Source: Blastochloris tepida
GTDB lineage: Bacteria; Pseudomonadota; Alphaproteobacteria; Rhizobiales; Xanthobacteraceae
DNA length: 64,000 nucleotides
Direction: 5' to 3'
Assembly (NCBI RefSeq): GCF_003966715.1
Contig: NZ_AP018907.1
Span: forward strand, 2,034,001-2,098,000
Positions 1 to 64,000 of the stretch are shown piece by piece. The notes beneath the pieces are model-generated. The model was not told the origin of the DNA and made no database searches. It was given only the letters and a program-made list of their open reading frames with translations. The stretch's first letter is position 1. Each line of letters opens with the position of its first letter. The translations under genes and the position numbers were made by a program.

Positions 1-699
1 CGTCTCGATCATCGCCAGCATCACCTCCTGCGGCTCGCCAACCGCAAGGCCGCCGACCGCGAGGCCGTGGAAATCCATGCCGGCCAGCGCCTTGGCGCTC
101 TCGACCCGCAAATCCGGCTGGTCGCCGCCCTGGACGATGCCGAAGATCGCCCGGCCCTCGGGCTGGCCCTCGAAGGCCCGGCGCGAGCGCTCGGCCCAGC
201 GCAGCGACAGCTCCATGGCGCGGGCGATGTCCTCGCGGGCGGCCGGCAGCTTCAGGCATTCGTCGAGCTGCATCTGGATGTCGGCGCCGAGCAGGCCCTG
301 GATCTCGATCGAGCGCTCCGGCGTCAGCCGGTATTCGGAGCCATCGAGGTGCGAGCGAAACGTGACGCCGTCCTCGTCGAGCTTGCGCAAGGAGGCGAGC
401 GACATCACCTGGAAGCCGCCCGAATCGGTAAGGATCGGGTGCGGCCAGTCCATGAAGGTGTGGAGCCCGCCGAGCCGAGCCACCCGCTCCGCCCCTGGGC
501 GCAGCATCAGGTGATAGGTGTTGCCAAGGATGATGTCGGCGCCGAGCGCCCTCACCTGCTCGGGATACATCGCCTTGACGGTGGCCTGGGTGCCGACCGG
601 CATGAAGGCGGGCGTGCGGATGACGCCGCGCGGGGTGGCGATCTCGCCAAGGCGCGCGGTGCCGTCCGTGGCGCGGACGCGGAAGGAAAAGGCGGTCAT
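1..699 (-). CDS. tgt: Queuine tRNA-ribosyltransferase, 3' part beyond window edge
   Basis: Exchanges guanine for the queuine precursor (preQ1) at position 34 of tRNAs with GUN anticodons. The frame runs from an ATG at 699 leftward and is open at base 1, so 233 N-terminal codons are present and the C-terminus with the zinc site is missing. Visible family motifs include [11 protein letters not shown] near residue 32, GNTYHL, the active-site segment [12 protein letters not shown] and the GIVQGG loop. It lies 20 bp after queA in the same direction, matching their consecutive roles in queuosine synthesis. The identification is very secure. Confidence 0.96.
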
Positions 700-719
700 G
701 TCTCAGGCTCGGATTTGGA

Positions 720-1799
720 TCAGGCTCGATCCGGAAACAGCAGGCTGGCGTCGCCGTAGGAATAGAAGCGATAGCCGGATTGGATAGCGTGCGCGTAGGC
801 GGCGCGCATGGTCTCAAGGCCGGAAAAGGCCGAGACCAGCATGAACAGCGTCGACTTCGGCAGATGGAAGTTGCTCATCAGCACGTCGACGGCGCGGAAG
901 CGGTAGCCCGGCGTGATGAAGATATCGGTCTCGCCGGCGAAGGGCTTGAGCGCACCATCCCTTGCTGCGGTCTCCAGCAGGCGCGCCGAGGTGGTGCCGA
1001 CGGCGACGACGCGGCCGCCCCCTGCCCGCGCCGCGTCAAGCGCTTCGACGGTCGCGGCCGAGACCTCGCCCCACTCAGCGTGCATGCGGTGGGCGCGCAC
1101 ATCCTCGGTCTTGACCGGCAGGAAGGTGCCGGCGCCGACATGCAGCGTGACGAAATGCTGCGAGATGCCCTTCGCCGCAAGCCGCCCTAGCAGATCGGGC
1201 GTGAAGTGCAGGCCGGCGGTGGGCGCGGCGACCGAGCCGTCGAAACGGGCGAACACCGTCTGATAGTCGGCGCGGTCGCGGGCATCGTCCGCGCGCCGTG
1301 CGGCGATGTAGGGCGGCAGCGGCACGTGGCCGTGGCGGGCAATCGCCTCGTCGAGCGCCACGCCGGAAAGGGCGAAGCGCAGCTCGACCTCGCCGCCTTC
1401 GCCCTTCGCCGCCACCTCGGCGTCGAAGGCGGCAAGCTCGCAGGCGATGCTCTCGGATGCGGGGCCGAACCGCACCCGCTCGCCCACCTTCAGCCGCTTG
1501 GCCGGGCGGGCGAAGGCGAGCCAGCGATCCTCCGCGATGCGCTTGTGCAAATTGAAATGGACGGTGGCGGCGGCCTCGCCGCGCACCCGCAACCCGACCA
1601 ACTCGGCGGGAATCACGCGCGTGTCGTTGAACACCAGCGCATCGCCGGGCTTAAGCAGGTCCGGCAGGTCGCGCACGACGCGGTCCTCAAGGCCCGCGCC
1701 CGGCCGCACGACGAGGAGCCGCGCCGAGTCGCGCGGCTCGGCCGGGCGCAGCGCGATGCGCCCCTCCGGCAGGTCATAATCGAAGTCGGAGAGGCGCAC
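720..1799 (-). CDS. queA: S-adenosylmethionine:tRNA ribosyltransferase-isomerase
   Basis: Transfers and isomerises the ribosyl group of SAM onto preQ1-tRNA to give epoxyqueuosine. At 359 aa it has the normal QueA length. It opens with [19 protein letters not shown], followed by the [10 protein letters not shown] motif, the FNLHKR segment and the C-terminal [17 protein letters not shown] block, all typical. It starts 7 bp after the ppiB stop and is followed by tgt, so the three are probably co-transcribed. Confidence 0.97.
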
Positions 1800-1806
1800 G
1801 GCAGGA

Positions 1807-2274
1807 TCAGGCCGCGTCGGCCGCCACCTTCATCGAGACGATCTTGTCGGGATCGCGCACCGGCTCGCCGCGCTTGATCTGGTCGACCACGTCCATGCCC
1901 TCGGTGACCTGACCCCAGACCGAATACTGGCGGTCGAGCCAGGGCGCCTCGGCGAAGCAGATGAAGAACTGCGAATTGGCCGAATCCGGATTGGCGGAGC
2001 GCGCCATCGAGCAGGTGCCGCGCACGTGCTTCTCGGCCGAGAACTCGGCCTTGAGGTTGGGCAGGTCCGAGCCGCCGGTGCCGGTGCCGCGCGGGCAGCC
2101 GGTCTGGGCCATGAAGCCGTCGATCACCCGGTGGAACACGATGCCGTCATAGAAGCCTTGGCGCGCCAGGGTCTTCAGCCGCTCGACATGGTTGGGGGCG
2201 AGGTCGGGACGCAGCGCGATGGTGACGCGGCCCTTGGTGGTTTCGAGAATCAGCGTGTTTTCGGGATCACTCAT
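1807..2274 (-). CDS. ppiB: Cytoplasmic peptidyl-prolyl cis-trans isomerase (cyclophilin)
   Basis: Small cyclophilin of 155 aa that catalyses proline isomerisation during folding. The cyclophilin core is clear: [14 protein letters not shown], the GTGTGG turn, [12 protein letters not shown] and [12 protein letters not shown]. No signal peptide is seen, unlike the ppiA paralogue upstream. I chose the ATG at 2274 rather than an upstream ATG at 2376 because homologous sequence begins there and its ATGA overlaps the stop of the preceding gene, indicating translational coupling. Confidence 0.93.
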
Positions 2275-2750
2275 CGGAGCGCTTGCCTCTGGTTGCGGCG
2301 GTCTTGGAGGACGACCCTGAAGGTCCGTCCGGCGACGGCGCCGCCGAGCCCGTCGGTGAACGGCAGGGATGAACACAGGTCGAGCGCCCGGGCGACCGCC
2401 TGATAGAAGATTCCACGCTCGGCCGAGGTCACCGCACGGGAGAACTCGATGGTTCGCGGCCGGCCGAACAGGGTGCCGTTGCGGCGGTAGCTCACCTGGA
2501 AGATCACGTCGGGCGGGTTGGCCACCTCGGCGTGGTCAGGCGGGCTCCAGCATCCAGCAAGCGCTTGGGCGACGCCATTGAGGTCGGAGATCGGCGCGGT
2601 CGGGCGCACTGGGTTCGGATTGTCGGCTGCAATGCGCACGCCGAGGATCAGGCCCTGCACCGTCTCGACAGGATGGCCCGGCGCCTCCGCCGCGGCGGCC
2701 AAGAAGGCCAAGGCCAAGCCGGTCGCAGCGGCGAAGGGCGCTGATCTCAT
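2271..2750 (-). CDS. Secreted protein with TonB/TolA C-terminal-like fold
   Basis: Protein of 159 aa with a signal peptide (hydrophobic residues 5-23, Ala-rich, cleavage probably near AEA). The mature part has the pattern of TolA/TonB C-terminal domains: a CWSPP motif near residue 67, a V-x-F-x-V strand, R-x-G-x-L, then A-x-R-A-L and a C-x-x-L-P-F segment. It lacks the long helical linker of a true TolA. It sits between two cyclophilin genes and overlaps ppiB by 4 bp, which suggests a periplasmic role expressed with folding catalysts. The domain reading is an inference from pattern. Confidence 0.72.
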   Translation of the reverse strand: MRSAPFAAATGLALAFLAAAAEAPGHPVETVQGLILGVRIAADNPNPVRPTAPISDLNGVAQALAGCWSPPDHAEVANPPDVIFQVSYRRNGTLFGRPRTIEFSRAVTSAERGIFYQAVARALDLCSSLPFTDGLGGAVAGRTFRVVLQDRRNQRQALR

Positions 2751-2757
2751 GCGGGAC

Positions 2758-3297
2758 TCATTTGGAGTCGGCCTGGACCGTCATCTTGACGATCTTGTCG
2801 GGATTGCGGGGCGGCTCGCCGCGCTCGATGTTGTCGACCACATCCATGCCCTCGGTGACGTAGCCGACCACGGTGTACTGGTTGTTGAGGTGCGGCTTGT
2901 CGGCAAACATGATGAAGAACTGCGAGTTTGCCGAATTGGGATCCCTCGCACGGGCCATGCCGACGACACCGCGGGTGTAGGGCACCTTGGAGAATTCCTG
3001 GCGCAGGTCCGGATACTTCGAGCCGCCGGTGCCGTCGCCCCGCTCGCCGTCACCGGTCTGCGCCATGAAGCCGGGGATGACGCGGTGGAACGGCACGCCA
3101 TCATAATAGCCCTCGCGGGCCAGCAGCTTGATGCGCTCGGCGTGCTTGGGGGCAACGTCATCGCGCAGGCGGATGACGACGCGGCCCTTGGTCGTCTCCA
3201 GCACCACGGTGTTCGCAGGGTCGGGCGGCAGCGTCGTCTGGGCGAGCGCAGGCGCCGCGAAGGCGAGCGCGAGCGCGGTCACGAGGGCGCGGAACAT
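2758..3297 (-). CDS. ppiA: Exported peptidyl-prolyl cis-trans isomerase (cyclophilin)
   Basis: Periplasmic cyclophilin of 179 aa. Residues 1-19 form a signal peptide (MFRALVTALALAFAAPALAQ, cleaved after ALA). The catalytic core follows: VPFHRVIPGFMAQTGDG, GTGGSKYPDL, FFIMFADKPHLNNQYTVVG and VVDNIERGEPP. It is a paralogue of the cytoplasmic copy at 1807-2274 and is separated from the intervening small gene by only 7 bp, so the three probably share a transcript. Confidence 0.94.
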   Translation of the reverse strand: MFRALVTALALAFAAPALAQTTLPPDPANTVVLETTKGRVVIRLRDDVAPKHAERIKLLAREGYYDGVPFHRVIPGFMAQTGDGERGDGTGGSKYPDLRQEFSKVPYTRGVVGMARARDPNSANSQFFIMFADKPHLNNQYTVVGYVTEGMDVVDNIERGEPPRNPDKIVKMTVQADSK

Positions 3298-3317
3298 GAA
3301 GCCTCCTTTGGAGTCGA

Positions 3318-3824
3318 TCAGCCCCTGCGGGGCGGGAATTTGGCGGCCAGCCGCTGCTGGACCGGCGCAGGCACGAAGGCGGACACGTCGCCCCCCATGC
3401 TGGCGATCTGCCGCACCAGCGTGGCGGTGATGGGGCGCACGATCGGCGAGGCCGGCAGGAACACCGTCTGCAACTCCGGCGCCAGGGTGGCGTTCATGCC
3501 GGCAAGCTGCATCTCGTAATCAAGGTCGGAGCCGTCGCGCAGGCCGCGGATCAGGAGGCCGGCGCCGACCCGGCGCGCCGCCGAGACCGCGAGGTCGTCG
3601 AAGGTGACGACCTCCAGCCGGCTGCCGACCTCGCTGGCATAGGGGCCGCAGATCTCCATCAGCATCGACGCCCGGTCCTCGGCCGAGAACAGCGGCATCT
3701 TGCCGGGGTGGATGCCGATGCCGATGACGAAACGGTCGACCATCCGGCAGGCATTGTGGATCACGTCCACATGGCCGTTGGTCACCGGGTCGAAGGAGCC
3801 GGGGTAGAAGGCGGTGCGCATCAT
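3318..3824 (-). CDS. coaD: Phosphopantetheine adenylyltransferase
   Basis: Catalyses the penultimate step of coenzyme A synthesis, adenylating 4'-phosphopantetheine. The protein is 168 aa, normal for CoaD. The nucleotidyl-transferase motif [10 protein letters not shown] is at residues 9-18, [13 protein letters not shown] follows, and the [20 protein letters not shown] segment is diagnostic. Two adjacent ATG codons (3824 and 3821) could serve as start. It is upstream of ppiA by 20 bp in the same direction. Confidence 0.96.
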
Positions 3825-3898
3825 CGGGCGGCACCTTTAGCCCACAATCCGTGAAAGTGGAAATACGCCCCGAGGCCGAGGGTTTGGGCGCCGGGAGG

Positions 3899-4513
3899 CT
3901 ACCGCCGCCCTGCCGCCAGCAGCACCACGGCGCCGCCGAGCAGGATGCCGGCGCTCGCTCTGTCGGCGATGCGGACGTAACGGCCGGACACCGCATGGCC
4001 GAGGCGCGCCGCCGCCAGAACGAACAGAGTGTCGCCGCCCGCCGCGATCACCGCGAAGGTGGCGGCCAGGATCCATAGTGCGGTCGACTCCCCGGCATTG
4101 GGGTCGATAAACAGCGGCAGGAAGGCGGCGAAGAACACCAGCGTCTTGGGATTGGCGAAGGCGATGAGGAAGCCGCGGGCAAACGCCCGCTCGGGCGCCA
4201 GTGCCGGGGCGGCGACGCCGGGTGAGACCGGCTTGCTGCGCCATTGCTGCACCGCAAGAAAGATCAGGTAGCCGGCGCCGAGGTAACGGATCAGGTCGAA
4301 ATGGGCCGAGAACACCTCGACGATCCAGGTGAGACCGGCGGCAACCGTGCAGAGCTGCAGCACCACCCCGGCATTGACCCCGGCCACCGCGAGCAGGCCC
4401 GCGGTGCGGCCGTGGCGCAGGGTGGTGCCGACCACCAGCGCGACGTTCGGCCCGGGGGTGGCGATCAGCGCCGCGGTAGCGAGAACGAACAGCAGCCAGG
4501 TTTCAACGGTCAT
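3899..4513 (-). CDS. LysE/RhtB family amino-acid exporter
   Basis: Inner-membrane protein of 204 aa with about six hydrophobic segments. The N-terminal family signature is present as ATPGPNVALVVGTTLRHGRTAGL, with the GxxxG-rich first helices and the conserved FANPKTLVFFAAFLPLF segment near residue 117. Members export amino acids such as lysine, threonine or homoserine, but the substrate cannot be read here. It sits 6 bp after gyrA, so readthrough from gyrA is likely. The family is clear; the substrate is unknown. Confidence 0.88.
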   Translation of the reverse strand: MTVETWLLFVLATAALIATPGPNVALVVGTTLRHGRTAGLLAVAGVNAGVVLQLCTVAAGLTWIVEVFSAHFDLIRYLGAGYLIFLAVQQWRSKPVSPGVAAPALAPERAFARGFLIAFANPKTLVFFAAFLPLFIDPNAGESTALWILAATFAVIAAGGDTLFVLAAARLGHAVSGRYVRIADRASAGILLGGAVVLLAAGRR

Positions 4514-4519
4514 CGCGGC

Positions 4520-7291
4520 TCACCCTTCCCCGCCGTCGTCCTCGCCCTCGCCGTTCGCATCGGCGCTTGCCTCGCCGGCGGTCTCCTCGCTCACCCGCTC
4601 GACCGAGACCACCCGCTCGCCCTCGGCGGTGTTGAAGATGATCACGCCTTGGGTCGAGCGGCCGGCGATGCGGATGCCGTCGACCGGGCAGCGGATGAGC
4701 TGGCCGCCATTGGTGACCAGCATGATCTGGTCGGAATCCTCGACCGGGAACGAGGCCACCAGCGGCCCGTTGCGGTCGTTCACCGCCATGGCGGCGATGC
4801 CTTTGCCGCCGCGGCCGGCGATGCGGTACTCGAACGACGATGAGCGCTTGCCGAAGCCGTTCTCCGAGACGGTGAGGATGAACTGCTCCTGGGCGCCCAT
4901 CTCGATATAGCGCTCGGGCGCGAGCTGGCCGTTGCCGGCAGCCTCCTCGCCCTCCTCCGCCACCACCGGCTCGTCCGGCACATCGTCGCCGGCCGCGCGG
5001 CGCATGGCAGACGCCTGCTTGAGATAGGCGGCGCGCTCGGCCGAGGTCGCCTCGGCATGGCGCAGGATGGCCATGGAGATGACGCGGTCGTCTCCCTCCA
5101 GCCGGATGCCGCGCACGCCGGTCGATTCGCGACCCTTGAACAGGCGCACGTCGCCGACGGGGAAGCGGATGCACTGGCCGTTCGCCGCGGTGAGCAGCAC
5201 GTCGTCGGCCTCGGTGCAGAGCGCCACACCGGCGATCGCCTCGCCCTCCTCCGTCAGCTTCATCGCGATCTTGCCGTTGCGGTTGACCTGGACGAAGTCG
5301 GACAGCTCGTTCTTGCGCACGCCGCCGGCGGTGGTGGCGAACATGATCTGATAGTTCGCCCAGGTCGACTCATCCTCCGGCAGCGGCATGATCGAGGTGA
5401 TGCGCTCGCCCTGCTCCAAGGGCAGGATGTTGACCAGCGCCTTGCCGCGCCCCTGCGGCGGCGCCAAGGGCAGGCGCCAGACTTTCAGCTTGTAGACCAT
5501 ACCGCGCGAGGAGAAGAACAGCACCGGCGCGTGGGTGGAGGCGACGAACAGGCGGGTGACGAAATCCTCCTCCCGCGTCTGCATGCCCGAGCGGCCCTTG
5601 CCGCCGCGGCGCTGCGCCCGGTAGGTCGACAGCGGCACGCGCTTGACATAGCCGGCGTGCGACACGGTCACCACCATGTCCTCGCGCTGGATGAGATCCT
5701 CATCCTCCATGTCGGCGTCGGCTTCGACGATCTCGGTCTTGCGCGGGGTGGCAAATTCGCTCTGCAGCTCGACCAGCTCGGTCTTGACGATGGCCATGAT
5801 GCGGGCGCGCGAGCGCAGGATGTCGAGATAGTCGGTGATCTCGGCGGCGAGCTTGTCGAGTTCCTGGGCGATCTCCTCGCGGCCCAGCGCGGTGAGGCGC
5901 TGCAGGCGGAGGTCGAGGATCGCGCGCGCCTGCTCCTCGGTGAGGCGGATGGTGCCGTCCTCGCCGATGCGGTGGCGCGGGTCGTCGATCAGCGCCAGCA
6001 GCGGCTCGACGTCCCGCGCCGGCCAGTCGCGCGCCATCAGGGCTTCGCGGGCCGTCGCGGCGTCCGGCGAGGTGCGGATCAGCCGGATCACCTCGTCAAT
6101 ATTGGCCACCGCGATGGCGAGGCCGACCAGGATGTGGGCGCGGTCGCGCGCCTTGCGCAGCAGGAACTTGGTGCGGCGGCTGACCACCTCTTCGCGGAAG
6201 GCGACGAAGGCCGAGATCAGATCCTTCAAGTTCATCAGCGCCGGCCGGCCGCCGGCCAGCGCCACCATGTTGACGCCGAACGTGGTCTGCAGCGGCGTGA
6301 AGCGGTAGAGCTGGTTCAGCACCACGTCGGGCACCGCGTCGCGCTTGAGCTCGACAACCACGCGCACGCCCTGACGGTCGCTCTCGTCGCGCAGGTCGGA
6401 GACGCCCTCGATGCGCTTCTCCCGCACCAACTCGGCGATCTTCTCGACCATCGACGCCTTGTTCACCTGGTAGGGCACCTCGGTGATGATGATGGCTTCG
6501 CGGTCCTTGCGGATGGTCTCGATCGACACCTTGCCCCGCATCACCACCGAGCCGCGGCCGGTGTGGAAGGCGGAGCGGATGCCGCCGCGGCCGAGGATCA
6601 GGCCGCCGGTCGGGAAATCCGGCCCCGGCATGCGCTCGGCCAGCTCGTCGATGCCGATCCCCGGATTGTCGATGTAGGCGATGCAGGCATCGATCACCTC
6701 GCCGAGATTGTGCGGCGGGATGTTGGTGGCCATGCCGACCGCGATGCCACCCGCGCCATTGGCCAGCAGATTGGGGAAGCGCGCCGGCAGCACCGACGGC
6801 TCGCGCTCGGAATTGTCGTAGTTGGGCAGGAACTCGACGGTGTCCTTGTCGAGGTCGTCGAGAAGCGCGCCCGCGACCTTCTGCAGGCGCACCTCGGTGT
6901 AGCGCATCGCCGCCGGCGGATCGCCGTCGAGCGAGCCGAAATTGCCCTGCCCGTCGATCAGCGTCAGACGCATCGAGAAGGGCTGCGCCATGCGCACCAG
7001 CGCGTCATAGACCGCCTGATCGCCATGCGGATGATACTTACCGATGACGTCGCCGACCACGCGGGCCGATTTGCGGTACGGCTTGTTCCACTCGTAACCG
7101 TTCTCGCTCATCGAGAACAGGATGCGGCGATGCACAGGCTTGAGCCCGTCGCGCACGTCGGGCAGCGCCCGGCTCACGATCACGCTCATCGCGTAATCGA
7201 GGTAGGAGCGCTTCATCTCCTCGGCGATGGAGACAGGACGAACGTCGGAGGAATCGCCGCCTTGGGGGTTCGCGGGGTCGTTGGGCAACAT
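4520..7291 (-). CDS. gyrA: DNA gyrase subunit A
   Basis: Breakage-reunion subunit of the type II topoisomerase that negatively supercoils DNA. At 923 aa it has the full N-terminal catalytic region and C-terminal beta-pinwheel. The catalytic tyrosine is Y131 in AMRYTEVRL. The quinolone-resistance region reads [18 protein letters not shown], with Gln92 at the position of E. coli Ser83 and Asp at the Asp87 position. The gyrase-specific GyrA box reads QRRGGKGR near residue 560. An acidic insert ([15 protein letters not shown]) lies in the C-terminal domain and the tail is acidic. The start at 7291 follows a GAGG ribosome site. Confidence 0.98.
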
Positions 7292-7596
7292 CGCCTCGGT
7301 GTGCTGGGATGATGCGGATACCGGCCCAAGGGGCCGGATCCGCAGTCCGATCGCTGGAAACCCCGTTCTTGAACAAGGATTTCGGGCAAAATTCGGATCC
7401 GGCGATCACGGAGTGACCGGCCGGATGCTGCAATGCCTGCCTGGATAGCCGATTCCGCCGCCCGGCGCCACCGCCGCAAGCCTGCAAAGGCGGGGATTTT
7501 TCAGTTTAGTTTCAGATATTTGTGCGAAGCGTTGCGGGAGGTTCCAGCGCGCCGGCCAGGGTTGCGGCCCTCATCGCCCGCCCCGCCGGCCCGGGC
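7292..7596. other. Intergenic region upstream of gyrA
   Basis: About 300 bp between the gyrA start and the end of the methyltransferase gene, both on the minus strand, so it should hold the gyrA promoter. A locally A/T-rich tract lies at about 7495-7525. I saw no convincing hexamer pair, RNA gene or conserved frame. Confidence 0.5.
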
Positions 7597-8346
7597 TCAC
7601 GGCGCCGGCTTGCGGGCCGCCACGGTGATGTAGCCATAGGTGTCGCCACAGTCGCGGAAGACCGCGATCTCGCGGCGGGTGAGGGCCGCGACCTCGGCCA
7701 GCGCAGGGTCCATCACGGTGCCCAGCGCGTCGAGCCGGGCCGCCAGCGGCAGATAGTAGCTCTCCCACCAGTCCTCGACCGGCAGCACGAAGTCGGCGAC
7801 CGGCTCGAAGCCGCGGCCGGCGACCTCGGCGCGCAGGGCCGTCACGTCGGTCATGCCCGGATATTCACGCTCCCAGAACGCGGAGGCTTCCGGCGGCCGC
7901 TCCTCCCCCAGCCAGACCAGCTCGCTGAACACGGCGAGGCCGCCCGGCATCAGCAGGTCGCGCCAAGCGTCGAGCGCCCGCCCGACGCCGACCGAATATG
8001 CCGCCGCCTCGCACCAGATCAGCGCGGCGGTGCCCGGACCGATGCCGGGATCGTCGAGCGAGGCGACCTCGAATACGATGCGATCGCCGAGCCCGACCAG
8101 CTCGGCCCGCTTGCGGGCGATCTCGACCGAGGCCGGGAACACGTCGGACGCCCGGATCACCCGGTCGAGATGGCGGGCGAGCACCCGCGTCGAGGCGCCG
8201 GTGCCACAGCCGACGTCGAGCACCTCGCCGGTCGGCGGCAGCAGCGGACGCACGAGGTTGAGCGCGCGCAGGGTGGACGCAGTCGTGCCGGGCCCCTGGC
8301 GAATCAGGTCGCCGAATACCCGCATGAATGCGTCTTCAATGGTCAT
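7597..8346 (-). CDS. Class I SAM-dependent methyltransferase
   Basis: Protein of 249 aa. The SAM-binding motif I is visible as VLDVGCGTGASTRVLARHL near residue 50, followed by the acidic motif II region (RASDVFPASVEIA) and later strands (FEVASLDDPGIGPG). The C-terminal half carries a Trp/Tyr-rich stretch (FVLPVEDWWESYYLPLAARL), as in some SAM methyltransferases of small molecules. The ATG at 8346 was chosen for its GAGGGG ribosome site and because the upstream extension is Arg-rich and atypical. The substrate is unknown. Confidence 0.83.
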   Translation of the reverse strand: MTIEDAFMRVFGDLIRQGPGTTASTLRALNLVRPLLPPTGEVLDVGCGTGASTRVLARHLDRVIRASDVFPASVEIARKRAELVGLGDRIVFEVASLDDPGIGPGTAALIWCEAAAYSVGVGRALDAWRDLLMPGGLAVFSELVWLGEERPPEASAFWEREYPGMTDVTALRAEVAGRGFEPVADFVLPVEDWWESYYLPLAARLDALGTVMDPALAEVAALTRREIAVFRDCGDTYGYITVAARKPAP

Positions 8347-8432
8347 GCTTTTTTCCCCTCGCCTTCTTCTAGCGCCGGAGCCGAGCGGGCGGAAGCGTAT
8401 CCAACACCGATTGCGTGCGGACGATTGTCTTA

Positions 8433-8483
8433 CCGTGGGAGAACACTTGCCGTGGGAGAACATTTGCCGCGATAGAGCATTTG
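8433..8483. repeat. Three tandem 17-bp repeats
   Basis: Three consecutive 17-bp units at 8433-8449, 8450-8466 and 8467-8483. The first two differ at one position (CCGTGGGAGAACACTTG against CCGTGGGAGAACATTTG); the third is more diverged. They lie between the histidine kinase stop and the methyltransferase start, about 85 bp upstream of that start on the minus strand, so they could be a variable-number array or repeated regulator sites. No spacer structure suggests CRISPR. Confidence 0.75.
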
Positions 8484-8523
8484 CCGGTTGCGGACGCGGA
8501 GTCGGCGTAGAACGCGAGGGATG

Positions 8524-9879
8524 TCAGCCCGCGCGCGGCAGCCGCACCACCGCGGTCATGGCGCCGGGCGCGGTCGGGCCGAGCGTCAGCGCCCCGTCCC
8601 AGGCTTCGGCGAGGTCGGCGGCGATGGCGAGGCCAAGCCCGGTGCCGGGCCCGGTCTGGTCGAGACGGCCGCCGCGCCGGAGCGCGATCGGCACCTGGGC
8701 CTCCGGAATGCCCGGCCCGTCATCGATGACCGAGATCACCACCCAATCCGCCTCGGCGACCGCCCGCACCTCGATGCGCTCGGCGGCATGGCGGGCGGCA
8801 TTCTCCAGCAGATTGCCGAGGATCTCGGTCAGGTCGTCGGGCTGGATGCGGACGGCGAGGTCGGCAGGCACGTCGTTCGACCATTCGAGCGCCTCGCCGC
8901 GCGACGTGCGGCGCACCACGGCGATGACCTGCGCCGCCACCGCCGCCACCATGGCACGGGCAGTGGTGGTGCCGCCGGTGCGGCGTGCCCGCGCCAGTTC
9001 CCGCTCGACGTGCCGGCGCATCGCCTCGCCGATGGCGGCGAGGTCGGCGGCGATGACGCTCTCGCCCTTGGCCTGCAGCCGGTCGATGTCGCCGGCCAGC
9101 ACCTGCAGCGGCGTCTTGAGCCCGTGGGCGAGGTCGGAGGCGCGTGCCCGCGCCGCCGTGACCTGACGTTCACGCTGCTCCAGCAGGGCGTCGACCTCGG
9201 CGGCCAGCGGGCGAACCTCGTCGGGGAAGGCCGTGCCGAGCCGCTCGGCGGTGCCGGCGCGGATCGCCGCCAGCCGGGCCTGCACCGCCTTGAGCGGCGC
9301 CAGACCCACCGCCACCTGCACCGCCGAGGCCGCCACCAGCAGCAGCGCCACCAGACCGAGAAACGGCAGCAGGTCGCCGGCAAAATCGCGGGTCGCCGCG
9401 GTGAGATCGGCCACGTCCTGCGCCACAGCCACCCGCACCGCGCCGCCGCCCAGCCGCGGCGACAGGATCACCCGCCGCTCCACCGCCAACAGCGTGCCGC
9501 CCCCCGGCCCCGGGATGCGGTGGTGGTGCAGCGTGCCTTCCGACAGTTCGTCGGCTGGCAGCGCCAGTTGCGAATCCCACAGCGAGCGCGACCGATCGAT
9601 CAGGCCGCCCGGCTCGGCCGTCACCTGCCAGTAGAGCCCGGCCAGCGGCTTGTCGAAGCGTGGGTCGTCGGGCGGATCGGTCTCGGCCAGCCGGCCGCTG
9701 GTGTCGCTGTCGAGCCCCGCCAACAGCCGGTCGAGAATGACCGTCAGGTCGGCTGCCATGCGCCGCTCGACGTGGCGCTCGAACAGCATGGTCAGCCCCA
9801 GCGCGGCGAGCCCGAGCGCCAGGAGAATCGACACCGCTCCGGCCGCGAACAGCCGCAGCCGCAGCGAGCCGCCGATCAC
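8524..9879 (-). CDS. Sensor histidine kinase of a PepSY-linked two-component system
   Basis: Inner-membrane kinase of 451 aa. Transmembrane helices lie at about residues 10-33 and 170-192 with a periplasmic sensor domain between. The phospho-acceptor is H252 in DLAHGLKTPLQVL. The ATP-binding domain has the N box LLENAARHA, the G1 box DDGPGIPE and the G2 box GTGLGLAI. It overlaps the response regulator by 4 bp and is the last gene of the operon. The arrangement resembles PhoPQ/QseBC-type systems with envelope or metal inputs, but the signal is not known. Confidence 0.93.
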   Translation of the reverse strand: MIGGSLRLRLFAAGAVSILLALGLAALGLTMLFERHVERRMAADLTVILDRLLAGLDSDTSGRLAETDPPDDPRFDKPLAGLYWQVTAEPGGLIDRSRSLWDSQLALPADELSEGTLHHHRIPGPGGGTLLAVERRVILSPRLGGGAVRVAVAQDVADLTAATRDFAGDLLPFLGLVALLLVAASAVQVAVGLAPLKAVQARLAAIRAGTAERLGTAFPDEVRPLAAEVDALLEQRERQVTAARARASDLAHGLKTPLQVLAGDIDRLQAKGESVIAADLAAIGEAMRRHVERELARARRTGGTTTARAMVAAVAAQVIAVVRRTSRGEALEWSNDVPADLAVRIQPDDLTEILGNLLENAARHAAERIEVRAVAEADWVVISVIDDGPGIPEAQVPIALRRGGRLDQTGPGTGLGLAIAADLAEAWDGALTLGPTAPGAMTAVVRLPRAG

Positions 9880-10544
9880 GGCCGCGGCTCCGCCACCAGA
9901 TAGCCGAAGCCACGGCGGGTCTCGATCAGCTCGGCGCCCAGCTTGCGGCGCAGCCGGGTGACCAGCGCTTCCAGGGCGTTGGCGTCGCGGGCATCGTCGT
10001 CGCCATAGAGATGGCCGATCAGCTCATGGGCCGGCACCACCCGCCCCTTGTGGAGCGCCAGATAGGCCACCAGCCGGTATTCGAGTGGAGAGAGCGTCAC
10101 CGGCAGGCCGCGCACCGTCACCCGCATCTCGCGCGGATCGACGGCGAGCGGGCCGGCCTCGATCACCGCCGTGCCGATTCCCGCCGAGCGGCGGACGAGC
10201 GCACGGGCACGGGCGACCAGCTCCTCCATGCGGAAGGGCTTCGGCAGATAGTCGTCGGCGCCGGCATCGATGCCTTCCACCCGCTCGGCCCAGGTGCCGC
10301 GCGCCGACAGCACCAGCACCGGCATCTGGCGCCCGTTGCGCCGCCAGCGCTTGAGCACCGCCAGACCGTCGAGCCCCGGCAGGCCGAGATCGAGCACCAC
10401 CAGCGCGTAGTCCTCGGTGTCGCCCTTGAACCACGCCTCCTCGCCATCGGCGACGACGTCCACCACCGCCCCGGTCGCCGTCAGCGCCGCGGCGATGTCA
10501 TCGGCGATGCGCGGCTCGTCCTCCACCACCAGCACGCGCATCAC
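9876..10544 (-). CDS. OmpR/PhoB-family response regulator
   Basis: DNA-binding partner of the histidine kinase, 222 aa. The receiver domain starts VLVVEDEPRIADDIAAAL, with the phospho-acceptor D52 in LVVLDLGLPGLDG and the conserved Lys in YLPKPF. The C-terminal winged helix has the expected LTPLEYR-like segment (LSPLEYRLVAYLALHKGRVV) and ends in VTRLRRKLGAELIETRRGFGYL. Its start overlaps the PepSY gene by 4 bp and its end overlaps the kinase by 4 bp, so the three are translationally coupled. Confidence 0.95.
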   Translation of the reverse strand: MMRVLVVEDEPRIADDIAAALTATGAVVDVVADGEEAWFKGDTEDYALVVLDLGLPGLDGLAVLKRWRRNGRQMPVLVLSARGTWAERVEGIDAGADDYLPKPFRMEELVARARALVRRSAGIGTAVIEAGPLAVDPREMRVTVRGLPVTLSPLEYRLVAYLALHKGRVVPAHELIGHLYGDDDARDANALEALVTRLRRKLGAELIETRRGFGYLVAEPRP

Positions 10545-10918
10545 ATCTTTTCCTTGAGGACCTCGCCGGTCATGGCATCGACCTCGGCCTCGACCAGCCG
10601 GCCATCCGGCCGCAGCACCTTGACCTCATAGACGATCCGGGCGTCACAGTGTTCCAGCTCGACCTCGATGACCTGCCCGCCCAGCGCCGACTCGACAGCC
10701 GGCAGGATTTCGGCCAGCGGCCGCGCCCGCCCCTCCTCCAGCGCCCGCCGGGCGCAGTCGTGGTCGTCACGGCGGCGGTGGCGATTCCGCCGCTGCTCGC
10801 CAGGGCCGTACGGCCCGCCAAACCCATGCGGCGGACCAAATTGCGCAGCGGCGCCGGGAATGCCGAGAAGTCCGCACACGCCGGCCAGAAGAATCACGCG
10901 CCTGACATTATCAACCAT
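10541..10918 (-). CDS. Secreted PepSY-domain protein
   Basis: Small exported protein of 125 aa at the head of the two-component operon. A signal peptide covers about residues 1-24 (hydrophobic VILLAGVCGLLGIPGAAA). A short basic and His-rich linker precedes one PepSY domain with the typical ending YEVKVLRPDGRLVEAEVDAMTGEVL. Such domains are thought to bind peptides or modulate periplasmic signalling, and here the protein probably tunes the adjacent sensor. I prefer the ATG at 10918, 5 bp after AAAAGG, over a GTG two codons upstream. Confidence 0.88.
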   Translation of the reverse strand: MVDNVRRVILLAGVCGLLGIPGAAAQFGPPHGFGGPYGPGEQRRNRHRRRDDHDCARRALEEGRARPLAEILPAVESALGGQVIEVELEHCDARIVYEVKVLRPDGRLVEAEVDAMTGEVLKEKM

Positions 10919-11160
10919 GGTCACCTTTTAGATTCGCACGGCTGACGGCGCCCTGACGCCGCCGCCGTCCCCAGCCGGACCGGGATTGCCGGGATTGCGA
11001 GGCGAATCCCCCTTCCGGCAAGGCGCTGTGAAAGCCGGCAAAGAACCGTCGCTCGGCGCAACGCCGCCTGCCGCCTCGGGAAAGAGGAGCGGCCGCCGGC
11101 AACCTCCGCGAAACAGCGCGATCGAGCGGCGCCAAGCGGCATTTGCCGGCAATGGCGGCC

Positions 11161-11256
11161 ATTGCATTCGGCGCCAGAAACGGTAGTGTCACCCCGCTTG
11201 GGGGGTGCGACAACCTCTTCCATTCTCATCCGTGACGGACCGCAGCCCCGACCGGT
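11161..11256 (+). promoter_or_regulatory. Conserved upstream segment with dyad, copy A
   Basis: About 96 bp that recur as 12365-12460 in front of the second small gene. A possible promoter is TTGCAT at 11162 and TAGTGT at 11184 (16-bp spacer), conserved as TTGCAT/TAGAGT in copy B. Immediately after lies a dyad, CACCCC at 11190-11195 and GGGGTG at 11202-11207. In copy B one C-G pair becomes T-A, so symmetry is kept while sequence changes. It could be a protein-binding palindrome or an RNA hairpin, depending on the unknown transcription start. Confidence 0.6.
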
Positions 11257-11345
11257 TTGCATGGATGAACTGAAGCGTCTGGTCATGCCAGCCGTCTCAG
11301 TATGGGGGAGGTGGGCACCCTCAGCTCCTTAGGAGAGGATCAAAG

Positions 11346-11516
11346 ATGAAACTTTCGTTCGTTATTGGGGCGCTCTCGGCCATCCTCGCGTCGACGGCTG
11401 CGTCTGCCGCCATGGTCAACGGCGTTGTTCAGCCGAGCATCACCGACTGGAACCTGTGGGTTCCGCTCGGAATCCTTGGCATCCCGACCATCTGGATCGC
11501 GCTGCTCTATCGTTGA
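11346..11516 (+). CDS. Small signal-peptide/single-helix protein, candidate LH1 gamma polypeptide (copy A)
   Basis: A 56-codon gene after an AGGAG ribosome site. Residues 1-21 form a signal peptide ending in the AxA motif ASA, leaving about 35 aa. The mature part is polar ([15 protein letters not shown]) then one hydrophobic segment ([18 protein letters not shown]) ending in Tyr-Arg. A single short membrane helix of this size matches my recollection of the 36-residue gamma chain of the Blastochloris LH1 antenna (B1015-gamma); I have not compared sequences. A paralogue lies 1.2 kb downstream, and their last 66 nt are identical. Gene reality is well supported; the antenna role is an inference. 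Confidence 0.8.
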
Positions 11517-11606
11517 GCACGTGCCCAGCGGTTCAGGATGTGAGCAGAACATATCGGGCTGGGCTCCTCGTGGGCCCAGAACGGTTCTGTAAAGCCTGAC
11601 GCTCTT

Positions 11607-11689
11607 GCAGGATTTCCAATTGCGCTAAGGCGCTTTTGGGAATCCTGCTTCATAAAGCTGCCACAGCCCTGCGCTTGTGGCAGCTTTTT
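11607..11689 (+). terminator. Double terminator after copy A
   Basis: Two stem-loops follow the small gene. The first pairs 11607-11617 with 11638-11648 (GCAGGATTTCC against GGGAATCCTGC, one G-T wobble), with an inner GCGC/GCGC stem. The second pairs 11654-11665 (AAAGCTGCCACA) perfectly with 11676-11687 and ends in a T run to 11689, a classical Rho-independent terminator. The GCAGGATTTCC stem recurs in the terminator of copy B. Confidence 0.85.
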
Positions 11690-12360
11690 GATTCTTGCCG
11701 TCCGGTTTTCCGCCGTTCGCGCGCCCGCCATCCGACGTCTCATCCCCCGAACTGCTGCCGTTCGAGTCCCTGCTTTCGATTCTGTCCGCGCGCCGTTTTC
11801 TCCCCTTTTCTTGTTTTTCCCCTTTTCTTGCCCTCTCCTTGTCTCGGCTCACCTCGTTTCTCGAATCCGTTGATTCTATTACGGGCTGCGGTTCAGCCTG
11901 CGCACGGTGTGACGCCAGCAGCTTCTGCGGCCGAGGATCTCCTCTCGGAAGCTTCTTCGCCCGGAAGCCCGACCGGGGGCGTCGCGGCCAACCGGTGGCC
12001 TTGCGCCCCCTCGCTTTGCCCACCGCCCTCTCCGGACAGCGATCGGCCGGCTGGTCGAGCCCGTACGTAGTACGTCTCATGGGTGCATCCCATCCCGGTT
12101 GCGGCGACCGCGCGTGCCGCGGCCGACCCGTGGGCGGTGGTCCCAGGTCGCGCTCCCCTGCGTGGCGACCGAGTCGCCGCCGCGCCCTCGGTGCAACCCT
12201 TGCCGCATGCGGCTTCGCGGCCGCTGGCTACCGGACGCGCTCCGCCGGATTGTTTCCGGCGAATACCTCCGCGGCGTCAAAAATGTTCGCCCGCCACGAG
12301 CTCGAACCGCATGCGGCGGGCCGGTGATCGGCAGTTTCTCGTAACCTCAATCGCCGATCC
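11690..12360. other. Non-coding spacer between the twin small genes
   Basis: About 670 bp with no frame I would call a gene: candidate frames on both strands are rich in Arg, Ser and Pro and overlap one another. A pyrimidine-rich tract with TTTTC and CCCCTTTTCTTG runs occupies about 11805-11850. No third copy of the small gene is visible. Confidence 0.55.
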
Positions 12361-12364
12361 GACC

Positions 12365-12460
12365 ATTGCATTCGTCGCCAGAAGCGCTAGAGTCACCTCG
12401 CTCGGAGGTGCGACAACCTTTTCCGTTCTCATTCGCAACGACACCGCTGCCCCGATCGGT
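12365..12460 (+). promoter_or_regulatory. Conserved upstream segment with dyad, copy B
   Basis: Counterpart of 11161-11256. The possible hexamers are TTGCAT at 12366 and TAGAGT at 12388. The dyad is CACCTC at 12394-12399 and GAGGTG at 12405-12410 with loop GCTCG. Relative to copy A the fifth stem pair changed from C-G to T-A, a compensatory pair of substitutions. The following GCGACAACC is identical in both copies. Confidence 0.6.
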
Positions 12461-12558
12461 GTGAGGTGAATGGACTGGCGGCGGAAGACAACACCGGCCG
12501 CGAGGCATGGCGGAAAAGGAAGTAAGCATTCCTGGGCCCCTTCATGAGAGGACCAAAG

Positions 12559-12732
12559 ATGAAACTATCAGCTGTTATTGGGGCGCTTTCGGTCGTCCTC
12601 ACGTCGACGCTCGCTTCTGCTTACTTCGCTGCCGATGGCTCTGTCGTGCCGAGCATCACCGACGCCAACCTGTGGGTTCCGCTCGGAATCCTTGGCATCC
12701 CGACCATCTGGATCGCGCTGCTCTATCGTTGA
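12559..12732 (+). CDS. Small signal-peptide/single-helix protein, candidate LH1 gamma polypeptide (copy B)
   Basis: A 57-codon paralogue of 11346-11516. I start it at the ATG after GAGAGGACCAAAG, not at the ATG five codons earlier, because copy A also begins MKLS. The signal peptide ends ASA at residue 21, leaving exactly 36 aa starting [18 protein letters not shown]. The hydrophobic segment and C-terminus are identical to copy A and encoded by identical DNA (12667-12732), while the N-terminal mature part differs and one Trp is replaced by Ala (ITDA against ITDW). It has its own conserved leader and terminator, so it is probably expressed independently. Confidence 0.8.
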
Positions 12733-12821
12733 TCACAGGTCGGCGTAGCAGGGCCTGAGCAGAGTGACGCAGGTTGGACTGAAGGTCGGACCAGCGCTGT
12801 CCTGCAAAACCTGAGACGATC

Positions 12822-12876
12822 GCAGGATTTCCGAATCCGCTCATATGCGGACTTCGGAAATCCTGCTTTATTTTTG
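12822..12876 (+). terminator. Strong Rho-independent terminator after copy B
   Basis: Perfect 14-bp arms GCAGGATTTCCGAA (12822-12835) and its complement (12853-12866), extended inward by TCCGC/GCGGA (12836-12840 and 12847-12851), followed by TTTATTTTT. It is a better-preserved version of the first stem after copy A. Confidence 0.9.
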
Positions 12877-12908
12877 GCGATCGCAATCCGGTTGATCGTC
12901 AGATTCCT

Positions 12909-13013
12909 AGAGCGTGATCCGATCTGACTGCATCAGATCGGACGCTTTAAGTTTCTCGTTTGTCGCATTTTCTTTCGCACAACCGGTATCCACTTGTGCG
13001 GAAAATGCTTTAG
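12909..13013. repeat. Dispersed intergenic palindromic repeat, long copy
   Basis: Begins AGAGCGTGATCCGATC and contains the stem TCCGATCTGA/TCAGATCGGA (12918-12927 and 12933-12942), then TTTGTCGCATTTTC, ACCGGTATCCACTTGTGCGG and AAAATGCTTTAG. The second half recurs in reverse orientation at 29080-29130 and 34191-34230. This kind of element is common between genes in Hyphomicrobiales. Confidence 0.75.
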
Positions 13014-13256
13014 TGGCCGTCCGTTACGCCGCGCCCCCTGCGCGGCTTTATTTTTGCCGGCGACATGACCTTGCCGAGCAAGTGAGACAAACGGCCCGAA
13101 CGCTGAGGCGTGGGACCGTCGACTCTCGCGGTTTTTCTCATCTGATACCAGCCTGCTTGGAGCATGACTCCGGGGTCTATCGTCGCCAGCGACCGGGCCG
13201 ACAGCCTCTGATCCGCGCAGGCTGAGATGACATGCTTGCGCACTCTCACCGTGGTC

Positions 13257-13364
13257 ATCGCCGGGCTTGGCCCGGCGATCTCGATTGGACCGCGGCGGTG
13301 TCGGACAAGAGGTCGGCAAGCGGGATGACCAGGGTGTCGGGATCGCCGGGACAAGCCCGGCGAT
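13257..13364. repeat. Pair of REP-like hairpins
   Basis: Two hairpins of the widespread alphaproteobacterial type: ATCGCCGGGC/GCCCGGCGAT at 13257-13279 (perfect, loop TTG) and a similar one at 13342-13364 (loop ACAA-like). They separate two blocks of sequence that are adjacent to each other upstream of the secretion genes (29140-29260), so they look inserted. Confidence 0.7.
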
Positions 13365-13426
13365 GGCGGGGACTGTTCCGGCCATACCGCTTGGCCCCGC
13401 AGGTTCCCGTCCACGCAGGCCGGTAT

Positions 13427-13488
13427 GAAATCAAGGACTTCGCGAAAATCCGCGACAGGAATCAACGGTCCGCGTTCGCGGCCTTTGG
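13427..13488. repeat. 62-bp dispersed repeat, copy 1
   Basis: Matches 29199-29260 with 4 mismatches in 62 bp (about 94%). A weaker shared block lies upstream of each copy (13109-13150 and 29163-29205). Both copies precede genes of the RTX/type I secretion group. Confidence 0.75.
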
Positions 13489-14001
13489 TCCGACCTCGCC
13501 GGCAAATCATGCGGACGACCCCAAGCACTGACGCGCGCGACCGTTCGCACTCCGATCGCCAAAATTTCCAATGTCGAGCCAACCCTGGCTGACCGACGCT
13601 TTCGTCGAGACCGCTTCCGGCATCCCGGAGGGATCATCGGGAGGCCGTGTGACACGATCTCGCTCCGGGTGGCCTGCTGCCGCGGGCCTGCCACAAGGCG
13701 CTGCCGTCGCACGCTTGCCAGTCGGTGCCGGCATGCCGTGTCATATGGTTTCCGGATGATTACCCGATGGAATGCGGAAGCAAACTCCGCAGAAATCGCC
13801 CTCGAACGTCGGAATTCCCAGCAACTGAGCGACAAAACGCCCCCTACGCCGTTCGATTTCGTGTCGCCACTCACCCCCGGGCTGTCGTCGACCGCCAATG
13901 AAGTGTCACAGGTAGATGGCATTTTAGGGATCAATACGCAGTTTGTTTAAAGCGTCTTCGGAATCATGCCGCCTGCGAATTGGGGTCCAGGAGGGCGCAT
14001 C
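13489..14001. other. Region upstream of the RTX protease
   Basis: About 510 bp with no supported gene. The last 250 bp are less GC-rich than the surroundings and probably contain the protease promoter, but I could not pick hexamers with confidence. Short frames on the minus strand are Arg/Ser-rich and look spurious. Confidence 0.45.
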
Positions 14002-16383
14002 ATGGCGAAGGCGGTTTGGACGAACGCCCAGATCACTGCTCAGCTCGACAGCGGTTATCACCTGACGGGCGCCAGCCTGACCTACGGCTTCCCCTCCAGC
14101 GCAAGCTGGTTTCCCTACGCCGAGAAGTCCGGGTTCTCGGCGCTGAACAGCACCCAGCAGACCGCCGCAACCCTCGCCATCAAGCTGTGGGATGACCTGA
14201 TCACGACCGATTTCGCCTACACGTCCAACGGCGCCGCGGCGACGATCAAGTACTCGAACACCACCACCAATATCGGCTACGCCCACGCCTATTATCCGGG
14301 CAGCTATACCGGCGCCAGCTCCGTCTGGTTCAATTCCAGCTACGGCTCGAATTCCGGCACCAACAATCTGGTGTCGCCCACCGTCGGCCAGTGGGGCTTC
14401 CAGACCTACGTCCATGAAACCGGCCACGCGCTGGGTCTCGACCACCCCGGCGACTATAATGGCGGCTCGCCGACCTATGCGAACGATGCACTCTTCATGC
14501 AGGATTCGCAGATGTACACCATCATGTCGTACTTCACGGCCAACAATACCGGTGCCGACTGGGTGGCGAGCGACGGCAAGACCTACTACGCCCAGACCCC
14601 GATGCTGTACGATATCCTGGCCATCCAGACGATGTACGGCGCCGAGACCACCACGCGTGTCGGTAACACCACCTACGGCTTCAATGCCACCGCCGATGCC
14701 TGGGTGTTCGACTTCACCCAGAACAGGCACCCGGTGCTGTGCATCTATGATTCCGCCGGTACCGACACGATCGACCTGTCGGGCTGGAGCTATTCCTGCA
14801 CCCTCGACCTGACGCCGGGCGCGTTCTCCAACTGCGATATGATGACCTGCAACCTCTCGATCGCCTATGGCGCCTGGATCGAGAACGGCATCGGCGGCAG
14901 CGGGGCGGACCGGCTCACCGGCAACAGCCTCGGCAACACGCTGTCCGGCCTCGGCGGCAACGACATCATCGACGGCGGCGCCGGCAACGACATCCTCCTG
15001 GGCGGCGACGGCAACGACCAGCTCACGGGCGGAACCGGCGACGACACGCTGACCGGCGGCGCCGGCAACGACACGCTGACCGGCAATGACGGCAGCGACA
15101 CCGCGCTCTATTCTGGCCTGTTCGCGGCCTACACGATCTCCATCTCCGGCAGCAGCTATCTGGTCTCCGGTGAAGGCGTGGACACGCTGACCGGCATCGA
15201 GTTCGCGCGCTTCGCCGACGGCATCTACGATTTCCTGCTCGGGCTGTTCTCAGACCCCACCACGACCACGACGACGACCACGACGACGACCACCACCACC
15301 GACGAGGAGGAAACCGGGGTCATCGTCCATGGCTCGAAGCGCAGCGACACCATCAGCACGACCGTCACCGTCACCGGCCAGTCCAAGGCCGGCAACGGCG
15401 CCGACACGCTCTACGGCTATGCCGGCAACGACTCGCTGGATGGCGGCCAGGGCGCCGACATCATGTATGGCGGTGCCGGCAACGACACCTACACGGTGGA
15501 TGATGCGGGCGACCAGGCGATCGAACTGATCGGCCAGGGCACCGATCTCGTGCGCACCTCGCTGTCCGCCTTCGCGCTCGGCGACTATCTCGAAGGGCTG
15601 ACCTTCATCGGCAGCGGGGATTTCGCCGGCACCGGCAACGAGCTGGCCAACATCCTGACCGGCGGGGCCGGCGACGACACGCTGTCCGGGCTCGCCGGCA
15701 ACGACACGCTCACCGGCAATGACGGCAACGACACGCTCGACGGCGGCCTCGGCAACGACACCATGGTGGGCGGCGCGGGCAACGACACCTATGTGGTCGA
15801 CAGCACGCGCGACAGGATCACCGAGCGCAAGGATGGCGGCACCGATCTGGTGACCACCACGCTCAGCAAATATACGCTCAGCACCTATCTCGAGAATCTC
15901 ACCTATACCGGATCGGACTCCTTCACCGGCACCGGCAATGCGTCAGCCAATGTCATCACCGGCGGCACGGGCAAGGACACGCTGTCCGGCGGCGCCGGAA
16001 ACGACGTGCTGAGCGGCCTCGCAGGCGATGATATCCTGGAAGGCGGCGCGGGCATCGACACGCTCTCCGGCGGCGAGGGCGCCGACACCTTCGTGTTCCG
16101 CACCATCAAGGACATGGGCTGCGGCGCGAACGCCGACACCATCAGCGACTTCTCGGTGGATGAGAACGATATCATCGACCTGCGCCTGATCGATGCCATG
16201 ACCACGGTGCGCGGCAACAACACCTTCGTGTTCATCGGCGATGACGACTTCTCGAACACGGCGGGCCAGCTTCGGTTCACCGAGGGCCTGCTCGCCGGGG
16301 ACATCAATGGCGACGGCACTGCCGATTTCGAGATCTGCCTCACCGGCGTCACCACGCTGACCGCGGCGAACGTCATCCTTTGA
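14002..16383 (+). CDS. Serralysin-type RTX metalloprotease (peptidase M10B)
   Basis: Secreted zinc protease of 793 aa without a signal peptide, as expected for type I secretion. The zinc site HETGHALGLDHP is at residues 138-149 and the Met-turn TIMSY near 175. A first block of GGxGxD calcium repeats (about 305-365) is followed by an acidic-flanked run of 14 threonines (DNA 15259-15300), then two more modules, each ending in a GNDTYxVD-type segment and new GGAGNDTL repeats. The C-terminal part (TFVFRTIKD, DFEICLTGV) matches the serralysin C-terminal domain that carries the secretion signal. I start at 14002 after AGGAGGG, not at 13966. It contains several Cys residues, unusual for this class. 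Confidence 0.93.
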   Translation: MAKAVWTNAQITAQLDSGYHLTGASLTYGFPSSASWFPYAEKSGFSALNSTQQTAATLAIKLWDDLITTDFAYTSNGAAATIKYSNTTTNIGYAHAYYPGSYTGASSVWFNSSYGSNSGTNNLVSPTVGQWGFQTYVHETGHALGLDHPGDYNGGSPTYANDALFMQDSQMYTIMSYFTANNTGADWVASDGKTYYAQTPMLYDILAIQTMYGAETTTRVGNTTYGFNATADAWVFDFTQNRHPVLCIYDSAGTDTIDLSGWSYSCTLDLTPGAFSNCDMMTCNLSIAYGAWIENGIGGSGADRLTGNSLGNTLSGLGGNDIIDGGAGNDILLGGDGNDQLTGGTGDDTLTGGAGNDTLTGNDGSDTALYSGLFAAYTISISGSSYLVSGEGVDTLTGIEFARFADGIYDFLLGLFSDPTTTTTTTTTTTTTTDEEETGVIVHGSKRSDTISTTVTVTGQSKAGNGADTLYGYAGNDSLDGGQGADIMYGGAGNDTYTVDDAGDQAIELIGQGTDLVRTSLSAFALGDYLEGLTFIGSGDFAGTGNELANILTGGAGDDTLSGLAGNDTLTGNDGNDTLDGGLGNDTMVGGAGNDTYVVDSTRDRITERKDGGTDLVTTTLSKYTLSTYLENLTYTGSDSFTGTGNASANVITGGTGKDTLSGGAGNDVLSGLAGDDILEGGAGIDTLSGGEGADTFVFRTIKDMGCGANADTISDFSVDENDIIDLRLIDAMTTVRGNNTFVFIGDDDFSNTAGQLRFTEGLLAGDINGDGTADFEICLTGVTTLTAANVIL

Positions 16384-16404
16384 TGCAGAACCAGACGGCT
16401 CGGT

Positions 16405-16472
16405 TGCGATTCTGAATCCGAAAGTCGCCGCAACCTGCTGCGATTCCGAATCCGGATTTTGCCGCAAGCCAC
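16405..16472. repeat. Imperfect 34-bp tandem duplication
   Basis: TGCGATTCTGAATCCG at 16405 recurs as TGCGATTCCGAATCCG at 16439, with matching GCCGCAA ends, giving two 34-bp units downstream of the protease gene. It may act as a transcription end but has no T run. Confidence 0.6.
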
Positions 16473-16546
16473 TGCCGTGAAACCGCAATTGCGTCGGTGC
16501 CGGGGGCGATATACCGCCCCACTGGGGCGCGCGTCCGCCCCCTTCC

Positions 16547-17098
16547 CTACAGCATCTCCGGCCGAAACTTCGAGCGCCGGCTGATGATCCTGCCCGACAC
16601 CATGAATGCGCCGCCGCCGAGATAGTGCAGCGTTTCCGGGTGCTTCGGCCGTGCCGCGGCCTGCGCCTTCACCACCTCGAAGATGAAGAAATTGTACTTG
16701 TCGATCAGGCAGCCATCGACGAGGCGGCATTCGAAATTGGCGTGGCACTCGGCGATGAGGGGGGCAGCGACGTGCACGGCCGGCTCGGCCGTCAGGCCGA
16801 AATGCGCGAACTTGTCGATCTCGGCGCCGGTGGTGTTGCCGATGCCGACCACTGTGTCGATCAGATCCGCGGTCGGCAGGTTGATCACGCACGCCTTGCT
16901 GCGCCGGATCAGACCAAAGCTGTGGTTGGCGCTGGAGATGATGCAGCCGACCAGCGACGGCGTGAACTCCATCACCGTGAGCCAGCCCATGGTCATGATG
17001 TCGGTATCGCCGCGATCGGCCGAGGACACCAGCACCACCGGGCCGGGCTCGAGAAAGCGCCGAACATCGCTGACCGGGACGTCGACCTTGCGCGACAT
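16547..17098 (-). CDS. Flavin reductase-like (FMN-binding) family protein
   Basis: Protein of 183 aa with the split-barrel flavin-reductase pattern: GPVVLVSSADRGDTDIMTMGWLTVMEFTPSL near the N-terminus, SSANHSFGLIRRSKACVINLP, then GxxTGAEIDKFAHFGLT and a C-terminal IFEVVKAQAA. Members bind FMN and transfer electrons from NAD(P)H or act as oxidoreductases; the substrate is unknown. The ATG at 17098 after GAGGCGG fits family starts better than the upstream ATG at 17194. It is convergent with the protease gene. Confidence 0.85.
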   Translation of the reverse strand: MSRKVDVPVSDVRRFLEPGPVVLVSSADRGDTDIMTMGWLTVMEFTPSLVGCIISSANHSFGLIRRSKACVINLPTADLIDTVVGIGNTTGAEIDKFAHFGLTAEPAVHVAAPLIAECHANFECRLVDGCLIDKYNFFIFEVVKAQAAARPKHPETLHYLGGGAFMVSGRIISRRSKFRPEML

Positions 17099-17259
17099 CG
17101 CCGCCTCACGGGTTTCACACGGCGTCCGGCCATGATGCCGGACACCGTGTGATATCGATCCTCGCCCCCGCAGGAAACCGCTTCTCCGAAACACCTGTTC
17201 GAAAAGGGATTTCCGGCCGTCGGGATGCGACTACCCGGCTTGATCGGCCGGATACCGCG

Positions 17260-17694
17260 TCACGCCTTCTTCTCGGCCGGCTCGCTCGCTTCCGGTTCGG
17301 CGGCGGGCGCAGTCTCCGCCGGCCCGGCCGGTGCAGCGGGTTCGGCCGCCAGCGCCTTCTCGATGGCGGGCTCGGCGACCGCAACGACCGTCACCACCGT
17401 CGTCTCGGCCACCGCCTCGACCGTCTCCGACACGGCCGGCTCGACCACGATCGTCTCAGACACCGTCTCGACAGGCGGTGCCGGGTCCACGGCAGCGGCG
17501 GCCGGTTCGTCCGCCTTGGCGGGAGCAGCCTCCGTCTTCGCCGCGTCAAGCGCGGCGGCGCGTTCCTCCGCAGCCTGACGGCGCTCCTCCTGGAAATTGG
17601 TCACCAGGAACCAGAACCAGTTGATCGGCCACCAGATGACCGGTCCTCGCCCCTCTTCCCACAGAATGCCTCTGCCCTTGAAGCTGTATGTCAT
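17260..17694 (-). CDS. Trp-rich membrane-associated protein with Ala/Glu/Val-rich tail
   Basis: A 144-aa protein I do not recognise. Residues about 8-33 carry seven Trp and Phe-rich hydrophobics (GPVIWWPINWFWFLVTNF), probably one membrane or interfacial segment. An EERRQAAEERAAALDAAK helix follows, then about 95 residues of low-complexity Ala/Glu/Pro/Val (VSETIVVEPAVSETVEAVAE). A good GGAGGG ribosome site precedes the ATG at 17694. Codon use agrees with the neighbours. It stands alone between divergent or spaced genes. Photosynthetic or envelope roles are only guesses. Confidence 0.7.
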   Translation of the reverse strand: MTYSFKGRGILWEEGRGPVIWWPINWFWFLVTNFQEERRQAAEERAAALDAAKTEAAPAKADEPAAAAVDPAPPVETVSETIVVEPAVSETVEAVAETTVVTVVAVAEPAIEKALAAEPAAPAGPAETAPAAEPEASEPAEKKA

Positions 17695-18065
17695 GCCGAA
17701 TCCCTCCGCAACGGCGGTGGTAGTATAGCGCAGCAGCGCGACAAGCACAGCGACTCGAATGCGCCGGGTTTGCGTCGCCCGGCACCAGAGCATGCCCGGC
17801 AAGACTGGATTCCGCTGCTGCGGAAGCGATGACGTGAGACGGAATCCGGCTGATCAAGCCGAAGCTTTGTCGTTCCGCCGGCAAGACTCCTGGCCGCGGG
17901 CAACCATATCTGCTGAAGTGCAGAGATTACGGGTACAAATTTTCCTCGCCCGCAGATGATCCCCCTGCGCTTCCCGCAAGCACGCGGAGCGAGGATCTCT
18001 TGTCCTGCGGCAGGCTTGATTGCGATCCGCCGACGATGATCGTCCCGGACGCGCGGATAGTCGTC
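17695..18065. other. Intergenic region
   Basis: About 370 bp. A degenerate copy of the GGCTGATCAAGCC palindromic element seen at 39725 and 62244 lies near 17838-17875. No gene or RNA is apparent; the region should contain the promoter of the Trp-rich gene. Confidence 0.45.
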
Positions 18066-18242
18066 TCAACCTGCGGCAAGCCGGCGTTGAAGCTTCTGCA
18101 GTGCCAGCCGTTCGAGGTCGCCACGGGTGGCTGCGGCCGGCGCCATCACCACCACCTCGATGCCGGTTTCGGCATCGATGGCGGCCACCCGGACATAGGC
18201 GCCCATGCGTGAAAATTCGAACAGCACTTCGCGCTCGGCCAT
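18066..18242 (-). CDS. DUF6898-type small protein
   Basis: A 58-aa protein starting MAEREVLFEFSRMG and ending LQRRLAAG. The pattern ..EVLFEF.R.G..V.V.AID..TG.EV...GPA.A.R..LE.LA..KL matches the small DUF6898 family that I recall from many Hyphomicrobiales; no function is known. It starts 71 bp after the L,D-transpeptidase stop in the same direction. An open frame extends upstream to 18500, but only from this ATG does the protein look conserved. Confidence 0.78.
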   Translation of the reverse strand: MAEREVLFEFSRMGAYVRVAAIDAETGIEVVVMAPAAATRGDLERLALQKLQRRLAAG

Positions 18243-18313
18243 GGCGCCTTCCGCAACCCGGATACGCTGGCCGGGCACACGGCCCGCGCCGGCCGGCGCT
18301 GCCCCACTCGTCC

Positions 18314-19639
18314 TCAGTGGTCCGCGGCGACCTGGCCGCCCAGGCCATCGCGGTTGTAGATGTCCTCTCGGAGCTGCACCACGCCGTCCGAGGTCGCCCA
18401 GGCGGTGATGTAGACCCAATAGACCGGTACCGGCGCGACCGGCTTGGCATCGGCGCGCTCGCCCGAGCGGATCACCGAGTCGATCTGCGGCCGCGCCCAT
18501 TGGCTGCCGGCGAGAATCCAGGTGACGAGATCGCGCACGTTCTGCACCCGCACGCAGCCCGATGAGTCGAAGCGACGGTCCTCGCCGAACAGGTTCTTCT
18601 GCGGCGTGTCGTGCATATAGACCGAATGCTGGTTCGGCATGTTGATGCGTACCGAGCCCATCGAGTTCTGCTCGCCCGGATCCTGGCGGAACTGGTAGTT
18701 CACCGCCTCTTCCGAGTACCAGTTGATCTGGCGGGGATCGAGTTCGCGGCCGCGGCCGTCATAGACCCGGATCTTGTACTTGGCCAAATAGTCCGGCTCG
18801 GCCTGCATCTTGGGGATCAGATCCTTGCGGATGATCGATACCGGCACGGTCCAGAACGGATTGAAGTTGACTTCCTGGATCTTGACCGACAGCACCGGCG
18901 AGGGCCGGTCCGGCTTGCCGACGATGGCAGTGTGGCGGGAAACGACCGCGCCATTCTCCACCGCCTCGAGCTGGGCAGCGGGAATATTGACGGTGATGAA
19001 GCGATTGCCGAGGAAGCCGGACATCGCCTTGAGCCGGCCGAGATTGGTCTCGAGCTGGCGCAGGCGCACGTCGGCCGGCACGTTGAGGGCGCGATAGGTG
19101 CTCTCGCGCACCACGCCGTCCGCCTGCAGACCATGACGGGCCTGGAAGCGGCGCACGCCGGCCTCGACATAGGAATCGAACACCTCCGAGACGCCGGCGG
19201 CGGGATCGAGGTCGCCGCTCGCCGCCAGACGCTGGCGCAGCGCCGGCACGGCCCGGTGGCGCATGCCGACACGCAGCCGCCCGGCCTCGGGCACCATGGG
19301 CCAGCCGCCGCGGGCGACGATACCAGCATAGGTCTGCAGCGCCTGCTCGGTGGCCGCCAGCGTCTGCGGCGACAGGGTCGGCAGCGAGGAGCGCGGCATC
19401 AGGATGGTGCGAGAAGCCGAATCGAACCCCTGGTTCCATTCGGCGCTGTCGACCAGGGTGGCGTTCCGCTCCTCCTGGCCGAAACCCAGGCCGAAGCCCT
19501 GACCGAACCCCTGCGCCAGCACCGGCGAGGCGATCAGACCGGCCCCAAGACCGGCGAGCAGGCCGCGGCGGGAAACCGAGACGGGCGACAGAACGGCGGG
19601 CAGACGAGACCGAGAAGGTTGGTCGGCGCGTGACGACAC
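18314..19639 (-). CDS. L,D-transpeptidase (YkuD domain), likely LdtR target
   Basis: Peptidoglycan cross-linking enzyme of 441 aa that forms 3-3 bonds or anchors proteins. Residues 22-43 form a twin-arginine-like signal (SVSRRGLLAGLGAG...ASPVLAQ). A peptidoglycan-binding-like helix segment (VRRFQARHGLQADGVV, about 162-177) precedes the YkuD domain with H343 in YMHDTP and catalytic C362 in SSGCVR. Length and layout resemble E. coli LdtD (YcbB). The start is GTG at 19639. The next gene upstream, a MarR-type regulator, is known in related bacteria to control an L,D-transpeptidase. Confidence 0.92.
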   Translation of the reverse strand: MSSRADQPSRSRLPAVLSPVSVSRRGLLAGLGAGLIASPVLAQGFGQGFGLGFGQEERNATLVDSAEWNQGFDSASRTILMPRSSLPTLSPQTLAATEQALQTYAGIVARGGWPMVPEAGRLRVGMRHRAVPALRQRLAASGDLDPAAGVSEVFDSYVEAGVRRFQARHGLQADGVVRESTYRALNVPADVRLRQLETNLGRLKAMSGFLGNRFITVNIPAAQLEAVENGAVVSRHTAIVGKPDRPSPVLSVKIQEVNFNPFWTVPVSIIRKDLIPKMQAEPDYLAKYKIRVYDGRGRELDPRQINWYSEEAVNYQFRQDPGEQNSMGSVRINMPNQHSVYMHDTPQKNLFGEDRRFDSSGCVRVQNVRDLVTWILAGSQWARPQIDSVIRSGERADAKPVAPVPVYWVYITAWATSDGVVQLREDIYNRDGLGGQVAADH

Positions 19640-19709
19640 GATGCCGGGCTCCGGTATGACATCAGCGACGCCCGCGAAATTGCGGACGAAGCGGGGGTGG
19701 ACTATCGGC

Positions 19710-19728
19710 TTGTTTCGTTAACAAACAA
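19710..19728. promoter_or_regulatory. Palindrome upstream of the L,D-transpeptidase
   Basis: TTGTTTCGTTAACAAACAA has 6-bp arms TTGTTT and AAACAA around CGTTAAC. It lies about 70 bp before the GTG start of the transpeptidase (minus strand), a sensible place for an operator of the neighbouring LdtR-type regulator. No footprint data support it; the assignment is inference. Confidence 0.45.
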
Positions 19729-20063
19729 AGTGGCCATAACGGGGCGGCGGCGGCGAAGAGCACCGCCTGCGGCCTTCACCTTGGCGTGCACGGAGCGCGG
19801 TGCGTGCACGCCGGACTCCCTGCCACGAGGGCGTGCGGGTCACGGTTTCCTATTGGTCACCCGGCGATCCCGGAAACCGCCGCACCGAAAAACCATGTTC
19901 GAAAACCGGCCTTCCCAAGGCCGGGGCTCCCGGTCTCCGGTCCTGCAGGCCGAGGTTGCTGCCCTTTCGGAATGCACCTCTCCGCAAGCCGGAACAGGCC
20001 CGGAAGGCACGCGCATTCGACGCGGCGGGCGGCGGCAGACCTCCGGCCAACGCAAATCCAGCC

Positions 20064-20123
20064 AAGACGAAGCCGGCAAAGACGAAGCCGGCAAAGACGA
20101 AGCCGGCAAAGACGAAGCCGGCC
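20064..20123. repeat. Four tandem 15-bp repeats
   Basis: Four head-to-tail copies of AAGACGAAGCCGGCA (last base of copy four differs). Both strands stay open across it (KDEAG or PASSL repeats), because 15 is a multiple of three, but the flanking frames do not look like genes. Copy number may vary between strains. Confidence 0.85.
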
Positions 20124-20130
20124 ATAACGA

Positions 20131-20163
20131 AACGGCCCCGATCCTCGTCGGATCGGGGCCGTT
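20131..20163 (-). terminator. Hairpin downstream of ldtR
   Basis: Perfect 14-bp arms AACGGCCCCGATCC (20131-20144) and its complement (20150-20163), 29 bp past the ldtR stop on the minus strand. The following T content is low (TCGTTATG), so termination strength is uncertain. Confidence 0.6.
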
Positions 20164-20191
20164 CGCCGCAAGGCGTTCGATCAAAAGTCGA

Positions 20192-20704
20192 TTACAGCCG
20201 ATAGAGGATCTGGTCGGTCCAGAACCGCTCGAGCCGCTGCAAAGCCTTGTTCAGGCCGGCGAAATCGGCTGTGCCAATGCCGCCCACCTGCTCGATGGTC
20301 TTGATGTGCTTGGCATAGAGGCTGTCGATGATATCGCGCACCTCCCTGCCCTTGTCCGTCAGGCTGATGCGCACCGACCGCCGGTCGATCCGCGAGCGCT
20401 GATGGTGCAGATAGCCCATTTCCACAAGCTTTTTCAGATTGTAGGAAACGTTGGAGCCAAGATAGTAGCCCCTGGTGCGAAGTTCACCAGCGGTCAGTTC
20501 ACTGTCTCCGATGTTGAACAACAGCAGTGCCTGCACGCTGTTGACGTCGGAGCGGCCTCGACGATCGAACTCGTCCTTGATCACGTCAAGGAGCCGGCGA
20601 TGCAGTCGCTCTACCAGCGTCAGAGACTCGAGGTAGAGCGGACGAATCTCCTGGGCTCGCTCTCGTCGCTCGACGGGTTCCACCGTCTTCACTGCACTCT
20701 TCAT
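20192..20704 (-). CDS. ldtR: MarR-family regulator, LdtR-like
   Basis: Winged-helix regulator of 170 aa. The MarR core is clear: NSVQALLLFNIGDSELTAGELRT, the recognition segment YLGSNVSYNLKKLVEMGYL and the wing RSRIDRRSVRISLTDKGREV. The GYYLGSNVSYNLKKLVE stretch is what I recall of LdtR, which controls an L,D-transpeptidase in Liberibacter and rhizobia. Here that enzyme is the next gene downstream, about 550 bp away in the same direction. A long N-terminal arm (residues 1-45) is also typical. The symbol rests on resemblance and context. Confidence 0.85.
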   Translation of the reverse strand: MKSAVKTVEPVERRERAQEIRPLYLESLTLVERLHRRLLDVIKDEFDRRGRSDVNSVQALLLFNIGDSELTAGELRTRGYYLGSNVSYNLKKLVEMGYLHHQRSRIDRRSVRISLTDKGREVRDIIDSLYAKHIKTIEQVGGIGTADFAGLNKALQRLERFWTDQILYRL

Positions 20705-20868
20705 TACGACGCCCCTTGTCTGCTGTAAGCACCGGTGTTTCCCGGTTTCACAGCAAATCTAGCTCTTCTCGCCTAAGGTTCGTCTTAAAGAATACCGTGA
20801 ACAGTCGGTGAAATTCGCCAGCCTTGACGCGAGGTATACGAGTTGTTTGCAATTGTACTATTCGGTTG

Positions 20869-21756
20869 TCAGGTACCGCGCAGGAGGCGGATGATGCCGG
20901 AGAAGTCGCGCCCGCCCTCGCCGCTGCCGCAATAGAGGCCATAGAGCTGGGCCACCGCCGCGCCCAGCGGCGTCGAGACGCCGGCGCCGGCCGCGGCATC
21001 CTGGGCGAGCTTGAGGTCCTTCAGCATCATCGCGGCGGTGAAGCCCGCGGCATAATCGCGGTTGGCGGGCGAGGTCGGCACCGGGCCGGGCACCGGGCAG
21101 TAGCTGGTGAGCGACCAGCACTGGCCCGACGATTTGGAGGAGATGTCGAACAGCTTCTGGGCGTCGAGCCCCAGCCGCTCGGCCAGCACGAAGGCCTCCG
21201 ACACCGCCACCATCGAGATGCCGAGAATCATGTTGTTGCAGATCTTCGCCGCCTGCCCGGTGCCGGGGCCGCCGGCGTGAACAATGGTCTTGCCCATCGC
21301 CTGCAGGATCGGCTCGGCGCGGGCGAAGGCCGCGTCCGGCCCGCCGACCATGAAGGTGAGCGTGCCGGCGGTGGCGCCACCGACGCCGCCGGACACCGGC
21401 GCATCGAGCACGGCGAGGCCCGCGGCCTCGGCCGACGCCGCCACGGCGCGGGCGGTCTCCACGTCGATGGTGGAGGAGTCGATCAGCAGCGCGCCGGGCG
21501 CCGCCGCCGCGATCACCCCGCCGGGTCCGAGATAGACCTCGCGCACGTGCCGGCCCGCCGGCAGCATGGTGATGATGACCTCCGCGCCGGCCGCGACATC
21601 GGCGGCCTTGGCCGCGGCGACGCCGCCCGCCGCGGTGAAGCGCTCCACTGCCGCCGGCACCGGGTCATAGCCGGTGACGCGATGACCGGCCTTGAGCAGG
21701 TTCGCCGCCATCGGCCCGCCCATATTGCCGAGCCCGATGAAACCGATGTTCGCCAT
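20869..21756 (-). CDS. mmsB: 3-Hydroxyisobutyrate dehydrogenase
   Basis: Oxidises 3-hydroxyisobutyrate to methylmalonate semialdehyde in valine breakdown, using NAD+. It is 295 aa, normal for the family. The Rossmann signature IGFIGLGNMGGPMAANLL starts at residue 3; the substrate motif DAPVSGGVGGATAGTLTFMVGG and the catalytic-Lys segment GQAAKICNNMILG are present. The ATG at 21756 follows GGGAGGA. An open frame continues upstream to 22578 but belongs to other genes in another frame. It is the distal gene of a valine-degradation cluster. Confidence 0.93.
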   Translation of the reverse strand: MANIGFIGLGNMGGPMAANLLKAGHRVTGYDPVPAAVERFTAAGGVAAAKAADVAAGAEVIITMLPAGRHVREVYLGPGGVIAAAAPGALLIDSSTIDVETARAVAASAEAAGLAVLDAPVSGGVGGATAGTLTFMVGGPDAAFARAEPILQAMGKTIVHAGGPGTGQAAKICNNMILGISMVAVSEAFVLAERLGLDAQKLFDISSKSSGQCWSLTSYCPVPGPVPTSPANRDYAAGFTAAMMLKDLKLAQDAAAGAGVSTPLGAAVAQLYGLYCGSGEGGRDFSGIIRLLRGT

Positions 21757-21797
21757 GATGTGTCCTCCCGTGGATGGTTTTTTGTCGTTGGAATGGA

Positions 21798-22232
21798 TCA
21801 GCGATCCGGCTTCTCGCGCAGCGCCAGCACGCGCAGCACCACGTAGCCGACCAGCAGCAGCGCGTAGAAGATGGTGAGCGGCACCACGCCGCCATAGATC
21901 TGCGGAAACCAGATATCGAACACCACCTGCGACATGCCGCCGATCAGCCACACCGCGGCGCCCCAGGCGGCGAGCAGCCACAGGCCGACGCCCGCCACCA
22001 CGTCGATGATGGCGAAGAAGATGGTGGCGATCTGCCAAGCCGGCGGCATGACCTCGAAATGCACGCCGCTGCCGTCGCCGACCCCGCACAGCAGCGACCA
22101 GTGGAACAGGCCCTTGATCAGCACCAGCACCGCCACCGAGCGCACGAAGATGGTGAGGCGGCGGGCCCACACGCCCTTCTCGACCAGCTTGTCGAGCTCG
22201 ATCGGCGGATCGTGAATCGGAATGTCGCTCAT
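21798..22232 (-). CDS. DUF6163 family membrane protein
   Basis: Inner-membrane protein of 144 aa with four predicted helices (about 26-46, 64-84, 87-106 and 112-133). The Trp-rich segments WSLLCGVGDGSG, AWQIATIFFAIIDVVAGVGLWLL and QVVFDIWFPQIYGG match what I recall of DUF6163 proteins, which in Hyphomicrobiales often sit by valine genes. The start overlaps the stop of the upstream hydrolase gene by 4 bp. Function is unknown. Confidence 0.8.
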   Translation of the reverse strand: MSDIPIHDPPIELDKLVEKGVWARRLTIFVRSVAVLVLIKGLFHWSLLCGVGDGSGVHFEVMPPAWQIATIFFAIIDVVAGVGLWLLAAWGAAVWLIGGMSQVVFDIWFPQIYGGVVPLTIFYALLLVGYVVLRVLALREKPDR

Positions 22233-23257
22233 AGCGGCAACTCGCGGTCGATCGGCGCGAAGTGGCGCTCGACATCGGCGGCCGAAACCGCATCGAGCGT
22301 GGCGGGAGTCCAGCGCGGGACGTTGTCCTTGTCGATGATGAGCGCCCGCACGCCTTCGTAGAAATCGTGGCCGTGGGCGAGACGCGACACGATGCGGAAT
22401 TCGGTGCGGATCGCCTCGGCGAACGACATGGTGCGCCCGCGCCGCATCTGGCCGAGCGCGATCTTGAGGCTGGTCGGCGACTTGCTGCGGATGGTGGCGG
22501 CAAGCTCCGGCCCGGGTGCCGCGGCGCCATCGAGCCGGGCGAGGATCGTCTCGACGCTGTCGCCGGCAAAGCAGGCATCGATGAGCGGGCGGATGTCGCG
22601 CAGCGGCCCTGGGGCCTGCGGCAGCGCCCGCGCCGCGAGGGCGGCGTCGGGGTGCTGTCCGGTGGCGAGGTCGGCGATCAGCGCCGGAAAATCGGCCGAC
22701 CGCACGGCTGCCCGCACCAGACCGAGATCGGCGGCATCGGCCTGGTTCAGCCGCGCGCCGGTGAGCGCGCAATAGGTGCCGACCTCGCCGGGCAGCCGCG
22801 GCAGGGCATAGGTCGCCCCGACATCGGGGAAGAAGCCGATGCCGACCTCCGGCATGGCGAACTGGAAGCGGTCGCCGGCGACGCAGTGGCTGCCATGGAT
22901 CGACACGCCGACCCCGCCGCCCATGACGATGCCGTCGACCAGCGCCACATAGGGCTTCGGGTAGGTCTTGATCCTGGCGTTGAGCAGATATTCGTCGTGC
23001 CAGAAGGCAAGTTGCTCGTCGAAGCGACCGGCCTTGGCGAGATCGTAGAGCCGGCGGATGTCGCCGCCGGCACAGAAGGCGCGCTCGCCGGCGCCCTGCA
23101 CCACGATGCAGCGAATGGCGGGATCCTCGGCCCAGAGGTCGAGCTGGCGGGCCAGCGCCAGCGCCATGGCGTAGGTGAGCGCATTCAGCGCCTTGGGACG
23201 ATTGAGCGTGACGATGCCGGCGGCACCGCGCTGCTCGAACAGAATCTCTGAATCCAT
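22229..23257 (-). CDS. 3-Hydroxyisobutyryl-CoA hydrolase
   Basis: Crotonase-fold thioesterase of 342 aa that releases 3-hydroxyisobutyrate in valine catabolism. The oxyanion-hole motifs are AFCAGGDIRRLYD near residue 62 and DGIVMGGGVGVSIHGSH near 108, with the acidic pair in FAMPEVGIGFFPDVGATYALPRLPG. The long C-terminal region (SPTSLKIALGQMRRG, PRWTPATLDAVS) distinguishes the hydrolase from ordinary enoyl-CoA hydratases. It is coupled to the DUF6163 gene, and mmsB follows. Confidence 0.92.
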   Translation of the reverse strand: MDSEILFEQRGAAGIVTLNRPKALNALTYAMALALARQLDLWAEDPAIRCIVVQGAGERAFCAGGDIRRLYDLAKAGRFDEQLAFWHDEYLLNARIKTYPKPYVALVDGIVMGGGVGVSIHGSHCVAGDRFQFAMPEVGIGFFPDVGATYALPRLPGEVGTYCALTGARLNQADAADLGLVRAAVRSADFPALIADLATGQHPDAALAARALPQAPGPLRDIRPLIDACFAGDSVETILARLDGAAAPGPELAATIRSKSPTSLKIALGQMRRGRTMSFAEAIRTEFRIVSRLAHGHDFYEGVRALIIDKDNVPRWTPATLDAVSAADVERHFAPIDRELPL

Positions 23258-23267
23258 CGGGACTGTC

Positions 23268-23759
23268 TTAAACGTCGGGGGAACGGGCGGCGAGTGCTGC
23301 AGGATCGGCCGGCGGCCACTCGACCGGCCGGGTCATGATGGCGTCGAAGTCGTAGGGGCAGGTCTCGGGGAACACCGAGAGGTCGAGGTCAGTCTCGCCG
23401 GAGGCTTCGCGGCGGGCAAGCCGGTAGGCATCGGCGATGATGTCCCCCAGCCTGGGCTTGAGGCTACGGTTCTCTTTCAGGAACTTGGTCGCCCGGTCGC
23501 GCTGGTTGGCGATGGTGACGGCCCAGCTTCGCGTGCGCTTCTGAGGTTGATAATCCCATTTCAGCAGGTGCATCAGCACCAGCCTGAGCGCGCTTTCCAG
23601 CCTATCTGCTTCCGCCCGTCCCACGCTTTCGATCTCATCGGCCAAGTGTTCGATATCAAGGTCGTGCCAGCGCCCGGCGCGCAGCAATGCCGCCTGCTCG
23701 AACGCCCAGCCATAGGCGTCGTCGTCGTAATGTGCCTTGGCCTTCGGTTTGTCGTCCAT
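23268..23759 (-). CDS. DUF29 protein, copy 1
   Basis: A 163-aa DUF29 protein of unknown function. Family features are YDDDAYGWAFEQAALLRAGRW, DIEHLADEIESVGRAEADRLESALRLVLMHLLKWDYQP and the C-terminal SVFPETCPYDFDAIMTR. I start at the ATG at 23759, preceded by GAGAGG. It is about 60% identical by eye to the next gene, so the pair is a tandem duplication. DUF29 genes occur in mobile and cyanobacterial contexts; no activity is established as far as I know. Confidence 0.87.
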   Translation of the reverse strand: MDDKPKAKAHYDDDAYGWAFEQAALLRAGRWHDLDIEHLADEIESVGRAEADRLESALRLVLMHLLKWDYQPQKRTRSWAVTIANQRDRATKFLKENRSLKPRLGDIIADAYRLARREASGETDLDLSVFPETCPYDFDAIMTRPVEWPPADPAALAARSPDV

Positions 23760-23770
23760 CGCGGTGCCTC

Positions 23771-24253
23771 TCACGATGCCGCCGGCGGCCACTCGACCGG
23801 CCGGGTCATGAGGGTGTCGAAGTCGTAGGGGCAGGCTTCGGGAAACACCGAGAGGTCGAGGTCGGTCTCGCCGGAGGCCTCAAGCCGGGCGGTCTCATAG
23901 GCGTCGGCCAGCACCTCCACCAGCACACCCTTGAGGCCTGGGTTCTTGCGCAACGCCCTCGCCGCGAACTTGCGGTGGACGGCAATGCTGAGCGTCCAGC
24001 TTCGCGTGCGCTTCTCGGGCTGATGGTCCCATTTCAGGAGGTGCATCAGCACCAGCCTGAGTGCGCTTTCCAGTTCACGCGCCTCGGATTTGCCCACGTC
24101 CTCGATCTCGTCGGCGAGGTGTCCGATGTCGAGTTCGCTCCAGCGTCCGGCGCGCAGCAGCGCTGCCTGCTCGAAGGCCCAGCTATAGGTGTCGTCCTCG
24201 TAGCGCACCGTGGCCTTCCGGGGCTTCGGCGCCTTGTTCGCGACATCGTCCAT
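23771..24253 (-). CDS. DUF29 protein, copy 2
   Basis: A 160-aa paralogue of the gene 12 bp downstream. It shares YEDDTYSWAFEQAALLRAGRW, DIGHLADEIEDVGKSEARELESALRLVLMHLLKWDHQP, KRTRSW and the ending PYDFDTLMTRPVEWPPA. The ATG at 24253 follows GGAGGCGG. The two genes sit between the acyl-CoA dehydrogenase and the hydrolase of a valine pathway, splitting that operon. Confidence 0.87.
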   Translation of the reverse strand: MDDVANKAPKPRKATVRYEDDTYSWAFEQAALLRAGRWSELDIGHLADEIEDVGKSEARELESALRLVLMHLLKWDHQPEKRTRSWTLSIAVHRKFAARALRKNPGLKGVLVEVLADAYETARLEASGETDLDLSVFPEACPYDFDTLMTRPVEWPPAAS

Positions 24254-24275
24254 GGCCGCCTCCTGAAAGCCCTCC

Positions 24276-25415
24276 TTAAATATCAAATATACCGCGGCTG
24301 ATGATCAGCCGCATGATCTCGTTGGTGCCCTCCAGGATGCGATGCACGCGCAGGTCGCGCAGAACCCGCTCGATCGGGAAATCGCGCAGGTACCCATAGC
24401 CGCCATGAAGCTGCAGGCAGCCATCGACCACCTGGAACCCGGTGTCGGTGGCCAGCCGCTTGGCCATGGCGGCAAGCTGGGTGGCGTTCGGCTCGCGGTC
24501 GGCGACCGCCTTGGCGGCACGGCGCAGCAGCAGGCGCGCCGCCTCCAGCTCGGTGGCATAGTCGGCGATGCGGAAGCGCAGCGCCTGGAAGTCGGCGATC
24601 GGTTGTCCGAACTGCTTCCTCTGGCGCATGTAGTCGATGGTCTGGTCGAGGCAGAACTGGGCGCCGCCCAGCGAGCAGGCGCCGATATTCAGCCGGCCGC
24701 CATCGAGCCCGGCCATGGCGATCCTGAAGCCCTGCCCTTCGCTGCCGACCAGATTGCCGGCCGGAATCCGGCAATTCTCGAAATGCACCGCGGCGGTGGG
24801 TTGGGTCTTCCAGCCGAGCTTCTTCTCCTTGGCGCCGAAATGCAGCCCCGGCGTGCCCTTCTCGACCACAAAGCAGGAGATGCCGCGGGGGCCGGCCTCG
24901 CCGGTGCGGGCCATCACCACATAGACGTCCGACACGCCGCCGCCGGAGATGAACGCCTTGTCGCCGTCGAGCACCCAGTGATCGCCGTCGCGGCGGGCGC
25001 GGGTGCGCAGCGAGGCGGCATCGGAGCCCGCGCCGGGCTCGGTCAGGCAGTAGCTCGCCACCCTGTCCATGGTGCAGAGATTCGGCAGATAGCGCTGGCG
25101 CAGCTCATCGGAGCCGAAGGCGTCGATCATCCACGACGCCATGTTGTGGATCGAGAGAAACGCGGCGGTCGACACGCAGCCCTGCGCCAGCTCCTCGAAG
25201 ATCAGCGCGGCATCGAAGCGCGTGAGGCCGGAGCCGCCGACATCCTCCTTCACATAGATGCCGGCGAAGCCGAGCGCGGCGGCATGACGCAGCGTCTCGA
25301 TGGGAAAGGTCTCGGCCTCGTCCCAGGCCTTGGCGTGGGGGGCCATCTCGTGGCGGGCGAACTCGCGCGCCGCCTCGGCAATCGCCCGCTGGTCGGCGGT
25401 TAGGGCGAAGTCCAT
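24276..25415 (-). CDS. Acyl-CoA dehydrogenase, probably isobutyryl-CoA dehydrogenase
   Basis: FAD enzyme of 379 aa introducing a 2,3-double bond in a short acyl-CoA. Signatures include YCLTEPGAGSDAASL, EKKLGWKTQPTAAVHFENCRIP and the C-terminal LHGGYGYLRDFPIERVLRDLRVHRILEGTNEIMRL, with the presumed catalytic Glu in EGTNE. The isobutyryl specificity is inferred from the two valine-pathway genes that follow. The start at 25415 has a GAGAAAAA ribosome site. Confidence 0.9.
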   Translation of the reverse strand: MDFALTADQRAIAEAAREFARHEMAPHAKAWDEAETFPIETLRHAAALGFAGIYVKEDVGGSGLTRFDAALIFEELAQGCVSTAAFLSIHNMASWMIDAFGSDELRQRYLPNLCTMDRVASYCLTEPGAGSDAASLRTRARRDGDHWVLDGDKAFISGGGVSDVYVVMARTGEAGPRGISCFVVEKGTPGLHFGAKEKKLGWKTQPTAAVHFENCRIPAGNLVGSEGQGFRIAMAGLDGGRLNIGACSLGGAQFCLDQTIDYMRQRKQFGQPIADFQALRFRIADYATELEAARLLLRRAAKAVADREPNATQLAAMAKRLATDTGFQVVDGCLQLHGGYGYLRDFPIERVLRDLRVHRILEGTNEIMRLIISRGIFDI

Positions 25416-25472
25416 CGGTTTTTCTCGTTGTATTGCCGGCGCTTGGGCTGCGCCGGTCCTCCCGTCCGGTGA

Positions 25473-26693
<1,221 letters not shown>

Positions 26694-26707
26694 GTTGCCG
26701 AGCGTAA

Positions 26708-26734
26708 GGCGGAATAGCGCAAGCGTATTCCGCC
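26708..26734 (+). terminator. Hairpin after hemB
   Basis: GGCGGAATA (26708-26716) pairs with TATTCCGCC (26726-26734) around GCGCAAGCG, 12 bp past the hemB stop. The same type of palindrome is a common intergenic repeat in this group; it lacks a T run, so termination is plausible but unproven. Confidence 0.55.
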
Positions 26735-26754
26735 ATCGCGCCAAACCCTCGCGC

Positions 26755-26948
26755 GGTCGTCCCCGGCGACCGCCGAAGGCGGTCGGGAAGGACCCCATGG
26801 ACCAATCGTTCGTGGACCAACCGTTTCAGAATCCATCACGCCGGTGAGATCGCAGCCAATACTGCCGGCGCAGAGCCTGTCTTGCGGTGCCGTGGTTCGT
26901 GGGTCCCCTTCCCTCGCATGGCTTCGCCATGCTCGCCGGGGACGACCG
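26755..26948. repeat. Long-range inverted intergenic repeat
   Basis: GTCGTCCCCGGCGA with GGGAAGGACCCCATG (26757-26800) is mirrored by GTGGGTCCCCTTCCCT with TCGCCGGGGACGACC (26907-26946). It is an REP-type pair and explains most of the non-coding DNA after hemB. Confidence 0.6.
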
Positions 26949-26969
26949 GTCGAGGTTCCGGAATCCCAC

Positions 26970-27128
26970 TCACTCCCCACGCAGAAACCCCGCGATGGCC
27001 TCAACCATCCCGGGCGCCAGCGGCAGCGCGGGATCGCCATAGGCGGCGCGGCCGCTCGGCGCCGCCTTCAGCGCTTCGTTCACTCCCCGGATCGTCACCA
27101 GCCGCACCGCCGGGCAGTCATCGTGACT
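26970..27128 (-). pseudogene. C-terminal remnant of an alpha/beta hydrolase (esterase)
   Basis: In the minus frame ending TGA at 26970, about 50 codons read ...DDCPAVRLVTIRGVNEAL, KAAPSGRAAYGDPALPLAPG and MVEAIAGFLRGE. This is the pattern of the end of alkyl/aryl esterases of the alpha/beta hydrolase class (a DP-x-LPL-x-PG turn, then a helix to the stop). No start codon, catalytic Ser or Asp is present, and upstream sequence loses similarity, so it is a truncated relic. Confidence 0.5.
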
Positions 27129-27361
27129 TACCTTCCTACCGCCCAGACATTAAGCGCCGGATTGCGGCGAGGTTGGGCATATTTTCTTTGAAGGTGGACA
27201 CAAGTCAATGTTCCGCCATCCCTCCCTATTCCCGATCGACTCAAAATAAACACGTTTGAGTCAATCGCTGATCACAGTTGATCGCCAGCATCTGAGCAGC
27301 CCGGATCCACCCTTCGCGGATGCTCGACACCTTTCGCATATCTGAATAGGGAAAATAACCG

Positions 27362-28690
27362 ATGACGCAGCCCAGCGCCGAGGAACAATACCTGCTGGAA
27401 TTGATCAATGCCGAACGTGCGAAGGTCGGCGCCCAGCCGCTCGCGTTCGACGGCGACCTCAATGAAGCCGCTGAGAGCCACAGCGCCTGGATGATCGCCA
27501 CCGACACGTTCTCGCACACCGGCTCCGGCGGCAGCACTGCCGGCCAGCGCATGTCCGCGGCGGGCTACGCTTTCACCGGCTCCTGGGCGTGGGGCGAGAA
27601 CATCGCCTGGGCCACCACGCGCTCGCCGGCCGGCTACCAGGACGAGGTGCAGCTCCTGCACACCAATCTGATGAACTCGTCCGGCCACCGCGCCAATATC
27701 CTCAACGACACTTATCGCGAGGTCGGGCTTGGCATCGAGATCGGCGACTATGGCGGCCGGCAGAGCATGTTCGTGACCGAGGACTTCGCCAAGTCCGGTA
27801 CCAGCACGTTCCTCACCGGCGTCGCGTTCGACGACAAGGATGGCGACAAGTTCTACGATCCGGGCGAAGGCCTCGGCGCCATCACCGTCACCGCTATCAG
27901 CAGCACCGGCACCAAATACACCACGACGACGATGGATGCCGGCGGCTACGACATGGTGCTGCCGACCGGCACCTATACCGTTACCTTCTCCGGCGCCGGC
28001 ATCGCCACCACCACGATGCAGGCCACCGTGGGCAGCAAGAACGTCAAGCTCGACCTGATCGACCCGGCGACGACCGGCAGCGGCGGCGGTACCGGGACGC
28101 CAACGCCGGAGCCCACGCCCACACCGACCCCGCAGCCCGCGGCCATCGTCGGCACGTCGGGCAACAACACGCTCAACGGCACCGCGGCCGCCGACCAGAT
28201 CCAGGGCCTCGCCGGCAACGACAGGCTCTATGGCAAGGACGGGAACGACCGTCTCGAGGGCGGGACGGGCGATGACAGCCTGTGGGGCGGCGCGGGCGCC
28301 GACACCCTTCTCGGCGGCGACGGGCGCGACGTGCTCTATGGCGAGGCCGGGCTCGACATCCTCACCGGCGGCGCGGGCGCCGATCGCTTCGTGTTCAACA
28401 CTGCGCTCGGATCGGGCAATGTCGACACCATCACCGACTTCTCGGTGGTGGACGACACCATCGTGCTGGAGAACGCCATCTTCACCGCGCTCCGCTCGAC
28501 CGGAACCCTGAGCTCGTCGGCATTCTATGCCGGCACGGCGGCCCACGATTCCACCGATCGCATCATCTACAACCCCAATACCGGCGCGCTGATCTATGAT
28601 GCCGACGGCACCGGCTCGGCGGCCGGCGTCCAGGTCGCCCAGCTGACGACGGGGCTGGCGCTGCAATCGTCCGACTTCGCGGTCATCTGA
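27362..28690 (+). CDS. CAP (SCP/PR-1)-domain RTX protein, type I secretion substrate
   Basis: A 442-aa protein without signal peptide. Residues about 8-142 form a CAP domain with H52 (FSHTG), E79 (WGENIAW) and H109 (SSGHRANIL). A SdrD/CNA-B-like beta domain follows (VAFDDKDGDKFYDPGEGLGAITV, about 154-235), then a PTPEPTPTPTPQP linker and RTX repeats (GLAGNDRLYGKDGNDRLEGG...) ending in DRFVFNTALGSGNVDTITDF. It lies 655 bp before the secretion ABC gene in the same direction and is probably its cargo. The role of secreted bacterial CAP proteins is mostly unknown. Confidence 0.92.
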   Translation: MTQPSAEEQYLLELINAERAKVGAQPLAFDGDLNEAAESHSAWMIATDTFSHTGSGGSTAGQRMSAAGYAFTGSWAWGENIAWATTRSPAGYQDEVQLLHTNLMNSSGHRANILNDTYREVGLGIEIGDYGGRQSMFVTEDFAKSGTSTFLTGVAFDDKDGDKFYDPGEGLGAITVTAISSTGTKYTTTTMDAGGYDMVLPTGTYTVTFSGAGIATTTMQATVGSKNVKLDLIDPATTGSGGGTGTPTPEPTPTPTPQPAAIVGTSGNNTLNGTAAADQIQGLAGNDRLYGKDGNDRLEGGTGDDSLWGGAGADTLLGGDGRDVLYGEAGLDILTGGAGADRFVFNTALGSGNVDTITDFSVVDDTIVLENAIFTALRSTGTLSSSAFYAGTAAHDSTDRIIYNPNTGALIYDADGTGSAAGVQVAQLTTGLALQSSDFAVI

Positions 28691-29079
28691 TGCGACGTCC
28701 GGCCCGAGGGCGGGATTTCCGTCCTCGGTTGTGGCGGTATTTGCGAATCCGGTTCCGTGGACAACGAAACGCTTACCCGGGAGCCGTATCGTGTGGCTTC
28801 CGGGTGCCCGTCTCCGCATCCCGGGCATCGCCTCGCTGAAGATCTGCGTTCGGAACCGGGATCTTCGAACAACGGACGCAGGCCGGACCGGCCGGCTCCC
28901 GCATCGATGGCCGGGTGTCAATGATCTGACATCGGCGTGCCCTAATCACCCTGGCGTGGATCGGGCGTTCAGGGTGAGCAGTCGTCTCCGCAGGATCGGT
29001 TTCCCCTCTTGCGGAGAATCCTCCACCGCTCGACGTGGCCTCTCTTGACGGCAACGAATTGTTGCAGAACGTTCATACC

Positions 29080-29130
29080 AGAGCATTCTCCGCAGGAGCG
29101 GGGACCGGTTTTGCGAAAGAGAATGCGACA
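29080..29130. repeat. Dispersed intergenic repeat, partial reverse copy
   Basis: AGAGCATTCTCCGCAGGAGC, then ACCGGTTTTGCGAAAGAGAATGCGACA in parts, match the second half of the element at 12909-13013 in reverse orientation. Confidence 0.65.
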
Positions 29131-29198
29131 ATTCAATAATGCCAACGGCCCCGGACGCCGACGCGTGGGGCCGTTGTCTCTTGCGGATTTTCTCATCC

Positions 29199-29260
29199 GA
29201 AATCAAGGATTTCGCGAAAATCCGCGACCGGAACCAACGGTCCGCGTTCGCGGCCGTTGG
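29199..29260. repeat. 62-bp dispersed repeat, copy 2
   Basis: About 94% identical to 13427-13488. Both copies read through in one plus frame as EIKDFAKIRDRNQRSAFAA, but the context shows a repeat and not a protein domain. Confidence 0.75.
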
Positions 29261-29345
29261 GATAGCTTGGATCGTTCGCTCGGTTCAGTCGGATCGGCGG
29301 ACGCTCTTGCATTTCGACTATAGACGACCCCACCAGGAACAGGCC

Positions 29346-31127
29346 GTGTCGACGTCCCGACAGCATTCGAAACCGGCGGAGGCGACGCCGATCGCCCGCA
29401 CCCTGCGGGCCTGCCGCGCCGCCTTCGTGGCGCTGGCCCTGTTCAGCGGGCTCATCAATGTCCTGATGCTCACCAGCTCACTGTTCATGATGCAGGTCTA
29501 TGACCGCGTCCTGACCAGCCACAGCGTGCCGACCCTGGTGGCGCTGAGCGTCATCGCCATCGGGCTCTACCTGTTCCAGGGCGCGCTCGAAGTGATCCGC
29601 GGCCGGCTGTTCGTGCGCATTGCCGAGCGCGTCGACGCCGAGGCCGGCGCCCGGCTTTTCCCGACCATCGTGCGCATGCCGCTGCGGGCCAGCCGCGGCA
29701 CGGTCGATCCCATGCAGGCCACCCGCGACCTGGAGGCGATCCGCAGCTTCCTATCCGGCAACGGGCCGGCCGCGCTGTTCGACCTGCCGTGGATCCCGGT
29801 CTATCTGGCCGTCGTCTTCGCGCTGCATCCTTTGCTCGGCTGGGTGACGGTGGCCGGCTCGGTGGTGCTGATCGGCCTGACGGCCCTGGCCGACCTATGG
29901 TCGCGCCAGCCGACCCGCGAGGCGCTGTCGGCGCTCTCCGCCCGCAGTCACCTCGCCGACACCGCCCAGCGCGGCACCGAGGTGGTGACCTCCATGGGCA
30001 TGGCCGCCGAGCTCGGCCAGCGCTGGGGCGCGGCGCAGGAGGCGTTCCTTGCCGCGCAGCGCCACGCCACCGACGTCAGCAGCGGCCTGTCGGCGCTGTC
30101 GCGCACGCTGCGCTACGTGCTGCAATCGGCCATGCTGGGGCTTGCCGCCTATCTGGCGATCCTCGGCGAGATTTCGGCGGGCTCTATCATCGCGGCCTCG
30201 ATCCTCGGCGCGCGGGCCCTGGCGCCCGTCGATCTGGCGATCGCGAACTGGCGCGGCTTCGTCGCCGCCCGGCAGGGCTACCACCGGCTGGTTCGGCTGT
30301 TCGAGGCATTCCCGGCACCGCCGCCGCGGCTGAAACTGCCGGCGCCGACATCCGCCCTGCGGATCGAGAGCCTCTACGTCGCCGCCCCCGGCGAGCGCGA
30401 GCCGATCCTGAAAGGCGCCAACTTCGCGCTGCGGGCGGGCGACGGGCTCGGCGTCATCGGCCCCTCCGCCTCCGGCAAGTCGACGCTCGGCCGCGCGCTG
30501 GTCGGGCTGTGGCCGCCGCTCAAGGGCAAGGTGATGCTGGATGGCGCCTCGCTCGACCAGTGGGATCCCGAGGCGCTCGGCCCGCACATCGGCTATCTGC
30601 CGCAGGACGTGCAGCTCTTCGACGGCACCGTGGCCGACAACATCGCCCGCATGGCCGCCAATGCGCCCTCGGAGGCGGTCATCGCCGCGGCCCAGCAGGC
30701 CGGGCTGCACGAATACATCCTGGCCATGGCCGACGGCTACAATACGCGGGTCGGCCAGGGCGGCGCCCATCTTTCCGCCGGGCAGCGCCAGCGGCTGGGG
30801 CTGGCGCGGGCGCTCTACGGCAACCCGTTCCTGGTGGTGCTCGATGAGCCGAACGCCAATCTCGACGCCGAGGGCGAGGCCTCGGTCGCCCACGCCATCC
30901 GCTCGGTGCGCGAGCGCGGCGGCATCGCCGTGGTCATCGCCCACCGGCCGAGCGCCATCGCCGCGGTCGACCAGCTCCTGGTGATCCGCGCGGGCGAGAT
31001 CGTCGCGTTCGGCCCGAAGGACGAAGTGCTGGCCAAGACGGTGCGCAATGTCGCCTCGCTCGCCGGCAAGCCGGGGCCGCGGCCGGTGCCCGCCGCCGGT
31101 CAGGTGGCAACGGGAGGCATCCTGTGA
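29346..31127 (+). CDS. Type I secretion ABC transporter, PrtD-like
   Basis: Inner-membrane exporter ATPase of 593 aa that drives RTX protein export. A transmembrane domain of about six helices (residues 25-320) with the MMQVYDRVLTSHSVPTLVALS motif of PrtD/AprD proteins is followed by the ATPase with Walker A GPSASGKST, LPQDVQLFDGTVADNIARM, signature LSAGQRQRLGLARAL and Walker B VVLDEPNANLD. There is no C39 peptidase domain. I start at the GTG at 29346 after AGGAACAGG; the longer frame begins in repeat DNA. It overlaps the fusion-protein gene by 4 bp. Confidence 0.94.
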   Translation: MSTSRQHSKPAEATPIARTLRACRAAFVALALFSGLINVLMLTSSLFMMQVYDRVLTSHSVPTLVALSVIAIGLYLFQGALEVIRGRLFVRIAERVDAEAGARLFPTIVRMPLRASRGTVDPMQATRDLEAIRSFLSGNGPAALFDLPWIPVYLAVVFALHPLLGWVTVAGSVVLIGLTALADLWSRQPTREALSALSARSHLADTAQRGTEVVTSMGMAAELGQRWGAAQEAFLAAQRHATDVSSGLSALSRTLRYVLQSAMLGLAAYLAILGEISAGSIIAASILGARALAPVDLAIANWRGFVAARQGYHRLVRLFEAFPAPPPRLKLPAPTSALRIESLYVAAPGEREPILKGANFALRAGDGLGVIGPSASGKSTLGRALVGLWPPLKGKVMLDGASLDQWDPEALGPHIGYLPQDVQLFDGTVADNIARMAANAPSEAVIAAAQQAGLHEYILAMADGYNTRVGQGGAHLSAGQRQRLGLARALYGNPFLVVLDEPNANLDAEGEASVAHAIRSVRERGGIAVVIAHRPSAIAAVDQLLVIRAGEIVAFGPKDEVLAKTVRNVASLAGKPGPRPVPAAGQVATGGIL

Positions 31128-32485
31128 GCAGATCCCCGCGTATGCCGCAGCCGACACCGCCTTCCCCCGCCGCGCCGCCCTCGCTGGCTGGGCGCGCCGC
31201 CGCCTCGATCCGGCGCCACGTGCTGGTCGGCCTCATCCTGGCTGTCGGCTTCGGCGGCACCGCCGCAGCCTGGAGCCTGATGGCCGAGCTGTCGGGCGCG
31301 GTGGTGGCGAGCGGAACGGTGGTGGTGGAGACCAATCTCAAGCGCGTCCAGCACCCGACCGGCGGCGTGGTCGGCGCGCTGTTCGTGCAGGAGGGCGACC
31401 ATGTCGAGGCCGGCCAGCTCGTGCTGCGGCTCGACGAGACCGCGACCAAGGCCAATCTGGCGATCATCGTCAACGAGATGACCGCGCTGCGCACGCGGCT
31501 GGCGCGCCTGACCGCCGAGCGCGACGGCGCCCAGGACATGACCGTTCCGCCCGACATCGCGCACCGGGCGCGTCTCGAACCCGAGATCCAGACCCTGGTC
31601 GATGGCGAGCGGCTGCTGTTCGCCTCGCGCGCCCGCACCCAGGCGGGCCTGCGCGAGCAGCTCACCGAGCGCGTCCAGCAGCTTCGCGAGGAGATCAAGG
31701 GCGTGGAGGCGCAACAGCGCTCGCTGGAGGCGCAGCTGCGGGTGGCCCAGAGCGAGATGCAGGACGTCCAGGATCTCTACGCCAAGAACCTGGTGCCGCG
31801 CACCCGGGTGAGCCAGCTCGAGCGCGAGATCATCCGCATCGAGGGTTCGATCGGCGAGTTCGTCGCCCGCATCGCCCAGAGCCGCGGCCGCATCAGCGAG
31901 ACCGAGCTGCAGATCATCCAGCTCGACAAGGACCGCGCCACCGAGGTCGCCAAGGAAGTCCGCGAGGTCGAGACCCGCATCGCCGAACTCGCCGAGCGCC
32001 GCACGGCGGCGGAGGACCAGTTGCGGCGGGTCGACGTGCGCTCGCCCGGCGCCGGCTTCGTCCACCAGCTCGTGGTGCACACGGTGGGCGGGGTGGTCGG
32101 CCCCGGCGAGACGGTGATGCAGATCGTGCCCGAATCCGACGCACTGGTGGTGGAGGCGCGGATCAGCCCCTCCGATATCGACCAGCTCTATATCGGCCAG
32201 GAGACGCGGGTCCGCTTCTCGGCGTTCAGCCAGCGCACCACGCCGGAATTCAAGGGAACCATCTTCCGCATCTCCGCCGACCTGTCGCGGGACGAGAAGA
32301 CCGGCCAGCCATTCTATGTTGCCGGCATCCGCGTGCCCGAGGCGGAGCTGCACGGTTCGAACGACCTCAAGCTCATGCCCGGCATGCCGGCCGAGGTGTT
32401 CGCCACCACGTCCGAGCGCACCGTGGCGCAGGTTCTGCTGAAGCCGCTGTTCGACCACATGAACCGGTCGCTTCGCGAGGATTGA
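31124..32485 (+). CDS. Type I secretion membrane-fusion protein, PrtE/HlyD-like
   Basis: Periplasmic adaptor of 453 aa linking the ABC transporter to an outer-membrane channel. One N-terminal helix (about residues 32-55) precedes the lipoyl half-motif GTVVVETNLKRVQHPTGGVVGALFVQEGD, a long alpha-helical hairpin (about 110-310), and the barrel motif VRSPGAGFVHQLVVHTVGGVVGPGE. The C-terminal MPGMPAEVFATTSERT is typical. The GTG start overlaps the ABC stop (GTGA). No TolC gene follows. Confidence 0.94.
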   Translation: MSRSPRMPQPTPPSPAAPPSLAGRAAASIRRHVLVGLILAVGFGGTAAAWSLMAELSGAVVASGTVVVETNLKRVQHPTGGVVGALFVQEGDHVEAGQLVLRLDETATKANLAIIVNEMTALRTRLARLTAERDGAQDMTVPPDIAHRARLEPEIQTLVDGERLLFASRARTQAGLREQLTERVQQLREEIKGVEAQQRSLEAQLRVAQSEMQDVQDLYAKNLVPRTRVSQLEREIIRIEGSIGEFVARIAQSRGRISETELQIIQLDKDRATEVAKEVREVETRIAELAERRTAAEDQLRRVDVRSPGAGFVHQLVVHTVGGVVGPGETVMQIVPESDALVVEARISPSDIDQLYIGQETRVRFSAFSQRTTPEFKGTIFRISADLSRDEKTGQPFYVAGIRVPEAELHGSNDLKLMPGMPAEVFATTSERTVAQVLLKPLFDHMNRSLRED

Positions 32486-32500
32486 CGCCGGCGGCCAAAT

Positions 32501-33091
32501 TCAATCCGTCAAACCCGCGGCTTCGAACAGCGCATTCACCCGGGCGAAGGCAGAGTGGGCGCCAATGGCAACGCGCGGCTCCTCCTCGGGGCTCAGCGCA
32601 GCGGCGTCGAGCGCATTGGTGAAGCGGTGCCAGTGCAGGCCGCGTCCCTGCGGGTGGCCGCGCATGTGGCGGGCGCCGAAGCTCTCGTCGAAACCGAGCT
32701 TGACGGTCTCCTTGAGCAGGAAGGGCGAGCCGAGATCGGCGCCCTCGGCGACATAGAGCCAGCCCATCGCCGCCGGCAGGTCGATGGCGCCGCCGAACAG
32801 CGGCGGCTCGCTTGGCGGCAGGTCGAGGCCGAGGTCGCGCACGTCCTGCTCGGCCAGCGGCAGGCGGCGGCGCTCGGCGAGGTCGGAAAAGACGGCGCAG
32901 AGGCCCGGCTCGGCATAGAGCGGGTCGATGTCGCGGAAGAACCGGAGCTGCATCAGCACGAACCGGCCATAACGGTCACGGTCGCGGAACGGATCGCCGG
33001 CCATGATGCGGGCGTCGAGGGCGCGGTGCACCGCGTCGGTGTCGCTCTGCAGCCGCCGCCAGCGCGACGCGGATGCCGGCATCGCCGTCAT
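32501..33091 (-). CDS. Heme oxygenase-like protein (biliverdin-producing, BphO type)
   Basis: Protein of 196 aa with the heme-oxygenase fold pattern: the probable proximal His in DTDAVHRALD (about residue 22), the helical segment YGRFVLMQLRFFRDIDPLY, and GWLYVAEGADLGSPFLLKETVKLGFDES, where the AEGADLGSP stretch matches the distal helix of bacterial enzymes. It would open heme to biliverdin, usable by a bacteriophytochrome or for iron recovery. No phytochrome gene is nearby. It is convergent with the secretion operon. Confidence 0.78.
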   Translation of the reverse strand: MTAMPASASRWRRLQSDTDAVHRALDARIMAGDPFRDRDRYGRFVLMQLRFFRDIDPLYAEPGLCAVFSDLAERRRLPLAEQDVRDLGLDLPPSEPPLFGGAIDLPAAMGWLYVAEGADLGSPFLLKETVKLGFDESFGARHMRGHPQGRGLHWHRFTNALDAAALSPEEEPRVAIGAHSAFARVNALFEAAGLTD

Positions 33092-33315
33092 AGCTCTTCT
33101 CCTCGGCGTTCTTTCGGGCAGGGTTCGCGGGCAGGGTTCGATCCGGCCCGGTCATAGACCGGAACCGGGCGGGCGCCGAGAAAATTGTGGCCGGCGGCGG
33201 CGCCTGCGCCAAACCATGGGCAATTGCCGCAAGCTCGGCTAATTGCTTACCTACGATTCCAACCCGACCGGACTGCACCACGCGGCCGCGACATGCGCCG
33301 CCTGCGGAGACTGAG

Positions 33316-33927
33316 ATGACGCTGCCCGACCGCCCGGCCGTTCGCCGGCTCGAAGGTCCCCGCCCGCCCCGCCCCCACGCCGGGCGCAGCGTGCCCGACC
33401 GGCAGCGGCCGCTCGGCGCGCCGCCGGCAATGGCGCTGAAGCGACCGCACAAGTTCGATCCCGATGCCGAGCCGGAGCTGTTCCAGGGCGTGCTGGCACG
33501 CCGGATGGTCGCCTTCCTGGTCGATGTCTGCATCGTCCTGGCGCCGATGATCGTGCTGTGGGTGATGTTCGCCATCCTCGGCGTGCTGACCCTCGGCCTT
33601 GGCTGGATGCTGTTCTGGCTGATTGGCCCGGCGGCGCTGGGCTGGGCTTTGCTCTACACCGCGACCACGCTCGGCGGGCCCTATTCCGCCACGGTCGGCA
33701 TGCGCATGCACGGGCTGGAGATGCGCACCTGGTATGGCGCGCCGGTCTATCCGCTGCTCGCCTGCGTGCGCCTTCTGGTGTTCTTCATCGTGGTGTCGGT
33801 GCTGACGCCGGCCGTGCTGCTGCTGGGGCTGTTCAACGGCCGCCGCCGGCTGCTGCACGACTTCATCTGCGGCACGGTGGTAATCAACACGGTGCCGCGC
33901 TCGGTGGAGCTGGTGATCCGGCGCTGA
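33316..33927 (+). CDS. RDD-family membrane protein
   Basis: Protein of 203 aa. A basic Pro-rich N-terminus (to residue 45) precedes the RDD domain, which starts with the Arg pair in LARRMVAFLVDVCIVLAP and has the conserved Asp in the first helix. Hydrophobic segments lie at about 62-84, 95-115 and 145-175; TVGMRMHGLEMRTWYG and RRRLLHDFICGTVVI are characteristic. Function unknown, possibly transport. The ATG at 33316 follows GGAGA. Confidence 0.85.
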   Translation: MTLPDRPAVRRLEGPRPPRPHAGRSVPDRQRPLGAPPAMALKRPHKFDPDAEPELFQGVLARRMVAFLVDVCIVLAPMIVLWVMFAILGVLTLGLGWMLFWLIGPAALGWALLYTATTLGGPYSATVGMRMHGLEMRTWYGAPVYPLLACVRLLVFFIVVSVLTPAVLLLGLFNGRRRLLHDFICGTVVINTVPRSVELVIRR

Positions 33928-33946
33928 CAGACCGGACGCATAAGCC

Positions 33947-34180
33947 CTATCCCTGGCGGCGGATGGTGAAAACGAGCACCCCGCCGGCCTCCTCACGACC
34001 TTCGAGCGTGTCGCCGGTTTCCTGGCACAGGTGCGGAATGTCGATCACCGACATCGGATCGGTGCAGCGCACCACGAGCCGCCCCCCCGGCGCGATGCGG
34101 CCCAGCGCCTTGCGCGTTCTGAGCACGGGCAGCGGGCATTTCAGCCCTTCGAGGTCGAGCACGTTCGCGGCGTCGGTCAC
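33947..34180 (-). CDS. TusA/SirA-like sulfurtransferase
   Basis: Small 77-aa protein of the sulfur-carrier family, with the diagnostic C-P-x-P motif in LEGLKCPLPVLRTRKAL (reactive Cys15) and the VRCTDPMSVIDIPHLCQETG segment. Members relay persulfide sulfur to tRNA thiolation or molybdenum cofactor steps. It is convergent with the RDD gene, 19 bp away. Partners are not in the neighbourhood, though two cysteine desulfurases lie in the suf operon at 40.7-47.5 kb. Confidence 0.9.
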   Translation of the reverse strand: MTDAANVLDLEGLKCPLPVLRTRKALGRIAPGGRLVVRCTDPMSVIDIPHLCQETGDTLEGREEAGGVLVFTIRRQG

Positions 34181-34190
34181 GCCGGCCTTC

Positions 34191-34230
34191 TAGAGCATTT
34201 TCCGCACAAGTGGGAACCGGTTCTGCGCAA
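34191..34230. repeat. Dispersed intergenic repeat, short reverse copy
   Basis: TAGAGCATTTTCCGCACAAG followed by TGGGAACCGGTTCTGCGC resembles the reverse complement of the end of the element at 12909-13013. Confidence 0.65.
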
Positions 34231-34253
34231 GAACTGGAAGGTCGGAGCCCGTC

Positions 34254-34460
34254 TCAGCGGTCGGCGGCGACGCGCCGACCCCGAACCAGTTCGCGCGCCG
34301 CCTTCTGCGCTGCGCGGGGCGTGGCGAAGCGGCGCTCCTCAAGGCCGATATAGGGCTTGATGGCGGCAAAGAAGCGAAAGGCCCGGTCCTCGTCGGGCAC
34401 CACGATGCCGACGGCTTCGTCATCGATTTCAATGATGTAAGCACCGGTCGAGCCGCTCAT
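34254..34460 (-). CDS. Small conserved-looking hypothetical protein
   Basis: A 68-aa protein I cannot name: an acidic N-terminal half (YIIEIDDEAVGIVVPDEDRAFRFFAAI) and a basic C-terminal helix (RAAQKAARELVRGRRV). A strong AGGGGAGA ribosome site precedes the ATG, and a CtrA-type box lies about 120 bp upstream. It has the look of a small regulatory or DNA-associated protein, but this is not established. Confidence 0.65.
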   Translation of the reverse strand: MSGSTGAYIIEIDDEAVGIVVPDEDRAFRFFAAIKPYIGLEERRFATPRAAQKAARELVRGRRVAADR

Positions 34461-34879
34461 CGGAATCTCCCCTGCCGCCTATGGCGGCGACTGAACAAGG
34501 TTCGGCATCGGGCGAAGCGAAGGCTCAAAGCGCGTCTTCAAGAGGACCGTACATATTAATCTTAGGACGCGCCCCAAATCGTTAATCAATCGTTAACGCG
34601 CGTGCGGCAAATCGTCTGGCATTGAGCCGAAGACGACTCAAGGTCTGATCGGTAACCCTCCCAGACTCCCCGTGTCGCACCGTTGAACAGACGTTCGGCC
34701 TCAGAAATCACCCTGCGTACGGCGCCCGTTTAGACAGTGATTCTGACGGTTTGATATCAAGCGGTTGACGATTTTCCATTTGCGGCAACGCGGCCGATCC
34801 TGTCGCCGCGCCGTCCGGCCGGGGGCGTCCGCGCCATCATGAAGGTAACCTGTTTCATGGCTGGACAGGACCGGCCGGC
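34461..34879. other. Divergent intergenic region
   Basis: About 420 bp between the small gene (minus) and the MFS gene (plus). It is notably less GC-rich at 34545-34600 and 34735-34785. It holds the CtrA-type box at 34582. No gene or RNA was recognised. Confidence 0.5.
34582..34597. promoter_or_regulatory. CtrA-type binding box
   Basis: TTAATCAATCGTTAAC fits the full CtrA consensus TTAA-N7-TTAAC exactly. CtrA is the cell-cycle master regulator of alphaproteobacteria. The site lies about 120 bp upstream of the small gene at 34254-34460 and 283 bp upstream of the MFS start. One match in a low-GC patch can be chance. Confidence 0.5.
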
Positions 34880-36154
34880 GTGACCAAATTGCGCGGTTCT
34901 GGCGCCCGGCCTGTCGTCGCACCGTCAGATATGCCGGCTAAGAGCCCCACCATGTCGCTGTCAGGCTTCTCGCTTCCGGACTTCGTTCCCCGCTGGTCGG
35001 CAGGCGAGCCGGAGCATGCCCGCATGCTGTCGATCGCCGCAGCGATCGCGGCGGTGACGGTGGTCGGGTTCGGCCTCAGCCTGTCGATCCCGCTCCTCAC
35101 CTTCGAGCTGGAGCGGCGCGGCATCTCCCCGACCTGGATCGGCCTCAACACCGCGACGGCGGGGATCGCCAATATCCTGATGGCGCCGCTGGTGCCCTAT
35201 CTGCTGCGCCATTTCGGGGTGGTGAAGCTCCTGATCGGCGCGGGCGTGGCGGGCGCGGTCTCGCTCCTGGCGTTCAAGCTCGCCGGGCCGTTCTGGCTGT
35301 GGTTTCCGCTGCGCTTCGTTGCCGGCGGCGCGCTGTGCGTGGTGTTCGTGGTCTCCGAATTCTGGATCAATTCGGCGGCGCCCGAGAACCGGCGCGGTCT
35401 GGTGATGGGCATCTACGCCACGATGCTGGCGGTGGGCTTCGCCGCCGGCCCCGTGCTGCTGGCGGTAGTCGGCACCACCGGCCTGCTGCCGTTTGCGATC
35501 GGCACGGTGATCATGCTGCTGGCGATGATCCCGGTGGTTGCCGCCGGGCCGCTGGTGCCGACCATCTCCGCCACCTCCCAGCATAGCGTCGGCCGCTTCC
35601 TGCTGATCGCGCCGACCGCGACGCTGGCCGCGCTGGTGTTCGGCGCGGTCGAGACCGGCTCGATGAGCTTCCTGCCGCTGCTCGGGCTGCGCCTCGGCAT
35701 GAACGAGAACGCGGCGGCACTGCTGCTCTCGGCCGCCATGCTTGGCAATGTCGCCTTCCAGATTCCGATCGGCTGGCTGTCGGACCGTGCCGACCGCCGG
35801 CTGGTGCTCGCCGGCTGCGGGGCGGCGGGTGCGATCGGGGCACTGGCCATGACCGTGGTGCCCTCGGGATGGTCGTTCATGGCCCTGGTGTTCGTGTGGG
35901 GCGGCATCGTCGCCTCGCTCTACACGGTCGGCCTCGCCCATCTCGGCTCGCGCTACCGCGGCGCCGACCTCGCGTCCGCCAATGCAGCGTTCATCATGCT
36001 CTATTCGGTGGGCTTTACCTTCGGCCCGCCGGGGCTCGGCGCGGCGATGGACGCCTGGAGCCCGTGGGGCTTTCCGGTGGCGCTGGCCGCCGCGCTCGGC
36101 CTCTATACGCTGGTGGTGGTGGTGCGGCGGAAGCTCCACCCGCAGCAGCCGTAA
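34880..36154 (+). CDS. MFS transporter
   Basis: Inner-membrane protein of up to 424 aa with about 12 hydrophobic helices starting near residue 50. Visible family features include the loop GWLSDRADRRLVLAG between helices 8 and 9 and the conserved Arg-rich turn ENRRGLVMGIYATMLAVGFAAGP. The pattern (FVVSEFWINSAAPENRRG) resembles YcaD-type or drug/sugar MFS carriers. The start is uncertain: GTG 34880 has a GGACAGGA site, while ATGs at 34931, 34952 and 35024 are possible. Substrate unknown. Confidence 0.85.
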   Translation: MTKLRGSGARPVVAPSDMPAKSPTMSLSGFSLPDFVPRWSAGEPEHARMLSIAAAIAAVTVVGFGLSLSIPLLTFELERRGISPTWIGLNTATAGIANILMAPLVPYLLRHFGVVKLLIGAGVAGAVSLLAFKLAGPFWLWFPLRFVAGGALCVVFVVSEFWINSAAPENRRGLVMGIYATMLAVGFAAGPVLLAVVGTTGLLPFAIGTVIMLLAMIPVVAAGPLVPTISATSQHSVGRFLLIAPTATLAALVFGAVETGSMSFLPLLGLRLGMNENAAALLLSAAMLGNVAFQIPIGWLSDRADRRLVLAGCGAAGAIGALAMTVVPSGWSFMALVFVWGGIVASLYTVGLAHLGSRYRGADLASANAAFIMLYSVGFTFGPPGLGAAMDAWSPWGFPVALAAALGLYTLVVVVRRKLHPQQP

Positions 36155-36351
36155 GAGACCGGCTTGACCGCTCCCGATCACGCCGCGCCGCTACCCCCTT
36201 GACCCGACGCACCTCATTGACACTGCGACGCCACACCGTATGGTGCCGGTTCTATCGGCAGGGTGCGGCGCTTTCCTGCGCCCGCGCCTATTGCATCTGT
36301 GCTTTCGGTCCCGACGGCGCGTTCTCAGGGGCCTGATCCGAGACCGCATCA

Positions 36352-37842
<1,491 letters not shown>

Positions 37843-37872
37843 CGTTACTTCAATACCCGCCAGCAGCAGCTT

Positions 37873-37898
37873 CCGCCCCCGGGGGCGGACGCATTTTT
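37873..37898 (+). terminator. Terminator after the helicase gene
   Basis: CCGCCCCCGGGGGCGG (37873-37888) is a perfect palindrome 30 bp past the stop, followed by ACGCATTTTT. Confidence 0.7.
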
Positions 37899-38008
37899 CT
37901 GCGCGTTTACCGCATATTCAGAAGCGGGCGGCTAAACTCAGCATTGTCGCTTCATCGATTTATCAATTTGGATTTCGCGTACGGGGGCCGGGGCCCCGGA
38001 GGGAATTC

Positions 38009-39067
38009 ATGGACGACCCGAAGGACGATTTCGAACGGTCGCTCGCATTCGCGGATATCGCGATGGGGCAGATGAAGGCGTTGCGCCAGCCTGCCTATCC
38101 GCGCAACTACGAAGTCTGGTACACTTATGCCACAGGGCAGAACCTTCAGCTCAACGCTGCCGTAAACGAGGTTCTGGCAAAGGGCAGTTTCTGCGACCAG
38201 GAACTCGGCCGGATCTACGAGGAACTTCTTTCACCACACCGTTTCACCGAGACCATCGACCAGGTCGGGGTGCGGGTGATGAACAAGATCGGCCAAGTGC
38301 TGGCCATGGTGCAGATCGCCGCCGGCGACGTCACCCAGTATTCCGAATCGCTGGCCGACGCCACCAACGCGCTCGTGCGGGCCGGCGCCGACTCCGAAAG
38401 CCTGCACGTCATCGTCGAGAGTCTGGTGGAATCGACGCGCGAGATGGAAGCGCGCAACCGCGTCCTGCAGGACCGGCTTAACGATTCCAACCGTGAGATC
38501 TCGCTGCTCAAGCAGAACCTTGAGGCCGCCCGCACCGAATCCCTCACCGATCCGCTGACCACGCTCGCCAACCGCAAGTATCTCGACATGGCGATCACCC
38601 GCCTGATGGCGGACGGCGCCGCCAGCGGCGAGCCTTTGTCGGTGCTGATCACCGACATCGACAATTTCAAGAAGTTCAACGACACCTTCGGCCACCTGAC
38701 CGGCGATCAGGTGCTGCGGCTGGTGGCCATGGCGGTGAAGCAGAACGTCAAGGGCCAGGACGTCGCGGCGCGCTATGGCGGCGAGGAGTTCATGGTGCTG
38801 CTGCCGCGCACCACCACGCAGCACGCCATCACCGTCGCCGAGCACATCCGCAAGGCGGTGATGGGCAAGGAGCTGATGAAGCGCTCGACCGGCGAAAGCC
38901 TCGGCCGCATCACCATCTCCATCGGCGTCGCGACGATGCGTCCCGGCGACACCGCCGCCTCACTGATCGACCGGGCGGACAGCCACCTCTATGCGGCCAA
39001 GCGCGCGGGCCGCAACCGCGTCTCGGCCGAGACCGAGGCGCAGCCCTCCCCGGCCAAGGTGGCGTGA
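38009..39067 (+). CDS. Diguanylate cyclase (GGDEF domain)
   Basis: Probably makes cyclic di-GMP. The 352-aa soluble protein has a helical N-terminal region (YPRNYEVWYTYATGQNLQLN, about 30-50, a motif seen in related alphaproteobacterial cyclases), a coiled-coil-like stretch at 140-175, and a GGDEF domain with the active-site motif GGEEF at 257-261 and DIDNFKKFND. The inhibitory-site position reads KGQD in place of RxxD, so product inhibition may be weak. The ATG at 38009 has a GGAGGG site; a longer open frame overlaps the helicase gene and is not used. Confidence 0.93.
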   Translation: MDDPKDDFERSLAFADIAMGQMKALRQPAYPRNYEVWYTYATGQNLQLNAAVNEVLAKGSFCDQELGRIYEELLSPHRFTETIDQVGVRVMNKIGQVLAMVQIAAGDVTQYSESLADATNALVRAGADSESLHVIVESLVESTREMEARNRVLQDRLNDSNREISLLKQNLEAARTESLTDPLTTLANRKYLDMAITRLMADGAASGEPLSVLITDIDNFKKFNDTFGHLTGDQVLRLVAMAVKQNVKGQDVAARYGGEEFMVLLPRTTTQHAITVAEHIRKAVMGKELMKRSTGESLGRITISIGVATMRPGDTAASLIDRADSHLYAAKRAGRNRVSAETEAQPSPAKVA

Positions 39068-39131
39068 TACGGTTTTCAGCATCCCGAAGGGATCAACCGG
39101 AAGCCGCATGACTTGCGCGACAGACGCGCTC

Positions 39132-39155
39132 TTTCCGTATAACATGTTACGGAAA
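39132..39155. promoter_or_regulatory. Operator-like palindrome before mazEF
   Basis: Arms TTTCCGTA (39132-39139) and TACGGAAA (39148-39155) flank TAACATGT; TAACATGTTA inside is itself palindromic. TATAAC (39138-39143) could be the -10 hexamer, so a bound antitoxin would block transcription. The site ends 13 bp before the antitoxin ATG, typical of autoregulated toxin-antitoxin pairs. Confidence 0.65.
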
Positions 39156-39168
39156 TTAGAGGTGCGAG

Positions 39169-39396
39169 ATGCCGCGCCAACCCAAGCGCCCCGTTCCGCC
39201 GCCGAAGCGCATGGCGAGCTACCGGCAGAGAATGCGGGCTGCCGGGTTGCGGCCCGTGCAGATCTGGGTGCCGGATACCCGAGCGCCGGATTTCGCCGAA
39301 AAGTGCCGCCGACAGGCGCGCGCTGTGGCGGCGGATGATCCGGCGGGGGACGAGCTCATGCGCTTTGTCGCCCAAATCTATGAATTGCCAGAGTAA
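39169..39396 (+). CDS. MazE-type antitoxin (DUF3018)
   Basis: A 75-aa protein: a basic Pro-rich start, then RMASYRQRMRAAGLRPVQIWVPDTRAPDFAEKCRRQARAVA, the typical DUF3018 pattern of antitoxins paired with MazF/PemK toxins. The N-terminal part probably binds DNA and the C-terminal EL..FV.QIYELPE region the toxin. Its stop overlaps the toxin ATG by one base (TAATG). Confidence 0.88.
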   Translation: MPRQPKRPVPPPKRMASYRQRMRAAGLRPVQIWVPDTRAPDFAEKCRRQARAVAADDPAGDELMRFVAQIYELPE

Positions 39397-39725
39397 TGGT
39401 CCGGCGCGGCCAGTTCGTGGTGATCGTTCTGCCGGGGGATTACGGCAAGCCGCGCCCCGCACTCGTGGTGCAGAGCGATCTCTTCGCCGAACTGCCGTCC
39501 GTCGTGATCTGCCCTTTGACGACCACGCTTCGCGACGACGCGGATCTGTTCCGGCTTCAGGTCGAGCCCACGCCGCGCAACGGTCTCCGTGAGCCTTCGC
39601 AAGTGGCCATCGACAAGATCACCGTCGTTCCGGTTTCGAAGATCGGAGCGGCGATCGGCGAAGCTGACGATACCCTGCTCGTGCGCATCAACCGGGCGCT
39701 CGCTTTGTTTCTCGGCATTGCCTGA
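39396..39725 (+). CDS. MazF/PemK-type endoribonuclease toxin
   Basis: A 109-aa mRNA interferase. The PemK/MazF fold shows as RRGQFVVIVLPGDYGKPRPALVVQSD, SVVICPLTTTL, then GLREPSQVAIDKITVVPVSKIG and a C-terminal helix ALALFLGIA. Arg and Ser/Thr positions expected for catalysis (KPRPALVVQ, LTTT) are present, so it looks intact. It is translationally coupled to the antitoxin. Confidence 0.92.
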   Translation: MVRRGQFVVIVLPGDYGKPRPALVVQSDLFAELPSVVICPLTTTLRDDADLFRLQVEPTPRNGLREPSQVAIDKITVVPVSKIGAAIGEADDTLLVRINRALALFLGIA

Positions 39726-39760
39726 TACGGTCTCCGGCTGATCAAGCTGGAGAACCGTAT
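39725..39760. repeat. Palindromic intergenic element after mazF
   Basis: ATACGGTCTCCGGCTGATCA followed by AGCTGGAGAACCGTAT forms an imperfect hairpin. Its core GGCTGATCAAGCC-like sequence matches the element at 62244-62272, and degenerate copies lie near 39065 and 17838. It may end mazF transcription. Confidence 0.65.
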
Positions 39761-39824
39761 TCCGATCGCGGCGTGAAATCGCGCAGGCGTCCCAGTTCAG
39801 GCTGTCCGGCCGCGGCCGCGGCGC

Positions 39825-40199
39825 TCAGGCGGCGGAGCGTTCCTCGGCCGGCTTCAGCGACACCGATTCACCGCAACCGCACGACGCCGTCTCGTTGGGA
39901 TTGTTGAACACGAACTGCGCCGACAGCTTGTCGGTCTTGTAGTCCATCTCGGCACCGAGCAGGAACATGATGGCGCTGGGGTCGACCACCACCTTGACGC
40001 CCCCCTGCTCCACCACCTCGTCGCCCGGCCGGATCTCGGTGGCGTAATCGACCGTGTAGGACATGCCGGCGCATCCGCCCTGCTTGACGCCGACGCGCAG
40101 GCCGGCGACCGGGGTCTCGGCGGCCTCCACGATGTTCCTCACCTGCGCCGCGGCGCGATCGGTGAGACGCAGAACCGGCAAACGCGGGCGGACATTCAT
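39825..40199 (-). CDS. sufA: A-type iron-sulfur carrier
   Basis: Protein of 124 aa at the end of the suf operon that carries Fe-S clusters to targets. The three conserved cysteines are in VKQGGCAGMSY and ASCGCGES. The ATG at 40199 follows GGAGGAGAG; an upstream extension to 40400 is not conserved-looking. It lies 109 bp past sufT, so it may be partly separate. SufA versus IscA/ErpA cannot be settled by sequence; the symbol follows context. Confidence 0.88.
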   Translation of the reverse strand: MNVRPRLPVLRLTDRAAAQVRNIVEAAETPVAGLRVGVKQGGCAGMSYTVDYATEIRPGDEVVEQGGVKVVVDPSAIMFLLGAEMDYKTDKLSAQFVFNNPNETASCGCGESVSLKPAEERSAA

Positions 40200-40308
40200 A
40201 TGCTCTCCTCCATGCGCAGGCACTCGGCCAGCCGTCTGGCGAGCCGTCGCCCGCCAAGATGGATCCGATCCTTGGTCGATATAGGGCAAATCGGTGCAGA
40301 AACCCGGA

Positions 40309-40695
40309 TCACCAAAGATTGAGCGCGACCCGCGCCTCTTCGGACATCCGGCTCTGATCCCACGGCGGATCCCAAACCACCTCGACCTTGGCGCCCGCAA
40401 CCCCCGGCACCATCGCCACCGCGGTCTCCACCATGATGGGAAGCTCGGCGGCCGACGGGCAGTTCGGCGTGGTGAGCGTCATCTCGACATGCACCATGCG
40501 GTCGTCGGCGATGTCGACCTTGTAGATCAGGCCGAGCTCATAAATGTCCGCCGGAATCTCGGGATCGTAGACGCTTTTCAGCGCCTGCACGATGTCGTCG
40601 GTCAGGCGTGCGATCTCGTTCGGCGGGATCGCGCCGCCCGTGCCTGCGGCGTCCACCGGAGCGACAACGTCCTGATTGGAATTATTCTCGTTCAT
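40309..40695 (-). CDS. sufT: SufT-type Fe-S assembly factor (MIP18/DUF59)
   Basis: Protein of 128 aa with the DUF59 core: VYDPEIPADIYELGLIYKVDI, MTLTTPNCPSAAELP (the conserved Cys) and VEVVWDPPWDQSRMSEEAR. Such proteins help mature Fe-S proteins. A disordered Asn/Gly-rich N-terminus covers residues 1-25. Its ATG overlaps the sufS stop by 4 bp. Confidence 0.9.
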   Translation of the reverse strand: MNENNSNQDVVAPVDAAGTGGAIPPNEIARLTDDIVQALKSVYDPEIPADIYELGLIYKVDIADDRMVHVEMTLTTPNCPSAAELPIMVETAVAMVPGVAGAKVEVVWDPPWDQSRMSEEARVALNLW

Positions 40696-41951
40696 GCAAA
40701 CAGAGCCTCGGCTCTTGTGAGAGCATCTGTCAGTTTATCGACCTCTTCGCGCGTGTTGTACAGTGCAAATGAAGCACGGCACGTCGCCGTTACTCCGAAG
40801 CGCGCGAGAAGCGGCATCGTGCAGTGCGTTCCTGCACGTACCGCGATACCGGAACGGTCGATCACGGTCGCGACATCGTGAGCGTGAGCATTCTTCAACT
40901 CGAAGGAGACGATCGCGCCCTTGTCGCGCGCGGTGCCGAAGATGCGCAGCGAATTGATGCGCGACAGCCGCTCGGTCGCATAGGCGACGAGATCGCTCTC
41001 ATGGGCGCGGATCGCCTCGGGCCCGACTGCCTTGATATAGTCCAGCGCCGCGCCGAGCCCGATCGCCGGCACGATCGAGGGCGTGCCGGCCTCGAACTTG
41101 TAGGGCGGATCGCCATAGGTCACGGCGTCCTCGGTGACGGTGCGGATCATCTCGCCGCCACCCAGGAACGGCGGCATCCGCTCCAGATGCTCGCGCTTGG
41201 CGTAGAGCGCGCCGATGCCGGACGGCCCATAGAGCTTGTGGCCGGTGATGACGTAGAAGTCGGCGTCGATGTCCTGCACGTCGACCGGCAGATGCACCGC
41301 GCCCTGGCTGCCATCCACCAGCACCGGAATGCCGCGGGCGTGGGCGATGCGCACCACCTCCTTGACCGGCACGATGGTGCCGAGCGCGTTCGACATGTGG
41401 GTGATGGCGACAATCCTGGTCTTCGGCGTCAGCAGCTTCTCGAATTCGTCGAGGAGGAAGTTGCCGTCATCGTCGACCGGCGCCCATTTCAGCACCGCTC
41501 CGCGGCGCTCGCGGTGGAAGTGCCAGGGCACGATGTTGGAATGGTGCTCCATGATCGACAGCACCACCTCGTCGCCCTCGCCCAGCACCATGCCGCCGAA
41601 CGAGGCCGCAACGAGGTTGATCGCCTCGGTGGCGTTGCGCACGAAGATGATCTCGTCGGTCGAGCGGGCATTGAGGAAGGCGCGCACCGTCTCGCGCGCG
41701 CCCTCGTAAGCCTCGGTCGCGGCATTGGCGAGGAAGTGCATGCCGCGGTGGACATTGGCGTATTCGGTCTCGTACGCCAGCCGCATGCGGTCCAGCACCT
41801 GCCGCGGCTTCTGGGCCGAGGCGGCATTGTCGAGATAGACCAGCGGCTTGCCGTAGACCTCACGGGACAGGATGGGGAAATCCGCCCTCACCTTCGCGAT
41901 GTCGTAGCGCGAAACCTCGGAACGGCCGATCGCCGTCGCATCCATCATCAT
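40692..41951 (-). CDS. sufS: SufS-type (group II) cysteine desulfurase
   Basis: PLP enzyme of 419 aa providing sulfur for Fe-S clusters. Features: YLDNAASAQKPRQVLD, NVHRGMHFLA, the PLP Lys in VITGHKLYGPSGIGALY, and the reactive Cys in RAGTHCTMPLL near the C-terminus. Four in-frame ATGs cluster at 41957-41943; I picked 41951, 8 bp from GAGG. It lies between sufD and sufT. Confidence 0.95.
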   Translation of the reverse strand: MMMDATAIGRSEVSRYDIAKVRADFPILSREVYGKPLVYLDNAASAQKPRQVLDRMRLAYETEYANVHRGMHFLANAATEAYEGARETVRAFLNARSTDEIIFVRNATEAINLVAASFGGMVLGEGDEVVLSIMEHHSNIVPWHFHRERRGAVLKWAPVDDDGNFLLDEFEKLLTPKTRIVAITHMSNALGTIVPVKEVVRIAHARGIPVLVDGSQGAVHLPVDVQDIDADFYVITGHKLYGPSGIGALYAKREHLERMPPFLGGGEMIRTVTEDAVTYGDPPYKFEAGTPSIVPAIGLGAALDYIKAVGPEAIRAHESDLVAYATERLSRINSLRIFGTARDKGAIVSFELKNAHAHDVATVIDRSGIAVRAGTHCTMPLLARFGVTATCRASFALYNTREEVDKLTDALTRAEALFA

Positions 41952-41977
41952 CCCCATCGCCTCAAATCGGTTGCGCC

Positions 41978-43321
41978 TCAGTCGCGCGCCTGCGGTGTGC
42001 CGGCGCGCTGCGCCAGCCAGCGCCCCACGCCATCCATCAGCGCGGCGCGCACCGCCTCGTTCTCGACCTGATCGATGATCTCGCCGACGAAGGACTGGAT
42101 CAGCAGCGCCGCGGCCGCAGCCTCGGGAATACCGCGCGCCTCGAGATAGAACAACAACTCCTCGTCGAGCGCGCCGACCGTGGCACCATGGCCGCACTGC
42201 ACGTCGTCGGCATAGATCTCAAGCTCGGGCTTGTTGTCCATCTCCGCGCCCTCGGCCAGGATGAGCGCGTTGGAGGCCATGCGGCCGTCGGTCTTCTGGG
42301 CCTGGGACTCGACGATGATCTTGCCCTGGAACACGCCGTGGGACTCGCCATCGAGCACGGTGCGGAACAGCTCGCGGCTTTCGCAGTGCGTTCCCTTGTG
42401 CTCGACGAGCAGCGTGGTGTCGCCATGCTGACGGCCGCGCAGCAGCGACGTGCCGCGCAGGCCCGCACTGATATGATCGCCGTTCAGTGCCAGCGCCACC
42501 TGCTGGCGCGACACCGCCGCGCCGGTGGTGAGCGTGCAGCCCTTGAGGCTCGCGTGCGCCGCGGCTTCCGCCATCAGCGTGTGCAGATGCAGCGCGCCGT
42601 CGCCTTCCGCCTGATGGCGGATCAACTCGACCGAGGCAAGCTTGCCAACCGACAGTTCAAGCGCGCTGTTGGTCTGGTAATCAACGCCGTCCGGCCCCTC
42701 GAAGCTCTCGATCAAAGTCAGCGCGGCGCCATCCTCGACCACGACGAGGCTGCGCATAACATCGGCGGTGGCGGCGCCGACATGACGGCTGACGATGAGC
42801 AGCGGCCGCTCGATCTTCGTCCCCGCCGCAACATGCACGACGACGCCATCGGCCATGAAGGCGGTGTTGAGATCGACCGCGGCATTACCCTTGGGCGCAA
42901 GCCGGCCCAGCCGGGAGCTCAAGGGCTGGCCTTCGCCGAGCACGCGCGCCAGCGGCAGGATCGTCAATCCCACTTCGAGGCTGGCGAGATCGGAGAGTTC
43001 AGCGACGAAGCTGCCATTGACCAGCACCAGCCGGCGGGCACCAGCTGCGGCGAATGCCGCGCCGGCATCCTTGGCCGCGGCGATGTCATCGGCGTTCGGC
43101 GGCGCGGCGAGCGGCTTCGCCTCGCGCATCAGCACGCGCAGGTCGGTGTATTTCCAGTCCTCGACGCGGCGGTGCGGCAGGCCCGCAGCCTCGAACGCGC
43201 CGAACGCGCTGGCGCGCAGCTCCTTCACGCTCGCATCGCCCGGCAGCGTCGGCGCCGCCAGCCCGAAAGCGCGAGACAGGGCCTGCTCGGCCGGCGTCTT
43301 GATGGGGGTCATGTCCGTCAT
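41978..43321 (-). CDS. sufD: Fe-S cluster scaffold subunit SufD
   Basis: Beta-helix partner of SufB in the SufBC2D complex, 447 aa. Typical features are AFEAAGLPHRRVEDWKYTDLR near the N-terminus, the repeat-rich middle, and SRELFRTVLDGESHGVFQGKIIVESQAQKTDGRMASNALIL, then the CGHGATVG and FYLEARGIPEAAA segments. It follows sufC after a 219-bp gap that contains a large inverted repeat. Confidence 0.96.
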   Translation of the reverse strand: MTDMTPIKTPAEQALSRAFGLAAPTLPGDASVKELRASAFGAFEAAGLPHRRVEDWKYTDLRVLMREAKPLAAPPNADDIAAAKDAGAAFAAAGARRLVLVNGSFVAELSDLASLEVGLTILPLARVLGEGQPLSSRLGRLAPKGNAAVDLNTAFMADGVVVHVAAGTKIERPLLIVSRHVGAATADVMRSLVVVEDGAALTLIESFEGPDGVDYQTNSALELSVGKLASVELIRHQAEGDGALHLHTLMAEAAAHASLKGCTLTTGAAVSRQQVALALNGDHISAGLRGTSLLRGRQHGDTTLLVEHKGTHCESRELFRTVLDGESHGVFQGKIIVESQAQKTDGRMASNALILAEGAEMDNKPELEIYADDVQCGHGATVGALDEELLFYLEARGIPEAAAAALLIQSFVGEIIDQVENEAVRAALMDGVGRWLAQRAGTPQARD

Positions 43322-43376
43322 GCGACGTGGTCTTCCTGTCCGTTCAGGCGCAACTGCGGCTGCGTTTGCTCGGCTC

Positions 43377-43530
43377 CTTCCCTCTCCCCTTGCGGGAGAG
43401 GGTGGTGAGACCGAGCAATGCGAGGTCGAACCGGGTGAGGGGTCGTGTCCAACCTGCCTTCAGGTTCCCCTCACCCGCCTCGCGATCATTCGATCGCTCG
43501 GCACCCTCTCCCACAAGGGGAGAGGGAAGA
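43377..43530. repeat. Large inverted repeat inside the suf operon
   Basis: CCTTCCCTCTCCCC with TTGCGGGAGAGGGTG (43377-43405) is mirrored by CACCCTCTCCCACAAGGGG with AGAGGGAAG (43502-43530), about 29-bp arms. A smaller GGTGAGGGG/CCCCTCACC pair is nested inside. Such elements are common in Hyphomicrobiales. Transcribed RNA would fold into a strong stem between sufC and sufD. Confidence 0.8.
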
Positions 43531-43540
43531 AACGCGTCGC

Positions 43541-44302
43541 CTATGCCGCGTCCTGGTAGTCGCGATAGCCGTTGGCTTCGAGCTCCAGCGCCAGCTCCTT
43601 GCCGCCGGAGCGCACGATGCGGCCCTTCGACATCACATGCACGGTGTCCGGCACGATGTGATTGAGCAGGCGCTGATAGTGAGTGATGACGATGAACGAG
43701 CGGTCGGCCCGGCGCAGCCGGTTGACCCCCTCCGACACGATGCGCAACGCGTCGATGTCAAGGCCGGAGTCGGTCTCATCGAGAATGGCGAGCTTCGGCT
43801 GAAGCAGCGCCATCTGCAAAATCTCGTTGCGCTTCTTCTCGCCGCCGGAGAAGCCGACATTGACCGGCCGGCGCAGCATCTCCTGCTTGATGAACAGCGC
43901 GTCGGCCTCCGCCTTCACCAGCTTCATGAAGTCCGGCGTGGTCAGTTCGGGCTCGCCGCGATGCTTGCGCTGGGCGTTCATCGCCGTCTTGAGGAACGTC
44001 ATGGTGGCGACGCCCGGCACCTCCATCGGATACTGGAAGGCCAGGAACACGCCCTTGGCGGCGCGCTCGTCCGGCGGCATGTCGAGAATGCTCTGGCCGT
44101 TCAGCAGCACCTCGCCGTCGGTGACGGTGTAGCCCGGCTTGCCCGACAGCACATAGGACAGCGTCGACTTGCCCGAGCCATTCGGCCCCATGATGGCGGC
44201 AACCTCGCCGGGGGCGACGCTCAGCGTGAGGCCGTTGAGGATCTTGCGGTCCTCGACCTCGGCGTGGAGGTTGCGAATTTCGAGTATGGCCGGCACCGTC
44301 AT
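43541..44302 (-). CDS. sufC: Fe-S assembly ATPase SufC
   Basis: ABC-type ATPase of 253 aa energising the SufBCD scaffold. Walker A is GPNGSGKSTLSYVLSG, the signature is FSGGEKKRNEILQ and Walker B is LAILDETDSGLDIDALR, all characteristic of SufC. Its ATG overlaps the cupin stop by 4 bp. Confidence 0.97.
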   Translation of the reverse strand: MTVPAILEIRNLHAEVEDRKILNGLTLSVAPGEVAAIMGPNGSGKSTLSYVLSGKPGYTVTDGEVLLNGQSILDMPPDERAAKGVFLAFQYPMEVPGVATMTFLKTAMNAQRKHRGEPELTTPDFMKLVKAEADALFIKQEMLRRPVNVGFSGGEKKRNEILQMALLQPKLAILDETDSGLDIDALRIVSEGVNRLRRADRSFIVITHYQRLLNHIVPDTVHVMSKGRIVRSGGKELALELEANGYRDYQDAA

Positions 44303-44799
44303 GTGTCTTCACCGTCGTAATAATTGAGGCTTGTTTCGGCGCGGCCGACGAAGCGGACACCGCCGCCGCCCGGATTGGCCCAGTCGAAGCGGCTCATCAC
44401 CGCGAATTTCTTCGAGTCGGGATATTCGACCACTTCGGTCTCGGCGATGTTCGAGATGCCGAGATATTTGAGCGGCGTGGTGCCGGTGTTGATGAGCTGA
44501 TGGGCGACCTCGGGTCCGCCGGTCGGCGCGGCGCAGACATCGCCGGCCTTCACGGCGAAGCGCTCGTCGCCGAAGCGATAGGTGCCCTCGCCCTCCAGGA
44601 TCACGAACAGCTCGTGGATCAGATGGTGCGCGTGGAACGGAAACGCCTTCTCGCCCGGCTCGACCACATGCAGCATTGCGCCGAGCCCCTTCGAGCCGAT
44701 GAGGTGCGCGAAGGAGCCGACCCTGGCCTTGAACGCCTTGCCGTTGCCGATGTACTTCAGCGGCACGTCGGCGAGGTTGATCACCGGTTTCCCCGTCAT
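44299..44799 (-). CDS. Cupin-domain protein within the suf operon
   Basis: A 166-aa protein with one cupin barrel: [34 protein letters not shown] (metal ligands H-x-H and E visible) and a second half [20 protein letters not shown]. The C-terminal [20 protein letters not shown] resembles cupins of the ectoine/sugar-isomerase kind. It overlaps sufB and sufC by 4 bp each, so it is translated with the scaffold genes. I do not know a role for it in Fe-S assembly; metal or stress sensing is possible. Confidence 0.85.
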
Positions 44800-46280
44800 C
44801 CGACGCTGCCCTCCAGCGAGATCGAGATCAGCTTCTGCGCCTCGACGGCGAACTCCATCGGCAGCTTCTGCAGCACGTCGCGCACGAAGCCGTTGACGAC
44901 CAGCGCCACCGCCTCTTCCTGCGAAAGCCCGCGGCTCTGGCAATAGAACAGCATCTCCTCGGAGATCTTCGAGGTGGTGGCCTCGTGCTCGAACACGGCG
45001 CTGGAATTCTTGCTCTCGATATAGGGCACGGTGTGCGCGCCACACTGGTTGCCGACCAGGAGCGAGTCGCAGTTGGTCCAGTTGCGCGCGCCGGTGGCCT
45101 TGCGGTGTGCCGAAACCAGGCCGCGATAGGTGTTCTGCGATTTGCCGGCGGAGATGCCCTTGGAGATGATCCGGCTCACGGTGTTCTTGCCGAGATGGAT
45201 CATCTTGGTGCCGGAATCGACCTGCTGGTGGCCGTTGGAGATGGCGATCGAGTAGAACTCGCCCTTCGAGCCATCGCCGCGCAGGATGCAGCTCGGATAC
45301 TTCCAGGTGATGGCCGAGCCGGTCTCGACCTGGGTCCAGGAGATCTTCGAGTTCCGGCCGCGGCAGTCGCCGCGCTTGGTGACGAAATTGTAGATGCCGC
45401 CCTTGCCGTCCTTGTCGCCGGGATACCAGTTCTGGACGGTCGAATACTTGATCTCGGCATCGTCGAGCGCGATCAGCTCGACCACGGCGGCATGAAGCTG
45501 GTTCTCGTCGCGGCGCGGTGCGGTGCAGCCTTCAAGGTACGACACATACGCGCCCTTGTCGGCGATGATCAGCGTGCGCTCGAACTGGCCGGTGTTCTGC
45601 TCATTGATGCGGAAATAGGTGGACAGCTCCATCGGGCAGCGCACGCCCGGCGGCACGTAGACGAACGAGCCGTCCGAGAACACCGCCGAATTGAGCGTGG
45701 CGTAGTAATTGTCGGTGACCGGCACGACGCTGCCGAGATACTGGCGCACCAGATCGGGATAGTCGCGGATCGCCTCGGAGATCGGGCAGAAGATGACGCC
45801 CGCCTTCTTAAGCTCGTCCTTGAAGGTGGTGGCCACCGACACCGAGTCGAACACCGCATCGACCGCGACGCGCGAGGACGGATAGGCCGCGCCCTCGACA
45901 CCGGCCAGAAGCGCCTGCTCCTTCAGCGGGATGCCGAGCTTCTCGTACGTGCGCAGGATTTCGGGATCGACCTCGTCCAGCGACTTCGGCGCCGCGTTCT
46001 TCTTCGGCGCGGCGTAGTAATAGAGATCCTGGAAATCGATCTTCGGATAGGCGACCTTGGCCCAGGTCGGCTCGGTCATGGTCAGCCAGCGCCGGTAGGC
46101 GCCGAGCCGCCACTCGGTCATCCATTCGGGCTCGCCCTTTTTGGCCGAGATGAAACGGACGATGTCCTCGTTCAGGCCCTTGGGGGCCTTGTCCATCTCG
46201 ACATCGGTGGAGAAGCCCCACTTGTACTGGTCGACGTCGATGGCGCGGACCGATTCAACGGTCTCCTGCACGGCCGGCAT
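44796..46280 (-). CDS. sufB: Fe-S cluster scaffold subunit SufB
   Basis: Core scaffold protein of 494 aa. The family pattern is clear: [86 protein letters not shown] with a conserved Cys, and [20 protein letters not shown]. The ATG at 46280 has the GGAAGGGAG site. Confidence 0.97.
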
Positions 46281-46337
46281 ATCGTACTCCCTTCCTCGCG
46301 GTTTCAAGGACCGTGGGTCGGTCTGGAAGACTTCAGG

Positions 46338-47510
46338 TCAGGCAGCCTTCCCTTGCCTGTTAGCTAGAGCGCCCACCACGGTCTGCCAGACGCCGATCGC
46401 GCGATCGATTTCCGCTTCCGTGGTGGCGGGGCCCACGGAAAAACGCAAGGTGGACCCGGCCAATTCCGGAAAGCCCATGGCCGCGACCACCGGCGATGCA
46501 GCCACCTTGCCAGATGAGCAGGCCGAGCCCGCCGAGATGGCGACGCCGTTCAGATCAAAGGCGATCACCGCGGTCTCGGCGGCGAGCCCCGCCAGGGCTA
46601 CCGCCAGCGTGTTCGGCAGGCGCGGCGCCTCGGCGCCCAATTCGACAGCAAATGGCGCAATCCTGTGCAGCCCCTCAGCGAGGCGGGTCCGCAGCCCGGA
46701 CATCCGCGCGGCCGCCGCCGGCAGGCTGGCCACCGCCGCGGCCGCTGCTGCGCCGAAGCCGGCGATGGCCGGCACCGCCTCGGTACCGGCTCGCACGCCG
46801 CGTTCCTGGCCGCCGCCGGCGATCAGCGGCGCCGCGAGATGGCTGATGCGCGGCCCCAGCACCAGCGCCCCCGCCCCCTTGGGGCCGCCGGCCTTGTGGC
46901 TGGACAGCGTCACCAGGTCGGCATCGAGGGCGCGGACATCCAGCGGAATCCGGCCCAGCGCCTGCACCGCATCGACATGAACAAGCCCGCCCGCGGCATG
47001 GACACGCTCGGCAATGCCCGCAACCGGCTGGATGACCCCGGTCTCGTTGTTGGCGAGCATCACCGACACCAGCGGCCGGCGGCAGCCCTTTTCGGCAAGG
47101 CGCGCCAGTGCGCCCTCGACCGCTGCGACCTCGACCACGCCCGCCCGGTCGACCGCGGCAGTCTCGACCGGCAGCGCTCCAAAGCGGTGGCCGCGCAGAA
47201 CCGAGGGGTGCTCGATCGCCGAGACCACCAGCCCATCGCGCGGGGCGGCGTCATCGGCGGTCTCGATCGCAGGCGTGAGCGCCAGGGCATTGGCCTCGGT
47301 GGCACCGGAGGTGAAGACGATCTGGCGCGGGGTGGCGCCGACGGCGGCTGCGACCTCGGCGCGGGCGCGCTCGACCAAAGCGCGGGCCTCGCGGCCCTCC
47401 GCATGGACGGACGAGGGATTGCCGGCGTCGAGGGCAGCCAGCACCGCCGCCCTTGCCGCCTCATGCAGCGGCGCCGTGGCATTCCAGTCGAGATAGGCCC
47501 GCTCGGCCAC
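46338..47510 (-). CDS. NifS/IscS-type (group I) cysteine desulfurase
   Basis: First gene of the operon, 390 aa. It differs from SufS: the start AYLDWNATAPLHEAARAAVL, TSGATEANALAL, the PLP Lys in SSHKAGGPKGAGAL and the flexible-loop Cys in SAGSACSSGKVAASP. Two desulfurases of different groups in one operon is a known arrangement in alphaproteobacteria. The promoter with an Irr-type box lies 120 bp upstream. An iscS-like name is possible but not certain. Confidence 0.92.
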   Translation of the reverse strand: MAERAYLDWNATAPLHEAARAAVLAALDAGNPSSVHAEGREARALVERARAEVAAAVGATPRQIVFTSGATEANALALTPAIETADDAAPRDGLVVSAIEHPSVLRGHRFGALPVETAAVDRAGVVEVAAVEGALARLAEKGCRRPLVSVMLANNETGVIQPVAGIAERVHAAGGLVHVDAVQALGRIPLDVRALDADLVTLSSHKAGGPKGAGALVLGPRISHLAAPLIAGGGQERGVRAGTEAVPAIAGFGAAAAAAVASLPAAAARMSGLRTRLAEGLHRIAPFAVELGAEAPRLPNTLAVALAGLAAETAVIAFDLNGVAISAGSACSSGKVAASPVVAAMGFPELAGSTLRFSVGPATTEAEIDRAIGVWQTVVGALANRQGKAA

Positions 47511-47629
47511 CTGGGTTGTCGCTCCGTCGCTGGCGTGTTCGAAAAGCTTGAAATCCGAGTCCGATCTGCCTTACAGGAGTAGCAGGTCCCGAGCCATCTG
47601 TGCACGCCATGCGGCGCCGCGCGGGTTGA

Positions 47630-47675
47630 GTTTAGAACTATTCTAAACAATAGGATTTCGGCCGGTCTACGTCAA
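47630..47675 (-). promoter_or_regulatory. suf operon promoter with Irr-type iron box
   Basis: On the minus strand TTGACG (47675-47670) and TATTGT (47652-47647) are 17 bp apart, a good sigma-70 promoter. Overlapping the -10 is the perfect palindrome GTTTAGAACTATTCTAAAC (47630-47648), which fits the iron-control element TTTAGAA-N3-TTCTAAA that I recall for the heme-responsive regulator Irr. Its position suggests repression, presumably under iron limitation; RirA or IscR control cannot be excluded. Confidence 0.8.
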
Positions 47676-47741
47676 GAGAATGGGGCTCCCGCCGGCCCGC
47701 ACTGCCGGGCTGAGCCGGCTTCCGTTCAAGGTTCCTTGCAC

Positions 47742-48395
47742 ATGCCTGAAGTGGTGTTCGCCGGTCCGGCCGGCCGTATCGAAGGCCGGTTTCATCCTGC
47801 CAAATCCCGCAGTGCGCCGATCGCGGTGGTGCTTCATCCCCACCCGCAATTCGGCGGGACGATGAACAACCCGGTCGTCTACCAGCTCTATTACCTGTTC
47901 GCCGAGCGGGGCATGAGCGTGCTGCGGTTCAATTTCCGCGGCGTCGGCCGCTCGCAGGGCTCGTTCGACCACGGCCAGGGCGAGCTGTCGGACGCGGCCT
48001 CCGCCCTCGATTGGGTGCAGTCGATCAATCCCGACGCGCGCACCTGCTGGATCGCCGGCGTGTCGTTCGGCTCGTGGATCGGCATGCAGCTCTTGATGCG
48101 CCGGCCGGAGGTCGAGGGCTTCATCTCGATCGCCGCCATGGCCAACATCTACGACTTCTCCTTCCTCGCCCCCTGCCCGTCCTCGGGCCTGTTCGTCCAT
48201 GGCGAGAAGGACTCGGTGACGCCGGTCACCGCGGTGCAGGGCCTCGTCGAGAAGCTCAAGACCCAGAAGGGCATCGTCATCGAGCAGAAGGTGATTCCCG
48301 GTGCCAATCACTTTTTCGAGGGCAAGGTCGAGGAGCTGATCGGCACGGTCGGCGACTATCTCGACCGGCGCATCGCCGCCAAGCGCGAGAAATAG
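47742..48395 (+). CDS. Alpha/beta hydrolase family protein
   Basis: Protein of 217 aa. The hydrolase fold shows in VVLHPHPQFGGTMNNPVVYQL, FRFNFRGVGRSQGSFD-like sequence (LRFNFRGVGRSQGSFDHG), the nucleophile elbow GVSFGSW (Ser in G-x-S-x-G-like), GEKDSVTP (acid) and GANHFFEGK (His). This matches the COG2945-type small hydrolases of unknown substrate. It is divergent from the suf operon. A TTG two codons upstream could be an alternative start. Confidence 0.87.
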   Translation: MPEVVFAGPAGRIEGRFHPAKSRSAPIAVVLHPHPQFGGTMNNPVVYQLYYLFAERGMSVLRFNFRGVGRSQGSFDHGQGELSDAASALDWVQSINPDARTCWIAGVSFGSWIGMQLLMRRPEVEGFISIAAMANIYDFSFLAPCPSSGLFVHGEKDSVTPVTAVQGLVEKLKTQKGIVIEQKVIPGANHFFEGKVEELIGTVGDYLDRRIAAKREK

Positions 48396-48453
48396 GCGCC
48401 GGCAGGACGTATTCTCCTGTCCGGTGGGCTCCCGGCGTTGCGATGTCCGTAAT

Positions 48454-49611
48454 CTACGGCCGCACCACCACGCCGCCGGTCATCGGCACCGGCACGCCGG
48501 TGGTCGAGGGATAAGACAGCGGCAGCCCGTCGAGCGCGCGCACGGCGAGGAAGGCGAACGCCTGCGCCTCCAGATGATCGCCCGACCACCCCACCCGCTC
48601 GGCCACCTCGACGCGGGCCGGCGCCAGCCGCTCGGCCAGCATGCGCATCAGCGTCGGGTTGCGGGCGCCGCCGCCGGCAACGATCCAGCATTTCGGCGGG
48701 CGCTTCAGGTGCGGCACGATGCGCGCCACCGCGGCGGCGGTGAAGGCGGTGAGCGTCGCCGCCCCGTCCTCCAGGCTCGCGCGGTCGAGCCCGCCATGAA
48801 CCTTGGCCGCGGCCTTGAAGGCGTTGCGGTCGAGCGACTTGGGCGGCGGCAGCGTGAAGAAGCGCATGCCGAGCAGCCGGCGCACCGCGTCCTCGTCCAC
48901 CTTGCCGGCCGCCGCCAGCTCGCCGCCGGCATCCATCGCCGCGCCGGTGCGGCTGGCGACGAAATCGTCGATCAGCGCATTGCCGGGCCCGACGTCGCAG
49001 GCGACCGGGTCGGCCTCGCCGTCGATCACCGTGACATTGGCCACGCCGCCGATATTGAGCACCGCCAGCGGCTGCGGCCGGTGCAGCACGCCGGCCATGG
49101 CGCGGTGGAACACCGGCACGAAGGGCGCACCCTGGCCGCCGCCGACGACGTCGGCGGCGCGGAAGTCGTAGACCACCGGCACATTCAGCCGCCGCGCCAG
49201 CGCCAGCCCGTCGCCGAGCTGCACGGTCAGCCCCACCTCGGGCCGGTGCAGCACGGTCTGACCATGGAAGCCGACCACATCGACCGGCGGCGCGGCGAAG
49301 CTGCCGCCGTCGAGCGGCATCCAGCTGCGGTTGGCCTCGCGCCACGCCTCCACCGCCTCGGCATTGGCGTTGGTGACGATGGCCTCGGCCTCGGCCAGCA
49401 CGCCCGGACGGGCGGTGCGTTCGGCGAGGATTTCTGCATCGTCAAGCGCCGCCCGCAGCACGGCGCGCTCGGCCCCCGTGAACGGGCGGTAGCCGGTCGG
49501 GCCGAACGCCAGAATGCGCTCGCCGTCGGTGGCGAGATAGGCGACGTCAACGCCATCGAGCGAGGTCCCGCTCATCAGGCCAAGCGCTCCGCGGACTTTC
49601 AAGGCCGGCAT
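48454..49611 (-). CDS. anmK: Anhydro-N-acetylmuramic acid kinase
   Basis: Phosphorylates 1,6-anhydro-MurNAc during cell-wall recycling; 385 aa as expected. Signatures: GLMSGTSLDGVDVAYLATDG, GFHGQTVLHRPEVGLTVQLGDG, NIGGVANVTVID, CDVGPGNALIDDFV and ARNPTLMRML. It is convergent with the hydrolase and divergent from tyrS (63 bp). Confidence 0.95.
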   Translation of the reverse strand: MPALKVRGALGLMSGTSLDGVDVAYLATDGERILAFGPTGYRPFTGAERAVLRAALDDAEILAERTARPGVLAEAEAIVTNANAEAVEAWREANRSWMPLDGGSFAAPPVDVVGFHGQTVLHRPEVGLTVQLGDGLALARRLNVPVVYDFRAADVVGGGQGAPFVPVFHRAMAGVLHRPQPLAVLNIGGVANVTVIDGEADPVACDVGPGNALIDDFVASRTGAAMDAGGELAAAGKVDEDAVRRLLGMRFFTLPPPKSLDRNAFKAAAKVHGGLDRASLEDGAATLTAFTAAAVARIVPHLKRPPKCWIVAGGGARNPTLMRMLAERLAPARVEVAERVGWSGDHLEAQAFAFLAVRALDGLPLSYPSTTGVPVPMTGGVVVRP

Positions 49612-49674
49612 TTCCCGTTGAATCCCCCTCCGGGCCTGTTACACCCACCCGGTCCGCCGAACCACTGCTGAGCG

Positions 49675-50931
49675 ATGATGACCACCTACACCAGCGATTT
49701 CCTGCACGTCCTGTCGACCCGCGGCTTCATCAACCAGATTTCCGACCCGTCCGGCCTCGACCAGGCTGCGCGGGACGGCCGGGTGGTCGCCTATGTCGGC
49801 TATGACTGCACCGGCCCCTCGCTGCATGTCGGGCACCTTCTCTCCATCATGATGCTGCACTGGCTGCAGCAGACCGGCCAGAAGCCGATCGCGCTGATGG
49901 GCGGCGGCACCACCCGCGTCGGCGACCCCTCCGGCAAGGACGAGGCCCGGCGAATCCTGACCTATGACCAGATCGAGGCCAACAAGGAAAGCCTCAAGAC
50001 GGTGTTCTCGCGCTTCATCACCTTCGGCGCGGGCCGGAATGACGCGCTGATGATCGACAATGCCGAGTGGCTGGCCTCGCTGAACTACATCGAGTTCCTG
50101 CGCGAGGTCGGCCGCCACTTCTCGATCAACCGCATGCTGACCTTCGATTCGGTGAAGATGCGGCTGGAGCGCGAGCAGGAACTGTCGTTCCTGGAGTTCA
50201 ACTACTCCATCCTGCAGGCCTACGATTTCGTCGAGCTCTACAAGCGCACCGGCTGCATCCTGCAGATGGGCGGCTCCGACCAGTGGGGCAACATCGTCTC
50301 GGGCATCGATCTCGGCCGGCGCATGGGCACCTCCCAGCTCTATGCCCTCACCTGCCCGCTGATCACCACCGCCTCGGGCGCCAAGATGGGCAAGACCGCC
50401 GAGGGCGCGGTCTGGCTCAACGCCGACATGCGCAGCCCGTACGAATACTGGCAGTTCTGGCGCAACACCGAGGACGCCGACGTGCCGCGCTTCCTCAAGC
50501 TGTTCACCATCTTGCCGCTCACCGAGGTCGGCCGGCTGGCTTCGCTCAAGGACGCCGAGATCAACGAGGCGAAGAAGATTCTCGCCACCGAGGCCACCGC
50601 CCTGCTGCACGGACGCGAAGCGGCGGAAGCCGCCGCCGAGACCGCGCGCCGCACTTTCGAGGAAGGCGCGCTGGCCGAGACGCTGCCGACCGTCGAGATC
50701 GCCGGAAGCCGGCTGGCGGAGGGACTCGGCGTGCTCGCCGCCTTCGTCGAGGCCGGGCTCGTCGCCTCCAACGGCGAGGCGCGCCGCCAAGTCAAAGGCG
50801 GCGGGCTCAAGGTCAATGACGTGACGGTGGAGGACGAGCGTGCGGTGCTGGGCGAGAGCGATCTTGCCGGCGGCGGGGTGATCAAGCTGTCGCTCGGCAA
50901 GAAGCGCCACGTACTGCTGAAGCCGGTGTAA
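49675..50931 (+). CDS. tyrS: Tyrosyl-tRNA synthetase
   Basis: Class I synthetase of 418 aa. The HIGH motif appears as HVGHLLS (about residue 45), the tyrosine pocket as YDCTGPSLH and [21 protein letters not shown], and the KMSKS loop as [11 protein letters not shown]-terminal S4-like domain ([23 protein letters not shown]) binds tRNA. Two adjacent ATGs begin the gene. Confidence 0.97.
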
Positions 50932-51056
50932 TTTGCTCGCGCGTCGTCGTCCCGGGCAAGCAGCGAAGCTGCGCGACCCGGGACCGTGCGCAGAAAAGAC
51001 ACCCCTTCCGGATGACGATCCCGGCTCTCGGCTTCGCCTCGGCCGGGATGACAGTC
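50932..51056. repeat. REP-like repeat between tyrS and recJ
   Basis: CGTCCCGGGCAAGC ... GACCCGGGACCGTGCGCAGAA and a second CCCGGCT...CCGGGATGAC stem fill the space between the convergent genes. A related block flanks the other side of recJ (52866-53022). It may serve as a bidirectional terminator. Confidence 0.6.
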
Positions 51057-52865
51057 TCACCGCACGGGCTCGGCCGCGTCGAGAATCTTGAGCTGCACCC
51101 GCTCGCGGGCCTGCCAGCGGTCGAGGCTGAGTGTTCCTGCGACATGCAGGCTCTGGCCGCGTGCGGCCAGGAGCAGCCGGCCGACCGGCTCGTTCGCCAC
51201 CCGGAAGGCAACCGCGTCGACCGTCGCGCCGTCCGGCGCCCGGAGGCGCGCCCGCAGATGATCGGCGCCGAAGGTCTCGGCATGGGCCACGGTGTGTGCG
51301 GGCAGCGCGAACACCGGCTCGGGATTGCCGGCGCCGAACGGGCCGCCGCGCTCGATCGACGCCACCAGTTCGGGACCGGCGCCGCCGGCCGTCAGCGCGC
51401 CGTCGATCAGCAGCGCATCGCGCGCCCGTGCCGCCGCCACCTCGCCGGCAAGCCGCTCTTCGAGAAAGGCGCGCAGGGCGCCGAGTTGTTCGCGGGCGAT
51501 GGTGAGCCCCGCCGCCATGGCGTGGCCGCCGCCCTTCACCGCGATGCCGGCCTCGACCGCCGCCCGCACGGCCTTGCCGAGATCGACGCCTGAGATCGAG
51601 CGGCCCGAGCCGGTACCCTGCCCGTTCGCCCCCCAGGCGATGGCGATCGCCGGCCGGCCGAGCTTCTCCTTCAGCCGCGCTGCCACCAGCCCCATCACGC
51701 CGGGGTGCCAGCGCTCGGCGGCGACCACCGCCACCGGCGGCCCCTCCTTCAGCCCCATCGCCGCCAGCGCCTCGGCTTCGGCCTCGGCCACGGTCGCCTG
51801 CTCGATGGCTTGGCGCTCGGCGTTCAGCCGGTCGAGCTCGGCGGCGATGCGCCGCGCCTCGATGTCGTCGGCGGTGGCGAGCAGCCGGGCGCCGAGCCCG
51901 GCATCGCCGATGCGGCCGCCGGCATTGATGCGCGGCCCCAACAGGAAGCCAAGGTGCCAGGGCTTGGGCGGCCCTTCCAACCGCGCCACGTCCATCAGCG
52001 CGACAAGGCCCGGCCGGCTGCGCCGCCGCATGGCGAGAAGCCCCTTGGCGACATAGGCGCGGTTGAGCCCCTTGAGCGGCACCACGTCGGCCACCGTGCC
52101 GAGCGCCACCAGATCGACGAGGCCGATCAGATCGGGCTCCGGCCGCGCCGCGCTCCAGAAGCCGGACTGGCGCAGCACCCGCGCGGTGGCGATCACGGTC
52201 AGGAACACCAGCCCGACCGCGGCGAGGTGGCCGAGGCCGGAAAGATCGTCGTCGCGGTTGGGATTGACGATGGCTGCGGCCGGCGGCAGCGCGCCGGCCA
52301 CCTGATGGTGGTCGATCACCACCACGTCGAGGCCGAGCTTTCGCGCCTCTTCGAGGGGCTCCAGGCTGGTGGTGCCGCAATCGACGGTGACGAGCAGCGT
52401 CACCCCGCGCGCGGCGAGGCGGCGGATCGCCTCGGCATTCGGCCCGTAGCCCTCGAACAGCCGGTCGGGAATGTGGACGAGGGGATAGAGCCCGGCGGCC
52501 CGCAGGAACAGCGTCAGCAACGCGGCACTTGCCGCGCCATCGACGTCATAGTCGCCGAACACCGCCACCGTCTCGCCCCTCCGGCAGGCCGCGGCGAGGC
52601 GCGCAGCCGCCGCCGCCATGTCGGTGACGGTGTCGGGGTCGGGCATCAGGTTGCGGAGCGACGGGTCGAGGTGATCCTCCACCTCGTCGAGGCCGACGCC
52701 GCGCCCGGCCAGCACGCGGGCCAACAGATCGGGCAGGCCATGGCGCTGGGCGATCGCCAGCGCCGTCGCCTCGCCGGTGGCGTTCAGCCGCGCCTGCCAC
52801 GGCCGTCCGGCGGCCGAGCAGGTGACGTTGAGAAAGGCACGGCGGGACGATGGCAGCTCAGTCAT
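51057..52865 (-). CDS. recJ: Single-stranded-DNA exonuclease RecJ
   Basis: 5'-3' exonuclease of DNA repair, 602 aa. The DHH-family motifs are FGDYDVDGAASAAL, TVDCGTTS, VIDHHQVAG (the DHH), VGLVFL and GPRINAGGRIG, followed by DHHA1 GGHAMAAGLTI and the C-terminal RecJ OB domain (DHLRARLRAPDG). It is convergent with tyrS. Confidence 0.96.
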   Translation of the reverse strand: MTELPSSRRAFLNVTCSAAGRPWQARLNATGEATALAIAQRHGLPDLLARVLAGRGVGLDEVEDHLDPSLRNLMPDPDTVTDMAAAAARLAAACRRGETVAVFGDYDVDGAASAALLTLFLRAAGLYPLVHIPDRLFEGYGPNAEAIRRLAARGVTLLVTVDCGTTSLEPLEEARKLGLDVVVIDHHQVAGALPPAAAIVNPNRDDDLSGLGHLAAVGLVFLTVIATARVLRQSGFWSAARPEPDLIGLVDLVALGTVADVVPLKGLNRAYVAKGLLAMRRRSRPGLVALMDVARLEGPPKPWHLGFLLGPRINAGGRIGDAGLGARLLATADDIEARRIAAELDRLNAERQAIEQATVAEAEAEALAAMGLKEGPPVAVVAAERWHPGVMGLVAARLKEKLGRPAIAIAWGANGQGTGSGRSISGVDLGKAVRAAVEAGIAVKGGGHAMAAGLTIAREQLGALRAFLEERLAGEVAAARARDALLIDGALTAGGAGPELVASIERGGPFGAGNPEPVFALPAHTVAHAETFGADHLRARLRAPDGATVDAVAFRVANEPVGRLLLAARGQSLHVAGTLSLDRWQARERVQLKILDAAEPVR

Positions 52866-53022
52866 TCCGTATCGCTGGCGCGCCGCCGTTCATCCTGTCT
52901 TCCCGGGCGAGCAAAGCGAGCCGGGATCGCGTGCAGAAGCAGAAAGAGCCGCTTCCTGCGGACGGTCCCGGCTCGCGCGGCTGCCGCCGCTTGGCCGGGA
53001 CGACGCCAACCGAAGTTGCCGC
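52866..53022. repeat. REP-like repeat upstream of recJ
   Basis: CTTCCCGGGCGAGCAAAGCG, GCCGGGATCGCGTGCAGAAG and GGTCCCGGCT...GGCCGGGACGACG form stems like those at 50932-51056. The recJ gene is therefore bracketed by related elements; the recJ promoter must lie in or near this one. Confidence 0.6.
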
Positions 53023-54069
53023 TCAATCCAGATGGAACTTATCGAGCTGGCGGTGCTCGGCATAGATGAAGCGGGTGGTGCCGGTGGCGGAGCGGTAGAC
53101 CACCGTCTCGGTCTCGATCAGATTGCCGCGGAACTTGACGCCGCGCAGCACCGGGCCGTCGGTGACGCCGGTGGCCGCCACCAGACAGTCGCCGCGAACC
53201 ATCTCGTGGGCTTCGTACTTCTTGTGCGGATCGGTGACGCCCATGCGCTCGGCGCGTTCGCGCTTGGCCTCGGTATCGAGCACCAGCCGGCCCTGCATCT
53301 GGCCGCCGATGCAGCGCAGCGCGGCGGCAGCGATGACGCCCTCGGGTGCCGCGCCGGTGCCGATATAGAGGTCGACGCCGGAGTCCGGCTTGGCGGTCGC
53401 CACCACGCCGGCCACGTCGCCGTCCGAGATCAGGTGAACCGACACCCCGGTGCGGCGCAGGGTGTTGATCAGTTCGGCGTGGCGCGGCCGGTCGAGCACC
53501 AGCGCGGTCAGTTCGCTGGGCTGCACGCCTTTGGCCTTGGCCAAAGAGTGGACGTTCTCTTCCGGCGACATGTCGAGATCGACCGTGCCGACCGGATAGC
53601 CCGGGCCGATGGCGATCTTGTCCATATAGACGTCGGGCGCGGCGAGCAGGGTGCCGTCCTCGGCCATGGCGATCACCGCGATGGCGCCGGGCGTGTTCTT
53701 GGCGCACATCGTGGTGCCTTCCAGCGGATCGACGGCGATGTCGACCTTGGGGCCGTGGCCGATGCCCACGGTTTCGCCGATGAACAGCATCGGCGCCTCG
53801 TCGCGCTCGCCCTCGCCGATACGCACGGTGCCGCGGATCGACAGCCGGTTGAGTTCGCGGCGCATGGCGTCCACCGCCGCCTGGTCGGCCGCCTTCTCAT
53901 TGCCGCGGCCTCGCCATCGGGCGGCCGACACCGCGGCGCGCTCGGTGACGCGGACAAGTTCGAGGGTCAGGATGCGTTCGAGAACCGGACTGGGCTTCAA
54001 GAGCGTCACCGGTCCGGCACTCGCACTCGCCGCACTCGCACTCATACTTGCAGTCGCAGACGTAGGCAT
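53023..54069 (-). CDS. glpX: Class II fructose-1,6-bisphosphatase
   Basis: GlpX-type phosphatase of 348 aa for gluconeogenesis, or the Calvin cycle if the host fixes CO2. Features: AADQAAVDAMR, GEGERDEAPMLFIGE, DIAVDPLEGTTMCA with the metal-binding Asp/Glu set, and GTGAAPEGVIAAAALRCIGGQMQGRL. An Ala/Ser-rich N-terminal tail (residues 1-20) is unusual but follows a GAGGGG site. It is 23 bp after the homoserine dehydrogenase gene. Confidence 0.95.
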   Translation of the reverse strand: MPTSATASMSASAASASAGPVTLLKPSPVLERILTLELVRVTERAAVSAARWRGRGNEKAADQAAVDAMRRELNRLSIRGTVRIGEGERDEAPMLFIGETVGIGHGPKVDIAVDPLEGTTMCAKNTPGAIAVIAMAEDGTLLAAPDVYMDKIAIGPGYPVGTVDLDMSPEENVHSLAKAKGVQPSELTALVLDRPRHAELINTLRRTGVSVHLISDGDVAGVVATAKPDSGVDLYIGTGAAPEGVIAAAALRCIGGQMQGRLVLDTEAKRERAERMGVTDPHKKYEAHEMVRGDCLVAATGVTDGPVLRGVKFRGNLIETETVVYRSATGTTRFIYAEHRQLDKFHLD

Positions 54070-54092
54070 GGCGCTGAACCCCTCGCTTGGCG

Positions 54093-55403
54093 TCAATTCT
54101 GCTCGATCCGAATGACTTGGGGCGAGCCGACGACGACGCCGTCCCGCTCGATGGCAGCGAGCGCGCGGCGGACGGCGTCCTCGCTGGTCGCATAGGTGAT
54201 CAGGACCACCGGAACCGGCGCGTCCGCGGAGGCCTGCGCCTCCCCGCGCGACCCGCGCCGCCGCTGCACGATGGATTCCAGAGAGATCATCTCGTCCGCC
54301 ATGCGGCGGGCGATGGTCGCCGCGGTGCCGGGCTTGTCGACGGCGGCGAGCCGTATGTAGTAGCCGCCGGCATGGTGCTGCATCGGCGCGCGCCGCGGGC
54401 GCACCAGCCGGTCGACCGAGCGGCCGAACGGGGCGATGCGGTCGCCGCGGGCGATATCGCACAGGTCCGACACCACCGCCGAGGCGGTGGCCGGCCCGCC
54501 GGCGCCCGGCCCGATCAGCGTCAGCGACACCGCGTCGCCGTCGATCTTGACGGCGTTGGTGACGCCGCCGACCTGGGCCAGCGGCGACTCCTTCGGCACC
54601 ATCGTCGGGTGGACGCGCTGCTCGATGCCCGAGTCGGTGCGCACCGCCACGCCGAGCAGCTTGACCCGGTAGCCGAGCTCGTCGGCCATCTCCAGATCGG
54701 CCAGCGAGATCGAGCGGACGCCCTCGACATAGACCGCGTCGCAGTCGATCTCGGTGCCGAAGGCGAGCGAAGTGAGGATGGCCAGCTTGTGGGCGGTGTC
54801 GAAGCCGTCGATGTCGAAGGCCGGGTTGGCCTCGGCATAGCCCAGGCGCTGGGCCTCCTTCAGGCAGTCCTCGAACGACAGCTTCTCGTCCAGCATCCGG
54901 GTGAGAATGTAGTTGCAGGTGCCGTTGAGGATGCCCCACACTCGGTCGATACGGTTGGCGACCAATCCCTCGCGCAGGGTCTTGATCACCGGGATACCGC
55001 CAGCCACCGCCGCCTCGAAATTGAAGGCGACGTTACGGTCCTCGGCGGCGCGCGCCAGCATCGCGCCATGACGGGCGATCAGCGCCTTGTTGGCGGTGAC
55101 CACGTGCTTTCCGGACTTCAGCGCGGTCTCGACCGTGGTCTTGGCCGGATCGCCCTCCCCGCCCATCAACTCGACCAGCACGTCGATCTCGGGATCGGCG
55201 GCGAGCGCGGTCGGGCTGTCCACCCAGCGCACCGTGGCGAGGTCGAGGTTCTTGTCCCTCACCTCCTTGGCGCAGACGGCGACCAGCTCGACCGGGCGGC
55301 CGGCCTTGGCGGCGAGCTTGGCCGCCTTGTCCTGGAGAATGCGAACGACGGACGACCCCACCGTGCCAAGCCCGGCGAGGCCAACCTTGAGAGAACCAGC
55401 CAT
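54093..55403 (-). CDS. hom: Homoserine dehydrogenase
   Basis: Reduces aspartate semialdehyde to homoserine for Met, Thr and Ile; 436 aa. Rossmann motif GLAGLGTVGSSVV, then ELMGG, TANKALIARHG, AGGIPVIKTLREGL, the signature GILNGTCNYILTRM and AFDIDGFDTAHKLAIL. A C-terminal ACT domain (GYYIRLAAVDKPGTAATIA) should bind a feedback effector. The ATG at 55403 was chosen over a longer frame to 55499. Confidence 0.97.
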   Translation of the reverse strand: MAGSLKVGLAGLGTVGSSVVRILQDKAAKLAAKAGRPVELVAVCAKEVRDKNLDLATVRWVDSPTALAADPEIDVLVELMGGEGDPAKTTVETALKSGKHVVTANKALIARHGAMLARAAEDRNVAFNFEAAVAGGIPVIKTLREGLVANRIDRVWGILNGTCNYILTRMLDEKLSFEDCLKEAQRLGYAEANPAFDIDGFDTAHKLAILTSLAFGTEIDCDAVYVEGVRSISLADLEMADELGYRVKLLGVAVRTDSGIEQRVHPTMVPKESPLAQVGGVTNAVKIDGDAVSLTLIGPGAGGPATASAVVSDLCDIARGDRIAPFGRSVDRLVRPRRAPMQHHAGGYYIRLAAVDKPGTAATIARRMADEMISLESIVQRRRGSRGEAQASADAPVPVVLITYATSEDAVRRALAAIERDGVVVGSPQVIRIEQN

Positions 55404-55443
55404 GGAAACGTCCGAATGGAAACGTCCGAAACGATGCAGCCGA

Positions 55444-56661
55444 TCAGGCGCGGGCGGCCAGGGGCACCACGTTGTGCAACGTCTTGTCCGCGGTTTCAAG
55501 GAAACGTCGCACGTTTCGCGCGGCTTGGCGAATGCGCTGCTCGTTTTCGACCATGGCGATGCGCACGAAGCCGTCGCCGTGCTCGCCGAAGCCGAGGCCG
55601 GGCGCCACCGCCACCTCCGCCTTCTCGATCAGGAGCTTCGAGAACTCGATCGAGCCGAGGCTGCGGAACGGCTCCGGGATCGGCACCCAGGCGAACATCG
55701 AGGCCGAGGGCGCCGGGATCTCCCAGCCTGCCCGCGCGAAGCTCTCGACCAGCGCCTCGCGGCGCTTCTTGTAGGTGTCGCGCATCTCGCGGATGCAGTC
55801 CTCCGGGCCGTTCAGCGCGGCGGTGGCCGCCACCTGCACCGGCGTGAAGGCGCCATAGTCGAGATAGGACTTCACCCGCCCCAACGCGCCGATCAGCCGC
55901 TCATTGCCGACCGCGAAGCCGATGCGCCAGCCGGCCATCGAGAAGGTCTTGGACATCGAGGTGAACTCGACCGTGACGTCCATGGCGCCCGGCACCTGCA
56001 GCACCGAGGGCGGCGGGTTGTCGTCGAAATAGACCTCGGCATAAGCGAGGTCCGACAGCACGAAGATGTCGTGCTTCTTCGCGAACGCCACGAGATCCTT
56101 GTAGAAATCGAGGCTGGCGACGTGCGCCGTCGGGTTCGACGGATAGCAGACCACGACCGCGATCGGCTTGGGGATCGAGTGGACGATGGCGCGCTCCAGC
56201 GCGCCGAAGAAGTCCGGCGTCGGCTCGCACGGCACCGAGCGGATGACGCCGCCGGCCATCAGGAAGCCGAAGGCGTGGATCGGGTAGCTCGGATTCGGCA
56301 CCAGCACCACGTCGCCCGGCGCGGTGATGGCCTGCGCCATGTTCGCGAAGCCTTCCTTGGAGCCCAGGGTGGCGACGACCTGACGGTCGGGATCGAGCTT
56401 CACGCCGAAGCGGCGCCCGTAATAGGCGGCCTGCGCCCGGCGCAGACCGGCAATGCCCTTGGAGGCGGAGTAGCGGTCGGTACGCGGCTTGCCGACCGTC
56501 TCCTTCAGCTTCTCGACCACATGGGCCGGAGCCGGCAGGTCGGGGTTGCCCATGCCGAGATCGATGATGTCGACGCCCGCGTTGCGAGCCGCCGCCTTCA
56601 CGCGGTTCACCTGCTCGAAGACGTAGGGCGGCAGACGGCGGATGCGGTAAAACTCTTCCAT
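55444..56661 (-). CDS. Class I/II aminotransferase, AlaC/LL-DAP aminotransferase-like
   Basis: PLP aminotransferase of 405 aa. Features: [78 protein letters not shown] and the PLP-Lys segment [18 protein letters not shown]. The start and motifs match AlaC-type transaminases, which make alanine from pyruvate and glutamate. It is 40 bp upstream of hom, so both may share a transcript. The start could be two codons earlier. Confidence 0.9.
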
Positions 56662-56777
56662 AGTCACGGGACAGCTCGACAGGTTGAATCGACTGGATGC
56701 GGTGAATACGGCTTATTACCACCGATCGCGACCGAATTCAGGCGAAAAGCCACGCCCTTGTCATTGTTCCGTATCGG

Positions 56778-57035
56778 TCACTGGTCCGACTCGAGCGAAC
56801 GCTCGACCGCCTTGCGGCGTGTTGCCGCGAGCCCCTTCAGTTCGGCCTCGGTACGCGCCTGCTCCTCGGCGGTCAGCGGCGGCCGCGGCCGGTCGGGCGG
56901 AAGCTCGCCGACATTGGGATAGGCCGGCTGCGGCGTCTTTTCGTCCGGCACGTCATGGAACAGGTCGGAGCTGGCGCAACCGCCGAGCGCCAGCCCGGTT
57001 ATCGCCACAGCGGCAAGCAATCGACGGCGGTCCAT
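56778..57035 (-). CDS. Small lipoprotein
   Basis: An 85-aa protein with a lipoprotein signal ([20 protein letters not shown]; lipobox LALGGC, acylated Cys20). The mature part is Pro-rich and then a charged helix ([20 protein letters not shown]). It resembles small outer-membrane lipoproteins of unknown function common in this order. The start at 57035 is inferred from the signal; upstream ATG 57095 is possible. Confidence 0.75.
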
Positions 57036-57151
57036 CCCAATCGTCACGATTGTGTCCCCGATCCTCTCGGCGGCAAAGCCCTGGCCGGTTATCATGGCGG
57101 AAGCGAGACGACGGCCGAGATCTCAATTACGGCCGGCACAGGGAAACGACC

Positions 57152-59494
57152 ATGGACGAAACCACCAAGATCGACCCGGTCCGGTTCGGCGATGCGCCGA
57201 TGAATCCGGTCGAGAGCACCAGCGCGCCACCCCCGCCGAAGGCCAAGGCCGCGAAGCCCAACGAGGCTGCGAAGCCCAGCGAGCCCGCCAAGTCAAGCGG
57301 GCGGGGTAAGTCAAGCGGGCGGGCCAAATCGGCCAAGCGGGCCAAGCCGGCCGGACAGAGCGAGCCGGCCGGACAGGCCAAACCGGCGAAGGCGACGAAG
57401 ACGGCGAAGGCACCCAACACGGGCGGGGGCGTCACGCCGGCCGCGGCGACGACCGGGACCGATTCGGGCAAGACCGATTCGGGCAGGTCAAAGCCCGGGA
57501 AGACCGGAGCGAGCAAGGCCGGAGCGGGCAAGACCCGGGCGGCGAAAGCCGTGCCGCCGGCGGCCGAGGCGCCGGCACCGGCAAGGCTCAAGACGGCGGA
57601 GCCCCGGATCGCCAAACCCGAGCCCGCAAGGACTGAGCCCGCAAAGACCGAATCCTCGAGGCCCGAACCCGCCAAGGCGGGCTCGGCCCATCCGCTGCTG
57701 CCGGAGGGGATCGACGGGCGGATCGGCGGCTTCGATCCTGAGGAATTCGCCCGCAATCTCGGCCGGCTGGTCGAGGAGAGCGGCCATGTGATGGCCTCCT
57801 ACCTCAAGCCGCGCGAGAAGGGCCAGGTCGCCGCCGAATTGACCGAAGAGACGGCCGACATGATCAAGACGCTCGGCCACCTCGCCGAGTACTGGATGGC
57901 GGATCCGCAGCGCACGGTGGAGGCCCAGACCCGGCTGATCACCGGCTACATGGATCTGTGGCGCTCCTCGCTGAAGCGGCTGGCCGGCGAACCGGCCGAA
58001 CCGGCCGTGACGCCCGACCCGCGCGACCTGCGCTTCAAGGACCCCGAATGGTCCTCGAACCAGTTCTTCGACTTCCTCAAGCAGGCCTATCTGATCACCG
58101 CCGGCTGGGCCGAGGCGCTGGTCAAGGACGCCAAGGACATCGACGACCGCACCCGCCAGAAGGCGGACTTCTACATGCGCCAGCTCGCGGCGGCGATCTC
58201 GCCCTCCAACTTCGTGCTGACCAATCCCGAAGTGCTGCGCGAGACGCTGGCATCCAGCGGTGAAAATCTCGTGCGCGGCATGAAGATGCTGGCCGAGGAC
58301 ATCGAGGCCGGCCGCGGCTCGCTGAAGATCCGCCAGTCCGACCCGTCGCGTTTCGAGGTCGGCAAGAACCTCGCCAACACGCCGGGCAAGGTGATCTTCC
58401 AGAACGAGCTGATGCAGCTGATCCAATACTCGCCGGTCACCGAGACGGTGCTGAAGACACCGATCATGATCGTGCCGCCCTGGATCAACAAATACTACGT
58501 GCTCGACCTCAACCCGGAGAAGTCCTTCATCCGCTGGTGCGTCGAGAACGGGCTCACGGTGTTCACGATCTCCTGGGTCAATCCGGATTCCCGCCTCGCC
58601 CAGAAGGGGTTCGACGACTATGTGACCGAGGGGCCGCTGACCGCGCTCGACATCATCGGCGAGGTGACCGGCGAGGACGGGGTGCACGCCATCGGCTATT
58701 GCGTCGGCGGCACGCTGCTGTCGGTGACGCTGGCGCACATGGCGCATCTGGGCGACCGGCGGATCAAGAGCGCGACGCTGTTCACCACCCAGGTCGACTT
58801 CACCCATGCCGGCGACCTGAAGATCTTTGTCGACGACGATCAGGTTTCCGCCATCGAGCGTAAGATGGCCGAGCAGGGCTACCTCTCGGGCAACAAGATG
58901 GCCATGGCGTTCAACCTGCTGCGGTCGAACGATCTGATCTGGCCCTACGTCGTCAACAATTATCTCAAGGGCAAGGCGCCCTTCCCGTTCGACCTGCTGT
59001 ACTGGAATTCCGATTCCACGCGCATGCCGGCCGCCAACCACTCCTTCTATCTGCGCAACTGTTACCTCAACAACACCCTGACCAAGGGCAAGATGGTGAT
59101 GTTCGGCCATGTGCTGAACCTGAAGGACGTCACCATCCCGATCTTCAACCTTGCCACGCGCGAGGATCACATCGCGCCGGCCCGCTCGGCGTTCCTGGGA
59201 TCGCGCTATTTCGGCGGCAAGGTCGATTTCGTGCTGGCCGGCTCCGGCCACATCGCCGGTGTGGTCAACCCGCCGGCCAAGCAGAAATACCAGTTCTGGA
59301 CCGGGCCCAAGCCGGCCGGCAGCTACGACACCTGGCTGAAGCACGCCACCGAGCACCCGGGCTCGTGGTGGCCGTACTGGTTGGAGTGGATCCGCAAGCA
59401 GGGCAGCACCCCCGTGCCCGCCCGCATCCCCGGCACCGGCAGATATCCGCCGATCGAGGACGCACCGGGCAGCTATGTGAAGATGAAGGATTGA
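57152..59494 (+). CDS. phaC: Class I polyhydroxyalkanoate synthase with long disordered N-terminus
   Basis: Polymerises 3-hydroxyacyl-CoA into PHA storage granules. It is 780 aa, whereas typical PhaC has about 570-600. Residues about 15-185 are low-complexity Lys/Ala/Pro/Ser ([24 protein letters not shown]). The synthase domain follows: the catalytic Cys517 in GYCVGGTLL, Asp672 in REDHIAP and His700 in [12 protein letters not shown]. The ATG at 57152 follows AGGGA; the open frame continues upstream to 56684 but that part lies over other genes. Confidence 0.95.
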
Positions 59495-59597
59495 GAGGAG
59501 CGCCGGATTGCGGGGCGAGAGTTCGCATCATCATGCAGGTTTCGGTCTCGTGTTCGCCATTCTTCCGCGATCCGGCGTTCCATGTTAGCGTTTTTCG

Positions 59598-59843
59598 ATG
59601 ACGAAGCTGCTTGATCAGGCCTTGGAAGCGGTGCGGCGGCTCCCGGCGGGAGAGCAGGACGAGATTGCGCGTCTGATGATGCGCTGGGCCTCCGGCCCGG
59701 CGGACGCAGGAGATGACGACATCGCTGAACTGGATCGCCGCGCCTGTGCTGCTGCGGCAGGTCCGGTCGTCGCCCATGATGACGTCTCGGCTTGGCTCGC
59801 GACCTGGGGCACGCCCGCCTTCAAACCGTGGTCGGAGCGGTGA
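59598..59843 (+). CDS. Antitoxin of a ParD/RelB-like pair
   Basis: An 81-aa protein: an amphipathic start (LLDQALEAVRRLPAGEQDEIARLMMRW) as in many ParD/RelB-type antitoxins, then an acidic DDDIAELD stretch and WLATWGTPAFKPW at the end. Its stop overlaps the toxin GTG start (GTGA). The family assignment follows from the partner toxin. Confidence 0.78.
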   Translation: MTKLLDQALEAVRRLPAGEQDEIARLMMRWASGPADAGDDDIAELDRRACAAAAGPVVAHDDVSAWLATWGTPAFKPWSER

Positions 59844-60236
59844 AGCTCGTCTGGTCGGCGGATGCGCTTGCCGATCTCGACCGGTTCGCGGCCTTTCTTC
59901 ACGAGCATTATCCTGAGCTTGCTGGACAAATCGCCCACGCCATTCTTGCCGAGACGTCCGTCCTGGTCGACCATCCCGCGCAAGTGGATGAAATCCGACG
60001 CTTGGCACCCACAAGTCGGATTTCATCCACAGAATCAATAGTTTGTGGGCCGACTTATCCTGACATTTGCGGATGCAAATGTCAGGGTCGGACCACTAGG
60101 GCGGCTGCTTGCGGGCCGTCCCGACCTTCGCGAGATCGTGCTGCGGGTGTTGAACGCCAGCTACATCCTCCAATACCGCTTGGAGGGTGACCGCATCATC
60201 ATGTTGCGCGCGTTCCACGGCCGTGAGCGCCGCTGA
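59840..60236 (+). pseudogene. ParE-like toxin gene split by a palindromic insertion
   Basis: The N-terminal part reads VKLVWSADALADLDRFAAFL, then HEHYPELAGQIAHAILAETS and VLVDHPA, typical of ParE/RelE toxins. Family continuation appears after about 115 bp in another frame as LGRLLAGRPDLREIVLRVLN, then ASYILQYRLEGDRIIMLRAF and HGRERR. Removing 59981-60095 restores one frame joining HPA to LGR as the family expects. The toxin is therefore probably inactive while the antitoxin is intact. Confidence 0.8.
59981..60095. mobile_element. Small palindromic insertion element
   Basis: About 115 bp with two hairpins: a perfect 16-bp stem GTGGATGAAATCCGAC (59984-59999) with 60015-60030, and a perfect 11-bp stem CTGACATTTGC (60060-60070) with 60075-60085. 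A further CCCACAA/TTGTGGG pairing links them. It encodes no protein, so it resembles a non-autonomous repeat (REP or MITE-like). Clear target-site duplications were not found; the boundaries are inferred from the toxin family pattern. Confidence 0.7.
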
Positions 60237-60491
60237 AGGCCTGCCACGCCGATGCGGCGAACGGCCCGATCGGCCGGAAGGGACCTCATCCATCCGGCAT
60301 TTCGGGCTTGCCCTGACTTGACGCTACGGGCGATATGACCGGGGGCACCCGGGCGGCGACGCCGGCCGGCAGATGAGGTTTGCGCCCTGGACATGAGGCC
60401 CATGCGAAATCGGGGCCGAGCCGTCCGGGCTGCGAACCTTGCCCCCCCCAGGACAGGACGAGCACGACAGTACGAGCAAGACAGGACGAGG

Positions 60492-62222
60492 ATGCCGCAC
60501 GACACCCCGCTGATCGCCACCATTGTCGCCGGCCTTGGGCTGGCCTTCCTGTTCGGCGCGGTGGTGCAGAGGTTCAAGGTGCCGCCACTGGTCGGATATC
60601 TCCTTGCCGGCGTCGCGGTCGGGCCGTTCACGCCGGGCTATGTCGCCGACCAGAAGCTGGCGACGGAACTGGCCGAGATCGGCGTCATCCTGCTGATGTT
60701 CGGCGTCGGCCTGCATTTCTCGCTCAGAGACCTTCTGTCGGTGCGGGCCATCGCGCTGCCCGGTGCCATCGTGCAGATCGCGGTTGCGACGGTGTTCGGG
60801 CTCGCGCTCGCGCTCGGCTTGGGCTGGACGGTGGGCGGCGGACTGGTGTTCGGGCTTGCGCTGTCCGTGGCCTCCACGGTGGTGCTGCTGCGGGCGATCC
60901 AGGAACGCCACCTGATGGAGACCGAGCGCGGGCGCATCGCGGTCGGCTGGCTGATCGTCGAGGATCTGGCGATGGTGCTGGCGCTGGTGCTGCTGCCGGC
61001 CGTCGCGCCGCTGCTCGGCGGCAGCACCGAGCAGCTGGCCTCCGATCCGCTCGCGGCCCGCTTCGGCCTCGGGCTTGGCGGCGTGCTGGCGCTCACCGTC
61101 GTCAAGGTCGGCCTGTTCGTCGGCGTCATGCTGGTGGTGGGGCGGCGCGTCATCCCCTGGCTGCTGCATTACATCGCCCACACCGGCTCGCGCGAGCTGT
61201 TCCGGCTGGCGGTGCTGGCGATCGCGCTGTGCGTGGCGTTCGGCGCGGCCAAGCTGTTCGGCGTGTCGCTGGCGCTGGGGGCGTTCTTCGCCGGCATGAT
61301 CCTGAGCGAATCGCCGCTCAGCCAGCGCGCCGCCCAGGAGACCCTGCCGCTGCGCGACGCCTTCGCGGTGCTTTTCTTCGTGTCGGTCGGCATGCTGTTC
61401 GACCCGCTCAGCATCATTCGCGAGCCCTGGCCGATGCTGGCGACGCTGTTGATCATCATCGTCGGCAAGTCGGCGGCGGCCTTTGTCATCGTGCGCGCCT
61501 TCGGCCATCCCACCGCCACCGCGCTGACCATCTCCGCCAGCCTCGCCCAGATCGGCGAATTCTCGTTCATCCTCGCCGAGCTCGGGGTCAAGCTGAAGCT
61601 GCTGCCGGTCGAGGGCCTCGGCCTGATCCTGGCCGGCGCCATCCTGTCGATCCTGCTCAACCCGCTGATCTTCGCCGTCATCGACCGGCTGAACCAGCGC
61701 CTCCTCAAGCGGGAGGACGAAGCCCCCGCTGCGCCGGGCGAGCCGGCCGCGCCGCCCAAGCCGCGCACCGACGCCACCACGCTCACCGGCCACACCATCC
61801 TGGTCGGCTATGGCCGGGTCGGCCGGCTGATCGGCGATGCGCTGGCCAAGGACCACCAGCCGTTCCTGGTGATCGAGGCCTCGGACGACCTGATCGCCAA
61901 GCTGCAGCAGGCGAACATCGACACGATCGCCGGCAATGCCGCCCAGCCCGAGGTGCTGAAGGCGGCGAACTTCGATCAGGCGAAGTTCGTGATCATCGCC
62001 ATCCCGGAAGCGTTCGAGGCCGGACAGGTGATCCGGCAGGCGCGTGCCGCCAATCCGACGGTGCAGATCATCGCCCGCGCCCACCGCGACGACGAGGTCG
62101 AGCATATGATCGGGCTCGGCGCCGACGTGGTGATCATGGGCGAGCGGGAGATCGCCCGCGGCATGATCGACACGTTCAACGCCCGGCAACAGGGTGCGCC
62201 CGCCGGCCAGCCGGCGGGGTGA
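60492..62222 (+). CDS. CPA2-family cation/proton antiporter with TrkA-N domain (YbaL/KefB-like)
   Basis: Inner-membrane protein of 576 aa. About 12-13 hydrophobic helices (residues 5-395) with the family segments PPLVGYLLAGVAVGPFTPG, GVILLMFGVGLHFS and ALGAFFAGMILSESPLSQRAAQE. A C-terminal RCK/TrkA-N nucleotide-binding domain begins HTILVGYGRVGRLIGDAL. Likely exchanges K+ or Na+ for protons. The ATG at 60492 has an AGGACGAGG site; an ATG 33 codons upstream gives a basic extension. Confidence 0.9.
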   Translation: MPHDTPLIATIVAGLGLAFLFGAVVQRFKVPPLVGYLLAGVAVGPFTPGYVADQKLATELAEIGVILLMFGVGLHFSLRDLLSVRAIALPGAIVQIAVATVFGLALALGLGWTVGGGLVFGLALSVASTVVLLRAIQERHLMETERGRIAVGWLIVEDLAMVLALVLLPAVAPLLGGSTEQLASDPLAARFGLGLGGVLALTVVKVGLFVGVMLVVGRRVIPWLLHYIAHTGSRELFRLAVLAIALCVAFGAAKLFGVSLALGAFFAGMILSESPLSQRAAQETLPLRDAFAVLFFVSVGMLFDPLSIIREPWPMLATLLIIIVGKSAAAFVIVRAFGHPTATALTISASLAQIGEFSFILAELGVKLKLLPVEGLGLILAGAILSILLNPLIFAVIDRLNQRLLKREDEAPAAPGEPAAPPKPRTDATTLTGHTILVGYGRVGRLIGDALAKDHQPFLVIEASDDLIAKLQQANIDTIAGNAAQPEVLKAANFDQAKFVIIAIPEAFEAGQVIRQARAANPTVQIIARAHRDDEVEHMIGLGADVVIMGEREIARGMIDTFNARQQGAPAGQPAG

Positions 62223-62243
62223 ACGCGGCCTGCTCCATTCCTT

Positions 62244-62272
62244 CGGTTTCCGGCTGATCAAGCCGGAAACCG
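62244..62272. terminator. Bidirectional hairpin between convergent genes
   Basis: Perfect 12-bp stem CGGTTTCCGGCT (62244-62255) with AGCCGGAAACCG (62261-62272), loop GATCA, between the antiporter and argC, which converge. Related palindromes occur at 39725-39760 and, degenerate, near 39065 and 17838, so it doubles as a dispersed repeat. Confidence 0.7.
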
Positions 62273-62274
62273 TG

Positions 62275-63333
62275 TCAGGGAAACAGTGCGATCTGCTCCA
62301 GCCCGGCGGTCTCGGGGAAGCCCAGCATCAGATTGGCGTTCTGGATCGCCTGACCGGAAGCGCCCTTCACCAGATTGTCCAGCACCGAGACGATGATGGC
62401 GGCGCCTTCCCGACGGTCCTCGGCGACGCCGATCATCGCCATGTTAGAGCCGCGCACATGGCGCGTCTGCGGCATGTCGCCATAGGGCAGCACGTGGACG
62501 AACGGCTCCCTGTCATAGGCCTCGGCGAGGATCGAGCGCAGGTCGCGCGCCGTGCGGTCCTTGCGCAGCCGCACATAGATGGTGGCGAGGATGCCGCGAT
62601 TCATCGGCACGAGGTGGGGCGTGAAGGTGGCGATCACGTCCTGGCCGGCAGCCTTGGAGAATTCCTGGTCGAGCTCGGCCATGTGGCGGTGGCGGGCGAT
62701 GCCATAGGCGTTGAAGCCCTCGGAGACCTCCGAGAACAGCATCGCCTCCTTGGCCGAGCGGCCGGCGCCGGTCATGCCGGACTTGGCGTCGATGATGATC
62801 TCGTCGGGCTCGATCGCCTTGCGCTTGAGCAGCGGGATCAGCGGCAGCTCGCAGGTGGTGGTGTAGCAGCCGGGATTGGCGACCAGCCGCGCGCCCTTGA
62901 TCTCCTTGCGGTAGATCTCGACGAGACCATAGACCGCCTCGCTCTGCAGCGACAACGCCTGATGCGGGTGGCCGTACCACGTCTCGTAGGCGGCGGGGTC
63001 GTCGAGCCGGAAGTCGGCCGACAGATCCACCACGCGGGTGGCCGGCGCGGTGTCCAGCAGCTCCTTCAGCACCAGCTGGGTGGTGCCGTGCGGCAGCGCG
63101 CAGAACACCAGATCGAGCGCCAGCGACCGCCAGTCGAGCCCCTCAATCGCCACCAGCTTGGGCAGATCGAACGGCGCGAACTGCGGGAACACGTCGGCCA
63201 TCGCCTGCCCGGCCTTGCGGTCGGCGGTCAGCACGGCGAGTTCGAAATGGGGATGGCGCAGGCCGAGCCGCACCAGCTCGGCGCCGGTGTAGCCGGACGC
63301 GCCAAGAATGCCGATCCTGGCCTTCTTCACCAT
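62275..63333 (-). CDS. argC: N-acetyl-gamma-glutamyl-phosphate reductase
   Basis: Third step of arginine synthesis, reducing N-acetylglutamyl phosphate; 352 aa. The N-terminal motif is ARIGILGASGYTGAELVRLGLRHP, the active-site Cys is in VANPGCYTT, then SGMTGAGRSAKEAM and FTPHLVPMNRGILATIYVRL. The ATG at 63333 follows AAGGAGAAAG, so the longer frame to 63399 is not needed. Confidence 0.96.
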   Translation of the reverse strand: MVKKARIGILGASGYTGAELVRLGLRHPHFELAVLTADRKAGQAMADVFPQFAPFDLPKLVAIEGLDWRSLALDLVFCALPHGTTQLVLKELLDTAPATRVVDLSADFRLDDPAAYETWYGHPHQALSLQSEAVYGLVEIYRKEIKGARLVANPGCYTTTCELPLIPLLKRKAIEPDEIIIDAKSGMTGAGRSAKEAMLFSEVSEGFNAYGIARHRHMAELDQEFSKAAGQDVIATFTPHLVPMNRGILATIYVRLRKDRTARDLRSILAEAYDREPFVHVLPYGDMPQTRHVRGSNMAMIGVAEDRREGAAIIVSVLDNLVKGASGQAIQNANLMLGFPETAGLEQIALFP

Positions 63334-63551
63334 GGGCTTTCTCCTTGCCGCGCACATCGGCCGAACGCCGAACGCTGTCAAGGCTGGCTTTTGCGGCACG
63401 TTCGGCCGGCCAGATCAAAAGCGGCCTGCCTCATCCAATTTCAGGAGATCACGTTTCAGGAGATCCACGGCGTGACCTTGGACGCAGGCTCGCCGACTAT
63501 CCCGGTTCGAGACTGAGCTTTCGGCACCCGGAAAACGACACTCCCGCTTGA

Positions 63552-64000
63552 TCAGCCAAAATCCACGTCGACCAGCGAGTAGCTTGTGCTTCGCCCTCCC
63601 CCTGGATCCCGGGCCAGGATCCCCCGTTCCACCAGATCATTGATGTCCCGCAGAGCCGTGTCGGCCGAGCATTTTTCGATGACGGCCCATTTGGAGGATG
63701 TGAGCTTTCCGTCGAACCCGTCGAGCAGACGGTTCAGCATGTCTCGCTGCCGATCGTTGAAGGTTCGGTCTGCATGCATCTCCCAAAACCGCGCTTTCGC
63801 CAGAACGTGCGCAAGAATGGTTTCAGTGCTGTCGAAGGCACGTGACAGGCAAGCCAGAAACCATGTCAGCCATACGGTGATGTCAATGTCACCTTTCTGT
63901 GCTGCTTCAAGATTATCGTAGTACGTCCTGCGCTCCCGGCGAATCTGCGCCGACATGCTGTAGAAGCGTTGCGAGCTGTGCTCGGAGCGCGCAAGCTGCA
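63552..64000 (-). CDS. Fic-family protein, C-terminal part only
   Basis: The frame is open to the window end and continues upstream beyond 64000. It reads ARSEHSSQRFYSMSAQIRRE, then RRTYYDNLEAAQKGDIDITV, WLTWFLACLSRAF and a winged-helix end (DRQRDMLNRLLDGFDGKLTS, ALRDINDLVERGILARDPGG). This is the C-terminal half of DUF4172/Fic proteins, which AMPylate targets or regulate genes; the catalytic HPFxxGNGR motif lies outside the window. An ATG at 63956 is internal, not the start. Confidence 0.88.
   Translation of the reverse strand, partial: QLARSEHSSQRFYSMSAQIRRERRTYYDNLEAAQKGDIDITVWLTWFLACLSRAFDSTETILAHVLAKARFWEMHADRTFNDRQRDMLNRLLDGFDGKLTSSKWAVIEKCSADTALRDINDLVERGILARDPGGGRSTSYSLVDVDFG

Follow-up and report, generated by a model that had tools for sequence, protein, structure and literature searches.

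Two short genes in the stretch of Blastochloris tepida DNA that we analysed (64,000 nucleotides, here called the window) very likely encode two forms of the LH1 γ subunit, which very likely share one mixed antenna ring and whose 3' ends have probably been shaped by gene conversion. The window lies within a single contig of 3,949,390 bases, and the two reading frames start 1213 nt apart on its plus strand. A preliminary description of this DNA had noticed two short genes with MKLS... leaders ending in ASA, remainders of 35 or 36 residues and a common hydrophobic end, and all of these are present. The remainder comprises 35 residues in γ1 and 36 in γ2, both with the same 18-residue helix end as read from the sequence; the γ1 cleavage site was placed by reference to the 36-residue B. 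viridis peptide (PMC9788563). The coding features are as follows.

11346..11516, plus strand: γ1 gene, 56 residues plus stop; LH1 γ subunit, minor form, ITDW; 100% identical to PDB 9j2f chain G
12559..12732, plus strand: γ2 gene, 57 residues plus stop; LH1 γ subunit, major form, ITDA; 100% identical to PDB 9j2f chain F
11346..11408, plus strand: predicted signal peptide of γ1, 21 codons, MKLS... to ASA, from the sequence; 0/63 nt different from B. sulfoviridis γ1
12559..12621, plus strand: predicted signal peptide of γ2, 21 codons, MKLS... to ASA, from the sequence; 0/63 nt different from B. sulfoviridis γ2

We compared both proteins to solved structures. The γ1 protein is identical over its full length to 9j2f chain G, 'Light-harvesting protein gamma1', present as a single chain in the deposit, and γ2 likewise to chain F, 'Light-harvesting protein B-1015 gamma chain', present as 15 chains; the open reading frames are thus very likely the genes for two LH1 γ forms, as the preliminary description had proposed. 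PufA (17 chains) and PufL of the same genome are identical to chains A and L, and the deposited complex therefore very likely stems from B. tepida. PufB matches 9j2f_B over 68 residues (17 chains), and the chain table lists 17 α, 17 β and 15 + 1 γ chains. It is thus very likely, judging by these sequence identities, that 9j2f represents the B. tepida complex with a mixed 15:1 γ ring. The idea that antenna composition could vary through the differing N-terminal parts finds its counterpart in the deposit, which holds 15 ITDA chains and one ITDW chain. An alignment with the B. viridis γ peptide, suggested earlier as a check, was run on 6et5, whose 24-residue γ chain (16 chains) aligns gap-free with γ1 over 24 and with γ2 over 23 residues. 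A lack of similarity to known γ chains, or a genome without puf genes, had been named as evidence against the γ reading; we found the similarity, and the genome carries puf genes. PF00556 has two matches in the genome, both above cut-off, and PufM and PufC were recognised by eye; together with the PufA, PufB and PufL matches to 9j2f, the PF00556 matches indicate an LH1-RC of the BChl b type. The γ genes are multiple and lie away from puf, with pufBA at 0.294 Mb and the γ genes at 2.045, 2.047 and 3.703 Mb. That the two frames encode unrelated short membrane peptides merely resembling γ has a negligible probability, being contradicted by the full-length identity to two named 9j2f γ chains, and we found nothing in its favour.

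The two proteins are already known and their structure is solved, so that our comparison adds to them modestly, namely the Trp/Ala exchange described below. The family itself, the presence of several copies away from the photosynthesis cluster and the function in B. viridis have likewise been published (PMC9788563). Both γ proteins, PufA and PufL show no protein-level difference from the 9j2f chain table; that table contains neither the arrangement of the genes nor the codon swap relative to B. sulfoviridis. A literature search returned no paper describing 9j2f.

In B. viridis, four γ genes have been reported, three of them clustered, with γ4 undetected in the complex (PMC9788563). The subunit was defined there as a 36-residue chain by peptide analysis, the clustered genes lie far from the photosynthesis cluster, and 16 copies are found per ring of 17 αβ units (PMC9788563, PMC10214105). 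In white light, a strain without all four γ genes is reported to absorb at 972 rather than 1018 nm, a blue-shift of 46 nm, and in halogen light its LH1 was not assembled; re-supply of wild-type γ restored 1018 nm, whereas γ4 supplied from a plasmid moved the absorption less far to the red, reaching 1003 nm (PMC9788563). The precursors of B. viridis γ1-γ3 are 89-91% identical to B. tepida γ2. The helix starts with Trp in all three clustered B. viridis genes, which are near-identical, whereas the two B. tepida genes are unlike, the major form carrying Ala and the minor form Trp. A more distant case is the γ-like polypeptide of Rhodopila globiformis (7xxf), reported with 22 residues, 11 copies and BChl a; it keeps its formyl-Met and hence has no cleaved leader. 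In a search of solved chains with our γ profile at E up to 10, the 7xxf γ-like chain, whose 22 residues make the power of this comparison low, was absent from the four matches.

We next consider how the two genes came to be alike. The features that bear on this question are the following.

11451..11516, plus strand: 66-nt 3' end of γ1, identical to that of γ2 by direct comparison; likely within a gene-conversion tract
12667..12732, plus strand: 66-nt 3' end of γ2, identical to that of γ1 by direct comparison
11448..11450, plus strand: alignment codon 36 of γ1, TGG (Trp), where the helix starts, from codon comparison; swapped with γ2 relative to B. sulfoviridis
12664..12666, plus strand: Ala codon GCC of γ2 at the same alignment position (codon 36), from codon comparison

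At the DNA level the two copies are alike over ~500 nt each (11156-11653 and 12360-12871; 72.5%, E 2e-70), including the upstream element and the downstream hairpin. This similarity reaches beyond the coding part and hence indicates a true duplication rather than a chance resemblance. The preliminary description had reported a 66-nt identical end behind differing upstream codons; the identity is exactly 66 nt long, and the signal-peptide parts of γ1 and γ2 differ at 14/63 nt. For γ1 and γ2 of both B. tepida and B. sulfoviridis we made a comparison by codon, from which one gapped codon was omitted. Of 36 variable sites, 24 are two-state sites with a 2:2 distribution, and the other 12 were set aside. 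Orthologues are grouped by 20 of these 24 sites, all in codons 3-26; the remaining four, in codons 36 and 38, never group orthologues. Three of them form the crossed codon 36, which is TGG in B. tepida γ1 and B. sulfoviridis γ2 and GCC in B. tepida γ2 and B. sulfoviridis γ1. The fourth groups paralogues at codon 38 (Leu), which is CTG in both B. tepida copies and CTC in both B. sulfoviridis copies. The chance that the two non-orthologous codons among 16 are the last two is 1 in 120. Between the two species, orthologous signal peptides are 0/63 nt apart for both genes, and the helices 0-1/57 nt.

Since both genes also occur in B. sulfoviridis, within a shared neighbourhood, and since the orthologous signal peptides are identical, the duplication predates the split of the two species, and conversion accounts better than recent duplication for the shared 3' end. 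The preliminary description had left open whether recent duplication or gene conversion was responsible, and of these two the latter is the better supported. The 66 identical nucleotides would fit a very recent duplication in the B. tepida genome without any conversion, yet this origin is very improbable, and we rejected it on account of the B. sulfoviridis pair, in which orthologous leaders are identical while paralogous leaders are 14/63 nt apart. It is thus likely that conversion of the 3' part after duplication, the simplest account of the swap, took place, a reading that relies on two informative codons after codon 26. The small number of such codons (36 and 38) would also be compatible with a Trp/Ala crossing produced by parallel point changes or by the sorting of ancestral alleles, the similarity of the helix codons being due to strong constraint alone; the helix is indeed conserved across species, γ1 and γ2 each being 4-5/57 nt from each clustered B. 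viridis gene. However, TGG and GCC are unlike at all three bases, so that parallel change needs several identical steps, and the Leu codon 38 sorts by species, with CTG in B. tepida and CTC in B. sulfoviridis. In addition, protein P0013, which was found in a protein database and comes without genomic context, joins a γ2-like leader to a γ1-like mature part and is thus a chimeric γ. We consider parallel change or allele sorting unlikely, though not far-fetched, and retain conversion as the preferred account. A literature search on gene conversion in Blastochloris had as its sole match a paper that is taxonomic by title.

The helix-start residue varies also among database proteins. From 20 profile matches we drew 12 proteins of the γ1/γ2 type (P0001 and P0002 were typed from their genes), the other eight being γ4-like (P0017 was typed in this way too); four of the 12 carry Ala and eight carry Trp. 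P0016 is another γ1 with Trp and, like P0013, accords with conversion. Trp also occupies this position in each of the three clustered γ genes of B. viridis. Nothing suggests a large colour effect of the Ala majority; altered carotenoids have been reported to leave the LH1 Qy band of B. tepida unaffected (PMC9133646). A separate observation concerns window positions 11409-11432, the first eight codons of the γ1 mature part, which differ at 8/24 nt from B. sulfoviridis γ1 between an identical leader and an identical helix. This fast-changing N-terminal tail is predicted to be periplasmic.

If the B. tepida subunits behave as their B. viridis relatives do, the leader would be exported and cut at ASA, leaving a helix of 35 or 36 residues with its N terminus out and its C terminus in. 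This helix would pack between β chains of the antenna ring and stiffen it, the absent 17th γ leaving a quinone gap (PMC10214105, PMC10212510), and would help to shift LH1 absorption past 1000 nm. γ2 would fill 15 of the 16 ring positions and γ1 one, each gene being transcribed as a separate unit that does not belong to the photosynthesis cluster. Gene conversion may keep the 3' ends alike and may have traded the helix-start codon, Trp or Ala, between the loci, so that the majority subunit of B. tepida carries Ala at a position that is Trp in B. sulfoviridis γ2 and in all three clustered γ genes of B. viridis. One could go further and regard γ1/γ2 conversion as a natural shuffler of the outer ring, making a ring of 15 Ala to 1 Trp where the sister species would build the reverse, with γ1 as a dedicated single-copy subunit in a fixed seat, for example beside the quinone gap; we offer this extension tentatively and regard it as rather doubtful.

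It is also conceivable that only γ2 is a functional antenna gene. In that case γ1 would be a relict with trace expression, and its lone chain in the deposit would reflect a choice made in modelling one site. The 15:1 chain ratio in 9j2f would agree with such a relict, as would the fast change of the γ1 mature N-terminal part between species (8/24 nt, against 0/63 in the signal peptide). But the γ1 signal peptide (0/63 nt) and helix (0/57 nt) are the same in both species, γ1 keeps the conserved upstream element, the Shine-Dalgarno-like box and the hairpin described below, and the depositors gave that one chain its own named sequence. We therefore judge a non-functional γ1 to be distinctly unlikely and favour two γ forms in one ring.

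As γ takes B. viridis light harvesting beyond 1000 nm, it matters for understanding and tuning this limit which γ genes each species has and with which it fills the ring. Of potential use here are the Trp/Ala difference that occurs naturally between the majority subunits of close species and an unlike γ pair whose products share one ring 15:1 in 9j2f: with the published B. viridis strain that lacks the γ genes, one could test directly what the helix-start residue and the odd single subunit do.

We analysed the flanks of the two genes, aligning them, like the codons, for seven of ten γ genes, since three γ4-like genes were too divergent. The following elements were found.

11162..11189, plus strand: conserved upstream element of γ1, predicted promoter, TTGCAT-N16-TANNNT
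12366..12393, plus strand: conserved upstream element of γ2, predicted promoter, from alignment and pattern search
11332..11339, plus strand: Shine-Dalgarno-like GGAGAGGA of γ1, from the sequence; GAGGA kept in 7/7 aligned γ genes
12546..12552, plus strand: Shine-Dalgarno-like GAGAGGA of γ2, from the sequence; GAGGA kept in 7/7 aligned γ genes
11607..11648, plus strand: hairpin after γ1, predicted terminator; fold -31.1 kcal/mol, z -7.2; unlisted by the terminator scan
11654..11687, plus strand: second hairpin after γ1 with T-rich tail, predicted terminator, from the terminator scan; 11645-11700 folds at -25.1 kcal/mol, z -5.2
12822..12866, plus strand: hairpin after γ2, followed by a T-rich tail, predicted terminator; fold -34.5 kcal/mol, z -7.3; unlisted by the terminator scan

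The upstream pattern TTGCATTC...CG.TA...T precedes 7/7 clustered γ genes, starting 174-193 nt before the start codon, and occurs in the three Blastochloris genomes at those seven places only (reversed control, 0). It was built from the same seven genes, and hence only its absence elsewhere counts as a test. A scan of 11100-13000 for consensus σ70 promoters returned no site. A similar stem sequence lies 3' of six of the seven aligned γ genes, γ1 and γ2 included, the exception being the B. viridis gene V_a. The terminator scan listed the second γ1 hairpin and two others, and these three, against a shuffle mean of 2.3, represent no enrichment. Because γ1 and γ2 are each preceded by a conserved element and followed by a hairpin of their own, they are likely to form two separate transcription units. 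The three γ genes of B. viridis are reported to be transcribed together, per peptide ratios (PMC9788563). A palindrome near 12396, CACCTC...GAGGTG, was considered as an operator and rejected, since on visual inspection neither B. sulfoviridis γ2 nor the B. viridis genes conserve it. The region 12355-12450, searched against its own genome, matched only the two γ copies, apart from six short hits at chance level.

Our family comprises ten γ genes from three genomes, three from B. tepida, three from B. sulfoviridis (G002) and four from a genome that we take to be B. viridis (G001), since its gene V_a encodes a protein equal to P0004, to which NCBI gives the name B. viridis. B. tepida is reported to be nearest to B. 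sulfoviridis, at 91.5% average nucleotide identity (ANI), and then to B. viridis, at 83% (PMC7193936). Over the γ locus, the three longest blocks aligned with B. sulfoviridis DSM 729 are 86-93% identical, and the longest block shared with G001 is 84.9% identical. A profile of the ten genes, run against a database of 5.8 billion sequences, matched 20 proteins among 573 candidates; organism names accompany three of the 20, and all three are Blastochloris. The same 10-row profile gave two matches at E 0.001 in 397 genomes drawn from the order, both Blastochloris. A peptide-pattern scan of one genome per species returned one locus, in B. sulfoviridis, and missed B. viridis, so that its sensitivity is limited. 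Weaker matches (E 0.003-0.06) in 10 other genomes of 41 searched fall in frames of 305-480 residues and were taken as chance; in nine of these genomes they cover residues 4-50 at 34-43% identity and in one residues 18-56, and the three Blastochloris genomes also show weak long-frame matches of this kind. Neither Pfam nor NCBIfam yielded a model for γ: 0/10 members have a Pfam match at E up to 1, and 1/10 has a weak, unrelated NCBIfam match (E 0.043).

The third γ gene of B. tepida lies elsewhere in its genome.

G000:C1:3703014-3703184 (L008:5015-5185), minus strand: third, divergent γ gene; outside the window

This gene is 77% identical to B. viridis γ4, which shares just 58% with the γ2 precursor of the window. 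It lies downstream of HemD-like and HemY-like genes on the same strand and near a PhyR-like regulator and an ECF sigma gene; within ~3 kb of the γ4-like copies of the relatives, a search for HemY-like, PhyR-like and ECF sigma genes gave no match. The B. tepida neighbours hint that the γ4-like gene may be under stress- or pigment-linked control.

Several features adjoin the γ pair within the window. Upstream of γ1, at 8524-10924 on the minus strand, are genes for a PepSY protein, a response regulator and a histidine-kinase-like protein, and similar open reading frames occur in B. sulfoviridis; they are possible regulators. Beyond γ2, positions 13256-13365 hold an inverted repeat, ATCGCCGGGC-TTG/CAA-GCCCGGCGAT, with nine exact matches in the genome, and the surrounding segment (13210-13384) has a match in B. 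sulfoviridis in the opposite orientation. Further on, 13966-16383 encodes a large protein in which Pfam finds RTX repeats and a C-terminal domain of the serralysin type; it also has a long Thr run, and a similar reading frame adjoins the γ genes in B. sulfoviridis.
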